Of a DNA stretch of 64,000 nt, positions 1 to 64,000 are shown one piece after another. Below the pieces are notes generated by a model. The model was not told the origin of the DNA, did no database searches, and saw only the letters and a program-made list of their open reading frames with translations. Origin of the DNA: Achromobacter xylosoxidans A8 (lineage in GTDB: Bacteria > Pseudomonadota > Gammaproteobacteria > Burkholderiales > Burkholderiaceae_B); assembly GCF_000165835.1 (NCBI RefSeq), contig NC_014640.1:5704001-5768000 (forward strand). The letters are read 5' to 3'. Position numbers and translations under genes: made by a program. Positions within the stretch are counted from its first letter, which is position 1, and every line of letters starts with the position of its first letter.

Positions 1-10
1 CCATGGCCGC

Positions 11-2476
11 CTACAGCTTGGGCGCGTAGCGCAGCGTCAGCATCACGTTGCGGGGCTCGCCGTAGTAATTGTTGCTGCTGAGCGTGTTGTACGAAGGCAC
101 GTAGTACTTCTTGTCGAACACATTGTTAAGGTTCAGCCCGATGCTCAGTTCCGGCGTGGCCTGATAACCCAGCCGCGCATTCCAGATCGAGAATCCGGCC
201 ATGGTGAACTTGCGGTCCGAACTGATCGTATGCGTCTGCGTGTTGACGCCGGCGCCCACGCTCAGGCGGTTTAACGAGCCCGGCAGCCTGTAGTTGGCCC
301 ACAGGCGCAGCATATGCTTGGGCGTCCAGGTATTGAAGACCTTGCCCTGGTTGTCGGGGTCGTCCAGATACTTGGTGGTGTTGTAGGTATAGCCGGCATA
401 CAGCTCCAGGCCCTTGACGACTTCGCCCGAGACCTCGGCCTCCAGGCCCTGACTGCGCACCTTGCCCGCCGCGCGCGAGCAATACCAGCCATCGCACGCA
501 AAGCCAGCGTCGTAGTCGTTGACCGCGCGGTTCTTGTGGTCGTAGCGGAACAACGCCAGCAGCGTATTGACGCGGCCCTCCGCGAGTTCGCCCTTGACGC
601 CGATTTCGTAGTTGTTGCCCTCGATGGGCTTGAGCAGGCTGCCCGCTACGCTGCGCTCGGTCTGCGGTTCGAACACCGTTGTGTAGCTGGCATAGGCCGA
701 CCAGTTGTCGCTCAGCGAGTACACCAGGCCGGCGTAGGGAATGAAACGTCCCGAGGTGCTGGACGTGGTGGCGCTGCCGCCGCCGCTGTAGGTGTAGTCG
801 TACCAGCCGACGCGCCCGCCGCCAATCAGCGCCAGGGATTCAGTGGGCTTGACGCGCCAGGTGCCGTAAATGCCCTTCTGGCGGATGTCGTAGGCGCTTC
901 GCGAGTCATAGCCGCTGGCCTGGGCAATGGTGTCGATGTCCTGCCACGGACGATGGTGGTCGATATCGAAGATATTGCCGCCATCCTGCCAGACGCGCGT
1001 GAACCGGTCCTGCGTGGTCAGCTTGGAATAGTTGGCGCCGACCACGACCTCTTGCTTCATCCCCAGGGCGGTGAAGTCGCCGCTGACCGACATGTCCAGC
1101 CCGCGCTGCTTGCTGTGGAAGTCCACGCCGAAATCGCCATAGGACAGCCCGCTGCCGTCCGGCTGCACGGCATCCGCGACGCGCTGATGCACGGTCGTGT
1201 TCTTTTCATTCATGGCGACGCCGACCATCTTGAAGCGCCATGCGTCGTTGAAGCGGTGCGCCAGGTCGGCGTAAAAAATGGTCTGGTCGTTCTTCGCCCG
1301 GTTCCAGGTCGAACCCGTAAAGGTCGAACGCGGCAGGTCGATATCGCCTCCGTCCGCGTAGCGGGGATAGCCCACGAACATCGGCCGCGAGCGGCTGTAG
1401 CGGTTGCTGATCCCGATGCCTACCGTGGTGTCATCGCTGATGTCATAGTCCAGCGCGGCATACAGGTTGCGCGTCTTTTCCCACACATAGTCGATGTAGG
1501 AATGGCTTTGATCTTCATCCAGCACCACGCGGCCGCGCAAGGTGCCCGATTCGTTCAAGGGACTGCCCGCGTCCAACTGCAGGCCGTAGTGATCCCAGGA
1601 GCCGGCCTTGGCCGTTACCACCACCGCAGGCTCCGCCCCGCCGCGCTTGCGCACCAGGTTGATCGCGCCGCCCGGGCTGCCCGCCCCCTGCAACAGGCCG
1701 GCGGCGCCGCGCAGGATTTCCACGCGGTCATAGAACACCAGCGAGTCCTGCTCCCAGTTGCCCAGGCTGTAGCTGTTGCGCAGCAAGGACACGCCATCGT
1801 ATTGCAGCAGGTCCACGGGGAAGCCGCGGGCGTTGATCGCCACCCCGGGACCCACGCCCTGCACGCCCACCATGCCGGTGGTGTTGTTCACCGCGTCCGG
1901 CAGGCTGACCATGTCCTGGTCATCCATGCGCTGCCGGGTCAGCACAGTGATGGATTGCGGAATGTCTTTCAAGGCCTGCGCCGTCTTGCCGATGGTGACG
2001 GCCGGCGAAGTGTAGGAGCCCGTGCCATCCGTGGTGGTGGCGTAGCTGCCCGTCACCGTGACCGGCGCCAAGGTCGCGGCCGCCCCCGCCGCCGCCGCTT
2101 GTCGCAGGCGATAGCCGCCCTCGGGGCGCGCCACGGCTTCCAGCCCGGTACCTGCCAGCAGGCGCTGCAGCGCCGTGTGGACAGCATAGGAACCCGTCAC
2201 GCCCCCCGTCGCCGCGCCCGCCGTCAACGCGGGATCGGATGCCACCATGACGCCGGCCTGCACGCCGAACGCGCCCAGCGCCGCGCCTAGCGGGCCTGCT
2301 TCGATACTGAAGGCAACGACGCGCTGTCCGGACGCCGGCGCCTGGGCAAACGCGGCCGCCGGCCACAAGGCGACGGCCATCACGCCAGGCAGGGCGCAGC
2401 GCAGCGCGGCGCTCAAGGCCGTGCGCGGCAAGGGAAGGCGGACGAGGGCCGCGGCGCGGACTAGACGAGAAGACAT
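11..2476 (-). CDS. TonB-dependent siderophore receptor with STN signalling domain
   Basis: Outer-membrane ferric-siderophore transporter of 821 residues. A signal peptide ends near residue 44 (AAAFAQA). An STN domain of about 70 residues follows (starting FSIEAGPLGAALG), then a plug with the IPQSITVLTRQRMDD motif near residue 160 and a beta-barrel. The STN domain marks it as a transducer for cell-surface signalling, and the FecR-like and ECF sigma genes directly upstream fit that. I chose the ATG at 2476 because AGGGA lies about 8 bases before it and a signal peptide follows; an upstream extension would add 34 unlikely residues. The protein ends in RYAPKL rather than the usual terminal Phe or Tyr. 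The cognate siderophore cannot be told from sequence. Confidence 0.93.
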   Translation of the reverse strand: MSSRLVRAAALVRLPLPRTALSAALRCALPGVMAVALWPAAAFAQAPASGQRVVAFSIEAGPLGAALGAFGVQAGVMVASDPALTAGAATGGVTGSYAVHTALQRLLAGTGLEAVARPEGGYRLRQAAAAGAAATLAPVTVTGSYATTTDGTGSYTSPAVTIGKTAQALKDIPQSITVLTRQRMDDQDMVSLPDAVNNTTGMVGVQGVGPGVAINARGFPVDLLQYDGVSLLRNSYSLGNWEQDSLVFYDRVEILRGAAGLLQGAGSPGGAINLVRKRGGAEPAVVVTAKAGSWDHYGLQLDAGSPLNESGTLRGRVVLDEDQSHSYIDYVWEKTRNLYAALDYDISDDTTVGIGISNRYSRSRPMFVGYPRYADGGDIDLPRSTFTGSTWNRAKNDQTIFYADLAHRFNDAWRFKMVGVAMNEKNTTVHQRVADAVQPDGSGLSYGDFGVDFHSKQRGLDMSVSGDFTALGMKQEVVVGANYSKLTTQDRFTRVWQDGGNIFDIDHHRPWQDIDTIAQASGYDSRSAYDIRQKGIYGTWRVKPTESLALIGGGRVGWYDYTYSGGGSATTSSTSGRFIPYAGLVYSLSDNWSAYASYTTVFEPQTERSVAGSLLKPIEGNNYEIGVKGELAEGRVNTLLALFRYDHKNRAVNDYDAGFACDGWYCSRAAGKVRSQGLEAEVSGEVVKGLELYAGYTYNTTKYLDDPDNQGKVFNTWTPKHMLRLWANYRLPGSLNRLSVGAGVNTQTHTISSDRKFTMAGFSIWNARLGYQATPELSIGLNLNNVFDKKYYVPSYNTLSSNNYYGEPRNVMLTLRYAPKL

Positions 2477-2597
2477 GAATGGGTTCCCTGGCTCATGAAG
2501 AATCGGCGCAGCCTGAAGACCGGCTGCATTCTTTACATGAAGCGCGAGATCGGGATATCCGCCGCCGCTGTTACACAATAGTCCGGCCGCGCACGAA

Positions 2598-3599
2598 TCA
2601 CGCCAGTCCCACCGTGACCCAGTAGCGGGTATAGCGGCGCACGCGCACCGGCAGGACTTCCTGCAGCATGGCCAGCACCTGGTCGCTGTCCGCCAGCGGA
2701 AACGCCCCCACTACGCGCAGGCCGGCCGCCTCGCCCGAACAGCTCAAGCGGCCCGGACGATAACGTCCCAGTTCGCGCAGAAAGTCCGATAGCGGCATCT
2801 CGTCGGCGATCAGCATTCCGTCCAGCCACGCCGAGCTAGCCGCTTCCAGAGGCCCGGCGGCAAAGCCGCCAGCAGCCGAGAACTCCGCCTGCGCGCCGGC
2901 CGGCACCCGCCGCGGCAAGTCGTTCGGATCCAGGCCGCGCACGTCCACCGCGCCTTCCAGCACCGCCACCCGGATGCGGCCATCTTCCAGACCGCGCACC
3001 ACGAAACGCGTGCCCACCGGCGTCAGCATGCCGGCACGCGTGCGCACCGTGAAAGGCCGGCCCAGCGGATCGCGCCCGGTAGTCACCTGGATCTCGCCTT
3101 CCAGCAGGACAAGTTCGCGCCGGCTCGCCGTGTAGCGCAGGTCCACCGCGCTGGCAGTGTTCAGTTCCAGCAGCGTGCCGTCCGGCAGCGTCACGGCGCG
3201 CCGCTCGCCGGTGCCGGTCCGCATATCTGCCGACAGCGCACGCACGGCGCCGCTTTGGCTCACGCCCCAGCCACCCAGGCCCAGGCCGGCCGCCGACACC
3301 ATCCAACGGATGGCGTTGCGGCGCGACTGGATCAACGGCGCTTGCCGCAGCGTGCGCGCGGCCACCTCGCCGCCGGCTCCAGCAACGCCCGCCGCCACAT
3401 CGCGCGTCAAGGCGTTCAGCCGTTGCCAGGCCAGCTCGTGCGCGGGCTGCGCAAGGCGCCAGTTTTCAAAACGCCTGCGGTCTTCGTCGGTCACGTCCTC
3501 GCGCAGCCGCGACCACCAGTCGGCGGCCTGGCGAACGATCTTGGGATCGACGGTTCCCGCTTCCGGCGCATGCGGCCGCAGCAGCTTGGCGTTTTCCAT
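2598..3599 (-). CDS. FecR-family anti-sigma / sigma regulator
   Basis: Inner-membrane regulator of 333 residues that should relay the state of the receptor downstream to the sigma factor upstream. The N-terminal cytoplasmic part carries a DUF4880-type segment (ADWWSRLREDVTDED). A single hydrophobic segment near residues 105-125 is preceded by RRNAIRW. The periplasmic FecR domain follows, with the typical VTLPDGTLLELNTASAVDLR and TPVGTRFVVR motifs. The ATG at 3599 starts 11 bases after the sigma-factor stop, so the two genes form an operon. The role is inferred from family and position. Confidence 0.9.
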   Translation of the reverse strand: MENAKLLRPHAPEAGTVDPKIVRQAADWWSRLREDVTDEDRRRFENWRLAQPAHELAWQRLNALTRDVAAGVAGAGGEVAARTLRQAPLIQSRRNAIRWMVSAAGLGLGGWGVSQSGAVRALSADMRTGTGERRAVTLPDGTLLELNTASAVDLRYTASRRELVLLEGEIQVTTGRDPLGRPFTVRTRAGMLTPVGTRFVVRGLEDGRIRVAVLEGAVDVRGLDPNDLPRRVPAGAQAEFSAAGGFAAGPLEAASSAWLDGMLIADEMPLSDFLRELGRYRPGRLSCSGEAAGLRVVGAFPLADSDQVLAMLQEVLPVRVRRYTRYWVTVGLA

Positions 3600-3610
3600 C
3601 CGGCCCGGCC

Positions 3611-4120
3611 TCAACCGTAGACGGCCGTGTAGCAATGCACCAGCGCGCGGGCCAGGGACTTCTGCACGGCGTTGGGCGTCAAGCCCAGCCGCTCGCCGAT
3701 TTCGGCATAGGACATGCCGTCCACCTGCGCCATCAGGAAGATCCGGCGGCTGTTCATGGGCAGGCTGTCGAGCAGTTCGCAAACCTGTTCCAGGGCTTCC
3801 AGGATCAGGGCGCGTGCTTCGACCGAGGGTTCCACCGCCACCGGCTGCAACGCCACCGATTCGGCATAGGCCGCTTCCAGCGCGGCCCGCCTGGCCCGGC
3901 CGATCAGCAGGCGCGTGGCGATGGTGCGCAGATAGGCGCGCGGTTCGTTCAGCGGTTCGCGAAGGTCGGCGCGGATCAGCCGTTCAAACGTGTCGTGCGC
4001 CACGTCGGCCGCGTCGGACACATTGCCCAGCTTGCGTTGCAGCACGCTGCGCAACCATTGATGGTGAGCCTGATAGACCGATTGCACCTCGGCACGAGGA
4101 GCGAAGGTAGAGGATGGCAT
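3611..4120 (-). CDS. FecI-like ECF sigma factor
   Basis: RNA polymerase sigma factor of 169 residues of the iron-responsive extracytoplasmic type. Region 2 is visible as AADVAHDTFERLIRADL and RAYLRTIATRLL. Region 4 is visible as LPMNSRRIFLMAQVDGMSY followed by the helix-turn-helix AEIGERLGLTPNAVQKSLARA. I chose the ATG at 4120; a TTG at 4177 would also be in frame but lies inside a Fur-like box. It heads a sigma-FecR-receptor operon and should drive the receptor at 11-2476 when that receptor binds ligand. No strong ribosome site is visible before the chosen start. Confidence 0.9.
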   Translation of the reverse strand: MPSSTFAPRAEVQSVYQAHHQWLRSVLQRKLGNVSDAADVAHDTFERLIRADLREPLNEPRAYLRTIATRLLIGRARRAALEAAYAESVALQPVAVEPSVEARALILEALEQVCELLDSLPMNSRRIFLMAQVDGMSYAEIGERLGLTPNAVQKSLARALVHCYTAVYG

Positions 4121-4159
4121 GATGGTGCGCCCGGGCGTCGCGGCCAGACGTTCCCACTT

Positions 4160-4178
4160 AATGAAAATGATTCGCAAT
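4160..4178 (-). promoter_or_regulatory. Candidate Fur box upstream of ECF sigma gene
   Basis: The plus strand reads TGAAAATGATTCGCA at 4162-4176. This matches 12 of 14 defined positions of the 7-1-7 Fur consensus TGATAATnATTATCA. It lies about 45 bases ahead of the ATG of the sigma gene starting at 4120, so iron repression of that cassette is likely. Confidence 0.65.
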
Positions 4179-4275
4179 TATAATTATCTTCGGCCTCTTT
4201 ACAAGAACCATGGCTGGAAGCCCGCGGCGGCACGCCGCAAGCCGCGCCGGGCCCGCCCCGGCGCGCGCTGCACAA

Positions 4276-6693
4276 TCAGAACTTGGCAGTCAGGTTGACG
4301 AACACGCTTCTGGGTTCGCCGTAATAGACCTGGTTGCCCACGCCGCCCAGGTAGTACTTCCTGTCGAACAGATTGTTCAGGTTCATCTGCGCGGACAGGC
4401 GTGAATTGAAGTCGTAGCGCGCCATCAGGTTGTAGATCGCGTAGGCCTTCTGCTTGACCGTGACCATGTTGTCGCCAGCGCTGACTTCGGAATAGCTCGA
4501 CAGTTGCCAGTTGACGCCGCCGCCCACCGTCAGACGGCTCCATTCCCCCGGCAGTCGGTAAGTCGTAAACAACCTGGCCACCGCGCGCGGACGCTCGGGA
4601 TTGACCGATACGCCCTGCGCGTCGCGGCTGGTGTAGTAGGTGCCGCCGGCATAGGCATTCCAGCCCTGCGCCAGTTGTCCGCTCACTTCCAGCTCGATGC
4701 CCTTGGTGGTGACGCCATCGGCGGTCGTGTAGGCTTGATCCGGCGTGCCTGGCACCAGCTTGTCGCCGTCCAGCACCGCCACCTTGCTTTGCTTGACCTT
4801 GAACAGCGCAACGGACGCATTCAACCTGCCGTCCAGGTATTCGCCCTTCAGGCCCACCTCGTAGTTCTGACCCTGCACCGGGTCCAGATAGTTGCCGCTG
4901 CTGTCGCGATTGTCCTGCGGCTGGAAGATGTCGGTATAGCTGGCGTAGGCAGAGTAGGTGTCGTTCAGGTCGACCACCAGGCCAGCGTATGGAATGAACT
5001 GGGAGTCCTTTTGATCGCGCGTGGGCGACTTCGATTCCCAGGTCGCGTAGCGGCCGCCGGTTATGGCGGTCAGGTTGTCGGTCAACGACCACCGCGCCGC
5101 GGCATAGACGCCGCGCTGGTGCGTGACCGTATCGCGCAGGCTGGCCTCGGTCCAGGTCGGCTGCGCGTACGATCCGTCCCACTCGTAGAAGTTGCCGGTG
5201 TCCGCCAGCGAAGCGCGGTCGAAACCATAACGGTAGAAGTCCTCGCCGTAGCGGCTGCGCATGGCGCCCACCACCAGTTCATGCTTGCGGCCAAGCAGGC
5301 TGAACGGCCCCGTGGCCTGCAAGTCCAGCGAGGTTTGTTGCGCGTAGGAATTCCAGTACCCCGGCAGTGCCGCCAGGCCAGTTCCCGTTGCCTGATCCAG
5401 ATCGCCGTACAGGTACAGGAGCTTGGCGTCGTACTTGCTTTTACGCTGCGACCAGTCGGCCTTGACTTCCCAATCGTTGGCGAAGCGATGCTCCAGCGTG
5501 GCGAACACCGTCTGATTGGTCGTGTGCCAGTACGTCCAGTCCGCCGCCGTGGTCTTGGAACGCCGCCAGTCGGTCGGCGTGCCGTCGCTGAACACCACGG
5601 GCAGGCTGCCCCAGGTGGATCCGCGTGGACGCTTGTCCTGATAATCCGCCCCCACGCTCAGCCGGGTCGATGGCGTCAGATCGGCATCGATGACACCGTA
5701 GAACACCTTCTTGTTCGCATGATAAAGGTCGATATAGGAATCGCGCCCCTGATACAGCGCCACCATGCGCGCACGCACGGTGCCTTCCTGGTTCAAGGGC
5801 GTGGACATGTCCACCGTGCCCCGGTATTGATTCCACGAACCCGCACCGGCGCTGACCATCCCGGTGAATTCGCGGCTGTTGGCATGTTTGCGCACCAGGT
5901 TGATGGAAGCGCCCGGGTTGCCCGCACCGGTCATCAGCCCGGTGGCGCCGCGCACGACTTCGATGCGGTCGTAGATGAACGAATCATTGTCGGATTCGCC
6001 ATACATCGACAGGCCGATGGTGGTGGGTACGCCGTCGTACTGCAGGCTGTCGATGTAGAAGCCGCGCGACCAGAAATCGGTGCGATCGGTATCTTCGCTG
6101 ACCACCTGCACGCCAACCACATTGCCCATCACCTCGTCCAGCGAGCGCAGGTTCTGGTCATCGATGCGCTGACGCGTCACGACGCTGACGGACTGCGGGG
6201 TTTCGCGCAAGGACAGGGTCAGCCCGGTGGCTGCGGCCGAAGCCGGCGTCGTATAGGAACCGGTGCCTTCGGTCATCGCCGGATCCATGCTGCCCAGCAC
6301 CGTGACCGGCGCCAGGCTGGCCACGCCGCCATCGCGCGACAGGATGATGCTGTCGCCCTGCCAGCGGTAGGTCACGCCCGAACCCTGCAGCAGGCTGCGC
6401 AACGCCTCCTCCGGATCCAGCCTGCCGCGCAGGCCCTTGCTGCTGACTCCGGCCACCACCTCGGGCGCGTAGAAGACACGCACCTTGGTTTGCGCCGCCC
6501 ATTGCATCAAGGCATCTCCCAGCGGCTGTGCCGCGATATCGATCGACACGGCAGGCGCCTGGGCCCACGCGCTCGCGGGCGCACCTGCCGTCGCCAGGCT
6601 CAAGGCCAACACCAAGGAAGAAAGCATGAAACGGGGAGACGCGCACGCGAAACGCGTGGCCACGGGGAAATGCCGGGCTGCTGGAATAGTCAC
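4276..6693 (-). CDS. TonB-dependent siderophore receptor with STN signalling domain
   Basis: Outer-membrane ferric-siderophore receptor of 805 residues. The order is a signal peptide ending near residue 45 (ASAWAQA), an STN domain (VSIDIAAQPLGDALMQWAA, about residues 48-120), a plug containing ETPQSVSVVTRQRIDDQN, and a barrel ending in the canonical aromatic VNLTAKF. The start is a GTG at 6693 with AGCAGG just upstream; an internal ATG at 6627 lacks a ribosome site and would cut into the N-terminal region. It sits below a sigma/FecR pair but has its own 143-base leader containing a Fur-like box. Plug and STN motifs resemble those of the receptor at 52187-54382 and the one at 11-2476. Confidence 0.93.
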   Translation of the reverse strand: MTIPAARHFPVATRFACASPRFMLSSLVLALSLATAGAPASAWAQAPAVSIDIAAQPLGDALMQWAAQTKVRVFYAPEVVAGVSSKGLRGRLDPEEALRSLLQGSGVTYRWQGDSIILSRDGGVASLAPVTVLGSMDPAMTEGTGSYTTPASAAATGLTLSLRETPQSVSVVTRQRIDDQNLRSLDEVMGNVVGVQVVSEDTDRTDFWSRGFYIDSLQYDGVPTTIGLSMYGESDNDSFIYDRIEVVRGATGLMTGAGNPGASINLVRKHANSREFTGMVSAGAGSWNQYRGTVDMSTPLNQEGTVRARMVALYQGRDSYIDLYHANKKVFYGVIDADLTPSTRLSVGADYQDKRPRGSTWGSLPVVFSDGTPTDWRRSKTTAADWTYWHTTNQTVFATLEHRFANDWEVKADWSQRKSKYDAKLLYLYGDLDQATGTGLAALPGYWNSYAQQTSLDLQATGPFSLLGRKHELVVGAMRSRYGEDFYRYGFDRASLADTGNFYEWDGSYAQPTWTEASLRDTVTHQRGVYAAARWSLTDNLTAITGGRYATWESKSPTRDQKDSQFIPYAGLVVDLNDTYSAYASYTDIFQPQDNRDSSGNYLDPVQGQNYEVGLKGEYLDGRLNASVALFKVKQSKVAVLDGDKLVPGTPDQAYTTADGVTTKGIELEVSGQLAQGWNAYAGGTYYTSRDAQGVSVNPERPRAVARLFTTYRLPGEWSRLTVGGGVNWQLSSYSEVSAGDNMVTVKQKAYAIYNLMARYDFNSRLSAQMNLNNLFDRKYYLGGVGNQVYYGEPRSVFVNLTAKF

Positions 6694-6795
6694 AAGTACC
6701 TGCTGTTCTGTTCGACGATACGGGGAACGTTTCCCGAAATGGAAACGCGGCGGCTGCCGCCTTCCTTCGTAGAACGAATCAGCCCAAGATAAACC

Positions 6796-6815
6796 TGAAT
6801 CCCATTCTCATTTAT
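6796..6815 (-). promoter_or_regulatory. Candidate Fur box ahead of receptor gene
   Basis: On the minus strand the segment reads TGAGAATGGGATTCA (6796-6810), preceded by ATAAA. The left half fits the Fur consensus well (6 of 7) and the right half poorly. The position is about 105 bases upstream of the receptor start at 6693, inside the fecR-receptor gap, and would allow receptor expression separate from the sigma/FecR operon. Confidence 0.45.
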
Positions 6816-6836
6816 TTTGTAACCGTGGCGCAGGAC

Positions 6837-7835
6837 CTACCTGGCGCTGATGTCGAGGGTGCCGTCCGGGCCCGGCGTCAGCTTTACAGGCGCCACCGCC
6901 GGCAAGGCGTCGACCAGGGCTTCAGGGCGATCCAGGCTGAATGACGCCGACACCCTCAAGCGCCCCACCTTGTCGTCCGCCAGCCGCAATGGCGTGGACA
7001 AGTAGCGGTTCATATCCCGCACCACCTCGGCCAGCGGCGCGTTCTTGTACACCACCCGCCCTTCGCGCCAGGCGATCGCGCTCTGGACATCGGCGGGCGC
7101 AGGCACGCCGATCGCGCCGCTGCCCGGCACACGGATGCCGTCCCCCCCTCGCAGCACGGCATGGCCCATGTTCCACCAGCGGCCGCCCGACACCTCCACC
7201 GTGCCGGACGCCACCAGCACCGCCACCTGCTCTTCATCGCGCCGCACATCGAAGACCGTACCGGTCACGCGGACCACGCCGCTGCCAGCCCGCACGATGA
7301 ATGGACGGGCCGCATCGGCACTGACGGTGAACAGGATCTCGCCACGGTCCAGCGCCACTTCCCGCCGTTCCGCATAAAGCCTTACGTCGGCGCGCGTGGC
7401 GCCATTGATCTCCAGCATGGAACCATCAGGCAGCGTCACCTGGCGGCGTTCGCCGCGTTCCGCGCTGAGCGTTGCGGTGTACGCCGGCACCTCTACCGGC
7501 AGGCTCCACCAAGCCACCAGCGCGGCTGCGCCCAAGGCCGCACAGCCCGCGGCAAAGCGCAGCGCAAGACGGCCCTGGCGCTGCGGCCTGGGTCGCGGCG
7601 GGACCTCCCCTCCGAGCAGCGTCCGGACTTGATCGCGGGACAGTCCGGCAGCCGCCCGCCCCAACTGCTGCATGCGGTCGAATTCGCGCGCGGCCTCGGA
7701 GTGGTCGCGCCGCCACCGGGCAAAGTCGCGTCGCTGGCGGCGCGTCAGTTCGCCCGAATGCCAGCGGGCGAACCACTGCGCCGCAGTATCCGCCTCGCGC
7801 TGCTCGCCGGGGTCATGGGGGGAAGGCATCGTCAT
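6837..7835 (-). CDS. FecR-family anti-sigma / sigma regulator
   Basis: Protein of 332 residues. It has a cytoplasmic N-terminal region (TAAQWFARWHSGELTRRQRR), one hydrophobic segment near residues 90-112 and a periplasmic FecR domain with QVTLPDGSMLEINGATRADV and VTGTVFDVRRDEEQVAVLV. Its ATG overlaps the stop of the sigma gene by four bases (ATGA), so translation is coupled. It should control the sigma factor at 7832-8335 in response to the receptor at 4276-6693. Confidence 0.9.
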   Translation of the reverse strand: MTMPSPHDPGEQREADTAAQWFARWHSGELTRRQRRDFARWRRDHSEAAREFDRMQQLGRAAAGLSRDQVRTLLGGEVPPRPRPQRQGRLALRFAAGCAALGAAALVAWWSLPVEVPAYTATLSAERGERRQVTLPDGSMLEINGATRADVRLYAERREVALDRGEILFTVSADAARPFIVRAGSGVVRVTGTVFDVRRDEEQVAVLVASGTVEVSGGRWWNMGHAVLRGGDGIRVPGSGAIGVPAPADVQSAIAWREGRVVYKNAPLAEVVRDMNRYLSTPLRLADDKVGRLRVSASFSLDRPEALVDALPAVAPVKLTPGPDGTLDISAR

Positions 7836-8335
7836 GGATTGTGTTCACGCATGCGGTCGCGCACGAATTCGATCGCCCGCATGACGTAGCGTTCGATCAT
7901 GTTCTTGGACAGGCCCATATGCTGAGCCACCTCGGCCTGCGTCCAGCCTTCGATGCGATTCAGGACGAAGGCTTCACGGCACTTGGGCGGCAATTCTGCC
8001 AGGACTTGGGCCAGGTCATCGGCCAGGCGCGACGCGCGCACCGGGGATTCCGGGTCGGTCCAGGCAGGCTGGTCGGCTTCGTCCAGCAGGTCCAGCGGCA
8101 CATGCTCGGTCCGTTCCTGGCGGCGCCAGCGGTCGATCAAGCGATGCCCGGCAGCCTGGAACAAGTAGCTGCGCGCCTTCAACGCGACGCTGGCGTCCGC
8201 CTTCAGCAGGCGTTCGATGGCATCGTGCGCCGCGTCCTCCGCGTCATGCCTGTTGCCGACCCGCCGGCTCCATACCCCAACCAGCTCGTCATAGTAGGCG
8301 AGCCAGCCGGTGCGGGGCGGAGGAGAGCGGGACAT
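7832..8335 (-). CDS. FecI-like ECF sigma factor
   Basis: ECF sigma factor of 167 residues. Region 2 includes DAEDAAHDAIERLLKAD and RSYLFQAAGHRLIDRWRRQ. Region 4 includes LPPKCREAFVLNRIEGWTQ and the helix-turn-helix AEVAQHMGLSKNMIERYVMRA. It is the first gene of the second sigma-FecR-receptor cassette on this strand and is preceded by a Fur-like box. The target is presumably the receptor at 4276-6693. Confidence 0.92.
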   Translation of the reverse strand: MSRSPPPRTGWLAYYDELVGVWSRRVGNRHDAEDAAHDAIERLLKADASVALKARSYLFQAAGHRLIDRWRRQERTEHVPLDLLDEADQPAWTDPESPVRASRLADDLAQVLAELPPKCREAFVLNRIEGWTQAEVAQHMGLSKNMIERYVMRAIEFVRDRMREHNP

Positions 8336-8374
8336 GAACCGATCGGACAGCGAAGATGGCGACGCCGCGAATTT

Positions 8375-8394
8375 TACAAATAATTCTCATTATC
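8375..8394 (-). promoter_or_regulatory. Candidate Fur box upstream of ECF sigma gene
   Basis: On the minus strand this reads GATAATGAGAATTATTTGT, with 14 of 19 positions matching the classic 19-base Fur consensus. It is about 40 bases ahead of the ATG of the sigma gene starting at 8335, the position expected for a repressor overlapping the promoter. Confidence 0.7.
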
Positions 8395-8439
8395 GCAACT
8401 ACGTGCCAAGACTCTTGCTAGCATCCCCGGCTCGCCCCG

Positions 8440-8682
8440 CTAGTAATCCATCGGGATGTGGCTCTGCGCCTCCCGCAGTTCCTGTATGTGGCGTTCGGCC
8501 TCTTGCTTCTCGACGGCGGGCGGCAAGGGCCGCCAGCTGACCATGTTGCCCGGCGTCTTCACTGGCATCCAGCCCAGCACGCTGTACAGCGTGATGGCAG
8601 TGCATCCGGTGTCGTACCGCGTTTCGTAGTATCCCTGCCGGTCCGGCTTGGTATCGCCGGACGTCCAATCCAACTGAGACAT
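8440..8682 (-). CDS. Small conserved-looking hypothetical protein
   Basis: Soluble protein of 80 residues beginning MSQLDWTSGDTKPDRQGYYE and ending in a charged helix rich in Glu, Gln and Arg. The start is supported by a strong GAGGAG ribosome site just before the ATG. The Trp/Tyr-rich N-terminal half (DWTSGDTKPDRQGYYETRY) has the look of small proteins with a defined fold, but I do not recognise the family. It is flanked by the iron-signalling cassette and the divergent EAL gene. No function is assigned. Confidence 0.7.
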   Translation of the reverse strand: MSQLDWTSGDTKPDRQGYYETRYDTGCTAITLYSVLGWMPVKTPGNMVSWRPLPPAVEKQEAERHIQELREAQSHIPMDY

Positions 8683-8927
8683 CCATGTCTCCTCAATCTG
8701 AAGCTTGTTGTCCCGCGCACCGGGCGAGCCCCTTGATCGTATAGCGGCCCTTCGCGCCCGTGCTGCCACCTTGCGCCCGCTTTGCAATTCTTGATAGAGG
8801 GGAATCCCTGACATTCTGATAGGTGCCGATTGCTAAACATGGAAAGCCGGGGCTAGGATGTAGCAAAATATTCTTACAAACACGGGAGCGGCGATCTTCG
8901 CTTGCACGGACTCTGGGGCGAACCGCC

Positions 8928-11033
8928 ATGCCGAAACTGGCCCTGATGCGTTATCCAAAAGATCGGCTGGCCGCGCTGGCGGGCGCCAGCGGCTTGCGCG
9001 CCATACGCGAAGGCCTGCTCTGGACCCTGCCCTGCCTGCTGATCACGGCGCTGTTCCTGGTGCTGTCGGTCGTCGCCCGCCAACTGGGGCTGCCCGCCTC
9101 CGTGGTGGACCTGCTGACCGGCGTCCACGACAAGCTCTCAGGCATCATGCCGATCCTGGCGGGCACCTCCATCGGCTACATGCTGTCGTTCCGCCACCGC
9201 GTGCCGCATCTGCCGACCGCATTCCTGTGCCTGTCCTACGTGATGATCGCCGAGGGCCTGATGGCGCCCTATCCCCAGGCGGCCGCCACCCTGGTGCTCT
9301 TCATCGCCATTGTTTCGCCCCTGCTGACCGTGCCATTGATGGCCTGGCTGCACCGCCGCCGCTGGACCCAACTGGCGCCGGACGGGCTGATCACTGAAAA
9401 CGTCCGCGACACGCTGAACATGGTCGTGCCCGGCCTGCTGACGGCCAGCCTGGTCGTGCTGGCGCTGTCCGCCGCGCTGCAGATCCCCGCCGTGGCGCAA
9501 TTCAACATCCCCTTGAGCCTGGCATCGCTGGACAGCCCGTTCACCTCGGGCGCCCTGATGGCGGGATTGAACTCCCTGCTGTGGTTCTTCGGCATACACG
9601 GCTACCACGCCCTCGCCCCCCTGATGAGCGTGATGGACCAGGCGGCCATGCTGAACTCCGCCAGCCAGTCCGCCGGCTACGAAGGCATGTATGCCCTGAA
9701 CAGCACGCTGCTGGGCGCTTTCGTCTTCATCGGCGGCGCGGGCGCGACGCTGTCGCTGGTGGTGGCCATGCTGCTGTTCGCGCGCAGCGAATCCCTGCGC
9801 GTGCTGGCGCTGGCCAGCCTGCCGGTGGCGCTCCTGAACGTGAACGAAATCCTGCTGTTCGGCCTGCCCCTGATCCTGAATCCGCGCCTGCTGGTGCCGT
9901 TCATCCTGGCGCCGGTGACCAACGCCATCCTCGCGCTGGCCGTGGTGCAGCTAGGCTGGCTGCCCTCCGCGACGACCACCCTGCCCCTGACCTCGCCGGT
10001 GCTGTTCAACGCCTATGTCGCCGCTGGCGGCCATCTGGGCGGGGTGGCGCTACAGCTCACGCTGGTGGCGATAGGCGTGTGCCTGTATGCGCCCTATGTG
10101 GTCGCGCTGGAACGTCAGCGCCAGGAAAGCGCCACCGTCTACTTCAAATCGCTGGATACCACCTTCACCCGGCTGCAAGAGGAATCGCTGCTGTACGCGC
10201 ACGATCCGGTGGTGCAGACCTACGCCGACCGCGCGCGCCGCAACGCCGAGAACAGCCGTATTCGCACCATCAGCCAATACGATTTCCATCTGGAATTCCA
10301 GCCGCAAGTGTCATTGCGCAGCGGACTGTGCACCGGCTGCGAAGCCCTGTTGCGCGCCACCGGCCCCGACGGCGCGCGGCAGACGCCGGTGGAGTTCCTG
10401 CGCTGGCTCGCACAGGCGGACCTGATGCGGGAAGTGGATCTATGGGTGGCCAGGCAGGCCGTGCAGCAATGCCTGCAATGGCGCAAGCGCGACTTCGCCT
10501 TGCCGATGACCATCAACGTCACGGCTGGCACGCTGACGTCCGGCGACTACCTGGAAAAGCTGATCAAGGTGCTGGCGCAGGCCAGCGGGCAGATCTCGGT
10601 GGAGCTGACCGAAGACGCGCTGGTGGAGGATACCCAGGCGCTGCACACCGCCTTCGACCGCCTGCACGCGATAGGCGCGCGGGTCTACATCGACGACTTC
10701 GGCACCGGCTATTCGGCCTTGGGCTATCTGCACCAGTTCGAGATCGACGCGGTCAAGATCGACCGCAGCTTCGTCGTGGCGCAAGACAGCGACAGGGGCG
10801 CGCTGGTCCTGAACGGCCTGCTGCGCTTTTGCGAAGCGCTGAACCTGCAGATCGTGGTGGAAGGCGTGGAAACAGACCAGCAGCTGAAGGCGCTGGCATC
10901 CCCCGCCGAAATCATCGTGCAGGGGTGGTACTACAGCAAGGCTTTGTCGGGCGACAGTCTCATGGACTACGCGCGCCGGCGGCAGGCTGCGCCGCCGGAG
11001 CCTGCGCAGCCCTCGCCCGCCGCGCCTACTTGA
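8928..11033 (+). CDS. PTS EIIC-like membrane domain fused to EAL phosphodiesterase
   Basis: Protein of 701 residues joining a multi-pass N-terminal half (about residues 25-390) that resembles a sugar phosphotransferase EIIC permease with a C-terminal EAL domain (about residues 440-690). The EAL signature is intact: EALLR at residue 472, ELTED, DDFGTGYSALGYL at 589, KIDRSF and VVEGVET. Hydrolysis of cyclic di-GMP is therefore expected. No GGDEF domain is present. The membrane half may act as a ligand or sugar sensor rather than a transporter, since no EIIA or EIIB is nearby. I chose the ATG at 8928 at the start of the basic N-terminus; the ribosome site is weak. The 3' end overlaps the convergent SPFH gene by 8 bases. 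Confidence 0.9.
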   Translation: MPKLALMRYPKDRLAALAGASGLRAIREGLLWTLPCLLITALFLVLSVVARQLGLPASVVDLLTGVHDKLSGIMPILAGTSIGYMLSFRHRVPHLPTAFLCLSYVMIAEGLMAPYPQAAATLVLFIAIVSPLLTVPLMAWLHRRRWTQLAPDGLITENVRDTLNMVVPGLLTASLVVLALSAALQIPAVAQFNIPLSLASLDSPFTSGALMAGLNSLLWFFGIHGYHALAPLMSVMDQAAMLNSASQSAGYEGMYALNSTLLGAFVFIGGAGATLSLVVAMLLFARSESLRVLALASLPVALLNVNEILLFGLPLILNPRLLVPFILAPVTNAILALAVVQLGWLPSATTTLPLTSPVLFNAYVAAGGHLGGVALQLTLVAIGVCLYAPYVVALERQRQESATVYFKSLDTTFTRLQEESLLYAHDPVVQTYADRARRNAENSRIRTISQYDFHLEFQPQVSLRSGLCTGCEALLRATGPDGARQTPVEFLRWLAQADLMREVDLWVARQAVQQCLQWRKRDFALPMTINVTAGTLTSGDYLEKLIKVLAQASGQISVELTEDALVEDTQALHTAFDRLHAIGARVYIDDFGTGYSALGYLHQFEIDAVKIDRSFVVAQDSDRGALVLNGLLRFCEALNLQIVVEGVETDQQLKALASPAEIIVQGWYYSKALSGDSLMDYARRRQAAPPEPAQPSPAAPT

Positions 11034-11928
11034 TGCCGATAAACGGCAGCGCCGAGCCCGGAACCTGCGTGGCCGGCAGCACGCCGTCCCACTTTTCCAC
11101 CGCGTTCAGGCTCACCAGATTGGTGTTGGCGGCCAGGGCCTCGGCCTTGGCGCGGATCGCGGCCGCTTCGGCGTCGCCGCGCATGCGGATGCCGTCGGCC
11201 TCGGCCGTGAACTGCTGGCGGCGCGCGTCGGCTTCCGCCTTGGCCTTGACCACCTGGATCTCGGCCGTGATCATCGCCGTTTCCTTTTGCTGGCGGGTCG
11301 TCTCGATCTGCACCTGCGCCAGCATGCGCTGTTCGATCGAGTGTTCATAGGCCTGCGAGAAGCCGACTTCCTCGATCTGCACGCCCACCACCTGCACCGG
11401 CGCGCCTTCCATCGTCTTGAGCACGGCCGAGTTCACGTCCTGGCCCAGCTTCTGGCGCTCCTGGATGGCGCGCACCGCGGTGTACTGGCCGAACACGTTC
11501 TTCACCGAATCCGGCGTCTTGCGTTCCAGCACGCGCATCTGCAGATTGCTGATGGTGCCGTACTCCGAATACAGCTCGGCCACGTGCTCGGGCGGCACAC
11601 GGTAGGTCACCGACACGCGCAGCGTGGCCGGCTGCTGGTCATAGCTGTAGGCTTCCAGTTTTTCAAACACGAACGTGTGGTCGCGCACCGACACCGTCAT
11701 CACGTTGTCGATGAACGGGGTCTTGAAATCCAGGCCCGGTTCCGACACGCGCACCAGCTTGCCGTTGCGCAGCACCACGCCACGCTCGCCCTGATCGACC
11801 TGGAACCAGGAATCGAACGCCAGGAACAGGATCAGCACAAACAACACCGCCGTAATCACCGCGATCTTGATACCGCGCGGCTTTACAGCACCAATCGTCT
11901 TGACCATCTGGATATCTGTCGGCTTCAC
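11026..11928 (-). CDS. SPFH/prohibitin-family membrane protein
   Basis: Protein of 300 residues with a short N-terminal cytoplasmic segment, one transmembrane helix near residues 20-40 (IAVITAVLFVLILFLAF) and a prohibitin-like SPFH domain (VDQGERGVVLRNGKL onward). A long charged coiled coil rich in Ala, Glu and Gln follows at about residues 205-270. Such proteins form membrane microdomain scaffolds, often in complex with membrane proteases; the partner here is unknown. The start is a GTG at 11928 with AAGGGA about 8 bases upstream. It overlaps the stop codon of a 38-codon gene as GTGA, so translation is likely coupled. Confidence 0.88.
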   Translation of the reverse strand: MKPTDIQMVKTIGAVKPRGIKIAVITAVLFVLILFLAFDSWFQVDQGERGVVLRNGKLVRVSEPGLDFKTPFIDNVMTVSVRDHTFVFEKLEAYSYDQQPATLRVSVTYRVPPEHVAELYSEYGTISNLQMRVLERKTPDSVKNVFGQYTAVRAIQERQKLGQDVNSAVLKTMEGAPVQVVGVQIEEVGFSQAYEHSIEQRMLAQVQIETTRQQKETAMITAEIQVVKAKAEADARRQQFTAEADGIRMRGDAEAAAIRAKAEALAANTNLVSLNAVEKWDGVLPATQVPGSALPFIGIK

Positions 11929-12041
11929 TTCGAATCCCTTTCTGATTTTGAACGTTTACGGTCCGAGAGCACGGCGGCGATGCCGCGCGCCAGCAGATAG
12001 GCGACCACGGCCGCCCCAACCAAGATCAGGAAATACCTCAT
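11925..12041 (-). CDS. 38-residue single-pass membrane peptide coupled to SPFH gene
   Basis: A short reading frame beginning MRYFLILVGAAVVAYLLARG, continuing into a basic tail (DRKRSKSERDSK) and ending TGA. It encodes one hydrophobic helix (residues 3-25) with a positively charged C-terminus. A purine-rich GGGGGGGAA lies about 7 bases before the ATG at 12041. The stop codon overlaps the GTG of the SPFH gene (GTGA), the classic arrangement for translational coupling. Topology suggests the basic tail stays in the cytoplasm. I know of no assigned function; a partner or regulator of the SPFH protein is inferred from the coupling. Confidence 0.7.
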   Translation of the reverse strand: MRYFLILVGAAVVAYLLARGIAAVLSDRKRSKSERDSK

Positions 12042-12197
12042 CGTGCGTTCCCCCCCGGAAAATAAGCAGGGGATTCTATCGCGAGTGGAAGATCAAATGA
12101 ATTGTGGCGATTGTTGCGATTGAATCCGCCGGCGAAAGTAGCGCTTGCCCAATGACGGCGCTACGCTAGGCTCCTCTACATAGCAGGAGCCGAAACC

Positions 12198-12647
12198 ATG
12201 CGCCGCAAACGTTCGATGATCGTGGCCATCTTTGCCTGTGCCGTCGCGCTCGGTGCGCCGGCGCATGCCGCGCCGCCCGAAGGCAAGGGCAAGCCGGACC
12301 ATGCCGGCCAGGGCAACGGCAATGGCAAGAACAAGGGCCAACAGAGCCAGGACAACGGCGTCAGCGTCACGCTCAGCACCGCCGGCATCACCGTTTCCAC
12401 CGCGCGCAGCTACGCCGTGCAGGCGGGCGCTACCGGCTACGGCTCGCTGCCCCCGGGCATACGCAAGAATCTGGCGCGCGGCAAGCCCCTGCCTCCGGGG
12501 ATCGCCAAGAAGATGGTGCCCGGCCCCATGCTGGCGCGCCTGCCCGTGCATCCCGGATACGAATGGCGCGTCGCGGGCAGCGACCTGATCCTCGTCGCCA
12601 TCGCCACTGCCGTCGTGGCGGACGTACTCACGGGCGTGTTCAATTAG
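12198..12647 (+). CDS. CigR-family anti-virulence-regulator-like protein
   Basis: Exported protein of 149 residues. The signal peptide ends at AHAAPPEGKG, and a Gly/Asn/Lys-rich low-complexity linker covers about residues 26-55. The C-terminal domain contains the tandem PPGIRKNLARGKPLPPGI motif followed by LPVHPGYEWRVAGSDLILV and a hydrophobic end. These motifs match the family of Salmonella CigR and RcnB-type periplasmic proteins. The start has AGGAG about 10 bases upstream. It stands alone between the SPFH operon and the protease gene. The biochemical role of the family is poorly defined. Confidence 0.82.
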   Translation: MRRKRSMIVAIFACAVALGAPAHAAPPEGKGKPDHAGQGNGNGKNKGQQSQDNGVSVTLSTAGITVSTARSYAVQAGATGYGSLPPGIRKNLARGKPLPPGIAKKMVPGPMLARLPVHPGYEWRVAGSDLILVAIATAVVADVLTGVFN

Positions 12648-12796
12648 GCGTGAACGCGCGCCGGCTGCCGCGCCGCGGCGTCCATAGTTCCTAGCATCAG
12701 GCCGCACACTGTTACGTCCCTGCGCCAGACCTATCTGCTACCGTTGAATGGCCTCGCGCCGCGGCCCTGGCCCGGCGTCCACGACGGAGACCGCGC

Positions 12797-13861
12797 ATGC
12801 CACGTCCTTCCGAATCCGCGCCCTTGATCGGTGTGATCCCCCCCTACATGCTGGATCGACTGGCGCAGCACGCCGACTCGCGGGTCAGCATGCCCGCGGT
12901 CAAGACGCTGATCATCGACCAGCAGCAGCGCAGCCTGCGCGAAATGGCGGTGCAGCCGCCACGCGCCAAGCCCGCCCGCCCGAAAAAGGCGGCGCCTGCC
13001 GGCACGCCCCAGCGCGCCGTGCACGATGCGGCCAACACCACCACTTTGCCCGGCAAGCTGGTGCGCGCCGAAGGCGCCCGCGCCAGCGGCGACGCGGCCG
13101 TGGACGAAGCCTATGAACACCTGGGATCGACCTACAAGCTGTTCTGGGACATCTACGAGCGCCACTCCATCGACGGCCAGGGACTGCCGCTGGTCGGCAC
13201 CGTGCATTACGGCGAAGACTACGACAACGCCTTCTGGAACGGCGCGCAAATGGTGTTCGGCGATGGCGACGGCGAAGTGTTCAACCGCTTCACGGTCGCG
13301 GTGGACATCATCGGCCACGAGCTCACGCATGGCGTGATCGATGCCGAGGCCGCCCTGCTGTACCAGAGCCAGTCCGGCGCGCTGAACGAATCCCTGTGCG
13401 ACGTGTTCGGCGCGCTGGTCAAGCAATACACCTTGGGACAGGACGCGCGCCAGGCCGATTGGCTGGTGGGCGCCGGTCTGTTCATGCCCAAGATCCGCGC
13501 CCGCGCGCTGCGTTCCATGGCCGAGCCTGGCAGCGCCTATGATGACCCCCTGCTGGGCAAGGACCCGCAGCCCGCCCACATGCGCGATTACGTGGACACG
13601 CCCAACGACAACGGCGGCGTGCACATCAACTCCGGCATTCCCAACCGCGCCTTCTACCTGGCGGCCACCGCACTGGAAGGCCCCGCCTGGGCCGGCGCGG
13701 GCCGCGTCTGGTACGACGCGCTGTGCGACAAGCGCCTGCGCCACGACGCCGACTTCGCGCAGTTCGCGAAACTGACGCTGGCGGTAGCGGCGGAACGCCA
13801 TGGTCCAGCCGTGCGCGATGCCGTCGCGCGGGCCTGGGCCGGCGTGGGAGTCCAGACATGA
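12797..13861 (+). CDS. Protealysin-like M4 zinc metalloprotease
   Basis: Neutral metalloprotease of 354 residues. The short N-terminal propeptide carries the IPPYML motif typical of protealysin-type enzymes rather than the long thermolysin propeptide, and there is no signal peptide. The catalytic zinc site is HELTH at residues 174-178 with the third ligand Glu198 in NESLCDVFG. The catalytic His275 lies in GGVHINSGIPNRAF. The mature enzyme should begin after about residue 50-70. Its stop overlaps the start of the next gene by four bases, and that gene encodes an emfourin-type inhibitor of this protease class. Protealysins are known to cleave host actin in Serratia; such a role here is only inference. 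Confidence 0.93.
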   Translation: MPRPSESAPLIGVIPPYMLDRLAQHADSRVSMPAVKTLIIDQQQRSLREMAVQPPRAKPARPKKAAPAGTPQRAVHDAANTTTLPGKLVRAEGARASGDAAVDEAYEHLGSTYKLFWDIYERHSIDGQGLPLVGTVHYGEDYDNAFWNGAQMVFGDGDGEVFNRFTVAVDIIGHELTHGVIDAEAALLYQSQSGALNESLCDVFGALVKQYTLGQDARQADWLVGAGLFMPKIRARALRSMAEPGSAYDDPLLGKDPQPAHMRDYVDTPNDNGGVHINSGIPNRAFYLAATALEGPAWAGAGRVWYDALCDKRLRHDADFAQFAKLTLAVAAERHGPAVRDAVARAWAGVGVQT

Positions 13862-14187
13862 TCGAACTGCCCTCCCTGGACCTTGCGATGCTGGTGCGCC
13901 TGACCCGCGAAGGCGGACTGGCCTATGTGCCCGCGCTGGCGCAACCGCGCAGCATCGACCTCGTCACCTGCCCGCCGGACCTGCGGCAGGAAGTCTGCGA
14001 CGCCCTGCAACGTTCCGCTCCAGTCGCCGTCCCGCGCTGTGCTGAAACCGGCGGCGACCAGCGCTATTTCCACGTGGAGGTCATCTACGAAGGCGACGAC
14101 GTGGCGGACATCAGCTTCGACGTGCCGGAGACCGACGCGCCCGAGCCGCTGGTGCGCTTGTGGAAAAGCCGGGCCGGACAGGCTTGA
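13858..14187 (+). CDS. Emfourin-like protealysin inhibitor
   Basis: Small acidic cytoplasmic-type protein of 109 residues beginning MIELPSLDLAMLVRLTREGG, with a central RYFHVEVIYEGDDVADISFD strand region. Size, sequence style and position immediately after the M4 protease (ATGA overlap) match emfourin, the inhibitor encoded beside protealysin in Serratia. Co-translation would keep protease and inhibitor in balance. The last 77 bases overlap, in antisense, the 3' end of the exporter gene at 14111-15397. Confidence 0.85.
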   Translation: MIELPSLDLAMLVRLTREGGLAYVPALAQPRSIDLVTCPPDLRQEVCDALQRSAPVAVPRCAETGGDQRYFHVEVIYEGDDVADISFDVPETDAPEPLVRLWKSRAGQA

Positions 14188-15397
14188 GCGCGGCGTCGCG
14201 GTATTGGCCGATCTGGATGGCGCGGCCCGCATAGAGGCCGACAGCCGCCATCGCCAGGCATAAGGCCGCGCACAGGCCCAGCGCCACGGCCCAGTCACCT
14301 TGCGCGTCGTGCAGCGTGCCCACCAGCGCCGGTCCGCTGGCGGCGAACAGGTAGCCGACGCATTGCGCCATGCCCGACAGCGCCGCCGCCTGCTGCGCAT
14401 GGCTGGCGCGCAAGCCCACGAATGCCAGGCCCAGGATAATGCCGCCGCCCGTGCCCAGGCCCATCAGGACGATCCACAGCGTCGCCCAGCCGGGCGCGGC
14501 GATCAGGCCAGCAAACGCGACGAACGAGGCTGCGGCAGAGAAGAAGGCGGCGCCGCGCTGATCCTTCAGGCGCCGCACCACGGGGGCCAGGAACAGCGCG
14601 GGGACGGCCGACATGAGCTGCAGCAGGCCATGCAGCGCACCAGCGCGTTCCGCCGTATAGCCGACGTCGCGCAGGATGGCCGGCAGCCAGCTCACGCCCA
14701 CATAGAACACGAATGAATTGATGCCCAGGAACAGCGTCACCTGCCACGCCAGCGCAGAGCGCCACAGGCGGGGTCCATGCGGCGCATGCGCCGTGGATGC
14801 CGCGGGCGCGGTGCGATTGGCCAGTTGCGGCAGCCACAGCAGAGCGCTGGCCAGCGGCAACAGCAGCAGGCAGCCGGTGGAAAAGCGCCAGGTCGCGTCG
14901 GACAGGTTCGCCAGCGGTATGGCAACAGCGGACGCCAGGCCCGCGGCCAGGCTCATGGTCAGCACGTAAGCCGAGGTCAGGCTTGCAAGCTGCTGCGGAA
15001 AATCGCGCTTCAGCAGGCTGGGCAGCAGCACATTGCCGATGGCGATGCCGGATCCGATGACAGCGGTACCCAGGAACAGGCTCCAGGCCGGTCCCAGCGT
15101 GCGTACCAGGATGCCCCCCGCGATCAGCAGCATGGCGGCAAACAAGCTGCGCTCCAGGCCGTGGCGGCGCGCCATGCCCGCGGCGAACAGCGACACCACG
15201 GCAAAGGCCAGCAAAGGCAAGGTGATCAGCATGCCCGCGGCCATGGAGCTCAGCCCCAGCTGCTCGCGCAGCATACCTGTCAGCGGCGGCACGCCGGTAA
15301 TGGGCGCGCGCAGCGCCATGGACATGCAGAGTATGCCCGCGATCAACAACACGGGATTGGCGGCGGGGTGTTTGGAAGCGAGAGGATGCGAGTTCAT
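14111..15397 (-). CDS. nimT: CynX/NimT-family MFS exporter
   Basis: Major facilitator of 428 residues with about 12 membrane helices, beginning after a short N-terminus with NPVLLIAGILCMSMALRAP and containing the family-typical APITGVPPLTG segment. It is divergent from an AraC regulator, the arrangement of E. coli nimT and nimR (2-nitroimidazole export), which is why I use that name; the substrate is not proven. The C-terminal 30 residues are Arg/Ala/Ser-rich and read through the antisense of the emfourin gene, longer than usual for the family. No clear ribosome site is visible before the ATG at 15397. Confidence 0.78.
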   Translation of the reverse strand: MNSHPLASKHPAANPVLLIAGILCMSMALRAPITGVPPLTGMLREQLGLSSMAAGMLITLPLLAFAVVSLFAAGMARRHGLERSLFAAMLLIAGGILVRTLGPAWSLFLGTAVIGSGIAIGNVLLPSLLKRDFPQQLASLTSAYVLTMSLAAGLASAVAIPLANLSDATWRFSTGCLLLLPLASALLWLPQLANRTAPAASTAHAPHGPRLWRSALAWQVTLFLGINSFVFYVGVSWLPAILRDVGYTAERAGALHGLLQLMSAVPALFLAPVVRRLKDQRGAAFFSAAASFVAFAGLIAAPGWATLWIVLMGLGTGGGIILGLAFVGLRASHAQQAAALSGMAQCVGYLFAASGPALVGTLHDAQGDWAVALGLCAALCLAMAAVGLYAGRAIQIGQYRDAALKPVRPGFSTSAPAARARRSPARRS

Positions 15398-15436
15398 GCC
15401 GTCAGCTTAAGCATCGCCGTCCTCGCCGAATTTCGA

Positions 15437-15453
15437 GATAATGACAAATTATC
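15437..15453. promoter_or_regulatory. Palindrome between exporter and AraC regulator
   Basis: Inverted repeat GATAAT-GACAA-ATTATC in the 81-base gap between the divergent exporter and regulator genes. It is the only strong dyad in this gap and sits about 26 bases ahead of the regulator start, so it could serve as operator for both genes. Function is inferred. Confidence 0.5.
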
Positions 15454-15478
15454 CCTAAATTCGGTCAAAGCACATTCG

Positions 15479-16276
15479 ATGCAGCGCCTGGACGACCCTG
15501 CCCCCTTCTTCAATCCCGATACCGGCTCGCAATGGACCTATGCCATGCGCGTGCATGCGGACGAGAACGACCAGGAATCTCCACCGCACCGGCACGCCAT
15601 GGGCCAACTGGTGCTGTCCCTGCAAGGCGGCGTGACCTGCTCGGTGCCGCAGGGCCTGTGGATGGTGCCGCCGCAATGCGGCGTCTGGATCCCTGGCGGC
15701 GTGCCGCACAGCAACCGGGTCACGCAGAACGGACGCGTCTGCTTCCTGTTCGTGCCGCCCGACGCGCCGGGCCTGCCGGAGCAGTGCTGCACGCTGGCCA
15801 TCTCGTCGCTGGTGCGCGAGCTGGTGGCCTATCTAGCCGACCTGCCCCCGGAGGAAACGGCAACGGCCCCCAACCGCAAGCTGGCCGAGGTGCTGGTCGA
15901 TCAATTGGCGCGCATGCCGGCCGAGCAACTGCACCTGCCCATTTCCGAACACCCGCGCCTGCGCGAGATCGCCGACGCCCTGCACGCCGATCCCGCCGAC
16001 CGCGGCACGGTGGCGCAATGGGGCCGCCGCGTCGCGATGAGCGAGCGCACGCTGGCGCGGCTGATCCGGCAGGAGCTCGGCATGAGCTTTGGCCGCTGGC
16101 GCCAGCAGATGCACATCATCCAGGCCTTGCAGCGCCTGTCCGCCGGCGTGTCGGTGCAGCGCACGGCGGAAGACCTGGGCTACGAGTCCGTCAGCGCCTT
16201 CATCACCATGTTCCGCAAGACCTTGGGCAAGACGCCTGCCCGCTACTTCGCGGACAAGGCGGAAGGAATCAATTGA
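15479..16276 (+). CDS. nimR: AraC-family regulator, NimR-like
   Basis: Transcription factor of 265 residues. The N-terminal cupin-like half contains PPHRHAMGQLVLSLQGGV and WIPGGVPHSNRV. The C-terminal AraC DNA-binding half contains VAMSERTLARLIRQELGMSF and the second helix-turn-helix SVQRTAEDLGYESVSAFITM followed by FRKTLGKTPARYF. The gene is divergent from a NimT/CynX-type exporter, as nimR is in E. coli. The ATG at 15479 is the first that leaves a normal-length protein. The stop overlaps the convergent DUF4148 gene by 8 bases. Confidence 0.83.
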   Translation: MQRLDDPAPFFNPDTGSQWTYAMRVHADENDQESPPHRHAMGQLVLSLQGGVTCSVPQGLWMVPPQCGVWIPGGVPHSNRVTQNGRVCFLFVPPDAPGLPEQCCTLAISSLVRELVAYLADLPPEETATAPNRKLAEVLVDQLARMPAEQLHLPISEHPRLREIADALHADPADRGTVAQWGRRVAMSERTLARLIRQELGMSFGRWRQQMHIIQALQRLSAGVSVQRTAEDLGYESVSAFITMFRKTLGKTPARYFADKAEGIN

Positions 16277-16646
16277 CGACGGGCGGGTAATCCAGTTCGC
16301 CCGATTTCATCAGGCCGCGCGTGCGCGCCTCGCGCAGTTCCGCGACCGTCTGGTCGCGGGTCTGGTCCGAGTGCGACGGCAGCGCGGGCGGATAGTCCTG
16401 CTCGCCGTACGTGACCAGTCCCGCCGCGCGCGCGGCGTCGAGTTCTTCGCGCACCTGTTGGCGGGTCTTGGTGCTGACATGAGGCAGATCCACCGGGTAT
16501 TGCTGTTCGCCATAAGTCACCAGGCCGGCGGCCTTGGCTTCCATCAATTCGGCGCGCACCTGTTCGCGGGTCTTGCCTTCGGCATGCGCGGCGGCGCCAA
16601 CGAGCGCCATGCTCAGCGCCAGGATGGAGAGTCGGAATGTGTTCAT
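16269..16646 (-). CDS. DUF4148 tandem-repeat exported protein
   Basis: Exported protein of 125 residues with a signal peptide ending at GAAAHAEG. The mature part consists of three tandem copies of a roughly 36-residue unit whose pattern is TREQVRAEL...GLVTYGEQ.YP, at about residues 24-58, 59-95 and 96-125. This is the Burkholderiales-typical DUF4148 family, probably periplasmic. The ATG at 16646 has AGAGGA just upstream; a longer frame exists but is not needed. The third repeat has diverged most (GLMKSGELDYPPVVN). Function is unknown. Confidence 0.85.
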   Translation of the reverse strand: MNTFRLSILALSMALVGAAAHAEGKTREQVRAELMEAKAAGLVTYGEQQYPVDLPHVSTKTRQQVREELDAARAAGLVTYGEQDYPPALPSHSDQTRDQTVAELREARTRGLMKSGELDYPPVVN

Positions 16647-16843
16647 GAAATCCTCTGCGGTTAACGAGTGCTGCATTATTCGTTCGGCGGCCCGCCGGGA
16701 TAAATCCCGCGCGGCGCAATCCAAGGTTGTGCCGCGCGCAAGCCTCCCTGCACGCCGGCGCCGCGACACCCGCACCCTTGCGTCCCATGCAAGGGTGGGT
16801 TGATCCAGGCATGGTTTTTCCGCCCCCCGCATCTACCTAGACT

Positions 16844-16874
16844 GAATAGCTCCGGTTATCCAAGGACGCTATTC
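16844..16874 (+). promoter_or_regulatory. Inverted repeat in efflux operon leader
   Basis: GAATAGC at 16844-16850 and GCTATTC at 16868-16874 form a 7-base inverted repeat with a 17-base spacer, 43 bases ahead of the first gene of the efflux operon. It could be an operator for a regulator encoded elsewhere, because no regulator gene is adjacent. Weak evidence. Confidence 0.3.
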
Positions 16875-16916
16875 CATGTTGTCTTCCTCATCCCCGGGCA
16901 GGAGCGGCCCACGATC

Positions 16917-18434
16917 ATGACGGCCGCCGCTCCCCCCGCCCCGCCCGCCGCAGCGGCTTTCGGCTGGCGCATCCTGACCGGATTGCTAGGCGTGCTGCTG
17001 GCGGTGATCCTCGCCGGGCTCAATGAAAACGTGACCAAGATGGCGCTGCCGGACATCCGCGGCGCGCTGGGCATCGGCTACGACCAGGGCACCTGGTTCG
17101 TGGCCGTCTACGCCGCGGCCTCGGTATGCGCCATGGCGTTCGCGCCCTGGTGCTCGGTCACGTTTTCATTGCGCCGCTTCACGGTCGCGGCGCTGGCCGC
17201 CTTCGCGCTGTTCGGCGCGCTCTGCCCGTTTGCGCCCAACCTGCCCGTACTGCTGCTCCTGCGCACCCTGCAAGGGCTCGCGGGCGGCGCGCTGCCGCCC
17301 ATGCTCATGACAGTGGCGCTGCGTTTCCTGCCGCCAGGCATCAAGCTCTACGGACTGGGCGGCTACGCCCTCACCGCCACCTTCGCCCCCAGCCTGGGCA
17401 TACCGCTGGCCGCCTTCTGCACCGAGGTGCTGGGCTGGCGCTGGGCCTTCTGGCTGATCGTCGGCCCAGCGGCGCTCGCCGCCTGGGCCGTCTGGCGCGG
17501 CTTGCCCCAGGACCCGCTCAAGCTCGAACGGCTGCACCTGTTCGACTGGCGCGGCCTGCTGCTGGGCGCGCCGGCGCTATCCATGCTGGTCATCGGCCTG
17601 TTGCAGGGCGACCGGCTGGACTGGCTGAACTCGCCGCTGATCTCCGTGCTGCTGGGCGGCGGCAGCGTGCTGATGGTGCTGTTCATGATCAACGAATGGT
17701 CCCACCCCTTGCCGTTCTTCAAGATCCAGCTCTTGCGCCACCGCAATCTGAGCCATGCCTTGCTGACGCTGGGCGGCGTGCTGATCGTGCTGTTGGGCGT
17801 GATCCTGATTCCGTCGACGTTCCTGGCGCAACTGCGCGGCTATCGCCCGCTGGAAACGGCGCCGGTGTTGTTGACCATGGGCCTGCCGCAGCTGATTGCG
17901 CTGCCCCTGGTCGCCGCGCTGTGCAATCTGCGCCAGGTGGATTGCCGCTGGGTGCTGGCGGCAGGGCTGGGACTGCTGGCGCTGTCCTGCCTGCTCGGGT
18001 CGCAACTGACGCCGGTCTGGTCGCGCGAGCAGTTCTACCTGCTCGAAGCCGTGCAGATCTTCGCCCAGCCCATGGCCGTGATCCCGCTGCTGATGCTGGC
18101 CACCGGCGGCCTGGCGCCGCAGGACGGCCCCTGGGCGTCGTCCTGGTTCAACACCATCAAGGGCTTTGCCGCGGTGGCCGCCACCGGCCTGCTGGACGCG
18201 CTGACCACGTCGCGCCGCAATTACCACTCCAGCATGCTGGCCGACCAACTGGGCAACTTCCCACTGAGCACTGCAGGCGAAAGCGCGGCAGCGCTGTCAC
18301 GCCGCATCCAGGAGCAGGCCGCCGTGCTGACCTCGGCCGATCTCTATCTGTGCATGGCCGGCGTGGCCGTGCTCCTCATCCTGCTGATCCCCTTCGTCGC
18401 GACCCGGATCTACCCTCCGCGCGCCGCGGCCTGA
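16917..18434 (+). CDS. emrB: EmrB-like DHA2 MFS drug transporter
   Basis: Inner-membrane drug/proton antiporter of 505 residues with about 14 predicted membrane helices. It starts at ATG 16917 with GGAG 12 bases before it. Family features include NENVTKMALPDIRGALGIG near helix 1 and RTLQGLAGGALPPMLMTVAL in the signature helix. It is followed 15 bases later by a HlyD-type membrane-fusion gene and then an outer-membrane channel gene, completing a tripartite efflux pump. The substrate is unknown. Confidence 0.88.
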   Translation: MTAAAPPAPPAAAAFGWRILTGLLGVLLAVILAGLNENVTKMALPDIRGALGIGYDQGTWFVAVYAAASVCAMAFAPWCSVTFSLRRFTVAALAAFALFGALCPFAPNLPVLLLLRTLQGLAGGALPPMLMTVALRFLPPGIKLYGLGGYALTATFAPSLGIPLAAFCTEVLGWRWAFWLIVGPAALAAWAVWRGLPQDPLKLERLHLFDWRGLLLGAPALSMLVIGLLQGDRLDWLNSPLISVLLGGGSVLMVLFMINEWSHPLPFFKIQLLRHRNLSHALLTLGGVLIVLLGVILIPSTFLAQLRGYRPLETAPVLLTMGLPQLIALPLVAALCNLRQVDCRWVLAAGLGLLALSCLLGSQLTPVWSREQFYLLEAVQIFAQPMAVIPLLMLATGGLAPQDGPWASSWFNTIKGFAAVAATGLLDALTTSRRNYHSSMLADQLGNFPLSTAGESAAALSRRIQEQAAVLTSADLYLCMAGVAVLLILLIPFVATRIYPPRAAA

Positions 18435-18449
18435 AATCGAGTCCATATC

Positions 18450-19505
18450 ATGCCTTTCTCTCTCTTGACTTCTCCCCTTCCCCGCGCCGGCGCCCTCGGC
18501 GCCCTGGTCCTGCTGGCCTATGCAGGCTGGTCATGGTCCGCCACCGGCGCCGCCGAATCCACCGACGACGCCACCGTCGTCGCCGATCACACCATCGTCG
18601 CGCCGCAGGTATCCGGCTTCATCGACGCCGTGCTGGTCGAAGACAACCAGCCCGTCAAGCAAGGCCAACTGCTCGCGCGCATTGACGACCGCGACCATCG
18701 GGCCGCGCTGGCGGCCGCAAGCGCCGAACTCGCGGTCGCCAGCGCGCGCCTGTCGGACGCGGCCGCAACGCTGGAACGCCAGCAGGCCGTGATCGACCAG
18801 GCCATCGCCGTCACGCGCGCCGACCTGGCGGATATCCGCTATGCCGAAAGCGAAGCCCAGCGCCACCGCAGGCTGGCCAGCGAGGGCGCCGGCACGCAGC
18901 AGGCTTATGAACAGGCGCGCAGCCGGCTGGACATGGCGCAGGCGCGCCAGGCCGAACACACGGCCACCTTGCAGGCCGCGCGCAAGCAACGCGACGTGCT
19001 GGAAGCCAACCATGAGGCCGCGCAGGCCGGCCTGCTGCGCGCGCAGGCCCTGAAGGACCGCGCCGAACTCAATCTGTCGCATACCCAGGTCGTCTCCCCG
19101 ATCGACGGTATCGTGGGCAGGCGCTCGCTGCGCGTGGGCGCCTATGTCAGCCCCGGCACGCCCATCCTCGCGGTGGTGCCGCTGCAGCAAGCCTATGTGG
19201 TGGCGAACTTCCGCGAAAAGCAGTTGACCCGCATGCGCCCGGGCCAGCCCGCCATCATCACGGTCGACGCCTATCCGGATACGCCGCTGCACGGCCGCGT
19301 GCAGAGCATCGCGCCGGCAACGGGCTTGAGCTTTTCGCCGGTGGTCCCCAGCAATGCCACCGGCAACTTCACCAAGGTGGCGCAGCGCCTGCCCGTCAAG
19401 ATCGTGCTGGATGCGCCGGCCGACGGCGCGCCGCCGCTGCGCGCCGGCATGTCCGTCGAAGCCGTGGTCGATACCGGGGCGGCGGCAGAGGAGTCCGTGC
19501 AATGA
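18450..19505 (+). CDS. emrA: EmrA/HlyD-family membrane fusion protein
   Basis: Periplasmic adaptor of 351 residues anchored by an N-terminal helix (ALGALVLLAYAGW). It contains the biotinyl-lipoyl-like first half (VAPQVSGFIDAVLVEDNQPV) and a long alpha-helical hairpin at about residues 90-200. The second lipoyl half (VVSPIDGIVGRRSLRVGAYV) and a beta-barrel follow. It links the EmrB-like pump to the NodT channel encoded immediately downstream. Its stop overlaps the next start by four bases. Confidence 0.9.
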   Translation: MPFSLLTSPLPRAGALGALVLLAYAGWSWSATGAAESTDDATVVADHTIVAPQVSGFIDAVLVEDNQPVKQGQLLARIDDRDHRAALAAASAELAVASARLSDAAATLERQQAVIDQAIAVTRADLADIRYAESEAQRHRRLASEGAGTQQAYEQARSRLDMAQARQAEHTATLQAARKQRDVLEANHEAAQAGLLRAQALKDRAELNLSHTQVVSPIDGIVGRRSLRVGAYVSPGTPILAVVPLQQAYVVANFREKQLTRMRPGQPAIITVDAYPDTPLHGRVQSIAPATGLSFSPVVPSNATGNFTKVAQRLPVKIVLDAPADGAPPLRAGMSVEAVVDTGAAAEESVQ

Positions 19506-20968
19506 CCGCGCGCCACTTGATCCATGCCACGCTGGCCTGCACACTTTCCGCATTGGCGGGCTGCGCCGTGGGGCCCGACTTTAAGGCTCCCCAACCGCAG
19601 TTGCCCGCGCAATGGCGTATGGCCAACGAGTCCGCCGCCGGCAGCGTCCCCGTCCCGCAAGAGGTGAACAGGTCGTGGTGGGACAGCTTCGGCGATTCCA
19701 CCCTGACCACCCTGATCGCCGAAGCGACCGGGGCCAACCTGGACATACGCATCGCCCACGAGCGCCTGCTGCAAAGCCGCGCCGCCCTGCGCGTGACCGA
19801 GGCCGACGGCCTGCCTGGAATCGGCGCAGGCGCAAGCTACAAGCGCGGCCAGAACAGCGAGGTCGGCCTGGCGGACCCTTCGGGGCGCGGCGGCAAGTCC
19901 TCGTTCAACCTGTGGCAAGCCGGCATGGACGCCAGCTGGGAACTGGACCTGTGGGGCCGCGTGCGGCGCGAAGTCGAGCAGGCCGGCGCGCAATCCGAGG
20001 CGGCGCTGGAGGCGCAGCGTGGCGTGGTGCTGGCCATCCGCGCCGAAACGGCACGCAACTACATCCTGTTGCGCGGCGCGCAGAACCAGCTGGACGTGCT
20101 GCGCAAGACACTCGCCAACGCCGAGCACAACCTCGCGCTGACCCGCTTGCGCCAGCGCGAAGGCGTGGCCACCGAACTGGACGTGTCGCAAGCCGATGCG
20201 CAGACCGCCGCCATCGAGGCCCGGGTGCCGCCGCTGGCGCTGCGCATCGACCAGTTGATGAATGCGCTGGCGCTGCTGTTGGAGCAACCGCCAGGCACGT
20301 TGCAGGAACGCCTGGCGGCCATCGGGCCGATCCCAGGCGGCCCGCTGCAGGTTCCCGTCGGGCTGCCCAGCGAACTGGCCGGGCGCCGGCCCGATATCCG
20401 GCGCGCGCAAGCCAATCTGCATGCGGCCGTGGCCGCGGTCGGCGTAGCGGAGGGCGATTTCTATCCGCGCATCACGCTCTCCGGCAACCTTGGCCTGCAA
20501 GCCTTGCAGCTGCGGGACCTGGACACCGACAACGCCGGCATCTTCGGCGTCGGCCCCGCATTGCAGATTCCCATTTTCCAGGGCGGCCGGCTGCGAGGCA
20601 GGCTGAGGCTGCGCGAATCGCAGGCTCAAGAGGCGGCGCTGCTGTATCAAAAAACCGTGCTGAACGCCTGGCACGAGGTCGACAACGCCATGACCGCCTA
20701 TCAGGCGCAGCAGCTGACTCGCGCCAGCCTGGAGCGCGCCTCCGAGAGCGCCCGCCAGGCTCTGCTCAACGCGCAGCGCCAATATGCCGCGGGCGCGTCG
20801 GACTTCGTGAATGTGCTCAGCGCGCAGAACGCAGTGCTGGCCAGCGACCAGGAGCGCGTCTCGACCCAGGCCGCGGTGTCGCTGGTGCTGGTGGACCTGT
20901 ACCGGTCATTGGGCGGCGGCTGGGAGCCCCCTGCCGGGGATCTCAGCCCTGCTTCGGCCCCGCAATGA
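19502..20968 (+). CDS. NodT-family outer-membrane efflux lipoprotein
   Basis: TolC-like outer-membrane factor of 488 residues. It is a lipoprotein by its lipobox LAGC near residue 21, followed by AVGPDFKAP, the usual NodT start. Two outer-membrane-efflux repeats are visible, including ASWELDLWGRVRREVEQA and the duplicated helix region near residues 380-450. As third gene of the operon it should form the exit duct of the pump. Its 3' end overlaps the convergent methyltransferase by 26 bases. Confidence 0.92.
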   Translation: MTARHLIHATLACTLSALAGCAVGPDFKAPQPQLPAQWRMANESAAGSVPVPQEVNRSWWDSFGDSTLTTLIAEATGANLDIRIAHERLLQSRAALRVTEADGLPGIGAGASYKRGQNSEVGLADPSGRGGKSSFNLWQAGMDASWELDLWGRVRREVEQAGAQSEAALEAQRGVVLAIRAETARNYILLRGAQNQLDVLRKTLANAEHNLALTRLRQREGVATELDVSQADAQTAAIEARVPPLALRIDQLMNALALLLEQPPGTLQERLAAIGPIPGGPLQVPVGLPSELAGRRPDIRRAQANLHAAVAAVGVAEGDFYPRITLSGNLGLQALQLRDLDTDNAGIFGVGPALQIPIFQGGRLRGRLRLRESQAQEAALLYQKTVLNAWHEVDNAMTAYQAQQLTRASLERASESARQALLNAQRQYAAGASDFVNVLSAQNAVLASDQERVSTQAAVSLVLVDLYRSLGGGWEPPAGDLSPASAPQ

Positions 20969-21716
20969 TGAACAGCCGCGGGAACGGCAGCAGCACCGTG
21001 CCGTCAGCCAGCGCCGGATACGCTTCTTCGATCAGCGACTGATAACGGGCCAGGAAACCGGCCTGCCCGGCCGCGTCCAGCCGGTCCAGGTAAGGCCGCA
21101 GCGCCGTGCCCTTGAACCATTCCACCACGGCTGCCGCGCCCGCCAGTGGATGGTGATAAGTCGTGCGCCACACGTCCAGCAGACCGCAATGCGGCTTGAG
21201 CAGTTCGTAGTACCAGGCGGCGCTGTGCCGCGGCGGATGCTTGAATCCGCCGATGGCGGCGGCCCAGGGCGCTTCGCCGGCCACCTGGCGCGCCAGGCGG
21301 TGGGCCGGCTCTTCCAGGTTGTCGGGCGTCTGCACCGCCAGGCTGCCGCCCGGGGCCAGCTTGCCGACCAGGCGCGGATACAGCGTCGCGTGGTCCGGCA
21401 CCCATTGCAACGCGGCGTTCGCCAGGATCACGTCGTAGGTCCCGGGCGGATTCCACGTGGCGATGTCGGCCAGTTCGAATTGCATCCCCGGCAGGCGCTT
21501 TCTCGCCGACTGGAGCATGTCCTCCGAGCTGTCCATGCCGCTGACCTCGGCGTCCGGATAGCGGCTTGCCAGCACCTCGGTGGAGTTGCCCGGGCCGCAG
21601 CCCAGGTCGACCGCGCGCCTCACGTCCTGGTTGGGCAAGGCAGCGACCAGGTCCCGCACCGGGCGGGTGCGTTCGTTTTCAAAGGCGGAATACTGTTTGG
21701 CGGACCAGCTGGTCAT
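20943..21716 (-). CDS. tam: Trans-aconitate 2-methyltransferase
   Basis: SAM-dependent methyltransferase of 257 residues. Motif I reads RAVDLGCGPGNSTEVLASRY and the acidic loop after strand 2 is MDSSEDMLQSAR. ANAALQWVPDHATLYPRLV is characteristic of Tam. The family methylates trans-aconitate to relieve inhibition of the citric acid cycle. The ATG at 21716 is supported by AAGGAG; longer in-frame extensions are unlikely. It is transcribed alone, downstream of the terC terminator. Confidence 0.87.
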   Translation of the reverse strand: MTSWSAKQYSAFENERTRPVRDLVAALPNQDVRRAVDLGCGPGNSTEVLASRYPDAEVSGMDSSEDMLQSARKRLPGMQFELADIATWNPPGTYDVILANAALQWVPDHATLYPRLVGKLAPGGSLAVQTPDNLEEPAHRLARQVAGEAPWAAAIGGFKHPPRHSAAWYYELLKPHCGLLDVWRTTYHHPLAGAAAVVEWFKGTALRPYLDRLDAAGQAGFLARYQSLIEEAYPALADGTVLLPFPRLFIIAGPKQG

Positions 21717-21782
21717 GACGGCTCCTTGCGGCATTTGGACTGTCCAGCACTCTACGCCCGCCGCACTGGCGCGACAAATCCC

Positions 21783-21820
21783 AAAAAATGCGCCCGCCAT
21801 ATCCATCGGATATGGCGGGC
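21783..21820 (-). terminator. Rho-independent terminator of terC-like gene
   Basis: A perfect 13-base stem (GCCCGCCATATCC / GGATATGGCGGGC) with a 3-base loop lies at 21792-21820. On the minus strand it is followed closely by TTTTTT. It lies 22 bases after the stop of the TerC gene. Confidence 0.88.
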
Positions 21821-21842
21821 GTCTTGCGTCAAACCGCGAGGC

Positions 21843-22841
21843 TTATTCCGCCGCGAGTTCCTGCTTGGACGCGTCCGAGCGGGTTTTCCACAGCGAGAAC
21901 AACACGCCGCCAGCGATCAGGCCGAAGGTCACCGACAGCGATACAACCGCCGGCACCTTGCCGATGAAGCCGACCAGGAAGATCTTGGTGCCGATGAAAA
22001 CCAGGACCAGGGCCAGCGCGTACTTCAGGTAGTGGAAGCGGTGGATCATCGCAGCCAGTGCAAAGTACAGCGCGCGCAGGCCCAGGATGGCGAAGATGTT
22101 GCTGGTGTAGACAATGAACGGATCGGTGGTAATGGCGAAGATCGCCGGCACCGAGTCCACCGCGAACAACAGGTCCACGAACTCGATCAACACCAGCGCC
22201 AGCAGCAACGGCGTGGCCCAGCGCACCTTCTTCGACGTGGCGGGATCCGTCTCCATCACCCAGAACGCGTTGCCGCGCAGCCCTTCCGTGACGCGCATGC
22301 GGCGCTTCAGGAACCTCAGGATCGGGTTGGACGCGATATCGGGCGTCTGGTCCGCGATCATCCACATCTTGATGCCGGTGAACACCAGGAAGGCGCCGAA
22401 CAGATACAGCAGCCAGCCAAAGTTGCTGACCAGCGCCGCGCCCAGGCCTATCATGATGGCGCGCAGCACGATCACGCCGAGGATGCCCCAGAACAGCACG
22501 CGATGCTGGTATTGGCGCGGAATCGCGAAGAAACTGAAGATCAGCGCGATCACGAAGACGTTGTCCATCGACAGCGACTTCTCGATCATGAAGCCCGTGT
22601 AGTAGGCCATGCCGCTGGCGGAACCCATCTGCCACCAGACCCAGGCGCCGAACAACAGCGCCGCGCTGATGTAGCCGGCGGACAGCAGCAGGCTCTCGCG
22701 CACGCCGATCTCGCGGTCTTCCTTGTGCAGCACGCCCAGGTCAAAGGCCAGCAAGGCGACCACGATGCCGATGAATAGCAGCCAGCTCCAGGTCGGTGTG
22801 CCGAAGAAATCGGCGGAGAGTAAGGTGAGCAAGGTGTCCAT
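21843..22841 (-). CDS. TerC-family integral membrane protein (Alx-like)
   Basis: Membrane protein of 332 residues with about 8-9 helices and the conserved acidic motifs of the TerC family. These include LAFDLGVLHKEDREIG, the SLSMDNVFVIALIFSFF segment and FVDLLFAVDSVPAIFAITTD. TerC/Alx members are linked to manganese export and metalation of secreted proteins, or to tellurite resistance. No yybP-ykoY manganese riboswitch is visible in the short leader. It is divergent from nhaR and ends in a strong terminator. Confidence 0.9.
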   Translation of the reverse strand: MDTLLTLLSADFFGTPTWSWLLFIGIVVALLAFDLGVLHKEDREIGVRESLLLSAGYISAALLFGAWVWWQMGSASGMAYYTGFMIEKSLSMDNVFVIALIFSFFAIPRQYQHRVLFWGILGVIVLRAIMIGLGAALVSNFGWLLYLFGAFLVFTGIKMWMIADQTPDIASNPILRFLKRRMRVTEGLRGNAFWVMETDPATSKKVRWATPLLLALVLIEFVDLLFAVDSVPAIFAITTDPFIVYTSNIFAILGLRALYFALAAMIHRFHYLKYALALVLVFIGTKIFLVGFIGKVPAVVSLSVTFGLIAGGVLFSLWKTRSDASKQELAAE

Positions 22842-22924
22842 GATGTTCCCGCTTGTGTTCGAAGGGGCTCATGATCCGGATCCCGGGCAGATGGAGAAAT
22901 CAGCCTGAAAGTGAGTTAAGGTTC

Positions 22925-22938
22925 GAAAAAACCGAAGT
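22925..22938 (+). repeat. Left copy of 14-base inverted repeat bracketing nhaR
   Basis: The sequence GAAAAAACCGAAGT occurs 11 bases before the nhaR start. Its exact reverse complement occurs at 23825-23838, at the very end of the same gene. See the matching entry for the right copy. Confidence 0.6.
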
Positions 22939-22948
22939 GATTCCTGCC

Positions 22949-23842
22949 ATGCTCAATTACCGACACCTGTATTACTTCTGGATGGTTGCCAAGGAAGGCG
23001 GGTTTTCCCGCGCCGCCGAAAGGCTGGACATGGCCATCCAGACCATCAGCGCGCAAGTGCGCGAACTGGAAAAAAACTTGGGCCACCAGTTGCTCAAGCC
23101 GGCCGGGCGCGGGGTGGCGCTGACCGACGCCGGCGAAGCCGCCTTCGCCCGCGCCGAAGAGATCTTCCAGATCGGCCAAGTGCTGCCCCAGGAGGTCCGC
23201 GCGGCGGCCACCAAGCCCGTCATGCGCCTGTCCGTGGGCCTGTCGGACGGCATTTCCAAGCTGGCCGCACAGGCTTTGCTGGGGCCGGTGCTGCACACCC
23301 CGGACCTGCGCCTGACCTGCCACGAAGGCGAGGTCGAGGAACTGCTGGGCGAACTGGCCCAGCACCACCTGGACCTGGTGCTGGCCGGCCAGGGCGCGCC
23401 TGCCAACCCCAACCTGCGCCTCACCAGCGACCGCCTGGTGTCCTCGCCAGTGGACTGGTACGGCCCCGCCAAGCTGGTGCGCAAGGCCGACACACAGGAT
23501 TTCCCGCGCTGCCTGGAGCGCCTGCCGGTGCTGCTGCCCACCGGCCATTCGGTGCTGCGCCAGACGCTGGACCGCTGGTTCGGCGAACAAGGCATTTATC
23601 CCAATGTGGTGGGAGAATTCGAAGACAGCGCCCTGATGTCGGTGTTCGCGGCCCGCGGCCTGGGCGTGTTTCCGCTCAGCCGCCTGGGCGGCGGAGACAT
23701 CGGCGTGCTGCGAGGCTTGCGCCCGCTGGCCCGCTGCGACGACGTGCACGAGGAAATCCACGCCATCCGCAACCGCCGCGGACAGCACCATCCGCTGGTG
23801 CAGATCGTGCTCGCCAAGGCAAAAACTTCGGTTTTTTCTTAA
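22949..23842 (+). CDS. nhaR: LysR-family regulator NhaR
   Basis: LysR-type transcription factor of 297 residues. Its N-terminal helix-turn-helix, LNYRHLYYFWMVAKEGGFSR followed by AAERLDMAIQTISAQVRELE, is the pattern of NhaR, the activator of sodium/proton antiport in E. coli. The substrate domain includes VGLSDGISKLAAQALLGPV, also NhaR-like. No nhaA gene is next to it here; the divergent neighbour is terC. I chose ATG 22949 because the LysR fold starts there. The last codons (KTSVFS) lie inside one copy of a 14-base inverted repeat. Confidence 0.87.
   Translation: MLNYRHLYYFWMVAKEGGFSRAAERLDMAIQTISAQVRELEKNLGHQLLKPAGRGVALTDAGEAAFARAEEIFQIGQVLPQEVRAAATKPVMRLSVGLSDGISKLAAQALLGPVLHTPDLRLTCHEGEVEELLGELAQHHLDLVLAGQGAPANPNLRLTSDRLVSSPVDWYGPAKLVRKADTQDFPRCLERLPVLLPTGHSVLRQTLDRWFGEQGIYPNVVGEFEDSALMSVFAARGLGVFPLSRLGGGDIGVLRGLRPLARCDDVHEEIHAIRNRRGQHHPLVQIVLAKAKTSVFS
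23825..23838 (+). repeat. Right copy of 14-base inverted repeat bracketing nhaR
   Basis: The sequence ACTTCGGTTTTTTC is the exact reverse complement of 22925-22938. It lies within the last codons of nhaR. In the transcript the two copies could pair and close the whole message, or both could be binding sites. Confidence 0.6.
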
Positions 23843-23926
23843 TGTTTGTCACAACCACGCTGGTTTTTCAGAAATAGAATCCGCCTTATCGTGGCCCCTC
23901 TTTAGAAACATCGGAGTACCACCTCA

Positions 23927-24325
23927 ATGAAAAAGATCATCTGGCTCGCCTTCGCGGTGCTTGCCGCACTCTGGACCGGGCTGGTTGCGCTGACGCTGCA
24001 GCTGACCAACTGGGTTCTGTCGACCATCGCCACGACCCAGGTGCCCGGCACGGCGTTGGACACGTCGCAATGGGTTCCGCCCGCCTGGGCCGCGGCCTGG
24101 GTCGACCCCGCCTGGCTGCAGACGCTGCAAGGCGGCCTGGTGTGGGCCGCGCAGGGCCTGAACCAGATGCTGCCCTTCGCCGGCAGCCTTGGCACGCTGA
24201 TCTCGGTGCTGGCCTGGATCTTCTGGGGCTTCATCATGGTGGGCCTGCTGGTGCTGGCGCTGATCCTCCACTGGCTGGCCGGCAAGCGCGAGCAGGCCGC
24301 GGCGCCCGGCCGCCAAGTGGTGTAA
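23927..24325 (+). CDS. Small inner-membrane protein of unknown function
   Basis: Protein of 132 residues with two hydrophobic helices. One is at the N-terminus (IIWLAFAVLAALWTGLVAL) and one near residues 90-115 (LISVLAWIFWGFIMVGLLVL). A periplasmic loop rich in Trp and Pro, containing WVPPAWAAAWVDPAWLQTLQ, lies between them. The start has GGAG about 10 bases upstream. It follows nhaR on the same strand. I do not recognise a named family. Confidence 0.75.
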   Translation: MKKIIWLAFAVLAALWTGLVALTLQLTNWVLSTIATTQVPGTALDTSQWVPPAWAAAWVDPAWLQTLQGGLVWAAQGLNQMLPFAGSLGTLISVLAWIFWGFIMVGLLVLALILHWLAGKREQAAAPGRQVV

Positions 24326-24377
24326 TAGGGCAGGCAACGCGGCAACCCGGCGCGCTGCCTCCATATAGGAGCGTGCC

Positions 24378-25007
24378 GTGTCCATCGTTCATTCCCCTGT
24401 CCCCAAGCTGTTCCTGGCGGCCCTGCTGGCCACGGCCGCCACGACAGCACAGGCCCATCCTGCGCGCGCCGCCTACGGCGTCGAGGTCTGCACGGTCACG
24501 GGGACTTCCGGGGAATACAGCGTGCGCGTGCGCAATACAGGTACTGCGCCCCTGGCCCGCGCCGAAATCAACGGCGTCAGCCTGGATTCCAAAGGGAACG
24601 CGGCCGGACCGCTCACGGTCAACCTGACCGACATCCCTCCCGGCAAATACAAGACCGCGGTGCTGGGCCGCCCGGGCAATGGCGCGGCGCTGGTCAGCAT
24701 CGCCACCTATGTCAGCGCCAACGGCGCCGAAACGCATCAGCAGGATCTGTTTGCCGGCAAGGTGGCGCACGTCTCGCCAGGTTCGGCCTTGCAGTACACG
24801 CTGGCCCCCCTGGCCGTGCGCGGCTGGACCGTGGCCTACGGCACCAAGCAGGATCCCAAGCTGGAAGCCGGCAGCGCGGTGCTGCTGATCTACCCGGTCA
24901 CCCTGGGCAAGAAGCGCGATGCGACGCGGCCAGACGCCGGACGCGCGCCAGCCGACGTGGTGCCGCTTGCGTCCTGCGGCGCTGCCGCTGGGGCGAAGAA
25001 GTCCTGA
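24378..25007 (+). CDS. Exported hypothetical protein
   Basis: Protein of 209 residues with a signal peptide (KLFLAALLATAATTAQAHPA) and a mature part rich in beta-strand sequence. One Cys near residue 38 and one near residue 201 could form a disulphide. The GTG start at 24378 has TAGGAG about 7 bases upstream. The internal pattern VRVRNTGTAPLARAEINGVS resembles immunoglobulin-like periplasmic domains, but that is only a resemblance. Its stop is 6 bases from the stop of the convergent gene. Confidence 0.72.
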   Translation: MSIVHSPVPKLFLAALLATAATTAQAHPARAAYGVEVCTVTGTSGEYSVRVRNTGTAPLARAEINGVSLDSKGNAAGPLTVNLTDIPPGKYKTAVLGRPGNGAALVSIATYVSANGAETHQQDLFAGKVAHVSPGSALQYTLAPLAVRGWTVAYGTKQDPKLEAGSAVLLIYPVTLGKKRDATRPDAGRAPADVVPLASCGAAAGAKKS

Positions 25008-25013
25008 ACACGC

Positions 25014-25415
25014 TCAGGTGCCGCTGAGCAGGTCACGCTCGTTCAAGAGCGCATAGACGATCTCGGGCCGGTTGTCGAAGCCGCGGCGGATGGCGGCGGG
25101 GATCGCCGTGCGCGTCTTGCGGCACAAGCCGAGCTGGTCCTCCAGCTGGATCGCAATGCCGCGCGACGTGCGCACCTCGTTTTCGCTGGGCGTGATGAGG
25201 ATCACGATACCCAATTGCGCCTGGATGCGTCCCTGCATGGCGCGCAGGTCCTCCAGGCTGGAGATGTTCTCCAGCCGCGCCACCAGGCGTTTCTCCTCTT
25301 CCTTGGTCAACCGCAGCACGCGGATGTCCGCGGCCGGATCGGCCAGCAGCCGCTCGCGGTCGCACACGCATGCGCCCGGCGGACACTCTTGACGGAGGGG
25401 AAACGGAAAATTCAT
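25014..25415 (-). CDS. Hypothetical protein with Cys-rich N-terminal motif
   Basis: Protein of 133 residues that begins MNFPFPLRQECPPGACVCDR. It therefore has three cysteines in a C-x5-C-x-C arrangement (residues 10-18), which could bind a metal or form a redox site. The remainder is a charged helical region (TKEEEKRLVARLENISSLED) and a compact alpha/beta part (QLGIVILITPSENEVRTSRG). No export signal is present. The ATG at 25415 lacks a strong ribosome site but restores the conserved-looking start. The family is not recognised. Confidence 0.65.
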   Translation of the reverse strand: MNFPFPLRQECPPGACVCDRERLLADPAADIRVLRLTKEEEKRLVARLENISSLEDLRAMQGRIQAQLGIVILITPSENEVRTSRGIAIQLEDQLGLCRKTRTAIPAAIRRGFDNRPEIVYALLNERDLLSGT

Positions 25416-25560
25416 GGCGGGCGGAGCGCGTCGCGGCAATCTTGCGTATCTTGGAATTCTACCCAGGATCCACCGCCCGACGCGGGGCAAGGGATCCTGG
25501 TTTCCCCGCAAGCCGCTGCGGCATAATGCCTCACCGAGTCGACGGCGCGGAGGGCGCCCC

Positions 25561-26142
25561 ATGAGAGCATTCTTGTCCGTGGCGGCGCTGGCCGCGCTGT
25601 CAGCGCTAAGCCAAAACGCCGCCGCGCGCGATTACCCCTATACGATCCGCCCCGGCCTGTCCGCCGTGGTAACGGTTTCCGAACTGCCTGAGCAGCGCCT
25701 GAGCGTACGCGTGGGCGACGGCACTGCGCAGGAAATCCCCCGCCTCGACGGCGACGAAGACATCGACCAGTTCCAGGACGTGGACGTGGACCATGACGGC
25801 TACCGGGACTTCGTCATCGGCCAGACCGGCGGGAGCACACAGGCCATTTCGCGCATATTCCTGTACCGCCCGCAGGAAGGACGCTTTCTCGAAATGCCGC
25901 ATCCCGATGCCGCGGCCAGTCCCTGCCGCGGCTTCGTCAACCCCGTGTTCGACGCAAGCAAACCTGTCTTTTCCGTGGCGTGCCGCTACAGCGCCGACAC
26001 CTATGGCTTCGAGGAATACCGGGTATGCCCGGACGGCACGGCGCAGGCCATTTCCTGGACACGGCGCGAAGGCGAGTCCGAGCGGCGCATTCCGCACCCG
26101 GGGTCCCAGGCCGGAAAATGCGTCGCGCGGCCTGGCCCTTAG
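25561..26142 (+). CDS. Exported protein of XAC2610-related type
   Basis: Protein of 193 residues with a signal peptide ending at NAAARDYPY. A Ca-binding-like segment follows (FQDVDVDHDGYRDFVIGQTG, near residues 72-90), then SRIFLYRPQEGRF. This DxDxDG-plus-phenylalanine-leucine-tyrosine layout is seen in a family annotated as XAC2610-related. Two cysteines (residues 122 and 141 region) may pair in the periplasm. The start at 25561 has GGAGGG just upstream. The role is unknown. Confidence 0.68.
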   Translation: MRAFLSVAALAALSALSQNAAARDYPYTIRPGLSAVVTVSELPEQRLSVRVGDGTAQEIPRLDGDEDIDQFQDVDVDHDGYRDFVIGQTGGSTQAISRIFLYRPQEGRFLEMPHPDAAASPCRGFVNPVFDASKPVFSVACRYSADTYGFEEYRVCPDGTAQAISWTRREGESERRIPHPGSQAGKCVARPGP

Positions 26143-26270
26143 GCGCGCACACGCCGGGAAGCACCCGCCCCAACCCGCGCCGTCGCGCGCCAGCCATGGC
26201 GCCGCAAGCATCGCGGCCGCTATAGTTGCGCTTCCGCCTTCCTGGCTCTACGTCCGAGGACACCCCCGCC

Positions 26271-27314
26271 GTGCTGATCTTCCACAACCCTGTCCATGAC
26301 AAACATGCTGGCCGGCAGGAAATGTTCCGCGGCAAGCTGGTGCCCTGCCACGAGACCCCGGCGCGCCTGGAGTTCGTGCTGCAGGCGTTGCGCCAGCGCG
26401 GCATCGGAGAATTGCGCGTACCCTCGGCTGCGGACCTGGACTTGGTCAAGCGCGTGCACACGCCCCGCTACGTGGATTTCCTGGCCAACGCCTGGCACGA
26501 TTGGGTTGCCCTGGACCCGGCCAACGCCGAACTGGACGTCCTGCCCTCGATCTGGCCCGTGCGCGGCTTCCGCCACGATATAGAACCCACCAACTTCGCC
26601 GCGCGCGTCGGCCTGTTCTCGTTCGACAGCGGCTGCCCGCTGACCGCCGGCACCTGGGAGGCCGCCACTGCGGGCGCCGCCTGCGCCATCGACGCCGCGC
26701 GCGCCGTATCCGCGGCGGGCGGCCCCCGCGCCGCCATGGCGCTCACGCGCCCGCCCGGCCACCATGCTGGTCCCGATTTCTTCGGCGGCTATTGCTTCCT
26801 GAACAATGCGGCGCTGGCCGCGCAGGCGCTACGCGAAGCCGGCGCCGAACGCGTCGCCATCGTGGACGTGGACTACCACCACGGCAACGGCACGCAGAGC
26901 ATCTTCTACGAACGCGGCGACGTGCTGACCGTGTCGGTCCACGGCGACCCGACCACCGAGTACCCCTTTTATCTGGGCTATGCCGATGAGCGCGGCGCGG
27001 GCGCCGGCCTGGACGCCAACCTGAACCTGCCGCTGCCCGCCGGCACGGGCTTTGCCGCCTGGACCCAGGCGCTGGAACAAGGACTGGCGGCCGTGCGCGC
27101 CTTCAAGGCGGACGCGGTCGTGATCGCCTTGGGCGTGGACACCTACGAAGGCGACCCCATCTCCAAGTTCCAGCTCAAGAGCGCCGACTATCTGCACGTG
27201 GGCCGCCTGCTGGCCGGCCTGGGCCTGCCGGCTGTGTTCACGATGGAAGGCGGCTATGCCGTGGCGGACGTGGGCATCAACGTCGCCAACGTGCTGGAAG
27301 GCTACGCCGGCTGA
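26271..27314 (+). CDS. aphB: Acetylpolyamine amidohydrolase, histone-deacetylase superfamily
   Basis: Zinc amidohydrolase of 347 residues. Active-site segments are visible: RPPGHHAGPDFFGGYCFLNN, the zinc-binding DVDYHHGNGTQ, LGVDTYEGDPISKF and MEGGYAV. The sequence follows Pseudomonas AphA/AphB acetylpolyamine deacetylases closely along its length, so N-acetylputrescine or N-acetylcadaverine are likely substrates. The start is a GTG at 26271 with AGGA about 10 bases upstream. The gene precedes a convergent LysR regulator (13-base overlap) and lies near an aminotransferase and amino-acid uptake genes. Confidence 0.88.
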   Translation: MLIFHNPVHDKHAGRQEMFRGKLVPCHETPARLEFVLQALRQRGIGELRVPSAADLDLVKRVHTPRYVDFLANAWHDWVALDPANAELDVLPSIWPVRGFRHDIEPTNFAARVGLFSFDSGCPLTAGTWEAATAGAACAIDAARAVSAAGGPRAAMALTRPPGHHAGPDFFGGYCFLNNAALAAQALREAGAERVAIVDVDYHHGNGTQSIFYERGDVLTVSVHGDPTTEYPFYLGYADERGAGAGLDANLNLPLPAGTGFAAWTQALEQGLAAVRAFKADAVVIALGVDTYEGDPISKFQLKSADYLHVGRLLAGLGLPAVFTMEGGYAVADVGINVANVLEGYAG

Positions 27315-28201
27315 GCGGTCGCGCGCATCCGCTGCCACATCGATTCCACCGCGGGGCGCGAGTCGGCGCGGTCCTTGAACGCCAGGATCGACACCTCGAT
27401 ATCCCATAGGCGGCTGGCCAGCGGCGCAAGATCCGCCGACGCCAGCCGCTGCACCGCGCTATCCGCGAGCCAGGCGACGCCCAGTTCCTGGGCGGCCATG
27501 TCGCCCAGCACGTCCGACATCTCGGCCTCGAACATGCGCACGCCATGCAACGGCGCCGCGGCCCCTTCGATCACCGCATCGATCAGGCGGCCGAAATAGA
27601 CGTTGGCCGAGTACATCAGCAAAGGTACCGGCCGGGCTGCCGTGCCGGGCAGGTCCAAGCCGGTGCGCTCGATCAGCGCTCGCGCCGCGTATGGCCGAAT
27701 CAGCTCGCGACCGAGCGTCAGGCAGTCGTAGCGCGCGGGATCCAGGGGCAAGGGCTGGGCGACCTGATGAAAGCAGATCAGGAAATCCGCCGCGCCCGAG
27801 GTGAAGGCCGACACCGTGTCGTGCACATTGCCCGTCTGCAGGCTGCAGCTGAGGAACTTGCCCTCGCTCCAGGTCCGCCACCATTTCGGCAAATGCGCGG
27901 TCGCCAGCGCATAGGAAGTCGCCAGACGCAGCTGATTCTGCGCCGGCACGCCCGCGATGCCGGCGCGCGCCTCAGCCAACTGGTTGATCAGCTCTATCGC
28001 CGCGCCACGGAAGCGTTCTCCCGCCTCGGTCAGCTGGGTGGGAAACGCCGTGCGGTCGATCAGGCGCGCGCCCGCCCAGTTCTCCAGGCTCTGGATGCGG
28101 CGGCTGAACGCGGCCTGCGACAGATTGCGCGCCTCGGCGGCGCGCGTGAAATTGCGCACCTCCGACAACGTGATGAAGTCCTGCAACCACCGGGTATCCA
28201 T
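27302..28201 (-). CDS. dgdR: LysR-family regulator, DgdR-like
   Basis: Transcription factor of 299 residues with a LysR helix-turn-helix (DFITLSEVRNFTRAAEARNL followed by SQAAFSRRIQSLENWAGARL). It is divergent from a dialkylglycine-decarboxylase-like gene, as dgdR is from dgdA in Burkholderia cepacia. Two identical-pattern palindromes lie in the shared promoter. AAGGAG precedes the ATG at 28201. Confidence 0.82.
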   Translation of the reverse strand: MDTRWLQDFITLSEVRNFTRAAEARNLSQAAFSRRIQSLENWAGARLIDRTAFPTQLTEAGERFRGAAIELINQLAEARAGIAGVPAQNQLRLATSYALATAHLPKWWRTWSEGKFLSCSLQTGNVHDTVSAFTSGAADFLICFHQVAQPLPLDPARYDCLTLGRELIRPYAARALIERTGLDLPGTAARPVPLLMYSANVYFGRLIDAVIEGAAAPLHGVRMFEAEMSDVLGDMAAQELGVAWLADSAVQRLASADLAPLASRLWDIEVSILAFKDRADSRPAVESMWQRMRATAQPA

Positions 28202-28216
28202 AGTGCTCCTTGCGTC

Positions 28217-28231
28217 ATGCGTAATCCGCAT
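28217..28231. promoter_or_regulatory. Operator-like palindrome 1 between dgdR- and dgdA-like genes
   Basis: ATGCG-TAATC-CGCAT, a perfect 5-base dyad with 5-base spacer fitting the size of LysR boxes. It is 16 bases from the regulator's start codon and 20 bases centre-to-centre from a second copy. Confidence 0.68.
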
Positions 28232-28236
28232 CGGCC

Positions 28237-28251
28237 ATGCGCGCGACGCAT
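28237..28251. promoter_or_regulatory. Operator-like palindrome 2 between dgdR- and dgdA-like genes
   Basis: ATGCG-CGCGA-CGCAT, the same dyad as at 28217 with a different spacer. The two-helical-turn spacing puts both copies on the same DNA face, as expected for a LysR tetramer. Confidence 0.68.
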
Positions 28252-28350
28252 CGGCGCGCATGCTTAGTTCGCATTGGACGATGTCCGCGCCCTGCCCGAC
28301 ACTGCGGCCATCGGTTCCGCATTGGAGCCCACACGCCACGGAGTGTAAAC

Positions 28351-29679
28351 ATGGATGAAACCCTGCGCGCCGCTGCCCGCGAATATCTCGTACGCTACGG
28401 CGGCGATACCTTCCCCAATCTGTTTACGTCCGCCAAGGGCGCCATCGTGCGCGACGACACCGGGCGCGAGATCCTGGACTTCACCTCGGGCCAGATGTGC
28501 GCCACCATCGGCCACAACCATCCAGCCATCGTCGAGGCGGTACACAAGGCGGGCGAAACCGCCTTCCACTTTTTCAGCGGCATGATTCCGGAAGCTGTGG
28601 CCCAGCTGGCAGCCACCGTCGCACGCGACTGGATGCCCGCAGGCCTGAGCAAGTCGATCTTCGTCAACACCGGCTCGGAAAGCAACGAAATCGCCCTGCG
28701 CATGGCCAAGATGCACAAGAGCGGCTTCGAGATCCTGGCCATCGGCGGCTCCTGGCACGGCGTGACCAGCGGAGCCGGTTCGGTTTCCTATGCCAGCGAC
28801 CGCAAGGGCTACGGCGTGCCGCCCGCCGGCGTGTTCGTCATGCCCGAACCCAACGCCTACCGTCCTTACATCGCCGGCATGGACGCCGAGCAATCCGCGC
28901 TGGCCTGCCTGGAGATCGGACTGAAGATGTTCGACATGGCTTCCGCCGGCAGGCCGGCCGCCATCATCGTCGAGCCCGTCATCAGCGCGGGCGGCGTGCT
29001 GGTGCCGCCCAAGTCCTACATGCAGGCGCTGCGGCAGGCGGCCGACGCGCGCGGCATGCTGCTGATCTTCGATGAGGCACAGACCGCATTCGGCCGCATC
29101 GGCTACCGCAGCGGCTCCGAGTACTTCGGCGTCACGCCCGACATCATGAGCGTGTCCAAGACGCTGGGCGGCGGCCTGCCGCTGGCCGCCGCCGTTACCA
29201 CGCCCGCCATCGAACAGGACGTGCACGAGAAGGGCTTCACCTTCTACACCAGCCACGTATCGGACCCGTTGCCCGCCACGGTGGGCCTGGCCGTGCTGGA
29301 TACCATCCAGCGCGAAGGCCTGATCGAACGCGCCCGGACCCAGGGGGACTACCTGCGCCGCGGCTTGCTGGAACTGCAGCAGCGCCATGAAGCCATCGGT
29401 GACGTGCGCGGCCTGGGCTTGCTGCTGGGCGTGGAGCTGGTGCGCGACCGCAATACCCGCGAACCCTATCACCAGCTCGGCGCCCTGACCACGCAGCGCT
29501 GCTTCGAACTGGGCCTGTCCATGAACATCCGTCGCCGTCCCGAACGCGGTTCGGTGTGGCGCATCGCGCCGCCCTTGACCGTGAGCAACGCCGAGATCGA
29601 CCGCGCCATTGCGATCCTGGATCAGGCCCTGACTGAGAGCCTGGACAAGATCGCCAAGCCGGCCGCGCGCGCCGCCTGA
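28351..29679 (+). CDS. dgdA: 2,2-dialkylglycine decarboxylase-like PLP aminotransferase
   Basis: Class III PLP enzyme of 442 residues. It reads REYLVRYGGDTFPNLF, LDFTSGQMCATIGHNHPAIV, NTGSESNEIALRMAKMH and LLIFDEAQTAFGRIG. The PLP-lysine is in SVSKTLGGGLPLAAAV, followed by FYTSHVSDPLPATVGLAVLD. These segments follow dialkylglycine decarboxylase, which couples decarboxylation of 2,2-dialkylglycines to transamination of pyruvate. GGAG precedes the ATG. A substrate-binding protein gene begins 50 bases downstream, so uptake and degradation of an unusual amino acid is likely. Confidence 0.85.
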   Translation: MDETLRAAAREYLVRYGGDTFPNLFTSAKGAIVRDDTGREILDFTSGQMCATIGHNHPAIVEAVHKAGETAFHFFSGMIPEAVAQLAATVARDWMPAGLSKSIFVNTGSESNEIALRMAKMHKSGFEILAIGGSWHGVTSGAGSVSYASDRKGYGVPPAGVFVMPEPNAYRPYIAGMDAEQSALACLEIGLKMFDMASAGRPAAIIVEPVISAGGVLVPPKSYMQALRQAADARGMLLIFDEAQTAFGRIGYRSGSEYFGVTPDIMSVSKTLGGGLPLAAAVTTPAIEQDVHEKGFTFYTSHVSDPLPATVGLAVLDTIQREGLIERARTQGDYLRRGLLELQQRHEAIGDVRGLGLLLGVELVRDRNTREPYHQLGALTTQRCFELGLSMNIRRRPERGSVWRIAPPLTVSNAEIDRAIAILDQALTESLDKIAKPAARAA

Positions 29680-29729
29680 AGCCCCTTTCCGCAACCATCC
29701 GGCGCCGGCCCGCCCGGCAGGAGAACGAC

Positions 29730-30746
29730 ATGCACCGACGCACATACGCCATCTGCGCCCTGGCGCTGGCCGCCGTATCCAGCCAGGCATTCGCCGGCCC
29801 CACGCTCGACACGGTACGCAAGCGGGGCTATCTGCAATGCGGCGTATCGACCGGCATACAAGGCTTTTCCGCGCCCGACAGCAAGGGGACCTGGCACGGC
29901 CTGGACGTAGACATGTGCCGCGCCATCGCGGCGACAGTGTTCAATGACGCGACGAAGTACCGCCTGACGCCGCTCACCACCCAGGCTCGCTTCACCGCGC
30001 TACAGTCCGGCGAGGTCGACGTGCTGACCCGCAACGTGACGCCCACAATGGCGCGCGACACCACGCTCGGCCTGCTGAGCGTGGCGGTCAACTACTACGA
30101 CAGCCAGGGCGTGATGGTGTCGGACAAGCTGGGCGTGAAGAAGCTGCGCGAACTGGACGGCGCCACGGTCTGCGTGCAGCCGGGAACCGTGACCGAACTC
30201 GATCTGGCCGACTGGTTCCGCTCGCAGTCATTGCGCTTCAAGCCGGTCGTCATCGAGAAATACGACGAGATCGTGCGCGCCTTTTCGGCCGGACGCTGCG
30301 ACGCCTTCACCTCCGACAAGTCGCAACTGGCCGCTTCCCGCATGACGTTGGAAAACCCCGAGAGCTATGTGATCCTGGACGAGAACATTTCGAAGAGCCC
30401 CCTCGGCCCCATGGTGCGCCAGGGCGACGACAACTGGATCAACATCGTGCGCTGGTCGCTGAACGCGATGCTGGAGGCCGAGGAATTCGGCATCACTTCG
30501 TCCAACGTCGATGCGCAGCTCAAGGCCAACAGCCCCAACGTGCAGCGCATCCTGGGCGTGACGCCCGGCATGGGGCGCAACATGGGCGTGGACGACAAAT
30601 GGGCCTACAACATCGTCAAGCAAGTGGGCAATTACGGCGAAAGCTATGAGCGCAACCTGGGCATGAGCAGCCCGATGAAACTGCCGCGCGCGCTGAACGC
30701 GCAATGGCGCGACGGCGGCCTGATGTACGGCTGGCCGGTGCGCTAG
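29730..30746 (+). CDS. Amino-acid ABC transporter periplasmic binding protein
   Basis: Type of AapJ/BztA solute-binding protein, 338 residues. The signal peptide ends at SQAFAGPTLDTVRKRG. VSTGIQGFSAPDSKGTWHGL and DVDMCRAIAATVFND form the first lobe, and GRCDAFTSDKSQLAASR is family-typical. No permease or ATPase genes follow, so the membrane partners must be encoded elsewhere. It probably shares a transcript with the dgdA-like gene and ends near a strong hairpin terminator. Confidence 0.9.
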   Translation: MHRRTYAICALALAAVSSQAFAGPTLDTVRKRGYLQCGVSTGIQGFSAPDSKGTWHGLDVDMCRAIAATVFNDATKYRLTPLTTQARFTALQSGEVDVLTRNVTPTMARDTTLGLLSVAVNYYDSQGVMVSDKLGVKKLRELDGATVCVQPGTVTELDLADWFRSQSLRFKPVVIEKYDEIVRAFSAGRCDAFTSDKSQLAASRMTLENPESYVILDENISKSPLGPMVRQGDDNWINIVRWSLNAMLEAEEFGITSSNVDAQLKANSPNVQRILGVTPGMGRNMGVDDKWAYNIVKQVGNYGESYERNLGMSSPMKLPRALNAQWRDGGLMYGWPVR

Positions 30747-30760
30747 CCCCGCCATTACAC

Positions 30761-30810
30761 AAGAAAAAAGGCCGCGCCCGCGGAAATTCCGCGGGCGCGG
30801 CCTTGGTTTC
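30761..30810. terminator. Strong bidirectional-type terminator between convergent genes
   Basis: An 18-base perfect inverted repeat (AAGGCCGCGCCCGCGGAA and its complement, 30768-30785 and 30787-30804) has a single central base. On the minus strand it is followed by TTTTTT, giving a classic terminator for the MFS gene. On the plus strand the tail is GGTTTC, weaker but possibly also used by the binding-protein gene. Confidence 0.88.
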
Positions 30811-30816
30811 ATCCCT

Positions 30817-32136
30817 TCAATCCCGCGTTTCCAGCACCTTGTTGATGCGCAGCGCCAACAGCGTGCAGGCCGCACCGGACAGCAGATAGACGCTGACCGC
30901 CACCAGCCCGAAGCGCGCCGACAAGCCCAGAGCGACCAGCGGCGCGAACGCGGCGCCGATCAGCCAGGCCATGTCGGAAGTCAGCGCCGCGCCCGTGTAG
31001 CGGAAGCGGCGCGTGAAGTTCGCGGTAACGGTGCCCGAGGCCTGGCCGTAGGACAGTCCCAGCAGCGCGAAGCCCACCAGAATGAATGCGTCCTGCGCTT
31101 TCGGGCCGCCGCCCAGCAGCCAGGGTGTAAACAGCGCAAAAACGGCGATCAGCAAGGCCAGCAGGCCCAGCGTGGTGCGCCGGCCGATGCGGTCGGCCAG
31201 CCAGCCCGAGGCGATGGTGCCCAGGATGCCCAGCACTGCGCCTATGATCTGCACGACCAGCACGTCCTGGATCTGCTGGGTGGCGCTGACCGCGATCCAC
31301 GATAGCGGAAACACCGTGACCAGGTGGAACAAGGCATAGCTGGCCAATGCCGCGAAGGCGCCGATGAACAGGTTGTAGCCTTGCTCGCGCACCATCTGCG
31401 TGGTGCTGATGGGTTCGAGCTCGCCCTCTTCCAGCAGTTGCGTGTATTCCTCGGTCACCACCAGCCGCAGCCGCGCGAACAGCGCCACCACGTTGATCGC
31501 GAACGCCACGAAGAAGGGATAGCGCCAGCCCCATTCCAGGAAATCGGCTTCGGTCAGCGTCACGTGCAGGAACAGGAACAACGCGCTGGCAACCATGAAG
31601 CCCACGGGCGCGCCCAGTTGGCCCAGCATCGAATACCAACCGCGGCGATTCGGCGGCGCATTCAAGGCCAGCAGCGACGGCAGCCCGTCCCATGAGCCGC
31701 CCAGCGCCAGGCCTTGCAGGCAGCGGAACAGCGCCAGCAGCGTGATCGCGTGCGCGCCGATGACGTTGTAGCCGGGCAGGAAGGCCATGCCCACGGTGGC
31801 GGTTCCCAGCAGGAACAAGGCAATGGTGAGTTTGGTCGCGCGCCCCCAGCGCCGCTGCGCCGCCATTGACAGCGCCGTGCCGATGGGCCGCATGATGAAC
31901 GCGAACGAGAAGATGACGAAGGACCAGAGCGTGCCTTCCAGGCGCGGTTCAAAGGGGAAGAAGACCTGCGGAAACACCAGCACGCAGGCAATGCCGAAGA
32001 CGAAGAAATCGAAGTATTCGGAAGCGCGCCCCACCACCACGCCCACCGCGATTTCACCCGGCGCCACCTTGGCGTGGCCGCCGCCGGCTGCGGGGACTGA
32101 AGGGGCATGACCGGGATATTGCGTGGTGGTCGCCAT
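30817..32136 (-). CDS. MHS-family MFS transporter (metabolite:proton symporter)
   Basis: Inner-membrane symporter of 439 residues with about 12 helices. The first helix carries SEYFDFFVFGIACVLVFPQV and loop 2-3 the FIMRPIGTALSMAAQRRWGR pattern of the metabolite:H+ symporter family, which includes shikimate and organic-acid carriers. The central loop is charged (RLVVTEEYTQLLEEGELEPI). It is divergent from cyoA and convergent with the amino-acid binding protein. The substrate is unknown. I chose ATG 32136; its ribosome site is weak. Confidence 0.85.
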   Translation of the reverse strand: MATTTQYPGHAPSVPAAGGGHAKVAPGEIAVGVVVGRASEYFDFFVFGIACVLVFPQVFFPFEPRLEGTLWSFVIFSFAFIMRPIGTALSMAAQRRWGRATKLTIALFLLGTATVGMAFLPGYNVIGAHAITLLALFRCLQGLALGGSWDGLPSLLALNAPPNRRGWYSMLGQLGAPVGFMVASALFLFLHVTLTEADFLEWGWRYPFFVAFAINVVALFARLRLVVTEEYTQLLEEGELEPISTTQMVREQGYNLFIGAFAALASYALFHLVTVFPLSWIAVSATQQIQDVLVVQIIGAVLGILGTIASGWLADRIGRRTTLGLLALLIAVFALFTPWLLGGGPKAQDAFILVGFALLGLSYGQASGTVTANFTRRFRYTGAALTSDMAWLIGAAFAPLVALGLSARFGLVAVSVYLLSGAACTLLALRINKVLETRD

Positions 32137-32358
32137 GTGAATGCTCGCTGAAAGGAGGTTCGGAACAGCCTGGCCTACGATCCTGAAACACACCCGCGCG
32201 CCTGCGGTCCATATCGCGCAGAGCCGCTCCGTTATTGGGATGCAGCCCTGGTCCGCGCGCGCCGCCCTGCACATTTTTGTTCTTTTTACCCTAGATTTTT
32301 CGCGGCTTCCAGCGTAGTGTTGCGTTTACTTCCCACGGTTACGTTTCGGGGTATGGTC

Positions 32359-33399
32359 ATGCCGTCCTTCCCAAGGTTCCGCGGATTGGTCCTGATTGCC
32401 GCTCTGCCATTGCTCGCCGGATGCAATGCGGTCCTGCTCTCGCCGTCGGGCGACATCGCCTTGCAGCAGCGCAATCTGATCATCATTTCCACCGGCTTGA
32501 TGCTGCTGATCATCGTGCCGGTGATCTTCCTGACGTTCCTGTTCGCGTGGCGCTATCGCGCCAGCAACAAGGATGCGCACTACGACCCCGACTGGAACCA
32601 CTCCACCATGCTGGAGCTCCTGATCTGGGCGGCGCCGCTGCTGATCATCATTGCGCTGGGCGCGGTTACCTGGGTCAGCACCCACCAGCTGGACCCCTAC
32701 CGCCCGCTCGCGCGCCTGTCCGAAGGCCGCGAAGTGCCGGCCGGCACCAAGCCGCTGGTGGTCGAAGTCGTGGCGCTGGACTGGAAATGGCTGTTCATCT
32801 ATCCCGAACAGGGCATCGCGGCGGTGAACGAGATGGCGGCCCCCGTGGACCGTCCCATCCAGTTCCGGATCACCTCGTCCACGGTAATGAACTCCTTCTT
32901 CGTGCCCGCGCTGGCGGGCCAGATCTACGCCATGCCCGGCATGCAGACCACCTTGCACGCCGTGATTAACCACCCCGGCGAATATGAAGGCATTTCCGCC
33001 AACTACAGCGGCTCTGGCTTCTCCGGCATGCGCTTCAAGTTCCATGGGGTAGACCAGCAGGGCTTCGACCAGTGGGTGGCCAGCGCGCGCGCCTCCAGCG
33101 CCGCGCTCAGCCGCGACGCCTACCTGAAACTTGAACAGCCGAGCGAACGCAATCCGGTGCAGCTCTATGCCTCCAGCGCGCCCGGCCTGTTCGAAGCGAT
33201 CGTCAACCGCTGCGTGGAGCCCAACCGCATGTGCATGCGCGACGCGATGGCGATCGACGCGCAGGGCGGCATGGGCATACCCGGCGCACTCAACGTCACC
33301 ACCCTGGACGCCGGAACGCGCGAGCGCCTGGGCCTGACCGGCGCGCCGCGCAAGTACGTGGGCGCGATGTGCACGGCCACCGAAGGATTGGTCCTGTAG
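32359..33399 (+). CDS. cyoA: Cytochrome o ubiquinol oxidase subunit II
   Basis: Subunit of the bo3-type terminal oxidase, 346 residues. It is a lipoprotein (LLAGC near residue 20) with two membrane helices (LIIISTGLMLLIIVPVIFLT and ELLIWAAPLLIIIALGAVTW) and a periplasmic cupredoxin fold without the CuA ligands, as usual for quinol oxidases. The ATG at 32359 has GGGG 7 bases upstream; the ATG at 32353 is too close to it. It is the first gene of cyoABCD. Confidence 0.95.
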   Translation: MPSFPRFRGLVLIAALPLLAGCNAVLLSPSGDIALQQRNLIIISTGLMLLIIVPVIFLTFLFAWRYRASNKDAHYDPDWNHSTMLELLIWAAPLLIIIALGAVTWVSTHQLDPYRPLARLSEGREVPAGTKPLVVEVVALDWKWLFIYPEQGIAAVNEMAAPVDRPIQFRITSSTVMNSFFVPALAGQIYAMPGMQTTLHAVINHPGEYEGISANYSGSGFSGMRFKFHGVDQQGFDQWVASARASSAALSRDAYLKLEQPSERNPVQLYASSAPGLFEAIVNRCVEPNRMCMRDAMAIDAQGGMGIPGALNVTTLDAGTRERLGLTGAPRKYVGAMCTATEGLVL

Positions 33400-33424
33400 C
33401 GGATCGCTGGCGCACGGCGATCCG
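33400..33424 (+). other. Intra-operon hairpin after cyoA
   Basis: CGGATCGC and GCGATCCG form an 8-base stem with a 9-base loop starting at the base after the cyoA stop. No U-run follows. It may protect the cyoA message or tune cyoB expression within the 73-base gap. Confidence 0.45.
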
Positions 33425-33472
33425 GATGATGCAAGGGCTTCGTGAAATTGCGGTCTTTTTGCTGGAATCGAG

Positions 33473-35476
33473 ATGCCTGACCAACCAGACCTCACCAAGC
33501 TGATCTTCGGTAAGTTGACCTGGGAAGCCATTCCCTACCATGAACCGATCCTGCTCTTCACCTTCATCGCGGTCGCCATAGGCGGCATCGCGGTAGTGGG
33601 CGCCATCACCTACTACGGCAAGTGGGGCTATCTGTGGCGCGAGTGGTTCACCAGCATCGACCACAAGAAGATCGGCATCATGTACGTCATCCTGGGCATC
33701 GTGATGCTGCTGCGCGGCTTTGCCGACGCCATCATGATGCGCTTGCAGCAGGCGGTGGCTTTCGGCGATTCGGCGGGCTACCTGCCGCCGCACCACTACG
33801 ACCAGATCTTCACCGCGCATGGCGTGATCATGATCTTCTTCGTGGCCATGCCGCTGGTCACGGGGCTGATGAACTACATCGTGCCCTTGCAGATCGGCGC
33901 GCGCGACGTGGCCTTTCCCTTCCTGAACAACTTCAGTTTCTGGATGACCACGGGCGGCGTGATCCTGGTCATGATGTCGCTGTTCGTGGGCGAATTCGCA
34001 CGCACCGGCTGGCTGGCGTATCCGCCTTTATCAGGGATCATGCAGAGTCCCGACGTCGGCGTCGATTACTACATATGGGCCTTGCAGATAGCGGGGGTGG
34101 GCACGCTGCTGTCCGGGGTCAACCTGCTGGTCACCATCGTCAAGATGCGCGCGCCGGGCATGACGATGATGCGCATGCCCATCTTCACCTGGACCGCGCT
34201 GTGCACCAACGTGCTGATCGTGGCCGCCTTCCCGGTGCTGACCGCGGTGCTGGCGCTGCTGTCCATGGACCGCTACGTGGGCACCAACTTCTTCACCGCG
34301 GATTTCGGCGGCAACGCCATGATGTACGTGAACCTGATCTGGATCTGGGGCCACCCCGAGGTCTACATCCTGATCCTGCCGGCGTTCGGCATCTTCTCCG
34401 AAGTGGTCTCCACCTTCTGCCGCAAGCGCCTCTTCGGCTACGCGTCCATGGTGTATGCCACGGTCGTGATCACGGTGCTGTCGTACCTGGTTTGGCTGCA
34501 CCACTTCTTCACCATGGGGTCGGGCGCCAGCGTGAACTCGTTCTTCGGGATCACCACCATGATCATCTCGATCCCGACGGGCGCGAAGATCTTCAACTGG
34601 CTGTTCACCATGTACCACGGCCGCATCCGCTTCGAGGTCCCCATGCTGTGGACCCTGGGCTTCATGGTGACCTTCGTGATCGGCGGCATGACGGGCGTGC
34701 TGCTGGCCGTGCCGCCCGCCGATTTCGTCCTGCACAACAGCCTGTTCCTGATCGCGCACTTCCATAACGTGATCATCGGCGGCGTGCTGTTCGGGCTGAT
34801 GGCAGGCATCACGTACTGGTTTCCCAAGGCCTTCGGCTACAAGCTCGATCCATTCTGGGGCAAGTGCTCGTTCTGGTTCTGGCTGGTGGGCTTCTACGTC
34901 GCCTTCATGCCGCTTTACGTGCTGGGGCTGATGGGCGTGACGCGGCGCGTGAACCACTTCGAGGACATGTCGCTGCAGATCTGGTTCCAGGTGGCGGCCT
35001 TCGGCGCGCTGCTGATCGCCTGCGGCATTGCCAGCTTCCTGATCCAGCTGGTGGTCAGCTACCGCCGCCGCGAATCGCTGCGCGACACCACCGGCGACCC
35101 CTGGGATGGGCGCACGCTGGAATGGTCGACCTCGTCGCCGCCGCCCAACTACAACTTCGCCTTCACGCCGCGCGTGCATGACCAGGACGCCTGGTGGCAG
35201 ATGAAGCAGCACGGCTACCTGCGGCCGCAACAGGGCTTCATTCCCATCCATATGCCCAAGAACACCTGGGCCGGCATCGTGCTGGCGGGGATCAGCGTCG
35301 TCATGGGTTTCGCGCTGATCTGGCACATGTGGCCGCTGGCCGTGCTGTCGTTCGCGGCGCTGATCCTGGTGTCCATCGTTCATACCTTCAACTACAAGCG
35401 CGACTACTACGTGCCGGCCGATGAGGTCGTGCGCGCCGAAGACGCCCGCACAAGGTTGCTAGCGAAAAATGTCTGA
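33473..35476 (+). CDS. cyoB: Cytochrome o ubiquinol oxidase subunit I
   Basis: Catalytic subunit of the bo3 oxidase, 667 residues with about 15 membrane helices. It reduces oxygen with ubiquinol and pumps protons. Visible ligands are His116 in [10 protein letters not shown] for the low-spin haem, [15 protein letters not shown] with the crosslinked His-Tyr of the CuB centre, LHHFFTMG with the other two CuB histidines, and [10 protein letters not shown] for the haem irons. The C-terminal region ([11 protein letters not shown]) is typical of CyoB. The next gene overlaps its 3' end by 8 bases. Confidence 0.97.
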
Positions 35477-36110
35477 TACCCTGGCCCCCAACCTGCCCGG
35501 CGGCGCCGCGCCGCCCGCGGAGCCCGTGTTCTACGTCGCGGGCGAACACCATCCCAAGAACGGCACCCTGCTGGGGTTCTGGGTCTACCTGATGAGCGAC
35601 TGCCTCATCTTCGCCTGCCTGTTCGCCACCTACGGCGTGCTGGGCCGCAACTACGCGGCAGGCCCGTCCGGCGCCGACCTGTTCGACCTGCCGCTGGTGG
35701 CAGTGAATACCGCGCTGCTGCTGCTGTCGTCGATCACCTACGGTTTCGCCATGCTGGAGATGCGGCGCAACCGGGTCGGCGCCACCCAGCTGTGGCTGGC
35801 CGTGACCGGCATCCTGGGGCTGGGCTTCCTGTCGCTGGAACTGTATGAATTCGCGCACCTGATCCACCAGGGCGCCGGCCCTCAGCGCAGCGCCTTCCTG
35901 TCGTCCTTCTTCACGCTGGTCGGCACCCACGGGCTGCACGTCACCTTCGGCATCGTGTGGCTGGTGACGATGATGATCCAGGTGCAGATGCACGGGCTGA
36001 TTCCCGAAAACCGCCGCCGCCTGATGTGCCTGTCCATGTTCTGGCACTTCCTGGACCTGATCTGGGTGGGCGTCTTCACCTTCGTGTACCTGATGGGAGT
36101 GCTGCCATGA
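35469..36110 (+). CDS. cyoC: Cytochrome o ubiquinol oxidase subunit III
   Basis: Membrane subunit of 213 residues with five helices. [39 protein letters not shown] and [20 protein letters not shown] are hallmarks of CyoC. It overlaps cyoB at its start and cyoD by four bases at its end, so the operon is translationally coupled. Confidence 0.96.
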
Positions 36111-36511
36111 CCGCGCATCTGGAGCATCCGGCCGATCATGGCCATGGCGGCCATGACCATCACGACGATGATGACGGCGCCGCCCACGGCACTTTCAAGA
36201 GCTACATGACCGGCTTCGTGCTGGCCGCCGTCCTGACCGCCATCCCGTTCTGGCTGGTCATGGGCCGCGTCTTCACCGAATCCCGCACCACCGCGCTGGT
36301 GATCCTGGCGTTCGCCGTGGTGCAGATCGTGGTCCACATCATCTACTTCCTGCACATGGACACCAAGTCCGAAAGCGGCTGGAACATGTTGGCGTTAATA
36401 TTCACGCTGGTGCTGGTCGTAATCACGCTCAGCGGATCCATCTGGATCATGTACCACCTCGACTCCAATATGATGCCCATGTCTACCCACGACATGCGGA
36501 AAATGCCCTGA
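36107..36511 (+). CDS. cyoD: Cytochrome o ubiquinol oxidase subunit IV
   Basis: Small subunit of 134 residues with three membrane helices (FVLAAVLTAIPFWLVM, VILAFAVVQIVVHIIYFLHM, LIFTLVLVVITLSGSIWIMY). The N-terminal 28 residues are unusually rich in His and Asp (HGHGGHDHHDDDDGAAHG), which may bind metal. The last base of its stop is the first base of the SURF1 start codon. Confidence 0.94.
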   Translation: MTAHLEHPADHGHGGHDHHDDDDGAAHGTFKSYMTGFVLAAVLTAIPFWLVMGRVFTESRTTALVILAFAVVQIVVHIIYFLHMDTKSESGWNMLALIFTLVLVVITLSGSIWIMYHLDSNMMPMSTHDMRKMP

Positions 36512-37290
36512 TGGCCGCAGTAAACGACTCTACTTCCCGCGACACCTCCTCCCGCAATCCGCGCAGCAAGATCACCCTGGTCATCCTGGGGGTGCTTGCT
36601 GTCGCCATTTTCGCGGGCCTGTGCGCCCTGGGCACCTGGCAGGTGCACCGGCTGGCCTGGAAACGCACCCTGATCGCGCAGGTCGAACAGCGCGCCCATG
36701 CGGCGCCCACGCCGGCTCCTGCCCAGGCCGAATGGCCCGCGCTGAGCTCCGACAACGCCGAATACCGCCGCGTCACGGCCACGGGCACCTACCTGTACGA
36801 CCGCCAGACCCTGGTGCAGGCCGCAACCGAGCTGGGCAGCGGCTACTGGGTCATGACCCCGCTGCAGTTGCCCGAAGGCGGCACGGTGCTGGTCAACCGC
36901 GGCTTCGTGCTGCCCGAATGGCGCAAGAGCAAGTCCGCCATCCAGTCCGCGCCCGAACAGGCCAGCGTCACCGGCCTGCTGCGCATGGGCGAGCCCGGCC
37001 ATGGCTTCCTGCGCAACAACGATCCGGCCACCAACCTCTGGTACTCGCGCGACCTGCCCGCCATCGCCGCGGCGCGCGGTCTGACCGACGTGGCGCCCTA
37101 CTTCATCGACGCCGACGCGACGGGCAAGGACGGCAGCGGGCGCACTGCGCCGGTCGGCGGCCTGACCGTGCTGAACTTCCCCAACAACCACCTGGGTTAC
37201 GCCATCACCTGGTACGCCCTGGCGGCCATGGTGCTGGTCGGCGCATTCATCTTCGTGCGCGAGGAAAAGCGGGCGCGCCGCAAGGGCTGA
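36511..37290 (+). CDS. SURF1-family oxidase assembly protein
   Basis: Assembly factor of 259 residues with two membrane helices flanking a periplasmic domain. The N-terminal helix (LVILGVLAVAIFAGLCALGTW) is followed by QVHRLAWKRTLI, and the C-terminal segment NHLGYAITWYALAAMVLVGA is the SURF1 signature. SURF1 proteins help insert haem into haem-copper oxidases. It occupies the place where enterobacteria have cyoE (haem O synthase). Confidence 0.93.
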   Translation: MAAVNDSTSRDTSSRNPRSKITLVILGVLAVAIFAGLCALGTWQVHRLAWKRTLIAQVEQRAHAAPTPAPAQAEWPALSSDNAEYRRVTATGTYLYDRQTLVQAATELGSGYWVMTPLQLPEGGTVLVNRGFVLPEWRKSKSAIQSAPEQASVTGLLRMGEPGHGFLRNNDPATNLWYSRDLPAIAAARGLTDVAPYFIDADATGKDGSGRTAPVGGLTVLNFPNNHLGYAITWYALAAMVLVGAFIFVREEKRARRKG

Positions 37291-37327
37291 GCCTGCCGGC
37301 CGCGGCCGGTGTCCTACAATGAGGGCT

Positions 37328-37376
37328 GGGAACAGCGCTGGGCTACATGCTCGCGTGCTGTTCCCTTTTGTTTTTT
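37328..37376 (+). terminator. Rho-independent terminator of the cyo operon
   Basis: GGGAACAGC and GCTGTTCCC (37328-37336 and 37357-37365) form a 9-base stem with a 20-base loop, followed by TTTTGTTTTTT. It lies between the SURF1 stop and the porin start, only 27 bases before the porin ATG. It could therefore also act in the porin leader. Confidence 0.82.
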
Positions 37377-37402
37377 CCACCCCTCTACAGGAGTCCCCAA
37401 GG

Positions 37403-38509
37403 ATGAAAAAGACGCTGCTCGCAGCCGCAATGTTCACTACTTTTGCAGGCGTCGCTCAGGCAGAATCGTCGGTAACTCTCTATGGTGTCATCGACACCGG
37501 CATCGGCTACAACAAGATCAAAGGCGATGGATACGACGGTAGCAAGATAGGCATGATCAACGGCATCCAGGCCGGGTCGCGCTGGGGCCTGCGCGGCGCC
37601 GAGGACCTGGGCGACGGCCTGCGCGCCGTGTTCAAGCTGGAAAGCGGATTTGACTCGGCCAACGGCCAGCGCGGGCAATCCGGCCGCCTGTTCGGCCGCC
37701 AAGCCACCATCGGCCTGGCCAACGACGCCTGGGGCACGCTGGAGTTCGGCCGCCAGGCCACGGTGGGCTCGAACTACCTCGCCGACATCGACCCCTTCTA
37801 CACCAGCTACACGCAGTCCAACATGGGCCTGGGGTTCAGCGCCGCCAACACCATGCGCTGGGACAACATGGTCATGTACAAGTCGCCATCCATGAGCGGC
37901 TTCGAGTTCGGCGTCGGCTACTCGTTCAATGCGGACGACACGGTGGCGGACCAGACGGGCTTTCGCACCGCCGACAACACCCGCGGCATCACCGCCGGCC
38001 TGCGCTATGTGCAGGGCCCGGTGAACGTCACGCTGACCTATGACCAGTTGAACGGCTCCAATCGCGGCGCCATCGATCATGACGCCACGCCGCGCCAGTA
38101 CGCGCTGGGCCTGTCCTATGACCTGGAAGTGGTGAAGCTCGCCGCCGCCTACGGCCGTACCACCGACGGCTGGTTCGTCGGCCAGGATCTGCCGGCCGGC
38201 ACGCCCTTCAGCGACGAATTCGGCACCAACCGTTTCGTTGACGGCTTCAAGGCCAACTCCTACATGCTGGGCGCCACCATGCCCATGGGCGGCGCCGGCA
38301 GCCTGTTCGCATCGTGGCAGCACGTATCGCCGAACAACGACAAGCTGACCGGCGGCGACGCCAACATGAACGTCTGGAGCGTGGGCTATACCTACGACCT
38401 GTCCAAGCGCACCAATCTGTACGCCTACGGTTCGTACGGCAAGGACTACGCCTTCATCGACGGCCTGAAGAGCACGGCCGCCGGCATCGGCGTGCGCCAC
38501 ACGTTCTAA
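37403..38509 (+). CDS. Betaproteobacterial general porin (OmpC/OmpQ type)
   Basis: Trimeric outer-membrane porin of 368 residues. The signal peptide is MKKTLLAAAMFTTFAGVAQA. The first strand SSVTLYGVIDTGIGYNK is near-universal in this family, and GSRWGLRGAEDLGDGLRAVF follows. The protein ends in GIGVRHTF with the required terminal Phe. AGGAG lies about 9 bases before the start. It is probably transcribed from its own promoter upstream of, or within, the terminator-bearing leader. Confidence 0.93.
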   Translation: MKKTLLAAAMFTTFAGVAQAESSVTLYGVIDTGIGYNKIKGDGYDGSKIGMINGIQAGSRWGLRGAEDLGDGLRAVFKLESGFDSANGQRGQSGRLFGRQATIGLANDAWGTLEFGRQATVGSNYLADIDPFYTSYTQSNMGLGFSAANTMRWDNMVMYKSPSMSGFEFGVGYSFNADDTVADQTGFRTADNTRGITAGLRYVQGPVNVTLTYDQLNGSNRGAIDHDATPRQYALGLSYDLEVVKLAAAYGRTTDGWFVGQDLPAGTPFSDEFGTNRFVDGFKANSYMLGATMPMGGAGSLFASWQHVSPNNDKLTGGDANMNVWSVGYTYDLSKRTNLYAYGSYGKDYAFIDGLKSTAAGIGVRHTF

Positions 38510-38550
38510 AGCAAAGCGGCGGAGCGGCTGCGGGGCCGCCTCCGCCTATG

Positions 38551-38597
38551 GCGAATCCGTCCGATTCGCAGCCTCCTGGTACCGGGCTTTTTTAATA
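38551..38597 (+). terminator. Possible porin terminator region
   Basis: A 7-base stem GCGAATC/GATTCGC at 38551-38569 is followed 23 bases later by a TTTTTT run after GGTACCGGGC. The stem and the U-run are not directly adjacent, so the assignment is tentative. Confidence 0.3.
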
Positions 38598-38644
38598 TCG
38601 CCCGCGAGCCTGACGTCATTCGCATGTACGCCTAGGAGGCTCTC

Positions 38645-39028
38645 ATGCACAAATCGCTCCCCCATGCTCCCGCCGGCCCTGCCGCTGGCACGCTCGCGGT
38701 GTACGCCGCGCTTGCGCCCGACCATCGCCAATTGATCCGGGACACCATGACCCAGGATCTCGACGCGCTGGAACAGGCCGCCGAAAAACCCGACGCCGTC
38801 GCCACGGCCCAGATGCTGCACCGCATACAGGGCGCGCTGCTGGCCCTGCAGATGCGGGCGCCCGCCTCGCACTTCGAAGCGCTGGAAGAGGAGCTTTCGA
38901 CAGGCCTGTCCGCCGCCGCCGCCGCCCGCATCCACGATCAGGCCACCGTCGTGCGGGGCCTCATGGACAGACTGCATGCGTGGCAACCCGCTGCCGTGCA
39001 ATCTTCAGGAAACACGCGTCCCTCATGA
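38645..39028 (+). CDS. Orphan Hpt-domain phosphotransfer-like protein
   Basis: Helical protein of 127 residues with the histidine-phosphotransfer pattern. A helix TMTQDLDALEQAAEKPD is followed by MLHRIQGALLALQM, in which His59 in HRIQG occupies the place of the phosphorylatable His in HxLKG motifs. It lacks kinase and receiver domains. AGGAGG lies about 7 bases before the start. No sensor kinase is nearby, but an RcsB-like response regulator is encoded about 4 kb downstream. Phosphotransfer is inferred, not proven. Confidence 0.72.
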   Translation: MHKSLPHAPAGPAAGTLAVYAALAPDHRQLIRDTMTQDLDALEQAAEKPDAVATAQMLHRIQGALLALQMRAPASHFEALEEELSTGLSAAAAARIHDQATVVRGLMDRLHAWQPAAVQSSGNTRPS

Positions 39029-39062
39029 TCGGCTATCTTTGAAACCAGATCCTGAACGGACC

Positions 39063-40388
39063 ATGACCCCGACCTTCCGCCCCGCGCGCGCTTCCCTTCC
39101 CAACCGGCAACGCCTGTTGCGCATCCTGGCCGCGGCCTTGCTGCCGCTGGCCCTGGCGGCCTGCAACGGCGGCGGCGACGACCATGACGACGAACCCGTC
39201 GCCGTCACGCCTCCCCCCACCGGGGAAACGCCGCCGCCCGTCGAAACCCAGCCGCCTCGCAACACTGCCTACCTCGAAGCCAAGCCGGGCGACGTGATCC
39301 AGGTCCGCATCGAGGAACTGCACCCCACCCAAGCCGCCATCGGCTACGACCAGATCTACTACAAGCTGGGCCGCTGGCAAGGCGACTTCGAGCGCCCGAC
39401 CTGGACCGACAAGCCGGTGCAGCAGCTGGACTACCTCAACCGCACGGTAGGCAAGAAGTTCGACGACTACTGCGAAGACATGGGCGGCGCCGAGCGCGCG
39501 CAGGAATTCCAGAGCATCGCCGAGGCGCGCGCCGCCCGCCTGGACCAGCCCGCCACCTACGCCTGCAAGAACGCCCCCGGCACCAATGCGGCCAACCTCA
39601 AGACCGTGGTGGTCGGCTGGGACGGCAATCTGTATCTGACCGACGGCCACCATACCTTCTCGTCGCTGCGCGAGATCGCCGATGGCGGCCCCAAGCTGCC
39701 GGTCTGGGTCAAGGTGGACGCCAACTACAGCAGCCTGCCCAACGCCGCCGCCTTCTGGCAGCGCATGGTCGACGAACGCCGCGCCTGGCTGCGCGACGGC
39801 CAGAACCAGCCCATCACCGTGGATCAGCTGCCCGCCCGCCTGGGCCTGGCCAGCGCCCAGGAGGCCGGCGGCATGCAGGAGGACCGCTACCGCTCGCTGG
39901 TGTACTTCACCCGCGACGTCGCCTACAGCAACGGCAACCTGCCGGAGTTCGCCGAGTTCCTGTGGGGCGACTGGCTGCGCCGCCAGGCCGCCGGCGGCCA
40001 ACTGCCCGGCCTGGACCAGTACAAGATGATGGCGCCCGCCGCCCCCGCACAGATCCTCGCCGTCAGCACGCTGAACAAGAGCCTGGCGCCTGCCGGCGCG
40101 AGCGACAGCTATGCTGCCGCAGTGCGCGACGCCTCCCTGAAGATGGCGGCGCTCAAGGACGGCGACATCGTCTTCGACGACCGCGACGCCGCCGGCCTGG
40201 GGCGCATCGTCCTGGTGGCCGACGCTGCCAGCGGCTCGCCCACCAAGAAGGCGCGCGACACCCTGGAGGAACTGCCGCGCAACGATGCCAAGGCCGACGG
40301 CAGCCCGCGGGGCGCGGGCAAGCTGTGGTTCGCCGTGAACTACCGCAACTGCGGCAAGCCCGCGGCCGGCACCTGCTGGGGCTGGTAG
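39063..40388 (+). CDS. Lipoprotein with ParB-like nuclease domain
   Basis: Protein of 441 residues. The lipobox LAAC follows the signal sequence near residue 37, then an acidic Gly/Asp tract (NGGGDDHDDEP) and a Pro-rich linker. The folded part begins with KPGDVIQVRIEELHPTQAAI and has DGNLYLTDGHHTFSSLREIA, the ParB-like DGHH motif of the PF08857 family. A lipid anchor means it would act in the envelope, which is odd for a ParB relative. The target is unknown. The ATG at 39063 precedes a basic signal peptide. Confidence 0.82.
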   Translation: MTPTFRPARASLPNRQRLLRILAAALLPLALAACNGGGDDHDDEPVAVTPPPTGETPPPVETQPPRNTAYLEAKPGDVIQVRIEELHPTQAAIGYDQIYYKLGRWQGDFERPTWTDKPVQQLDYLNRTVGKKFDDYCEDMGGAERAQEFQSIAEARAARLDQPATYACKNAPGTNAANLKTVVVGWDGNLYLTDGHHTFSSLREIADGGPKLPVWVKVDANYSSLPNAAAFWQRMVDERRAWLRDGQNQPITVDQLPARLGLASAQEAGGMQEDRYRSLVYFTRDVAYSNGNLPEFAEFLWGDWLRRQAAGGQLPGLDQYKMMAPAAPAQILAVSTLNKSLAPAGASDSYAAAVRDASLKMAALKDGDIVFDDRDAAGLGRIVLVADAASGSPTKKARDTLEELPRNDAKADGSPRGAGKLWFAVNYRNCGKPAAGTCWGW

Positions 40389-40411
40389 GCCGCGGCGCCA
40401 GTCAGCCGGCG

Positions 40412-41017
40412 CTAGGCATCGATCTGCATGGCGGGCCGGGCCTGGACCCGGCCCAGCCATGCCTGCACATGCGGGTGCAAAGCCACCCTGGCGCCCAGAT
40501 AGGCGCTATAGCCGACCACCGAACCCACCACCAGGTCGGCCAGCGAGTAGGCCGCGCCCAACATCCAGGGCTGCTGCGACAGATGGCCGTCCAACACGGC
40601 CAGCAATGCATCCACGTCGTCCAGCACGCGTTCCGCTTCGGCGCCGCCGGGCGCGCCCTCGGCCTGCGTGGCGAGAAACAGGCGCATCACCGCCGCACCG
40701 TAGCTGACATAGGACCAGGCGCACCACGACATCGCCAGCAGGCGTTCGGGCGTGCCGGCGGCAGGCCACAGGCCGCGCTCCACGCCGTAGCGCTCGCCCA
40801 GCCACAGTTGTATCGCCAGGGTCTCGAACAAGGGCGCGCCGTCCACCGTCAGGGTGGGAACCTTGCCGTTGGGGTTCAGGGCCAGGAATTCGGGGCGGCG
40901 CTGCTCGCCCGTCCTGATGTCCACCTTGACGCGTTCGTGCGGCACGGCCAGTTCGGCAAGCGCGCAGGCCACCGGGGTCGCGCTGGACATGGGGTGCCAA
41001 TAGAAGACGATAGACAT
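40412..41017 (-). CDS. Glutathione S-transferase family protein
   Basis: Protein of 201 residues with an N-terminal thioredoxin-like domain (MSIVFYWHPMSSATPVACAL; NPNGKVPTLTVDG; ETLAIQLWLGE) and an all-helical C-terminal domain (MLGAAYSLADLVVGSVVGYS). The ATG at 41017 has GGAG about 10 bases upstream; an in-frame TTG two codons earlier is less likely. It is divergent from a WYL regulator, with an inverted repeat between them. Confidence 0.88.
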   Translation of the reverse strand: MSIVFYWHPMSSATPVACALAELAVPHERVKVDIRTGEQRRPEFLALNPNGKVPTLTVDGAPLFETLAIQLWLGERYGVERGLWPAAGTPERLLAMSWCAWSYVSYGAAVMRLFLATQAEGAPGGAEAERVLDDVDALLAVLDGHLSQQPWMLGAAYSLADLVVGSVVGYSAYLGARVALHPHVQAWLGRVQARPAMQIDA

Positions 41018-41092
41018 GGGCAAATCTCCAATTCAATCAAGGGATGAGCGTCGCGGCCCCTGCCGCTGACTACGGGAGCCACTGTAAAACCC

Positions 41093-41117
41093 ATTGAGGA
41101 CAGATTCCGCCCTCAAT
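41093..41117. promoter_or_regulatory. Operator-like inverted repeat between GST and WYL regulator
   Basis: ATTGAGG-N11-CCTCAAT, a 7-base dyad in the 118-base gap between divergent genes, ends 19 bases before the regulator start. It is a plausible binding site for the WYL/YafY-type protein and could control both genes. Confidence 0.55.
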
Positions 41118-41135
41118 ACGCGTTATCGTGCCTCC

Positions 41136-42119
41136 ATGCTTACTTCCAGCAACCGCCTTCTGCGCCTGTTGTCGCTGCTGCAAACCCGCCGCCACTGGGC
41201 CGGGACCGACTTGGCCGCGACCCTTGTCATCCATCCCCGCACACTGCGGCGCGACATCGACAAGCTGCGCGAGCTCGGTTATCCCATCCATGCCAGCAGC
41301 GGCGTGGCAGGCGGCTATGCCTTCCGCGCAGGGCAAGCCCTCCCTCCCCTGCTTTTGGACGACGATGAAGCCCTGGCCGTGGCGCTCACCCTGCGCACCG
41401 CGGCCACCGGCACGGTGGGCGGCATAGAGGAAACCGCGCTGCGGGCCCTGGTGAAGCTGGAGCAGGCCATGCCGCAGCGCCTGCGCCGCCGGGTCGACGC
41501 CCTGCGCTCGGCCATCGTGCCCATACCGCGCGATGGCACCACCGTCGACGCCACCCTGCTCGCCACGCTGGCGGCCGCCTGCCGCGACCAGTTGCGGCTC
41601 GGCTTCGACTACGCGGACGGCAGGGGCCAAGCCAGCACCCGGCTGGTCGAACCGCAAGGGCTGGCGCATACGGGGTATCGCTGGTATCTGGTGGCCTGGG
41701 ACCCTGCGCGCGACGACTGGCGCACCTTCCGCATCGACCGCATCGCGGGCGCCCCGCAGGTCGGCGCGCATTTCGCGCCGCGGCCTCCGCCCGAAGGCGG
41801 CGACCTGCGCGCCTACGTGTCGCGCTCGGTCAAGATGACGCCGCATCCGGAACCTGCGCGCGTGGTCCTGCACGCGCCGCGCGCCGTCATGGCCGCGCGG
41901 ATCCCGCCCGGCGCCGGCCAGATCGAACCCCTGGACGAAACGCGCTGCCTGCTGCTATGCGCGGTGCCTTCCCTGGACGCGCTGGTGTATTGGCTGATGG
42001 CGCTGGACGTGGAGTTCGAGGTTCTGGCCCCTGCAGCGCTGCGGGACCGCCTGCGGCTGGCGGCCGGAAGGCTGGCTCGCGCCCTGGAAAAAATGCCAGC
42101 GCCCGAAGCCGGGGGATAG
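41136..42119 (+). CDS. YafY-type WYL-domain transcriptional regulator
   Basis: Protein of 327 residues. An N-terminal HTH_11-type winged helix (NRLLRLLSLLQTRRHWAGTD followed by LVIHPRTLRRDIDKLRELGY) leads into a WYL domain with LVEPQGLAHTGYRWYLVAWD and DDWRTFRIDRI, then a WCX-like C-terminus. WYL domains sense small ligands. It is divergent from the glutathione S-transferase gene, the probable target. Confidence 0.88.
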   Translation: MLTSSNRLLRLLSLLQTRRHWAGTDLAATLVIHPRTLRRDIDKLRELGYPIHASSGVAGGYAFRAGQALPPLLLDDDEALAVALTLRTAATGTVGGIEETALRALVKLEQAMPQRLRRRVDALRSAIVPIPRDGTTVDATLLATLAAACRDQLRLGFDYADGRGQASTRLVEPQGLAHTGYRWYLVAWDPARDDWRTFRIDRIAGAPQVGAHFAPRPPPEGGDLRAYVSRSVKMTPHPEPARVVLHAPRAVMAARIPPGAGQIEPLDETRCLLLCAVPSLDALVYWLMALDVEFEVLAPAALRDRLRLAAGRLARALEKMPAPEAGG

Positions 42120-42218
42120 GGGTCGGATTTGGCTGTTTTTCGGGCGATCCCATTCTGTGTATTTCACCCGCGATTCGAGTATCTTGGCTGTTTTCCAAAT
42201 ATTCCAGAAGATCACGCC

Positions 42219-42665
42219 ATGAGCACCGCTCCCAACGCCAGCCTGGGCGCCAGCGCCACGCCCGACGCCGACGCCTTTCTGCAATTCCTGGTCAACCTGG
42301 TGAACAACGGCAGCCAGATCGAGAGCATCGGCGTCACCCTGCAAATGGGCGGCATGCTGGTGTCGGGCTCCATCGTGTCCGGCGCCGACTACTTCGACAG
42401 CTTCGCGGCCAGCTTCACGGGGTCGCTGAACACCGTGGACGAAGCCACCCGCAAGGCCGTGCATGTCTCCCTGGCGGAGTTGGGCGACGTCTTCCGCGTG
42501 CCGCAGCCGGCGGATCCGCTGCCGAACTACATCCATCTCGCCGATGCCCTGTTCTTCACGGCCGATGGCACCCCCATCGCCGGACAGCCCACGCTCTGGC
42601 GCGGGCGCACCAGCGCGGTCGACGGCTTCATCCTGGGCCGCATGCAGGCCGAAGCGGCAATCTGA
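42219..42665 (+). CDS. GvpU-like gas-vesicle accessory family protein
   Basis: Protein of 148 residues. Its core (FLQFLVNLVNNGSQIESIGV followed by TLQMGGMLVSGSIVSGADYF) resembles GvpU, a gas-vesicle accessory protein of Bacillus. The C-terminal part includes YIHLADALFFTADGTPIAG and LWRGRTSAVDGFILGRM. No other gas-vesicle genes are in the window, so it is an orphan member and probably has another role. The start at 42219 has only a weak ribosome site. Confidence 0.7.
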   Translation: MSTAPNASLGASATPDADAFLQFLVNLVNNGSQIESIGVTLQMGGMLVSGSIVSGADYFDSFAASFTGSLNTVDEATRKAVHVSLAELGDVFRVPQPADPLPNYIHLADALFFTADGTPIAGQPTLWRGRTSAVDGFILGRMQAEAAI

Positions 42666-42819
42666 AGCCGCCTGGCGTCAGTTCCCGCCCCGCGCTCCCG
42701 CGCGGGGCGCGCAGCTTCGCAAAAACCACTACGCTATCGGTTTGCCTCCGACCCCAACCCCGAGCCCGACCGCCCTATCTCCGCTTGAAACCAGGGCTCG
42801 CCTGACGGCACTCCCCCGC

Positions 42820-43470
42820 ATGGAAAGACTCCGAATCGTCCTGGTCGACGACCATCCCCTGGTCTTGATGGGGATGCGCGACCTGCTGGAAAAAGACCTC
42901 AATTTCGAGGTCACGGCCACCCTGCCCGGGCCAACCGCGTTGATCCAGCACCTGCAACGCGACGCGCCACACGTGGTCATCACCGACTATTCCATGCCCG
43001 GCGACGATACCTACGGCGATGGCATCCGCCTGGTCAAGTACCTGACGCGCCATTACCCGCAGGTCCAGATCGTGGTGCTGACCATGGTGTCGAATTCCAT
43101 GATCATCTCGGCGCTCTACGATGCCGGCGTGGCTGCCGTCGTACTCAAGCGCGACAATCTCAGCGAAATCATGACCGCGCTGGAAACGCTGCATGCCGGC
43201 CGCAAATACTATCCGCCGGGCTTCCAGCGCGACGGCGCGCCCGATGAGCGCAGCAAGTTCATCGGCGAACGCATCAACAGCCTGTCGCCCAAGGAATTCG
43301 AGGTGCTGCGTCATTTCATCCGCGGCGAATCCATGATGCAGGTGGCCGAGGCGCTCAAGCGCAGCGTCAAGACGGTCAGCGGCCAGAAAATCTCGGCCAT
43401 GCGCAAGCTCAACGTCCGCACCGACCAGGAACTGATCGCCTTCTGCGTGGAAAGCGAGATTTTCCAGTAG
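42820..43470 (+). CDS. RcsB-like NarL/LuxR response regulator
   Basis: Response regulator of 216 residues. The receiver has Asp10-Asp11, the phospho-acceptor Asp56 in HVVITDYSMPGDDTYGDGIR and Lys110 in AAVVLKRDN. The LuxR-type helix-turn-helix follows (LSPKEFEVLRHFIRGESMMQ and VAEALKRSVKTVSGQKISAM). The receiver loop and the C-terminal half follow enterobacterial RcsB closely. No kinase is adjacent; an orphan Hpt protein is encoded 4 kb upstream. Likely regulates envelope or surface functions, by family inference. Confidence 0.87.
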   Translation: MERLRIVLVDDHPLVLMGMRDLLEKDLNFEVTATLPGPTALIQHLQRDAPHVVITDYSMPGDDTYGDGIRLVKYLTRHYPQVQIVVLTMVSNSMIISALYDAGVAAVVLKRDNLSEIMTALETLHAGRKYYPPGFQRDGAPDERSKFIGERINSLSPKEFEVLRHFIRGESMMQVAEALKRSVKTVSGQKISAMRKLNVRTDQELIAFCVESEIFQ

Positions 43471-43511
43471 GCTTTCCGTCTTTTGCAGAAATTCAGGCAG
43501 GAACGCGCGGC

Positions 43512-44207
43512 ATGACACAAGCAGCAATCGGGACAGTGACGGGCCAGGAAGTGGACCGCAAGATGATGCAGGCCTTGATCGAACAGTCCGCCGGGCGCGC
43601 GCTGTCGTTCCAGGACTGCGACTTCCAGGACGCCGATTTCTCGCGCCTGGATTTGCGCGGCGCGCAACTGACGGCCTGCGCCATCGCGGGAGCCTCCTTT
43701 CAGGGCGCCAACCTGGCGGACTCGGCCTGGCTGCGCTGCCGCGGCGGCCAGGTCAACTTCGCCTCGTGCGACGCCAGCGACGCCGTCTTCGAAAATTGCG
43801 ATCTCAACAATGCCAACTGGCGTCGTGCACGGCTGGCTGCGGCCCGTTTCCAGGGCTGCAAGCTCACCGGCAGCGATTTCGACGGCATCGCCTGCCTGGG
43901 CTGGTCCCTGCGGGAATGCCTGCTGGTCGGCGCGCTGCTGCGCGGCCTGTCGTTTCGCAAGAGCGACGTGCAGCAGCTGGACTTCTCTGATGCCGACCTG
44001 ACCGGCAGCGATTTCCGCGACACCGTATTCCATGGCGGCAGCCTGCGCAACGCCGTCCTGAAGAACGTACGCTTCGAAGGCGCGGACCTGCGCGAAGCCG
44101 ACCTCGGCGGCCTGGACCTGAACTCGGCCGCGCGCCTGGCCGGCGCCACCATATCCAAGACTCAGGCGGCGGCGCTATTGGCCGAACTACGCATCAGCGT
44201 GATCTGA
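43512..44207 (+). CDS. Pentapeptide-repeat protein
   Basis: Protein of 231 residues. After a 40-residue lead, the rest is a right-handed quadrilateral beta-helix of A(D/N)LxX-type repeats, for example DADFSRLDLRGAQLTACAIA, GASFQGANLADSAWL, FRKSDVQQLDFSDADLTGSD and ADLREADLGGLDL. The start has AGGAA about 9 bases upstream. It follows the RcsB-like gene by 41 bases on the same strand and may be co-transcribed. The function of such proteins ranges from DNA mimicry to effector activity; none can be assigned. Confidence 0.85.
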   Translation: MTQAAIGTVTGQEVDRKMMQALIEQSAGRALSFQDCDFQDADFSRLDLRGAQLTACAIAGASFQGANLADSAWLRCRGGQVNFASCDASDAVFENCDLNNANWRRARLAAARFQGCKLTGSDFDGIACLGWSLRECLLVGALLRGLSFRKSDVQQLDFSDADLTGSDFRDTVFHGGSLRNAVLKNVRFEGADLREADLGGLDLNSAARLAGATISKTQAAALLAELRISVI

Positions 44208-45182
44208 GGCGCGCTGGCTGCGGCGGACGAAGCGCTGCTCGACCACCACGCTGCCCCACTGCCTGCCTTCGGATTCCTCGGCCAGGGTGAAGCCCCCAGC
44301 CTCGTAGAGGTGCCTGGCGGCGTCCAGCCCCTTGAAGGTCCACAAGTAGGTTTCATCGTAGTTCGCGTCGGCAAAGGCCAGGGCCCGTGCCAGCAGCGCG
44401 CGGCCCACGCCCATGCCGCGCAGCGACTCGTCAACGATGAACCAGCGCAGGTGCGCCTGGCGCTTGGCCAGATCGCCATCGATGACGATGGAAGCCAGCG
44501 TCCTGCCGTTGTCCACGTACAGCCAGATGTTCTTGCCGGCGGCGGACAGGCTTTCGGCAAATTCGGCCAGCTGGGTCGCCACCTTGCGTTCGAAGTACAC
44601 GCCGAATCCCGAGGCCTGTGCGTAATAGCGCGCATGCAGGCTGGCCACGTCGCCGATGCAGCCAGGCAGATAGCCGGCGCGGATCTGGTCTTCGATGCCG
44701 CTGGCGGCGGCAGGCGCGGTGTTGGGGTTCTCGTGCGACAGGGCGTCGGCATAGAGCGAGAGGAACCGTATCAGCGACTGCTGGTCCGCCGGCGCCAGCT
44801 GCCGCAAGGCGCGCGACACCTGGTCCGTGGCGAACTGGTCGATCTGGGCGCGCAGCTGGTTCCCCGCCTCGCTCAAGTGCAGCCGCGACGAGCGAGCGTC
44901 TTCGCTGTCGGCCTCGCGCGTCAGCAGTCCGGCAGACTCCAGCTTGGCGACCTGACGGCTGGTATTGGACTTGTCCAGCCTGAGGATGGCCGCCAGGTCG
45001 CGCGCCTGGATGCCGGGCTGCAGCCCGATCTCGATGATGGCGTGGACCGCGGACGGCGCCAGTTCGCTGCCTGCCAGCGAACTGCGCATGAAGCCCAGTT
45101 CGCGCACCAGTTTGCGGGAGAACTCCCGCAGGTCCCGGATGGTCTGGTCGCGGGATTGGACGGGGGGGTCGATGAGATCCAT
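44187..45182 (-). CDS. MarR-GNAT fusion protein
   Basis: Protein of 331 residues joining an N-terminal MarR DNA-binding domain (GLQPGIQARDLAAILRLDKS followed by NTSRQVAKLESAGLLTREAD, residues 1-150) to a C-terminal GNAT acetyltransferase domain (residues 165-320). The GNAT part contains RWFIVDESLRGMGVGRALLA, the acetyl-CoA loop R-G-M-G-V-G-R. Such fusions may sense an acetyl acceptor. Two palindromes matching each other lie 15 and 38 bases upstream of the start. The 3' end overlaps the pentapeptide-repeat gene by 21 bases. Confidence 0.87.
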   Translation of the reverse strand: MDLIDPPVQSRDQTIRDLREFSRKLVRELGFMRSSLAGSELAPSAVHAIIEIGLQPGIQARDLAAILRLDKSNTSRQVAKLESAGLLTREADSEDARSSRLHLSEAGNQLRAQIDQFATDQVSRALRQLAPADQQSLIRFLSLYADALSHENPNTAPAAASGIEDQIRAGYLPGCIGDVASLHARYYAQASGFGVYFERKVATQLAEFAESLSAAGKNIWLYVDNGRTLASIVIDGDLAKRQAHLRWFIVDESLRGMGVGRALLARALAFADANYDETYLWTFKGLDAARHLYEAGGFTLAEESEGRQWGSVVVEQRFVRRSQRASDHADA

Positions 45183-45196
45183 GGCGCGCCTTTAAA

Positions 45197-45211
45197 GTTG
45201 CGGTTCGCAAC
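45197..45211. promoter_or_regulatory. MarR-type operator 1
   Basis: GTTGCG-GTT-CGCAAC, a perfect 6-base dyad, 15 bases upstream of the MarR-GNAT start codon. A similar dyad lies 22 bases further upstream centre-to-centre. Autoregulation is inferred. Confidence 0.68.
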
Positions 45212-45219
45212 CAATATAC

Positions 45220-45232
45220 TTGCGAAACGCAA
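45220..45232. promoter_or_regulatory. MarR-type operator 2
   Basis: TTGCG-AAA-CGCAA, a 5-base dyad with the same half-site as operator 1. The two-turn spacing suggests two MarR dimers on the same face of the DNA. Confidence 0.62.
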
Positions 45233-45268
45233 CCAACTCAACAATTTTATCGGCGTCCCTGCCGCGGC

Positions 45269-45913
45269 CTACTTGGGCCGCTTGAAGCCCGCGCGCGCCG
45301 CCTCGACCGCCTGGCGGCAGACGCAGCCGCTCATATGGTCGTTGACCATGCCCACAGCCTGCATGAAGGCATACATGGTCGTCGGCCCGACAAAGGTCCA
45401 GCCACGCTTTTTCAGTTCGCGCGACAGAGCCGCCGACGCTGGCGAGGTCGGATTGCCATTCCAGTAATCCAGGTCCACCGTCGCGGGCCGGTCCTGGACC
45501 GGCGGCTCATGGCGCCAGAGCCAGGCCGACAGCGAACCCGACTCATCGGCCAGGGCCTGCGCGCGCTTGGCGTTGTTGATGGCGGACAGGATCTTGCTGC
45601 GGTTGCGCACGATGCCGGCGTCACCCATCAGGCGTTCTACGTCACGCTCGGTGTAGCGCGCCACCCGCTCGAAATCGAAGTCGTCGAAGGCCGCGCGGAA
45701 CGCTTCGCGCTTGCGCAAGATCGTGATCCAGGCCATGCCGGCCTGAAAACCCTCCAGGCAGATTTTCTCGTACAGGCGGCGGTCGTCCGCCACCGGCATG
45801 CCCCATTCGTGGTCGTGATAGTCGGGCATGGACGGCTGCCAGAAGCAGCGCGCCGCGCCCTGCCCGTCCGTGATCAGGCCTGGATTGGTCGGGCTCATCT
45901 CGTTGGTCTTCAT
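45269..45913 (-). CDS. tag: DNA-3-methyladenine glycosylase I
   Basis: Base-excision repair enzyme of 214 residues that removes 3-methyladenine from alkylated DNA. The sequence runs CFWQPSMPDYHDHEWGMPV, ICLEGFQAGMAWITILRKRE, DAGIVRNRSKILSAINNAKR and LKKRGWTFVGPTTMYAFMQA. VNDHMSGCVC gives the zinc-snap His and Cys. It lies 8 bases after the lprI-like gene on the same strand. An alternative start is the ATG at 45898. Confidence 0.92.
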   Translation of the reverse strand: MKTNEMSPTNPGLITDGQGAARCFWQPSMPDYHDHEWGMPVADDRRLYEKICLEGFQAGMAWITILRKREAFRAAFDDFDFERVARYTERDVERLMGDAGIVRNRSKILSAINNAKRAQALADESGSLSAWLWRHEPPVQDRPATVDLDYWNGNPTSPASAALSRELKKRGWTFVGPTTMYAFMQAVGMVNDHMSGCVCRQAVEAARAGFKRPK

Positions 45914-45921
45914 GCGGTGGC

Positions 45922-46332
45922 TTACTGCTTGCCCGGCACCGGGCAGCTCAGATCGCCTTCCTCGCACTTCAAGTAGGCCCGCAATTCCTTGGTGCGCGCC
46001 TGCGTCAGCTTGTCCAGGCACAGACTCAGCGTCATGGGATAGGCGCTGCCGCCGGACGTGCTGCTGGACGCAAAGGCGCACTCCGCGTCGCGGAAGAACA
46101 GCCAGGCCTTCTGGGCGGCATGCAGCTGGGTCGTCGCGTCCCGGTCGTTCTTCAGGCGCGCGCCCACCTCCTTGTAGGCGGCGTTCAAGGCGGCGTCGGA
46201 CTTGCGGTACGCCTGGTCGGCGCACAGGCTCATGTCCGTCTGCGTGGCCGCGTTGCCGCAGTCCAGCGGCTGCGCCTGCGCGTTGGCGGCCAGCGCAAGC
46301 GCGGCAGCGGCGGTCATGATGGCGATACGCAT
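45922..46332 (-). CDS. LprI-family lysozyme-inhibitor-like lipoprotein/periplasmic protein
   Basis: Exported protein of 136 residues. The signal peptide ends at ANAQAQPLDC. The LprI domain pattern is CGNAATQTDMSLCADQAYRK ... LHAAQKAWLFFRDAECAFAS ... SLCLDKLTQARTKELRAYL, with four to six cysteines for disulphides. A very strong AGGAGG ribosome site precedes the ATG. The Mycobacterium relative inhibits lysozyme; other members are of unknown role. It forms a probable two-gene operon with tag. Confidence 0.87.
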   Translation of the reverse strand: MRIAIMTAAAALALAANAQAQPLDCGNAATQTDMSLCADQAYRKSDAALNAAYKEVGARLKNDRDATTQLHAAQKAWLFFRDAECAFASSSTSGGSAYPMTLSLCLDKLTQARTKELRAYLKCEEGDLSCPVPGKQ

Positions 46333-46432
46333 GGAATTCCTCCTGTGTGACTGGGTGAACCCGGAAAGTGTCGCATGGAACAATGACCCCATGCAGCGGC
46401 GGCTCCGTCGCCGGTGGCCTAAGATGGCGGCT

Positions 46433-47251
46433 ATGAAGATCCAACTGCTCTCAGACTTGCACCTTGAAACCGACCCGGACTTCCTGGCGCGGCCCGCGCC
46501 CGGCGCCGATCTGCTGGTGCTGGCCGGAGACATAGGCTCCTACCGCCGCGGCTCGCTCATGACGGGGACCGACTTCGGCCTGGGCAGCTATGCGCCGCAC
46601 AAGGGCTGGCCCACGCCCGTGGTGTACGTGCCTGGCAACCACGAGTACGACAACGTGGATTTCGACGAAACCCACGAGCGGCTGCGCGGGCTCTGCGAGG
46701 AACTCGGCATCCACTGGCTGGAACGCGAAACACTGGTGGTCGATGGGGTGCGCTTCATCGGCACCACGCTGTGGACGGATTTCGACGCGCTGGCAGCCCC
46801 CGGCGACACGGTGGGCGCGGCCCTGAAAAAGCGCGAAAAAGCTTTCCGCGCGGCCGACTTCTACCTGGAAAAGGCCGAGATGCGCCGCAACGGCGCGCCC
46901 TTCATGGCCGAGCAAATGCGCGAGCAGGGGCTGCTTTGCCAGCAATGGCTGCAGGACGCCCTGCGCGTGCCCCACGACGGCCCGACCGTGGCCATCACCC
47001 ACTTCGCCCCCACGCTGGCAAGCGCCGATCCGCGCTACGGCGTCACCCCGGGCACCGCAGGGTTCTGCAATGCCCTGGACGCCCTGCTGCCCCTGGCCGA
47101 CGTCTGGATGCACGGCCATCTCCACTGCCCGCAGGACTACGTGAAGGATGGCTGCCGCATCGTGGCCAATCCGCTGGGCTACGCCAAGAAGGGAGAGCAG
47201 CAGGACTTCGCGCCGGATCGGCTGTGGGAGGTAGCGGCGCCTAGAACTTGA
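46433..47251 (+). CDS. Calcineurin-like metallophosphoesterase
   Basis: Hydrolase of 272 residues with the five metallophosphoesterase motifs: LSDLHLE, LAGDIG, VPGNHEYD, ITHFAPT and MHGHLH. The substrate is unknown; a cytoplasmic phosphodiesterase is likely because there is no signal peptide. It is divergent from the lprI-tag operon. An in-frame ATG three codons earlier (46424) cannot be excluded. The 3' end overlaps the convergent receptor gene by 11 bases. Confidence 0.88.
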   Translation: MKIQLLSDLHLETDPDFLARPAPGADLLVLAGDIGSYRRGSLMTGTDFGLGSYAPHKGWPTPVVYVPGNHEYDNVDFDETHERLRGLCEELGIHWLERETLVVDGVRFIGTTLWTDFDALAAPGDTVGAALKKREKAFRAADFYLEKAEMRRNGAPFMAEQMREQGLLCQQWLQDALRVPHDGPTVAITHFAPTLASADPRYGVTPGTAGFCNALDALLPLADVWMHGHLHCPQDYVKDGCRIVANPLGYAKKGEQQDFAPDRLWEVAAPRT

Positions 47252-49430
47252 GACTTGCGCTCAAGGCATAGGTGCGAGGATCGCCCGCCTTCACGTAGTC
47301 CGGGGATTGGTACAGCCAGTAGCGCTTGTCCGCCAGGTTGTTGATGCCCGCGCGGAACGTGGTTTCGTAGCCGTAGATGCGCGTGTCGTAGGTGGCGCCG
47401 ATGTTGACGATGGCGTAGTCGGGTACCTGGACCGCGTTGGAAGCGCCCAGCATGGTGCTGCCGGTGTATTTCACGTCGGCCCTGAGCTTCAGGCCAGGCA
47501 GCTGCGGCACCGAGTATGCGACCTGGGCGGCGGCGACGAACTTGGGTGCGCCCGCGACGCGGTTGCCAGTGAAGCTGGAGCCCTTCTTGTATTCGGTGTC
47601 CAGGAACATCAGGCTGCCGCCCACGTTCCAGCTCGTGGCGATGCGCGTGGACGCTCCCAACTCCAGGCCTTGATAGATCGACTTGCCGTCCTGCACCAGC
47701 TCATTGGCGGCATTGGTGTATTCCGCCTTCTTCTCGATGCGGAACAGCGCAGCCGTGGCCGCCCAGCCATCCTGGTTGGTCTTGATGCCCAGTTCGTACT
47801 GCTTGCTCTTGAGCGGGTCCAATAGCGCGCCGTAGTTGGCATAGGTATTGCCCACCGACGCCCCCGGCTCCAGCGATTCGATGTAGCTGGCATAGGCCAT
47901 GGTCTGCGGCGTGATGTTGTACATCAGCGCCACCGTCGGCGTCAGCACGCCGTTCTTGTCGTAGCGCGAATTGCGCGCCCCCGCCGCATCGAAGCCGACC
48001 TGCTCGTAGTTGGTATAGCGCAGACCGCCCAGCACGGACCAGCCGCCGGTCAGGTCTATGGTGTCGCTGGCGAACAGCGCCTTCTGCGTGATCTCGGCAG
48101 CGCGATACAGGTCCAGGCTGCCCTGGCTGTAGTAGGTGTTGGTGTTCTGGGAGCGCAGATTGCCCGTGCCTTGCAGCTGATACACGCCGTTGACGCTGTA
48201 GTCGTTCTTCTGCTTCTGCCATGACGCGCCGGCCACTACCTGATGCTTCAAGGGGCCGGTGTTGAACTTGCCTTCGACCATGCCCTGCCATTGGTTGTAG
48301 GCATAGGCTTCGCCGTAGTCCGAGCGGTAATCCTGGTAATCGCCCGCCTGGTTCTGCAGGAACAGCACCGATTCATTGCGGCGGGTCCGGGTGGAGCTGT
48401 AGCTGTAGTCGGTGCGCACTGACCAGTCGGAAGACAACTGGTACTTCAACCCGGTCGAATAAAAGCGGAATTTGTTGTCGGCATACGGGCCCTCGCCCAC
48501 CAATCTGCCGTTGTCGTTGCGCACCGGCGACGGCAACTCCGAACCCGCCATCTGGCCCGCGTAGATGGTCGGCTCCTGGCCGATCGCCTTGCGGTCCTGG
48601 TAGATCGACTGGAAGTCCCAACTCAGCTTGTCGGTCAGGCGCGCATCCAGCGCCAGCGACACCGAATCCCGGTACAGCGAACCGCCGTTGTAGGTATTGC
48701 CCTCTTCATGCGTGGCGTTCAGGCGATAGCCGAACCTGCCCTCGCCGCCCACGCGTCCGCCCAGATCGACGTGCTCGCGCAAGAGTCCCTTGGACACATA
48801 GCCCAGTTCAATGCTGCGCACCGGCTCATCGGTCGGTTTCTTGGTGACGTAGTTGATCAGTCCACCTGGCGAACCGAAGCCGTACATGAAACCAGACGCG
48901 CCCTTGAGCAGGTCGATCTGCTCGAAGTGCTCGTAGGGCAAGGTTGTGACGTAGCTAAGGAAGGGCTTGCCGTCGATGCGGTAGGAATTCTGCCAATCCA
49001 GCGGCAGGCCGCGCACGCTCAGATAGCTCGCCCAGGCGCCGTAGGAGGCGCTGTTGTCGGTGACCGATGCGTCCAGGGCGAACACGTCGCCCAGCTTGCG
49101 GACCTGCCGCTCTTCGATATCCGCGGCGGTGACCACGGCCGTGGAAAACGGCGTCTCCAGCTGGCTGCGGTTGCCCAGCGCCCCACTGTTTACTGGCGCA
49201 GACAGATGCTCTAGCGTGTCGTCCACCGAGGTCGCGTTGACGGTCACTGCGGGCAACTGGGCCACGCCTTGCGTATCCCCCGCGCCCTTGGGCGGCGGCA
49301 CGCCGGCAGCCTGGGCATGGACGCCCGCGGAATGGACGATGCCCAGGGTCAGGGCTAGGGCATAGGGCGCAACTGCATGCCGCGCGTGCTTGCGCGCGCG
49401 GCACTTCCTGGCGGAAGCGGGACGGACCAC
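47241..49430 (-). CDS. TonB-dependent siderophore receptor
   Basis: Outer-membrane receptor of 729 residues without an STN domain, so a plain transporter. The signal peptide ends near residue 40 (VHAQAAG). A plug follows with ETPFSTAVVTAADIEERQVR and KGASGFMYGFGSPGGLINYV, then a barrel ending YALSASLKF. The GTG at 49430 has GGAG 8 bases upstream. An AT-rich leader with Fur-type half-sites lies just ahead. It is not accompanied by signalling or siderophore-synthesis genes. Confidence 0.92.
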   Translation of the reverse strand: MVRPASARKCRARKHARHAVAPYALALTLGIVHSAGVHAQAAGVPPPKGAGDTQGVAQLPAVTVNATSVDDTLEHLSAPVNSGALGNRSQLETPFSTAVVTAADIEERQVRKLGDVFALDASVTDNSASYGAWASYLSVRGLPLDWQNSYRIDGKPFLSYVTTLPYEHFEQIDLLKGASGFMYGFGSPGGLINYVTKKPTDEPVRSIELGYVSKGLLREHVDLGGRVGGEGRFGYRLNATHEEGNTYNGGSLYRDSVSLALDARLTDKLSWDFQSIYQDRKAIGQEPTIYAGQMAGSELPSPVRNDNGRLVGEGPYADNKFRFYSTGLKYQLSSDWSVRTDYSYSSTRTRRNESVLFLQNQAGDYQDYRSDYGEAYAYNQWQGMVEGKFNTGPLKHQVVAGASWQKQKNDYSVNGVYQLQGTGNLRSQNTNTYYSQGSLDLYRAAEITQKALFASDTIDLTGGWSVLGGLRYTNYEQVGFDAAGARNSRYDKNGVLTPTVALMYNITPQTMAYASYIESLEPGASVGNTYANYGALLDPLKSKQYELGIKTNQDGWAATAALFRIEKKAEYTNAANELVQDGKSIYQGLELGASTRIATSWNVGGSLMFLDTEYKKGSSFTGNRVAGAPKFVAAAQVAYSVPQLPGLKLRADVKYTGSTMLGASNAVQVPDYAIVNIGATYDTRIYGYETTFRAGINNLADKRYWLYQSPDYVKAGDPRTYALSASLKF

Positions 49431-49459
49431 GTTGAATACTCCAGAGCGGGAGGGGAAGA

Positions 49460-49504
49460 AACAATTATTTTAATGAATAGGACTGATTCGCAATTTTATT
49501 ATCA
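49460..49504 (-). promoter_or_regulatory. AT-rich region with Fur-type half-sites
   Basis: Segments TTAATGAATAG, TGATTCGCAATT and a perfect right half-site ATTATCA (49498-49504) cluster within 45 bases, 30-74 bases ahead of the receptor start. TGATTCGCAATT is shared with the Fur box at 4160. No full palindrome is obvious, so the assignment is moderate at best. Confidence 0.4.
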
Positions 49505-49539
49505 ACTGAAAACTTCCCCATTCCGCTCAGGCATTGCGG

Positions 49540-49971
49540 TCACTGCTTGGACGCTTTCTCCAACTGGTCGCGCAGCCGTTCCTCCTGGGCGCGCAGCTCA
49601 GGCGTGAATTCGTCGCCGAAGTCCTCGGCCTCGTACAGCGGGCGGATTTCGATATCGGACGGGCCCGGCATTGGATTGGGACAGCGCTTGACCCACTCGA
49701 TCGCCTCTTCCAGGGAAGCGCACTCCCAGAGCCAGTAGCCGGCGATCAGCTCCTTGGTTTCGGCGAAGGGACCGTCTATCACTTGCCGGCTGCTGCCGGA
49801 AAAATGTACCCGCGCCCCCGCGGAACTCGGTTTCAGGCCGTCGCCCGCCAGCATCACGCCCGCCTTCACCAGTTCCTCGTTGAACCGCCCCATGTCCTCC
49901 AACAACTGCTGAGTAGGCATCACCGCTGCTTCGCTATCGGCGGTGGCCCTGACTTGAACCATGAATCGCAT
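49540..49971 (-). CDS. YciI/DGPF-domain protein
   Basis: Protein of 143 residues of the YCII-related DGPF family (PhnB/YciI fold). MRFMVQVRATADSEAAVMPT opens it, followed by EELVKAGVMLAGDGLKPSS, and the naming motif is QVIDGPFAETKELIAGYWL. The family often accompanies ECF sigma factors, but none is adjacent here. AAGGAG precedes the ATG. It appears to be transcribed alone, with its start region next to the terminator of the tas-like gene. Confidence 0.88.
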   Translation of the reverse strand: MRFMVQVRATADSEAAVMPTQQLLEDMGRFNEELVKAGVMLAGDGLKPSSAGARVHFSGSSRQVIDGPFAETKELIAGYWLWECASLEEAIEWVKRCPNPMPGPSDIEIRPLYEAEDFGDEFTPELRAQEERLRDQLEKASKQ

Positions 49972-50098
49972 CTCGGTCTCCTTGTGTGGATGGTGGAACT
50001 TGCATGCTCCATCGACACGACGAACCGCGCCAGGCGAAATCGACAATCGCCGCGAAAAAAAATGTATCCAAGGTCGGAGCGGCGCAACGTCCCCAATG

Positions 50099-50132
50099 AA
50101 AAAACCCATGACGCCCGGAGAGCATCATGGGT
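50099..50132 (-). terminator. Rho-independent terminator of tas-like gene
   Basis: On the minus strand ACCCATGA, a 13-base loop and TCATGGGT are followed by TTTTTT. It starts 35 bases after the stop codon of the reductase gene. Confidence 0.8.
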
Positions 50133-50166
50133 CCTGGCCCCCCTTGCGGACGGGACGCTCAGCCCG

Positions 50167-51216
50167 TCACGGCGCCGGATTCGGCTGGCGGGCGTGGATC
50201 TTGTCGATCGCCTCCAGCACTTCCGCCGACAGGGTCACGTCGATGCTGTCGATGTTCTCCTTCAGCTGCTCGACGGTGGTGGCACCGATCAGGTTACTGG
50301 TGACGAAGGGGCGCTGGTTGACCCAGGCCAGGGCCAGATGCGTAGGCGAAATGCCGTGCGCCCGCGCCAGCTCGACATAGGCGCGGGTGGCGGCCTCGGC
50401 CTGCTCGTTGCTGTAGCGGGTGAAGCGCGTGTACAGCGTCAGGCGGGCCCCGGCCGGGCGCGCGCCGTCCAGATACTTGCCGCAAAGCATGCCCATCGCC
50501 AGCGGCGAATAGGCCAGCAGGCCCACGCCTTCGTGGTGCGAGTACTCCGACAGGCCGATCTCGTAGACGCGGTTCAGCAGGCTGTAGGCGTTCTGGATGG
50601 TGGCGATGCGCGGCAGGCCCTTGTTCTCGGCATGGCGCAGGAACTGCCCCACGCCCCAGGGCGTTTCATTGGACACGCCGATGTGGCGCACCTTGCCGGC
50701 ACGCACGAAGTCCTGCAGCACCTCCAGCGTCTCCTCGATCGGCACGGTGTATTCATCCTGGACCCAGGGATAGGACAGCTTGCCGAAGGTGGCCGTCGTG
50801 CGGTCGGGCCAGTGCAACTGGTACAGGTCCAGGTAATCCGTCTGCAGGCGCTTCAGGCTGGCGTCCAGGGCCTCGGTCAAGTTCTTGCGGTCCAGGTGGG
50901 TCTTGCCGTCGCGGATGTGGCCGGGGCGCTTGGCGTCGCGCACCGGGCCCGCAACCTTGCTGGCCAGCACGATGTCCTGGCGGCGCTTGCTGCGCGCCAG
51001 CCAGGTGCCGATATAGGTCTCGGTCAAGCCTTGCGTTTCGGGTTTGGGAGGCACCGGATACATCTCGGCAACGTCAACCAGATTGATGCCACGCTCCAGG
51101 GCGTAGTCCAGCTGCTGGTGCGCCTCGGCTTCGGTGTTCTGCTCGCCCCAGGTCATGGTGCCCAGTCCGATCAGGCTGACATCCAGGTCGGTACGGCCGA
51201 GTTTGCGGTATTTCAA
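50167..51216 (-). CDS. tas: Tas-like aldo/keto reductase
   Basis: NADPH-dependent oxidoreductase of 349 residues with a TIM barrel. MKYRKLGRTDLDVSLIGLGT opens it, followed by TMTWGEQNTEAEAHQQLDYA and INLVDVAEMYPVPPKPETQG, a string characteristic of E. coli Tas. The catalytic Tyr of AEMYPV is visible and LYQLHWPDRT holds the active-site His. The ATG at 51216 begins exactly at the family start. It ends in a strong terminator. Confidence 0.92.
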   Translation of the reverse strand: MKYRKLGRTDLDVSLIGLGTMTWGEQNTEAEAHQQLDYALERGINLVDVAEMYPVPPKPETQGLTETYIGTWLARSKRRQDIVLASKVAGPVRDAKRPGHIRDGKTHLDRKNLTEALDASLKRLQTDYLDLYQLHWPDRTTATFGKLSYPWVQDEYTVPIEETLEVLQDFVRAGKVRHIGVSNETPWGVGQFLRHAENKGLPRIATIQNAYSLLNRVYEIGLSEYSHHEGVGLLAYSPLAMGMLCGKYLDGARPAGARLTLYTRFTRYSNEQAEAATRAYVELARAHGISPTHLALAWVNQRPFVTSNLIGATTVEQLKENIDSIDVTLSAEVLEAIDKIHARQPNPAP

Positions 51217-51376
51217 TTTCTGCTCCGTGCGGTGTCGCTTACAAGGGAAGCGACACCTTACTCCAAGACGGTTTTCAAGAACCTGGCAACTCGCTCCGGC
51301 TGCGGGTTATTCGCCCCTTGCCCGCCGCATTCCTCTCGGCATACGCTTTATCCCCAAATAACCACCAGGAATCGAC

Positions 51377-52153
51377 GTGCTGCGCGAAATTGATGAAACC
51401 TATGTGTTCTTCATCTGCGTCATCGTTTGCCTGGCCATCATCGAGCTGGGCTTCCAGCTGGGACGCAAGCGCCGCCGGGCCTCCGACGACGCCGCCAAGA
51501 CCCATATCGGCGCGCTCCAGACCGCCCTGCTGGGCCTGCTGGCGCTGCTGCTGGGCTTTACCTTCGCGATGTCGGTAACGCGCTTCGAGACGCGCAAGAA
51601 CCTGGTGCTGGAAGAGGCCAACGCCATCGGCAACGCCTACTGGCGTTCGCAGCTGCTGCCTCCCGCCGCCCGCGAGCCCATCGCAAAGCTGTTGCTGGAC
51701 TACACGACGACGGCGCTGGAGTTCAGCGACGCCGACAACGACAAGGAACGTCTGACAGCGGCCAGCGCGGCGTCGCGGCGCATCGAGCGCCAGATCCGGA
51801 GCACCGCGGCCAGCGTCCTGGAAAATCCGCCCTCGATTTCCGCGGTCATGTTCATCCAGGCCATCAACGAAATGGCGCAAGTCAACGAAAAACGCCGCGT
51901 CGCGCTGGAAAACCACGTTCCCGAGCCCGTCTTCTATCTGCTCTTCATCGTCACGGCGGGCGCCATGGGCTTCATCGCCTACGGCACCGGACTGCACAAG
52001 CGCAGGCGGCTGATCTCGACCGGCCTGTTCGCCATGCTTATTTCCCTGGTGCTGACCTTCATCCTGGACATCGACCAGCCCGCCACGGGCGTCATCATGG
52101 TCAGCCAGGAAAGCATGGTGCGGATGAAGACGACGCTGGAGCAGGAACGGTAG
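51377..52153 (+). CDS. DUF4239-like / bestrophin-like membrane protein
   Basis: Membrane protein of 258 residues with helices near residues 8-28 (YVFFICVIVCLAIIELGF) and 48-68 (TALLGLLALLLGFTFAMSV), then two near the C-terminus (PVFYLLFIVTAGAMGFIAYG and LISTGLFAMLISLVLTFILD). A cytoplasmic-like helical domain lies between the pairs. LGFTFAMSVTRFETRKNLVL followed by EEANAIGNAYWR is typical of the DUF4239 family, described as bestrophin-like. The GTG at 51377 has AGGA upstream. The transport function is unproven. Confidence 0.75.
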   Translation: MLREIDETYVFFICVIVCLAIIELGFQLGRKRRRASDDAAKTHIGALQTALLGLLALLLGFTFAMSVTRFETRKNLVLEEANAIGNAYWRSQLLPPAAREPIAKLLLDYTTTALEFSDADNDKERLTAASAASRRIERQIRSTAASVLENPPSISAVMFIQAINEMAQVNEKRRVALENHVPEPVFYLLFIVTAGAMGFIAYGTGLHKRRRLISTGLFAMLISLVLTFILDIDQPATGVIMVSQESMVRMKTTLEQER

Positions 52154-52186
52154 GCGCGCGGCGCCCCCGTCCCGGCTGCCGACGCA

Positions 52187-54382
52187 TCAGTACTGATAGC
52201 GCATCGTCAGCATGGCGCTGCGGCCCGCACCCCACGCCCCCTGGCTGTAAAACCCGATCTGGCTGTAGTACTTGCGGTCGAACAGGTTATTCACATTGAG
52301 CTGGGCGCTCAGGTTGCGATTGAAGCGATAGCGAGCCATCAGATTGGTGATCGCGTAGCTGCCCTGGCCCACGCGCTCTTCGCCATTGGGTCCGGTGGCC
52401 ATGGTGTACACATGGCTCTGCCAGTTGACGCCGCCGCCGACCGTCAGCCGGTTCCAGTCGCCGGGCAACTGATAGGTCGTGAACACGCGCACCAGGCTGC
52501 GCGGCTGATCGGTCTGTATCGCGTTGCCGTCTCCATCGCGCGCGGTCCAGTGCGACCAGCCTGCGGCCAGGTTCCAGCCCGGCATCACCTCACCCGAGAC
52601 TTCCAGGTCGAAACCGCGGCTGCGCGTGCCCTGCGCGGCGGTATAAGCCTGATTGATGGTGCCGGGCACCATGTAGCCCGGATCAACCTGGGCCACATTG
52701 TCCTGCTCGATCTGGAACACGGCGGCGCTGGCGTTCAGCTTGCCCTCCAGGAATTCGCCTTTGATGCCGGCCTCGTAAGCCTTGCCCTCGAGAGGATCGA
52801 GCCAGCTACCGCTGCGGTCCTGATAGCTCTGCGGATTGAAGATTCCGGTGTAGCTGACGTAGGCGGTATAGGTATCGTTGATGTCGTAAAGCAACCCGGC
52901 ATAGGGCGTGAATTCGTTCTTCTTGAAAGCTTGGCGGCTGCCGCCGCCGAAGCCGACCGAATCCGTCTCCCACGTGCTGTAGCGCCCGCCCACGATGAGC
53001 TTGAGCGGATCGGCGAGGTTCAGCCGCAAGGCGCCATACCAGCCCGTCTGCTTGGTGGTATAGCGGTTGGCGGTGACCGAGTCGCTGTTCCACTCCGGTT
53101 CCGGATACGAGCCGTCCCAGTCCAGGAAGTTGCCCACGGCTGCGCTTGACAGGGCCGAACGGTAGTCGAAATCGCCGTGCTGGCGGTTGAAGCTGGCGCC
53201 CACGACAGCTTCGTGGCGCCGGCCGAACAGTGTGAATGGACCGGACGCCTTCACATCCAGACTGTTCTGCTTGCGGTCTCCCAGATACCAGCTGGGCGAT
53301 GCGCCCATGCCCAGGCCGGTATTGCGGTCGGGCCAGCCATAGAGATAAAGAAGCTTGGCGTCCATTTCGTTCTTGGAGTGCGATCCCACTGCGTTGACGG
53401 TCCAGCCGTTGTCGAAGCGGTGCTCCAGGCTGGCGAAGGCCCCCTGGGTGGTGCTGCCCCACGACGACCAATCCGCGCCCGTGTTCAGCGATCGGCTCCA
53501 GTCGGTGCGGCCGCCGTCCGCATACCATAGCGGGAAGCCGCCCCAACTGCTGCGTTTCGGATCGTTGTCCTGATAATTGAAACCCACGCTCAGCGTCGTG
53601 CGGGAAGTGATGTCGGCGTCCACCACGCCGTAGAAGATCTTCTTGCGGTTTTGGTAGCCGTCCAGGTAGGAATGATTGTCCTGGTAGGCCGAGACGATGC
53701 GCCCGCGCACGCTGCCGGCAGCGTTAAGCGGCGTCGACAGATCCACGGTGGCGCGGTAGGTGTCCCAGTTCCCGGCGCTGACGCTCATGTCCGCCTTGAA
53801 CTCGCGGCTGGTGGCGCGCTTGCGCACCAGGTTGATCGATGCGGACGGATTGCCTGCACCGGTCAGCAAACCGGTCGCGCCGCGCACCACTTCGACGCGG
53901 TCGTAGATGATGGGGTCAAGCGATGATTCGCCCGCTGCGTAACCCGTGTCGAAGCTCGTCGGGATGCCGTCATACATGTAGTTGCTGACGCTGAACCCGC
54001 GCGAATTGAACGAATAGCGCTCGCTGTCATAGTTCTGCACCGAAATACCCGGTGTGCTCGCCATCACGTCGACCAGCGACAGCATGTTCTCGTCATCCAT
54101 ACGCTGGCGCGTGACTACCGTGACCGACTGCGGCGTTTCGCGCAATGTCAGCGGCAGCCCCGTGCTGGCGGCCGTGGCGCGCGGCGTATACGAACCGGTA
54201 CCCTCGGTGGTCGTGCTGTCTGCATTGCCGATCACCTGCACGGACGGCAGGGTCGACACACCCTCCTCCTGCGCGACGGCCGCGCCGCATGCCAGCGCCA
54301 TCAGCACCAGGCATGGCGTGCGCCGCAGGACGAAGCGTGGACGGATGAGACGAGCGTGGCCGGCAGGCCTGAGGTGTTGCAT
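52187..54382 (-). CDS. TonB-dependent siderophore receptor
   Basis: Outer-membrane receptor of 731 residues without an STN domain. The signal peptide ends at GAAVAQEEG. The plug reads TLRETPQSVTVVTRQRMDDE and EVVRGATGLLTGAGNPSASI, and the barrel ends in MLTMRYQY. It resembles the receptor at 4276-6693 strongly (shared RATSREFKADMS-like and DADITSRTTLSVGFNYQD-like segments), suggesting gene duplication with loss or absence of the STN domain. AAGGAAG precedes the ATG. A Fur-like box lies about 50 bases upstream. Confidence 0.93.
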   Translation of the reverse strand: MQHLRPAGHARLIRPRFVLRRTPCLVLMALACGAAVAQEEGVSTLPSVQVIGNADSTTTEGTGSYTPRATAASTGLPLTLRETPQSVTVVTRQRMDDENMLSLVDVMASTPGISVQNYDSERYSFNSRGFSVSNYMYDGIPTSFDTGYAAGESSLDPIIYDRVEVVRGATGLLTGAGNPSASINLVRKRATSREFKADMSVSAGNWDTYRATVDLSTPLNAAGSVRGRIVSAYQDNHSYLDGYQNRKKIFYGVVDADITSRTTLSVGFNYQDNDPKRSSWGGFPLWYADGGRTDWSRSLNTGADWSSWGSTTQGAFASLEHRFDNGWTVNAVGSHSKNEMDAKLLYLYGWPDRNTGLGMGASPSWYLGDRKQNSLDVKASGPFTLFGRRHEAVVGASFNRQHGDFDYRSALSSAAVGNFLDWDGSYPEPEWNSDSVTANRYTTKQTGWYGALRLNLADPLKLIVGGRYSTWETDSVGFGGGSRQAFKKNEFTPYAGLLYDINDTYTAYVSYTGIFNPQSYQDRSGSWLDPLEGKAYEAGIKGEFLEGKLNASAAVFQIEQDNVAQVDPGYMVPGTINQAYTAAQGTRSRGFDLEVSGEVMPGWNLAAGWSHWTARDGDGNAIQTDQPRSLVRVFTTYQLPGDWNRLTVGGGVNWQSHVYTMATGPNGEERVGQGSYAITNLMARYRFNRNLSAQLNVNNLFDRKYYSQIGFYSQGAWGAGRSAMLTMRYQY

Positions 54383-54430
54383 GTTGGCTTCCTTTCCCTG
54401 TTTGAAACTTCAAATCGGAAGAAAGTGTAA

Positions 54431-54445
54431 TGCAAACAATTCTCA
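54431..54445 (-). promoter_or_regulatory. Candidate Fur box ahead of receptor gene
   Basis: On the minus strand TGAGAAT-T-GTTTGCA, 10 of 14 positions of the 7-1-7 Fur consensus. It is 48 bases before the start codon at 54382. Confidence 0.55.
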
Positions 54446-54565
54446 GGCGCGTTATTGATAAAGCCAAAACTACCGCGCAGAAAGGCGCGATTTTTGGGGA
54501 CATAATCGCGGCAAGAGGCGCGCTGCCCGGACCGCGAAACGACTTCGCGTGGCATGGTCAGAATG

Positions 54566-54606
54566 AAAACTGGCGCGGCCACCATCGCGGCCGCGCCAGG
54601 AATTTT
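54566..54606. terminator. Hairpin terminator after DyP peroxidase gene
   Basis: CTGGCGCGGCC and GGCCGCGCCAG form an 11-base stem (54570-54580 and 54589-54599) with an 8-base loop. T-runs exist on both sides (TTTTC on the minus strand, TTTTT on the plus strand). A second hairpin with GGCGCAGCC/GGCTGCGCC lies at 54611-54630, immediately beyond the peroxidase stop. Confidence 0.72.
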
Positions 54607-54640
54607 TGCTGGCGCAGCCAAGGCTGCGCCTCGATGCGCT

Positions 54641-55651
54641 TTAGTTGGCCTTGCCCGCCGATGCGAGCGTCGGCGCCGCAGGCTCGCCCGCATCCGTACA
54701 GGCAGCCGGGCTGCGCTCCGCGAGTTCCTCCAGCAGATCTGCCGAAGGCACGAAGAACAGGCCGCCCGTGACCGCGTGACTGAAGTCGAGCAGGCGGTCG
54801 TAGTTGCCGGGCGGACGCCCGACGAACATGTTCTCCAGCATCAGTTCAATGGGACGCGGCGAACGTGCGTAGCCGATGAAATAGGTACCGAACTCCCCTG
54901 CCCCCGGCCTGCCGAATGGCATGTTGTCGCGCAGGATCTTCAGTTCCTGGCCGTTTTCCTCGATGGTGGTCAGGGCGCTGTGCGAAGACGTAGGTTTGAT
55001 GTCATCGTCGAGTTCGACGTTGGACCACTTGTGGCGGCCGATGACGCCTTCTTGGCCCTCCACCGTCAACGCGTTCCATGCCGCCATGTCGTGCAGGTAT
55101 TTCTGCACCAGCACATAGCTGCCGCCGGCGAACTCGGCGTCCTCGTCGCCGATGACGGTGAAGTCGAACGCCTCGCGTCCTTCCGGGTTCTCGGTCCCGT
55201 CCACGAAGCCGATGATGGCGCGCCGGTCGAAGTAGCGGAAGCCATGGACTTCATCCACGACGGTCACGGCATCGCCCAGCCCGCCTAGCAGCAAGGTCGC
55301 CAGCTCGAAACAAAAATCCATCGAATCCGCGCGGATGTGCAGCAGCAGGTCTCCCGGCGTCGCGACGGCCAGGCGCTCTCCCGCGCCAAATTCGCGGAAA
55401 GGATGCAGCGCAGCTGGGCGCGGCGCGCCGAAAAGCGTGTCCCAGGCCGTGGAGCCGAAGGCGGTGACACAGGAAAGATTCTGCTCGGGCGCGCGCGTGG
55501 ACACCGTGCGGACGACGCCTGCGATATCGGCGCACCAGTCACGCACGGTGCCGGCGGCGGCAGCCCCCTGGTTGAGCGTGGCGACGATGAAAATCGCGTG
55601 GCGGGTGGTCGTGTTGTGTACGGCTTGGGATTCGGGTTGACGGTCGGACAT
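54641..55651 (-). CDS. DyP-type haem peroxidase, YfeX-like
   Basis: Haem peroxidase of 336 residues. The distal-side signature GFVDGTENP has the catalytic Asp at residue 151. His224 in PTSSHSALTT is the probable proximal haem ligand, and Arg and Phe of LRDNMPFGRPGAGEFGTYF fit the distal pocket. The lack of a signal peptide and the overall layout fit the B-type/YfeX branch. It ends with a strong hairpin and lies downstream of the hydrolase gene by 90 bases, possibly in the same unit as the TauE/SafE genes. Confidence 0.92.
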   Translation of the reverse strand: MSDRQPESQAVHNTTTRHAIFIVATLNQGAAAAGTVRDWCADIAGVVRTVSTRAPEQNLSCVTAFGSTAWDTLFGAPRPAALHPFREFGAGERLAVATPGDLLLHIRADSMDFCFELATLLLGGLGDAVTVVDEVHGFRYFDRRAIIGFVDGTENPEGREAFDFTVIGDEDAEFAGGSYVLVQKYLHDMAAWNALTVEGQEGVIGRHKWSNVELDDDIKPTSSHSALTTIEENGQELKILRDNMPFGRPGAGEFGTYFIGYARSPRPIELMLENMFVGRPPGNYDRLLDFSHAVTGGLFFVPSADLLEELAERSPAACTDAGEPAAPTLASAGKAN

Positions 55652-55741
55652 CGGATCGGGGACCTCAAGAAAACGAGCGCGGCGGCGCGGAAAGGCTAGT
55701 CCGATTCTAAGCGCGGACTGTGGATGAATGCACCGGGTTCG

Positions 55742-56530
55742 TCAGGGCACCGCCCTCAACCATTCGCTCACCACGTCCAGCACGATGCGGCTTTGTTCAC
55801 GGTGGGGGACATGGCCGCAGTTCTCCAGCAGCAAGGGGCGCGCACCCGCCAAGGCGACGAGCTTGTCCTGATGCCTGGGGGAGCCGTATTCGTCGACTTC
55901 GCCGTGCAAGGCCAGCACCGGGCAACGGACCTGGCGCAGTTGCTCGTCCAGGTTCCAATCGGCGAAGTCCGGCGACAGCCAGGTGTCGATCCAGGCGCCC
56001 AGCACCCATGCGGCTTTTTCGCCGTGGTACTTCTTCAGGCGGTCCAGTTGGCCGGGTTCCGCAAAGCTCTGTTTGGCCGCGCGTATGCCTTCCAGCGTGC
56101 GGTCTTCCGCAAACATCTGCGCCGACTCGGTGATCAGCGCGCGGCAATCGTCGGCGTACACGCCGGCGCTGCAGACGGCCATGCCGCCGCCCACGCTGTG
56201 GCCGAACCCCACGAAGGCGCCGATGTTCAGTTCTTCGCGCAGGCTGCGGAACCCCTCGCGGGCCTCGTCTTCCACAAAGCCAGGCTCGAACACTGCCGTA
56301 TTGGGATCGGAGCGGCCAAAACCCAGACGGTCGTAGGCGATGACGCTGCGTCCGGTCGCTTGCGCCAACTGTTCGGGGAAATCCCGCCACAATTCCACGC
56401 AACCCAGCGAATCGTGGAACATCACGATGGGCGCCGCGGCCACCGCCTCCCCTGCGGGGTCCCAGCGCCGCGCGTAAAGACGGCCCTGGCTGGTGTGCAC
56501 GTAGACATCCTGGCTGGTAATGGCAAGCAT
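55742..56530 (-). CDS. Alpha/beta hydrolase
   Basis: Hydrolase of 262 residues with HDSLGCVELWRDFPEQL (oxyanion-hole region), the nucleophile elbow GFGHSVGGGMAV with catalytic Ser, and ALHGEVDEYGSP providing the acidic residue. The catalytic His is in NCGHVPHREQ. The ATG at 56530 has AGGA 7 bases upstream; a longer frame to 56566 is less likely. The substrate is unknown. Confidence 0.87.
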   Translation of the reverse strand: MLAITSQDVYVHTSQGRLYARRWDPAGEAVAAAPIVMFHDSLGCVELWRDFPEQLAQATGRSVIAYDRLGFGRSDPNTAVFEPGFVEDEAREGFRSLREELNIGAFVGFGHSVGGGMAVCSAGVYADDCRALITESAQMFAEDRTLEGIRAAKQSFAEPGQLDRLKKYHGEKAAWVLGAWIDTWLSPDFADWNLDEQLRQVRCPVLALHGEVDEYGSPRHQDKLVALAGARPLLLENCGHVPHREQSRIVLDVVSEWLRAVP

Positions 56531-56601
56531 GAAAAGTCCTGGGGAGAGTATGCGGCGATGCGCCATCGCACCGCGCTCCGATTATAGGAAAGCCCGCAGC
56601 C

Positions 56602-56910
56602 TCACCGCAGCCCGGACACCACGCCGGCTGCAATGATGAGCAGCACCAGCGCGGAAATCGCCATGTAGGCGTAGTCGCGTTCGCGCAGGAAGATGGCCAG
56701 CATCAGCGCCACCCGCGCCACCGGCAGCAGGATGAAGAGGGCAACCCCGGCCTTGACCAGTTCAAGCCCGCGCAGGCCGGCCGGCGCCTGCGGCAGGAAA
56801 TCAAGGGCCATGCCCGCAGCGATGAGAGCCGAGGCAATCCATGTTCCATACCAGAGCAATCCGGCGATGACACGGTCGCGCCGCGCATGCTTGTCTGCCG
56901 CCTGGGTCAT
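56602..56910 (-). CDS. DUF1634 membrane protein
   Basis: Membrane protein of 102 residues with three helices (VIAGLLWYGTWIASALIAAG, AGVALFILLPVARVALMLAI, YAYMAISALVLLIIAAGVV). The family DUF1634 is regularly found beside TauE/SafE exporters, and here its ATG overlaps the exporter stop by four bases. Probably an accessory subunit of that exporter; not proven. Confidence 0.85.
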   Translation of the reverse strand: MTQAADKHARRDRVIAGLLWYGTWIASALIAAGMALDFLPQAPAGLRGLELVKAGVALFILLPVARVALMLAIFLRERDYAYMAISALVLLIIAAGVVSGLR

Positions 56911-57764
56911 GTCGGGCCTCCAAGAATATGCACGCCCAGCGCGCTCAGCAGCATCTGCATCGCCAACAGGGCCAGCACCACCACGAAGAAAATGCGCAGC
57001 TTGTCGGCGGGCAGCCCCATCAGCATCCGGGCGCCCAGCAGCGCGCCGGCGACCGAACCCAGCGCGACGGGACCGGCGATGCCGATGTCGATGTCGCCGC
57101 GCACGAAGTAGGCGCCCGCGCTGGCTGCGGCCGTCACGCCGATCATGAAGTTGGAAGTGGCGGACGAGACCTTGATCGGCAGCTTCAGCGCCGCGTCCAT
57201 GGCGGGGATCTTGAGCACGCCCGAGCCTATGCCGAGCAAGGCCGAAATCAGGCCCGCGCCATACATCAGCGACAGGCCCAGCGGCACGCGATCCACCTGA
57301 TAGTGCACCTCGCGGCCCTGCGCTCGGTCGGGAAAGCTGGAATGCAGGCGCAACGCCGTGGCCCAGCTTGCGGCGTCGGGCGCGATTGCCACGGCCTCGC
57401 GGCGACGTGCCAGCATCTGCTGCGCGGACACGGCCAGGATGGCGGCGAACAAACCGTAGAGGAATTCGGTGGAGACAATGCCGATGAGAAACACGCCGGT
57501 CAGCGCGCCCAGCGTGGTGGCGGTCTCCAGCACGATCGCCAGCCGGACGTTGGTCAGCCGCCCCTTCAGGAATGGCGCGGCGCTGCCGCAGGAACAGGCA
57601 ATCACCGAGATGATGCTGGCGCCGATGGCCACATGGATGTCCACGCCGAACAACAGCGTCAGGATGGGCACGATGAAGATGCCGCTGGCCATCCCCAGCA
57701 CCCCGCCCAGCGCGCTGGCGCCGAAAGCGGCGGCGAACAGCCAGAAAAGGGTCGACGTCTCCAT
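56907..57764 (-). CDS. TauE/SafE (TSUP) family anion exporter
   Basis: Inner-membrane transporter of 285 residues with about 8 helices. The two halves each have the family motif (GASALGGVLGMASGIFIVPI and YGAGLISALLGIGSGVLKIP). Members export sulfite, sulfonates or similar anions. The gene follows the GntR regulator by 10 bases and overlaps DUF1634, so the three form an operon. Confidence 0.9.
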   Translation of the reverse strand: METSTLFWLFAAAFGASALGGVLGMASGIFIVPILTLLFGVDIHVAIGASIISVIACSCGSAAPFLKGRLTNVRLAIVLETATTLGALTGVFLIGIVSTEFLYGLFAAILAVSAQQMLARRREAVAIAPDAASWATALRLHSSFPDRAQGREVHYQVDRVPLGLSLMYGAGLISALLGIGSGVLKIPAMDAALKLPIKVSSATSNFMIGVTAAASAGAYFVRGDIDIGIAGPVALGSVAGALLGARMLMGLPADKLRIFFVVVLALLAMQMLLSALGVHILGGPT

Positions 57765-57774
57765 GGCCGCCGGC

Positions 57775-58518
57775 TCAGGCCCGCTTGCGCGGTTGCCGCG
57801 AGAGGCGGGTGGTGAACCGGATCAGGTCGCCGCGGTAATACAGCTTCTCGTAGTCGACCGGCCGCTGTCCCTCGGTGTAGGAAGTGCGCTCGATCAGGAA
57901 GATCGGGCTGCCCACGGCAACGCCCAGCGCCTGCGCGACGCGCTCGTCCGCCGTCACCGCTTCAAGCTGGTATTCGGCCTCGATCAGCGGCAGGTCGTAG
58001 CGCAGTTCCAGCAGATCGAAGATGGGTTCGGCTTCCAGGTCGTTGCTGGCGACCTTTACGCCTATGTCCAGCGGCAGATAGGTTTCGTCGAACGACATGG
58101 CCACGCCGTCCGCCAGCCGCACGCGCTCGATGCGGTAGACCTGCGCGCCGCGCGTCACGCCCAGTTGGCGCGCCACGTCTGCCGTGGCCGGCACCGGCCG
58201 CTTGTCCAGCAGGCGCGCCGTCGCCTGGCGGCCGAGCGCATCCATGTCTTCGACGAATCCGCTCAGCGCCGTCAGCGCCTGCGTCAGTTTGGGTTCCGTG
58301 ACGAACGTGCCCTTGCCGCGCCGGATTTCCACCAGCCCGCGGGCAACCAGGTTTTCCACCGCCTTGCGCACCGTGGTGCGACTGACGGCGAAGCGCTCGA
58401 TCAGTTGGTCTTCCGTCGGCAGTTGGCTGCCAGACGCCAGGCTGCCGGCCGCGATTTCCGCGGCCAGTGCCGTTTCCATCCGGGCATAGAGAGGCGCATT
58501 TTCGGATTGATTTTGCAT
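57775..58518 (-). CDS. GntR-family regulator with UTRA domain
   Basis: Transcription factor of 247 residues. The winged helix is LPTEDQLIERFAVSRTTVRK followed by AVENLVARGLVEIRRGKGTF. The C-terminal UTRA ligand-binding domain includes VYRIERVRLADGVAMSFDET and VGSPIFLIERTSYTEGQRPV. It heads the operon with the TauE/SafE exporter. A palindrome cluster lies just ahead of the ATG. Confidence 0.88.
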   Translation of the reverse strand: MQNQSENAPLYARMETALAAEIAAGSLASGSQLPTEDQLIERFAVSRTTVRKAVENLVARGLVEIRRGKGTFVTEPKLTQALTALSGFVEDMDALGRQATARLLDKRPVPATADVARQLGVTRGAQVYRIERVRLADGVAMSFDETYLPLDIGVKVASNDLEAEPIFDLLELRYDLPLIEAEYQLEAVTADERVAQALGVAVGSPIFLIERTSYTEGQRPVDYEKLYYRGDLIRFTTRLSRQPRKRA

Positions 58519-58521
58519 GAA

Positions 58522-58551
58522 GACATCATAACATCATGATGTCATGATGAT
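58522..58551. promoter_or_regulatory. GntR-type operator cluster
   Basis: ACATCATGATGT (58531-58542) is a perfect 12-base palindrome. GACATCAT and ATGATGTC (58522-58529 and 58537-58544) form an overlapping inverted repeat, and TCATGATG repeats again to 58551. It starts 4 bases upstream of the GntR gene, so autorepression is likely. Confidence 0.6.
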
Positions 58552-58610
58552 GAAAGCAGCTCCCCGCGTTACAACGGAGTCGCCAGCAACTGGTAGTCTT
58601 CGCAGGCCCG

Positions 58611-58631
58611 GCCGGCGCCTCCCGCGCCGGC
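58611..58631 (+). other. Hairpin in leader of DUF1993 gene
   Basis: GCCGGCGC and GCGCCGGC form a perfect 8-base stem with a 5-base loop, 24 bases ahead of the ATG at 58656. No U-run follows. It may affect translation or be incidental in GC-rich DNA. Confidence 0.35.
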
Positions 58632-58655
58632 GCCCACTCTCAAGCGAGACACGAT

Positions 58656-59165
58656 ATGAGCAGTTTCATGCACAGCGCCTCCGTTCCCGTCCTGACGCAA
58701 ATGCTGTCGGCCCTGTCCGATGTGCTGAAGAAGGCGGAAGCCCAGGCCACGGAAAAGAACATCGATCCGGACGCCTATCTCGGCGCCCGCCTGTTCCCCG
58801 ACATGTTCCCGCTGGCGCGTCAGGTGCAGATCGCGTCGGATTTTGCCAAAGGCATCGCCTCGCGCCTGGCCGGCGCGGAAGTGCCGTCGTGGCCGGACAG
58901 CGAAGCCAGCTTCGCCGGCCTGCAGGCCCTGATCGCCAAGACCTTGGAGCACCTGGGTTCCTTCGGCCCGGAACAGTTCGCGCAGAGCGAAGCCCGCGAG
59001 ATCGTGCTGCGCCCTGGCACGCCGAAGGAAAAGAAGCTGAGCGGCAGCGCCTACCTGCTGCACTATGGCCTGCCGCAGTTCTTCTTCCACGTCACCACGG
59101 CCTACGACATCCTGCGCCACAACGGCGTGGAAATCGGCAAGCGCGATTACATGGGCAAGTATTGA
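58656..59165 (+). CDS. DUF1993 protein
   Basis: Protein of 169 residues of the DinB-like helical-bundle family DUF1993. MSSFMHSASVPVLTQMLSAL opens it, followed by ARLFPDMFPLARQVQIASDF, and it ends AYDILRHNGVEIGKRDYMGK. The short C-terminal stretch and a hallmark HVTTAYDILRHNG segment are intact. Function is unknown. The ribosome site is weak (GAGA). Confidence 0.85.
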   Translation: MSSFMHSASVPVLTQMLSALSDVLKKAEAQATEKNIDPDAYLGARLFPDMFPLARQVQIASDFAKGIASRLAGAEVPSWPDSEASFAGLQALIAKTLEHLGSFGPEQFAQSEAREIVLRPGTPKEKKLSGSAYLLHYGLPQFFFHVTTAYDILRHNGVEIGKRDYMGKY

Positions 59166-59173
59166 TCCACCAC

Positions 59174-59199
59174 TGCGGGCCCCTCCCGCGGGGCCCGCA
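59174..59199. terminator. Hairpin between convergent genes
   Basis: TGCGGGCCCC and GGGGCCCGCA form a 10-base perfect stem with a 6-base loop in the 40-base gap between convergent genes. There is no U-run, so it is not a classic intrinsic terminator, but it could block read-through or protect 3' ends. Confidence 0.5.
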
Positions 59200-59205
59200 T
59201 CCCCG

Positions 59206-59967
59206 CTACTCCGCGTAGCCGGGGTTGCGGCGATCCAGCCGGCGCAGCAAGCCCGGCCAGGCCAGCATGGCCTTGTGCGCGCGGTCGGCCTGCGATTCCA
59301 CCGTCGCGTTCTTCAGGATGTCGGGCGGTATGTAGGTCAGCTCGCCGCCGGCCTGGGCCCGCACCTGCACCATGCAGGCGGCCTCCAGCCGGTGCATGGC
59401 CTGGAAGGCTTCGGCCATGCTCTGCCCCACGGTCAACAGGCCGTGGTTGCGCAGGATGAGATAAGAATTGCTGCCCAGGTCCCGCACCAGCCGCGGTTGT
59501 TCCTCGGGATTCAACGCCAGGCCTTCGTAGTCGTGGTAGCTGAGCGAGCGCAGCACGATGAACGCGAACTGCGACAGCGGCAGCAACCCGGCCTTCTGCG
59601 CCGACACCGCCACCCCGTTGATGGAATGCGTGTGCAGCACGCACATGGCGTCCTTGCGGGCCGCGTGGATACAGCTGTGGATGGTGAAGCCGGCCGGATT
59701 GATGTCGTATTCCGAGTCCATGACCTTGCGCCCATCGAGGTCGATCTTGATCAGGCTGGATGCGGTGATCTCGTCGAACATCATGCCGTAGGGGTTGATC
59801 AGGAAGTGTTCGGTCCCGGGCACCTTGGCCGTGATGTGGGTGAAGATCAGGTCATCCCAGCCGAACAGCGCCACCAGCCGGTATAGCGCCGCCAGATCCT
59901 TGCGGACCTCCCATTCCGTTGCGCTGACCTGTTCGCGCACGCTGGCGCCCTTGCCTGCCGTATCCAT
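59206..59967 (-). CDS. Class II aldolase/adducin-family protein
   Basis: Protein of 253 residues. The zinc-binding histidines are in MCVLHTHSINGVAV (HxH) and LILRNHGLLTVG, and FGWDDLIFTHITAKVPGTEH is the conserved N-terminal segment. Members include fuculose-phosphate aldolases and related lyases or decarboxylases; the substrate is unknown. It is divergent from the acyl-CoA ligase gene, suggesting a common regulon. Confidence 0.85.
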   Translation of the reverse strand: MDTAGKGASVREQVSATEWEVRKDLAALYRLVALFGWDDLIFTHITAKVPGTEHFLINPYGMMFDEITASSLIKIDLDGRKVMDSEYDINPAGFTIHSCIHAARKDAMCVLHTHSINGVAVSAQKAGLLPLSQFAFIVLRSLSYHDYEGLALNPEEQPRLVRDLGSNSYLILRNHGLLTVGQSMAEAFQAMHRLEAACMVQVRAQAGGELTYIPPDILKNATVESQADRAHKAMLAWPGLLRRLDRRNPGYAE

Positions 59968-60091
59968 ACTGTCTCCATTTTTCGATGATTGCCCGCGGCC
60001 ACTGCGCGGGCGCTGACTGGCACTTTATTCGTTTTGCCCCAGGCCGGCACGCGGCGCGGCCAAGGAGCGGTCACCGCGGTTCACGAAGAAT

Positions 60092-60103
60092 TCACATATG
60101 TGA
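60092..60103. promoter_or_regulatory. Palindrome in divergent promoter of catabolic cluster
   Basis: TCACATATGTGA, a perfect 12-base palindrome, is followed by TGGAAATG, which matches one half of the IclR-type consensus TGGAAATnATTTCCA. It lies 24 bases ahead of the ligase start. A target for the IclR regulator at 62744 is possible. Confidence 0.45.
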
Positions 60104-60127
60104 TGGAAATGGCGAGATGTCATTCCT

Positions 60128-61702
60128 ATGATTCCGCTCAATAGCAGCCCAGTACAGACGCCCCGCCACACCATGTCCGTTGATCTACCCGATACCGATT
60201 TCCGCATACACCAGCTGGTCAGCCGGCACCTGCCTGGCCTGGCCGCGCATACCGCCCTGATTTCCGATGAAGGAAGCTGGACCTATGCGGAACTCGACAC
60301 GGTGGTCGACGCGCTGGCCGCCTATCTGCGGACCCAGGGCCTGCGCGCTGGCGACCGCCTGCTGATCGCCGGGGAAAGCGGCGGCACCCAGCTGGCCGCC
60401 GTGCTGGCCTGCAGCCGGCTGGACGCCTGGGCCGTGGTCGTCAACGCCCGCATGACCGGCGTGGAAGTCGACGCCATCAAGGCGCACTGCCAGCCGCGGC
60501 TGCTGCTCGCCACCAGCGGCCTGTCGACGGAAGCCCAGGCCCACGGCCTGCGCCATGGCGCGCGCGAGGTCGAGCTTGCCGGCCTGCGCTTTGCCTGCAC
60601 CGAAGCGGACCCCGCCGCGCAAGCCGAGCCGGCGCAGGCGGACTCGCGCGAACAGGTGGCGGTGATGATCTACACCAGCGGCACCACCGGCACGCCCAAG
60701 GGCGTGATGCTTACGCATGCCAACCTGGGCCATTCGTCCGCCGTCGCACGCCACGCGCGCGGCACCAGCCGCGATGACCGGATCTATTCGGCGCTGCCCA
60801 TCTCGCACGTGTATGGCCTGAGCACCGTGGCCCTGGCCGCGCTCGGCGCCGGCGCGACGCTGCAATTGGGCAGCCGCTTCGACGTTGCGCACGCGATCGC
60901 CGCGCTGGCCGGCGGCATCACCATGCTGCACGGCGTACCCGCGATGTACGTGCGCCTGCTGCAGGCGCATGAGCAAGGCACGCCGATTCCCGCGCCGCGC
61001 GTGCGCCTGCTGCATTGCGGCGGCGCGCCGCTGGATCCGTCGCTCAAGGCGCGCATCGAAGCAATCTTCGGGGAACCCATCAACAACGGCTATGGCCTCA
61101 CCGAGGCCTCGCCGACGATCAGCATGGTGCCCTACCGCCAACGGCGCGCCGACCTGAGCGTGGGTTATCTGATTCCGGGCATGCAGGCCCGCATCGTCGG
61201 TGAAGACGGCCAGGAAGTGGCGTCCGGGGAAGTCGGCGAACTGCAAGTGCGCGGCCCCAACATCATGAAGGGCTATTACAAGGCGCCCGAGCAGACCGCG
61301 CAGGCGCTGGACGCCGCGGGCTGGCTGCGCACCGGCGACCTGCTGCGCGCGGAGCCGGACGGCGCGCTGTTCGTCATGGGCCGGATCAAGGACCTGATCA
61401 TTCGTTCGGGCTTCAACGTCTATCCCAGCGAAGTCGAGGCCGCGCTGAACGCCTATGCCGGCGTGCGCCAATCCTGCGTGGTTGGCGTACCACTCGACGG
61501 CGACGAGCAGATCATCGCCTTCGTCGAAGCGGAAGACGGCCTCAGCATCGAGGCGGAAGCCTTGCAGGCCTTTGCGCGCGAGCGCCTCGCGCCCTACAAG
61601 CGCCCGCAGAAAATCATCCTGCTTTCCAGGCTGCCAGCGGCAGATAATGGAAAGATCCTCCGCAAGGCCGTCGTCGACATGGCGCGCGCGCATTGCAACT
61701 GA
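60128..61702 (+). CDS. AMP-binding acyl-CoA ligase
   Basis: Adenylate-forming ligase of 524 residues. The P-loop is VMIYTSGTTGTPKGVMLTHA, the A5 motif NGYGLTEASP, the hinge GRIKDLIIRSGFNVYPSEVE and the catalytic Lys lies in NGKILRKAVVD. It should activate a carboxylic acid to its CoA thioester. The acid is unknown, but the downstream acyl-CoA dehydrogenase fits beta-oxidation-like catabolism. The ATG at 60128 has no good ribosome site; the ATG at 60173 is an alternative. Confidence 0.9.
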   Translation: MIPLNSSPVQTPRHTMSVDLPDTDFRIHQLVSRHLPGLAAHTALISDEGSWTYAELDTVVDALAAYLRTQGLRAGDRLLIAGESGGTQLAAVLACSRLDAWAVVVNARMTGVEVDAIKAHCQPRLLLATSGLSTEAQAHGLRHGAREVELAGLRFACTEADPAAQAEPAQADSREQVAVMIYTSGTTGTPKGVMLTHANLGHSSAVARHARGTSRDDRIYSALPISHVYGLSTVALAALGAGATLQLGSRFDVAHAIAALAGGITMLHGVPAMYVRLLQAHEQGTPIPAPRVRLLHCGGAPLDPSLKARIEAIFGEPINNGYGLTEASPTISMVPYRQRRADLSVGYLIPGMQARIVGEDGQEVASGEVGELQVRGPNIMKGYYKAPEQTAQALDAAGWLRTGDLLRAEPDGALFVMGRIKDLIIRSGFNVYPSEVEAALNAYAGVRQSCVVGVPLDGDEQIIAFVEAEDGLSIEAEALQAFARERLAPYKRPQKIILLSRLPAADNGKILRKAVVDMARAHCN

Positions 61703-61739
61703 CTCACCAAAACAAAATACCCATCCACAGGAGACAACC

Positions 61740-62729
61740 ATGAAATTCGCAGCACGAAGGCATTTCCTGGCGGCCGCCGCCGCCCTGGCCGCGGTTTGCA
61801 GCCTGCCGGCGCAGGCGGCCGACAACGCCTGGCCCGAGAAGCCGATCCGCTTCATCGTGCCCAGCGCCGCTGGCGGCGGGGCCGACACGGTTGCGCGCCT
61901 GTTGGCTCAGCACATCGGCGGCGTGCTCAAGCAACCGATCGTGGTCGAGAACCGCGCCGGGGGCTCGGGCGTGATCGCCGGCAATGCCGTGCTGGGCGCG
62001 CCGGCCGACGGCTACACCTTCATGCTGGGCTTCACCACCATGTCGCAATTGCCCGCGACCTCGACGGTCAAGATCCCGTACCAAGTGGACCGCGACTTCA
62101 TTCCGGTATCCCTGGTGGCCCGCTCCTCCAACGTGCTCGTGGTCAATCGCAGCAGCGTGGACGTGGATTCGGTCAAGGCCCTGGTGGAAGCGCTGCGCGC
62201 CGCTCCCCAGAAATACAGCTACGGGTCCTACGGCAACGGTTCGACCGGCCATTTCCTGGGCGCCCAGTTCCTGCAGGAAACCAAGACCAGCGCCCAACAC
62301 GTGCCGTACAAGGGCGCTGCGCCCATGATGTCCGACCTGCTGGGCGGCGTGGTCTCCTTCGCCTTTCCCGACATCGGCTCGGCCCTGCCGCACCTGAATT
62401 CCGACCGCCTGCGCGTGCTGGCCGTGACCGGCGACAAGCGCATGGCGACCCTGCCGCAGACGCCCACCATGACGGAACTGGGCTACCAGGGCTTCAACCT
62501 GGGCGCCTGGTTCGGCCTGTTCGCGGCCAAGGGCACGCCCGACGCCATCGTCCAGGCCATGTCGACGCAGATCGCCGACGCGGTCAAGGCGCCCGAGGTC
62601 CAGTCCAAGCTCGTCGGCATGAACCTGGATCCCGTGGGCAGCGATCCCAAGACCTTCGCCACGTTCTTCCAGACCGATCTGAAGCGCTGGGCAGAACTGG
62701 CAGACAAGGCCAATATCCGCACCGACTGA
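61740..62729 (+). CDS. Bug-family tripartite tricarboxylate transporter binding protein
   Basis: Periplasmic binding protein of 329 residues. The signal peptide ends near residue 27 (SLPAQAADNAWPEKPIR), then IVPSAAGGGADTVARLLAQH and VVENRAGGSGVIAGNAVLGA, both hallmark Bug motifs. Such proteins bind carboxylates for TctA/TctB-type permeases, but no permease is encoded nearby. The large Bug family is typical of Bordetella and relatives. It probably delivers the substrate of the ligase. Confidence 0.92.
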   Translation: MKFAARRHFLAAAAALAAVCSLPAQAADNAWPEKPIRFIVPSAAGGGADTVARLLAQHIGGVLKQPIVVENRAGGSGVIAGNAVLGAPADGYTFMLGFTTMSQLPATSTVKIPYQVDRDFIPVSLVARSSNVLVVNRSSVDVDSVKALVEALRAAPQKYSYGSYGNGSTGHFLGAQFLQETKTSAQHVPYKGAAPMMSDLLGGVVSFAFPDIGSALPHLNSDRLRVLAVTGDKRMATLPQTPTMTELGYQGFNLGAWFGLFAAKGTPDAIVQAMSTQIADAVKAPEVQSKLVGMNLDPVGSDPKTFATFFQTDLKRWAELADKANIRTD

Positions 62730-62743
62730 TCCCGAGGCACGCC

Positions 62744-63607
62744 ATGTCCCGTTCATCTCGCCGGCTCGAACTTCCTGACGCGTCCATCAAGGACAGCACG
62801 CGCGACCTGGGCCAGCGCTCGGTGAAGTCGGCCCAGCGCGTGCTCGAACTGATCGAGCTGCTCGAACAGCTCGGACGGCCCGTCACGCTGGCGGAGATCG
62901 TGCGCGCCAGCGGCTATCCGCAGTCCAGCACCTGGATGCTGGTGCAGACGCTGATGCGCATGGGCTATCTGTGCCACAACCCGGACGATGGCACCTACAT
63001 GCCCAGCCTGCGGCTCAACATGCTGGGCGGCTGGGTGCATGACCTGGCCCTGCCCCGCAGCAACCTGCGCCTGGCCATGCGCGCACTGGGCGAACGGCTG
63101 GGCCTGAGCATCATCCTCGGCCAGCGCAGCGGCCGCTATGTGCAGTACGCCCACGTGCTCTACGGCGCCAAGGACCGCAAGACCCAAGTCCCCATCGGCG
63201 TAGTGCGTCCACTGATCGACACTGGCCTGGGCTACGCGCTGCTGGCGCAGTTGCCCGACGACGAAGTCTGCGCCATTGCCAGCGTCTGCCTGGCGCGCGC
63301 CGAGCACGAATCGCCGGTGACGACCCTGCGCCAGGTCCTGACCATTGTCGACAAGGCCCGCAGCGCCGGCTTCGTCTACTCGCACCGGCTGCAAAGCGCC
63401 AACCGCGCCTCCTTCTCCTTCGCGCTGGTCACCGACCCAGGCGCCGGCGACCACACCGGGCTGATGGGCCTGGCCATCGCCGGCACGCGCCAGGACGTGG
63501 CCGCGCGCCTGCGCGATATCCCCCGCACGGTCAATGAAGTTGCCGCCGAATTTCTGCCCGATGTCCCCATACACATCAAGGCCGCCCATCCCATTTCGCC
63601 GATCTGA
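62744..63607 (+). CDS. IclR-family regulator
   Basis: Transcription factor of 287 residues. The winged helix is SVKSAQRVLELIELLEQLGR followed by PVTLAEIVRASGYPQSSTWM. The C-terminal IclR sensor domain contains LGERLGLSIILGQRSGRYVQ and DKARSAGFVYSHRLQSANRA. It starts 14 bases after the Bug gene and probably controls the catabolic genes around it. Confidence 0.88.
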   Translation: MSRSSRRLELPDASIKDSTRDLGQRSVKSAQRVLELIELLEQLGRPVTLAEIVRASGYPQSSTWMLVQTLMRMGYLCHNPDDGTYMPSLRLNMLGGWVHDLALPRSNLRLAMRALGERLGLSIILGQRSGRYVQYAHVLYGAKDRKTQVPIGVVRPLIDTGLGYALLAQLPDDEVCAIASVCLARAEHESPVTTLRQVLTIVDKARSAGFVYSHRLQSANRASFSFALVTDPGAGDHTGLMGLAIAGTRQDVAARLRDIPRTVNEVAAEFLPDVPIHIKAAHPISPI

Positions 63608-63633
63608 AGGCGCCCCATAGAGCGATCATCACC

Positions 63634-64000
63634 ATGGATATTGAAATCACGCCTGAAGAGCGGGAATTCCGCCAGGAAGTCCGCAGCTTCGCGCAGGCCC
63701 ACCTGCCCGAAAGCGTCCGCCGCAAAGTGCTGTATGGCGAAAAACTGGAGAAGCACGAATACGTGGATTGGCAGCGGCATCTGCACCGCCAGGGCTGGAT
63801 CGCGCCGGCATGGCCCGTGCAATACGGCGGCACCGGCTGGAGCCTGGGAAAACAGCGCATCTTCCTGCACGAGCTGGCCCTGCAATGCGCGCCCGAGACC
63901 ATTCCATTCGGCATTTCCATGGTCGGCCCGGTGATCTACACATTCGGTTCGGACGAGCAGAAGGCGCAATACCTGCCCGCCATACTCGGTTCTGAAACCT
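63634..64000 (+). CDS. Acyl-CoA dehydrogenase, N-terminal part
   Basis: The first 122 residues of an acyl-CoA dehydrogenase whose 3' end lies outside the window. MDIEITPEEREFRQEVRSFA opens it, followed by LPESVRRKVLYGEKLEKHEY and RQGWIAPAWPVQYGGTGWSL, and GPVIYTFGSDEQKAQYLPAI is the N-terminal domain signature. FAD-dependent oxidation of an acyl-CoA is expected, probably of the thioester made by the ligase at 60128. It starts 26 bases after the IclR gene. Confidence 0.9.
   Translation, partial: MDIEITPEEREFRQEVRSFAQAHLPESVRRKVLYGEKLEKHEYVDWQRHLHRQGWIAPAWPVQYGGTGWSLGKQRIFLHELALQCAPETIPFGISMVGPVIYTFGSDEQKAQYLPAILGSET

Follow-up and report, generated by a model that had tools for sequence, protein, structure and literature searches.

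The window analysed in this study, a stretch of 64,000 nucleotides of Achromobacter xylosoxidans A8 DNA, carries on its minus strand an SPFH (Band_7) gene preceded by a short ORF (12041–11925), the 38-aa product of which is MRYFLILVGAAVVAYLLARGIAAVLSDRKRSKSERDSK. The coordinates of both genes and of the associated features are given in Table 1. The neighbouring ORFs are (i) 8823–11033, which is convergent with the SPFH gene and encodes an EIIC sugar-permease domain fused to an EAL domain, and (ii) 12198–12647, a divergent gene of the CigR family (NF040487; 175 bits versus a cut-off of 78).

Table 1. Features of the peptide–SPFH locus.
Feature	Position	Strand	Basis or remark
SPFH/Band_7 CDS, 300 residues, HflC/prohibitin-like, phrog_200	11026..11928	minus	PF01145, PHROGs
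GTGA junction: peptide stop TGA (11927–11925) overlaps SPFH start GTG	11925..11928	minus	sequence
Membrane-peptide CDS (single helix, 38 residues)	11925..12041	minus	ATG...TGA; 42 genus rows; dN/dS 0.097 for codons 2–36
Peptide C-terminal tail, basic and variable, codons 27–38	11928..11963	minus	dN/dS 0.294 for codons 27–36
G-x(10)-G core of the membrane helix, peptide codons 9–20	11982..12017	minus	G9 and G20
Seven-G run, presumed ribosome-binding region of the peptide	12050..12056	minus	8 nt before ATG
TAGAAT, candidate -10 element upstream of both genes	12073..12078	minus	inferred

The short ORF and its SPFH neighbour

The initial annotation had described the short ORF as a hydrophobic helix with a basic tail, preceded by a purine-rich ribosome site, and all these elements were recovered: the helix is the one carrying G9 and G20, the net charge C-terminal of G20 is +3, and the ribosome site is the seven-G run. 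Both glycines are invariant in the host-family peptide alignments (7 and 15 rows). G-runs of 5 to 9 nt occupy the ribosome site of the peptide in 41/42 rows of the genus alignment; a GTG start codon occurs in a single one of the 42 peptide ORFs. In the window and in two relatives with SPFH proteins 99 and 98% identical to that of the window, the lengths of the run are 7, 5 and 6, respectively; expression could thus vary through slippage at this tract. The ORF had also been regarded as too short for most gene finders, which holds only in part, since some database records list it as a hypothetical or uncharacterised protein, i.e. the frame has been predicted before.

The GTGA overlap of the two genes, present in the window, recurs with a GTG start and a spacing of -4 in 31/42 genus rows, and a gap of 1–3 nt is found in the remaining 11, so it is the close spacing that has been kept and not the exact GTGA. 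An ATG replaces the GTG of the SPFH gene in 5/42 rows, all of them among the gapped ones, which supports the start assigned to this gene. The overlap of the genes implies that both products are made from one mRNA. The TAGAAT box, a candidate -10 element, begins 33–37 nt before the ATG of the peptide in 42/42 rows, the best -35 match being at most 3 of 6 in 37 of them. A sigma-70 consensus scan of positions 10850–12250 did not report this box, and its single promoter-like site lay on the plus strand; a terminator scan of the same region found none.

The SPFH protein matches PF01145 (Band_7) with 140.4 bits (cut-off 23.6) and phrog_200 over residues 19–299 (E 9.9e-54; PHROGs gives no curated cut-off for this family). 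Its scores lie below the NCBIfam equivalog cut-offs for HflC (47.1 versus 134.4 bits) and HflK (45.9 versus 159.4 bits). The solved structures closest to a profile of this protein and eight relatives are those of HflC (the best match), prohibitin and HflK. A predicted model (mean pLDDT 77, pTM 0.50) has a helix at residues 17–38, the SPFH domain and a long helix at 192–267. By its sequence the protein is HflC/prohibitin-like, with a match to phrog_200, and not a flotillin. Three other SPFH-like genes were found in the 7.36-Mb genome, and no hydrophobic small ORF was detected within 150 nt of their first starts, which suggests that the peptide goes with the subfamily of the window SPFH protein.

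Conservation in the genus and the host family

An SPFH orthologue was found in 42/43 Achromobacter genomes (one copy is split over two contigs) and in all 42 it is preceded by the peptide ORF. The dN/dS ratio of the peptide as a whole (Table 1) is close to that of the SPFH gene (0.080; 41 genus rows) and falls to 0.021 in the helix (codons 2–26), and the same DNA read in its two other frames gives 2.96 and 3.92. The peptide is thus under strong purifying selection as a protein. The two checks put forward with the initial annotation, i.e. a search for the short frame in related genomes and a comparison of synonymous and non-synonymous change, were thus both passed, and the ORF itself was borne out in 42 genus rows. 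A function of the RNA was also considered, through conservation of synonymous sites, and discarded, as their mean is nothing unusual in the peptide gene (0.26) when compared with the SPFH gene (0.25).

In the host family, 268 genomes were searched with a profile of seven peptides, which matched 97 genomes at E 0.1 and 67 below 1e-7; SPFH proteins at E<=1e-30 were likewise present in 67 of the same genomes. At these thresholds both parts occur together in 65/268 genomes, i.e. in 65 of the 69 with either of them, and each occurs alone in two; the cut-off of 1e-7 leaves out weaker matches in one genus, since the genus to which G045 and G236 belong contains six further genomes that match the peptide at E 1e-3 and have no SPFH. 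The SPFH genes lacking an upstream peptide are those of G127 (40% identity) and G179 (60% identity), and the peptide occurs without SPFH in G045 and G236. In G236 it is followed by a phosphatase gene. The peptide ORF of G045 (locus L121) has been retained, with ORFs judged by eye to be IS605-like in place of the SPFH gene and no SPFH match in the stretch. Among the named carriers are Alcaligenes, Bordetella trematum, B. hinzii and three Bordetella genomospecies, and a database protein labelled Bordetella pertussis is identical to the peptide of G158.

When 399 genomes of the order were searched with a profile, nothing convincing emerged outside the host family; the 8/399 genomes matching at E 0.01 are two of the genus and six weak matches. 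Within the host family, paralogous peptides of one small-genome genus (profile match 98.9%) do not adjoin SPFH genes. Among six such loci that were viewed, a Y_phosphatase3 gene lies next to the G-x10-G peptide in three (L124, L128 and L133); the neighbours are the IS605-like ORFs in L121, L130 lacks any gene of this kind, and the sequence of L126 stops too early. On a Pseudomonas paraeruginosa plasmid (L259) the SPFH gene is followed by a gene annotated as a dual-specificity phosphatase.

Distribution on phages, plasmids and other chromosomes

Relatives of the SPFH protein outside the host family, with about 40–53% identity, were found on plasmids (81 records, best 53%), on phages (42 records, best 48%) and on gamma- and alphaproteobacterial chromosomes (to about 50%). 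The similarity of these top identities indicates that plasmid, phage and chromosomal proteins are about equally distant from that of the window. Peptides of 33–45 residues with one helix were observed at the SPFH start in Rhizobium, Mesorhizobium and Agrobacterium phages, as well as in Shinella, Aureimonas and Sinorhizobium replicons, Aminobacter and one more alphaproteobacterium. Their spacing from the nearest SPFH start ranges from -11 to +3, with -50 to the annotated start in Aureimonas.

Among the named records examined, 7/16 phages and 3/9 plasmids carry such a peptide at the SPFH gene, and it is absent from the other 9 and 6, respectively. Most alphaproteobacterial chromosomes with SPFH are without it, and 17 further SPFH loci of one alphaproteobacterial order gave 0/17. 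A peptide with the motif was not found beside SPFH on the gammaproteobacterial chromosomes examined, on Pseudomonas-type plasmids or in jumbo phages, nor in Skarpretter, Kc166B, AD45 and SH-Ab 15599; for 43/44 of the loci called negative, no G-x10-G ORF was found within 700 bp. In jumbo phage loci L166, L245, L246, L247 and L248 a soluble ORF of 51–85 residues, located 8–9 nt before SPFH, replaces the membrane peptide. For viral loci L173–L244, those examined were L173–L190 and four others. A blastn search of phages with one viral peptide gene gave no match. The genes located near the phage copies (e.g. dUTPase, primase, thymidylate synthase, RNA polymerase or nicotinamide phosphoribosyltransferase) suggest that expression may be early.

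The G-x10-G pattern was noticed by eye in a first set of peptides from outside the host family and was tested afterwards. Two glycines 11 residues apart are present in 11/12 of these peptides (two of which come from viral contigs); shuffled helices gave a mean of 0.97 and a maximum of 6 in 20000 trials, and other spacings reached at most 4. As a control at these earlier loci, a small membrane ORF precedes other ORFs of at least 150 codons in 0/29, 5/100 and 5/304 cases. The second set was obtained in four further scans of viral contigs, which yielded 228 SPFH loci, reduced to 73 non-redundant ones by removing those with >70% shared 4-mers, short proteins or little upstream sequence. A small membrane ORF lies at the SPFH start in 53/73 of them and one with G-x10-G in 47/73, which is not a prevalence, because the sample was drawn largely with peptide-carrying SPFH queries (three of the four scans; one scan comprised the best 80 of 427). 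When a single peptide per locus was picked regardless of the motif, 42/53 had G-x10-G instead of 47. On the same contigs, other ORFs of at least 100 codons, mechanically picked as control “genes”, are preceded by a small membrane ORF in 15/151 cases and by the motif in 1/151, and shuffling of the 53 viral peptides gave a mean of 6.5 and a maximum of 15 in 5000 trials. The second set is not fully independent of the first, since L348 and L298 had been encountered before as contigs L182 and L178, and L281–L290 are related to the Rhizobium phages where the motif was first noticed.

In the 47 viral motif pairs the peptide overlaps SPFH in 32 cases and lies at -30 to +10 nt in 44. The helix of the window peptide, LVGAAVVAYLLARGI, agrees with the viral consensus for the glycine region, I/L-G-x-x-V-V-A ... 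A/G-x-G-V. We have defined the group as peptides of about 29–67 residues with an N-terminal G-x(10)-G helix, encoded by an ORF that touches or lies near the SPFH start; the window peptide, with G9/G20 and a 4-base overlap with SPFH, falls within it. The 26 viral loci that lack a motif peptide showed no clear SPFH–peptide fusion. In one of the viral loci (L291) SPFH is preceded by an ORF of 96 residues in which a prepilin-like GFSLIEL stretch comes after the glycine motif; this ORF exceeded the length limit, and the locus was scored as negative. In a table for phage 44RR (PMC1524935), the number of an ORF with an N-methylation motif adjoins that of the SPFH ORF.

Alignment of the host-family profile with that of the alphaproteobacterial and phage peptides (hhalign) gave 86% probability over 23 columns, with the glycines in register, and a score of 27.1, whereas none of 300 column-permuted profiles scored higher than 23.6. 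When the 625 ORFs of the window were searched with a profile built from the 47 viral peptides, the peptide ORF came first, with E only 0.087, the value for Achromobacter, compared with 1.4e-4 for B. hinzii and 0.0038 for Alcaligenes; descent from one ancestor thus rests mostly on position and motif. Homology of the Achromobacter and phage peptides is likely, with moderate support from these comparisons.

In SPFH trees, peptide carriers are spread over many branches, with 8 changes in a tree of 69 rows and 15 in one of 105 rows, against shuffled expectations of 20.6 and 33. These counts include (i) in the first tree, L183 and L258, reset by eye from plus to minus, and L182, scored minus and later found to be plus, and (ii) in the second tree, L298 and L299, counted as plus without the motif; near-copies were also omitted from the second tree, as were 7 viral rows of very divergent sequence and 13 named rows that the first tree had contained. 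The host-family rows form one clade and are all plus (12/12 in the first tree, 8/8 in the second; G179 is outside the trees). All 12 rows of a clade that unites gammaproteobacterial chromosomes, Pseudomonas-type plasmids and jumbo phages had been called negative, although one of them, L291, has the 96-residue motif ORF. The patchy distribution of the peptide may reflect either loss in some lineages or repeated gain.

A candidate two-part membrane module and its relation to known systems

It seems reasonably probable that the product of the ORF is a genuine small protein of the inner membrane and the dedicated partner of a phage-type SPFH protein, and its most likely role, as judged from sequence comparisons, is that of a membrane subunit of an SPFH assembly. 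A two-component unit, as first proposed for this locus, is favoured by the co-occurrence in the host family, the purifying selection and the same layout elsewhere; the exact GTGA junction turned out not to be essential to it (31/42). Moreover, the recurrence of the layout and of the glycine pattern in phages and plasmids points to an undescribed two-part membrane module. According to the positive-inside rule, the peptide would cross the membrane once, with its short N-terminus outside and its basic tail in the cytoplasm (the charge of the tail is positive in 15 of 17 peptides, zero in one and negative in one), and the SPFH protein would have its N-terminus inside and its domain outside. The two glycines, separated by three turns of the helix and on one side of it, could form a smooth face packing on the N-terminal membrane helix of SPFH, so that the peptide would form part of the membrane ring in an HflK/C- or prohibitin-like cage, where it might control assembly, opening or the retained content. 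We tentatively extend this to a mobile, phage-borne two-protein membrane machine, composed of an SPFH cage and a G-x(10)-G micro-subunit, found on phages and some plasmids (the named ones proteobacterial) and fixed as a pair on the chromosomes of Achromobacter and of several species of Alcaligenes and Bordetella, which may remodel or protect part of the inner membrane, e.g. by capturing a membrane protease.

The chief rival to the reading of the peptide as an SPFH subunit is an action on another membrane protein, most plausibly FtsH, as inhibitor or decoy, in which case peptide and SPFH protein would share a target without binding each other. HflK/C partners FtsH, and HflC and prohibitin are the nearest solved structures of the SPFH protein; the phage neighbours (dUTPase, primase and others) suggest early expression, and lambda CIII is described as both an inhibitor and a substrate of FtsH (PMC1838920). 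Nevertheless, the data contain no link between the peptide and FtsH, the host-family peptide tracks the SPFH gene, and the viral peptide marks the starts of SPFH and not of other ORFs, so we regard this explanation as unlikely.

Two other explanations appear less plausible still. The overlap or 1–3-nt spacing in 42/42 genus rows, together with the overlap in 32/47 viral pairs, would be expected of a leader ORF, the translation of which sets that of SPFH through coupling while its product is functionless; a leader or arrest peptide is nonetheless rated as improbable, because the conserved part is the N-terminal helix (dN/dS 0.021), distant from the junction, and not the end, the junction-side tail being variable, and because G-x10-G recurs in unrelated DNA. 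It is equally hard to credit that the peptides form a general-purpose membrane family placed before several kinds of genes, with SPFH merely the commonest setting. The related peptides without SPFH in the small-genome genus, with Y_phosphatase3 next to them in three of six loci, are in line with such a family, but only 1/151 other ORFs of the viral contigs has such a peptide, and the 399 genomes of the order gave nothing convincing outside the host family (six weak matches at E<=0.01). The peptide as a membrane subunit of SPFH thus remains our preferred reading. A conserved microprotein at the starts of phage-type SPFH genes would be a candidate subunit with a recognisable signature, G-x10-G; the two-gene unit is defined, and can be deleted, tagged and solved. 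Its smaller product, below the size usual for annotation, accompanies a scaffold gene in phages as well as in the gene set shared by a bacterial genus.

The window peptide has no family match in Pfam, NCBIfam, PHROGs or PADLOC, and three phage peptides have none in PHROGs. Ten viral peptides gave weak PHROGs matches (best E 0.012) and Pfam matches all below the cut-off (best E 0.011; AcrZ E 0.08). Titles and abstract openings on small SPFH partners, phage SPFH proteins and Bordetella small proteins, covering few subscription journals, contain no description of the peptide–SPFH pair. In the available part of the 2009 classification, NfeD goes with SPFH1, 2 and 5, none is reported for SPFH3, 4 and 6–12, and a small peptide partner is not described (Hinderhofer et al. 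2009, PMC2636767). A 2026 survey of P. aeruginosa SPFH proteins describes NfeD operons, and the word phage is absent from the portion available (PMC13086221). According to the accessible text of a phage paper of the same year, the reason why phages carry SPFH “remains unclear” (PMC13239085).

The closest known systems include the phage SPFH proteins of phrog_200, matched by the window SPFH protein; the family name, “lipoprotein”, gives no function. AcrZ, KdpF, SpoVM and lambda CIII are short proteins with one helix or amphipathic segment that act on a larger membrane complex. Their likeness to the peptide consists in small size and one helix, and a sequence relation to it was not found. HflK/HflC, the partner of FtsH, has the same SPFH domain and single N-terminal helix as the window protein; it differs in that the HflC and HflK equivalog cut-offs are not reached by the latter and in that a separate HflC-like gene (L002, judged by eye) is present in the same genome. 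We know of no microprotein subunit of the HflK/HflC–FtsH complex. NfeD proteins are larger and have a soluble domain, and Pfam and NCBIfam scans of the flanking ORFs (8823–11033 and 12198–12647) show no NfeD. In its organisation, however, the window pair resembles SPFH–NfeD operons, in which an SPFH gene is likewise combined with a conserved membrane-protein gene in one operon.
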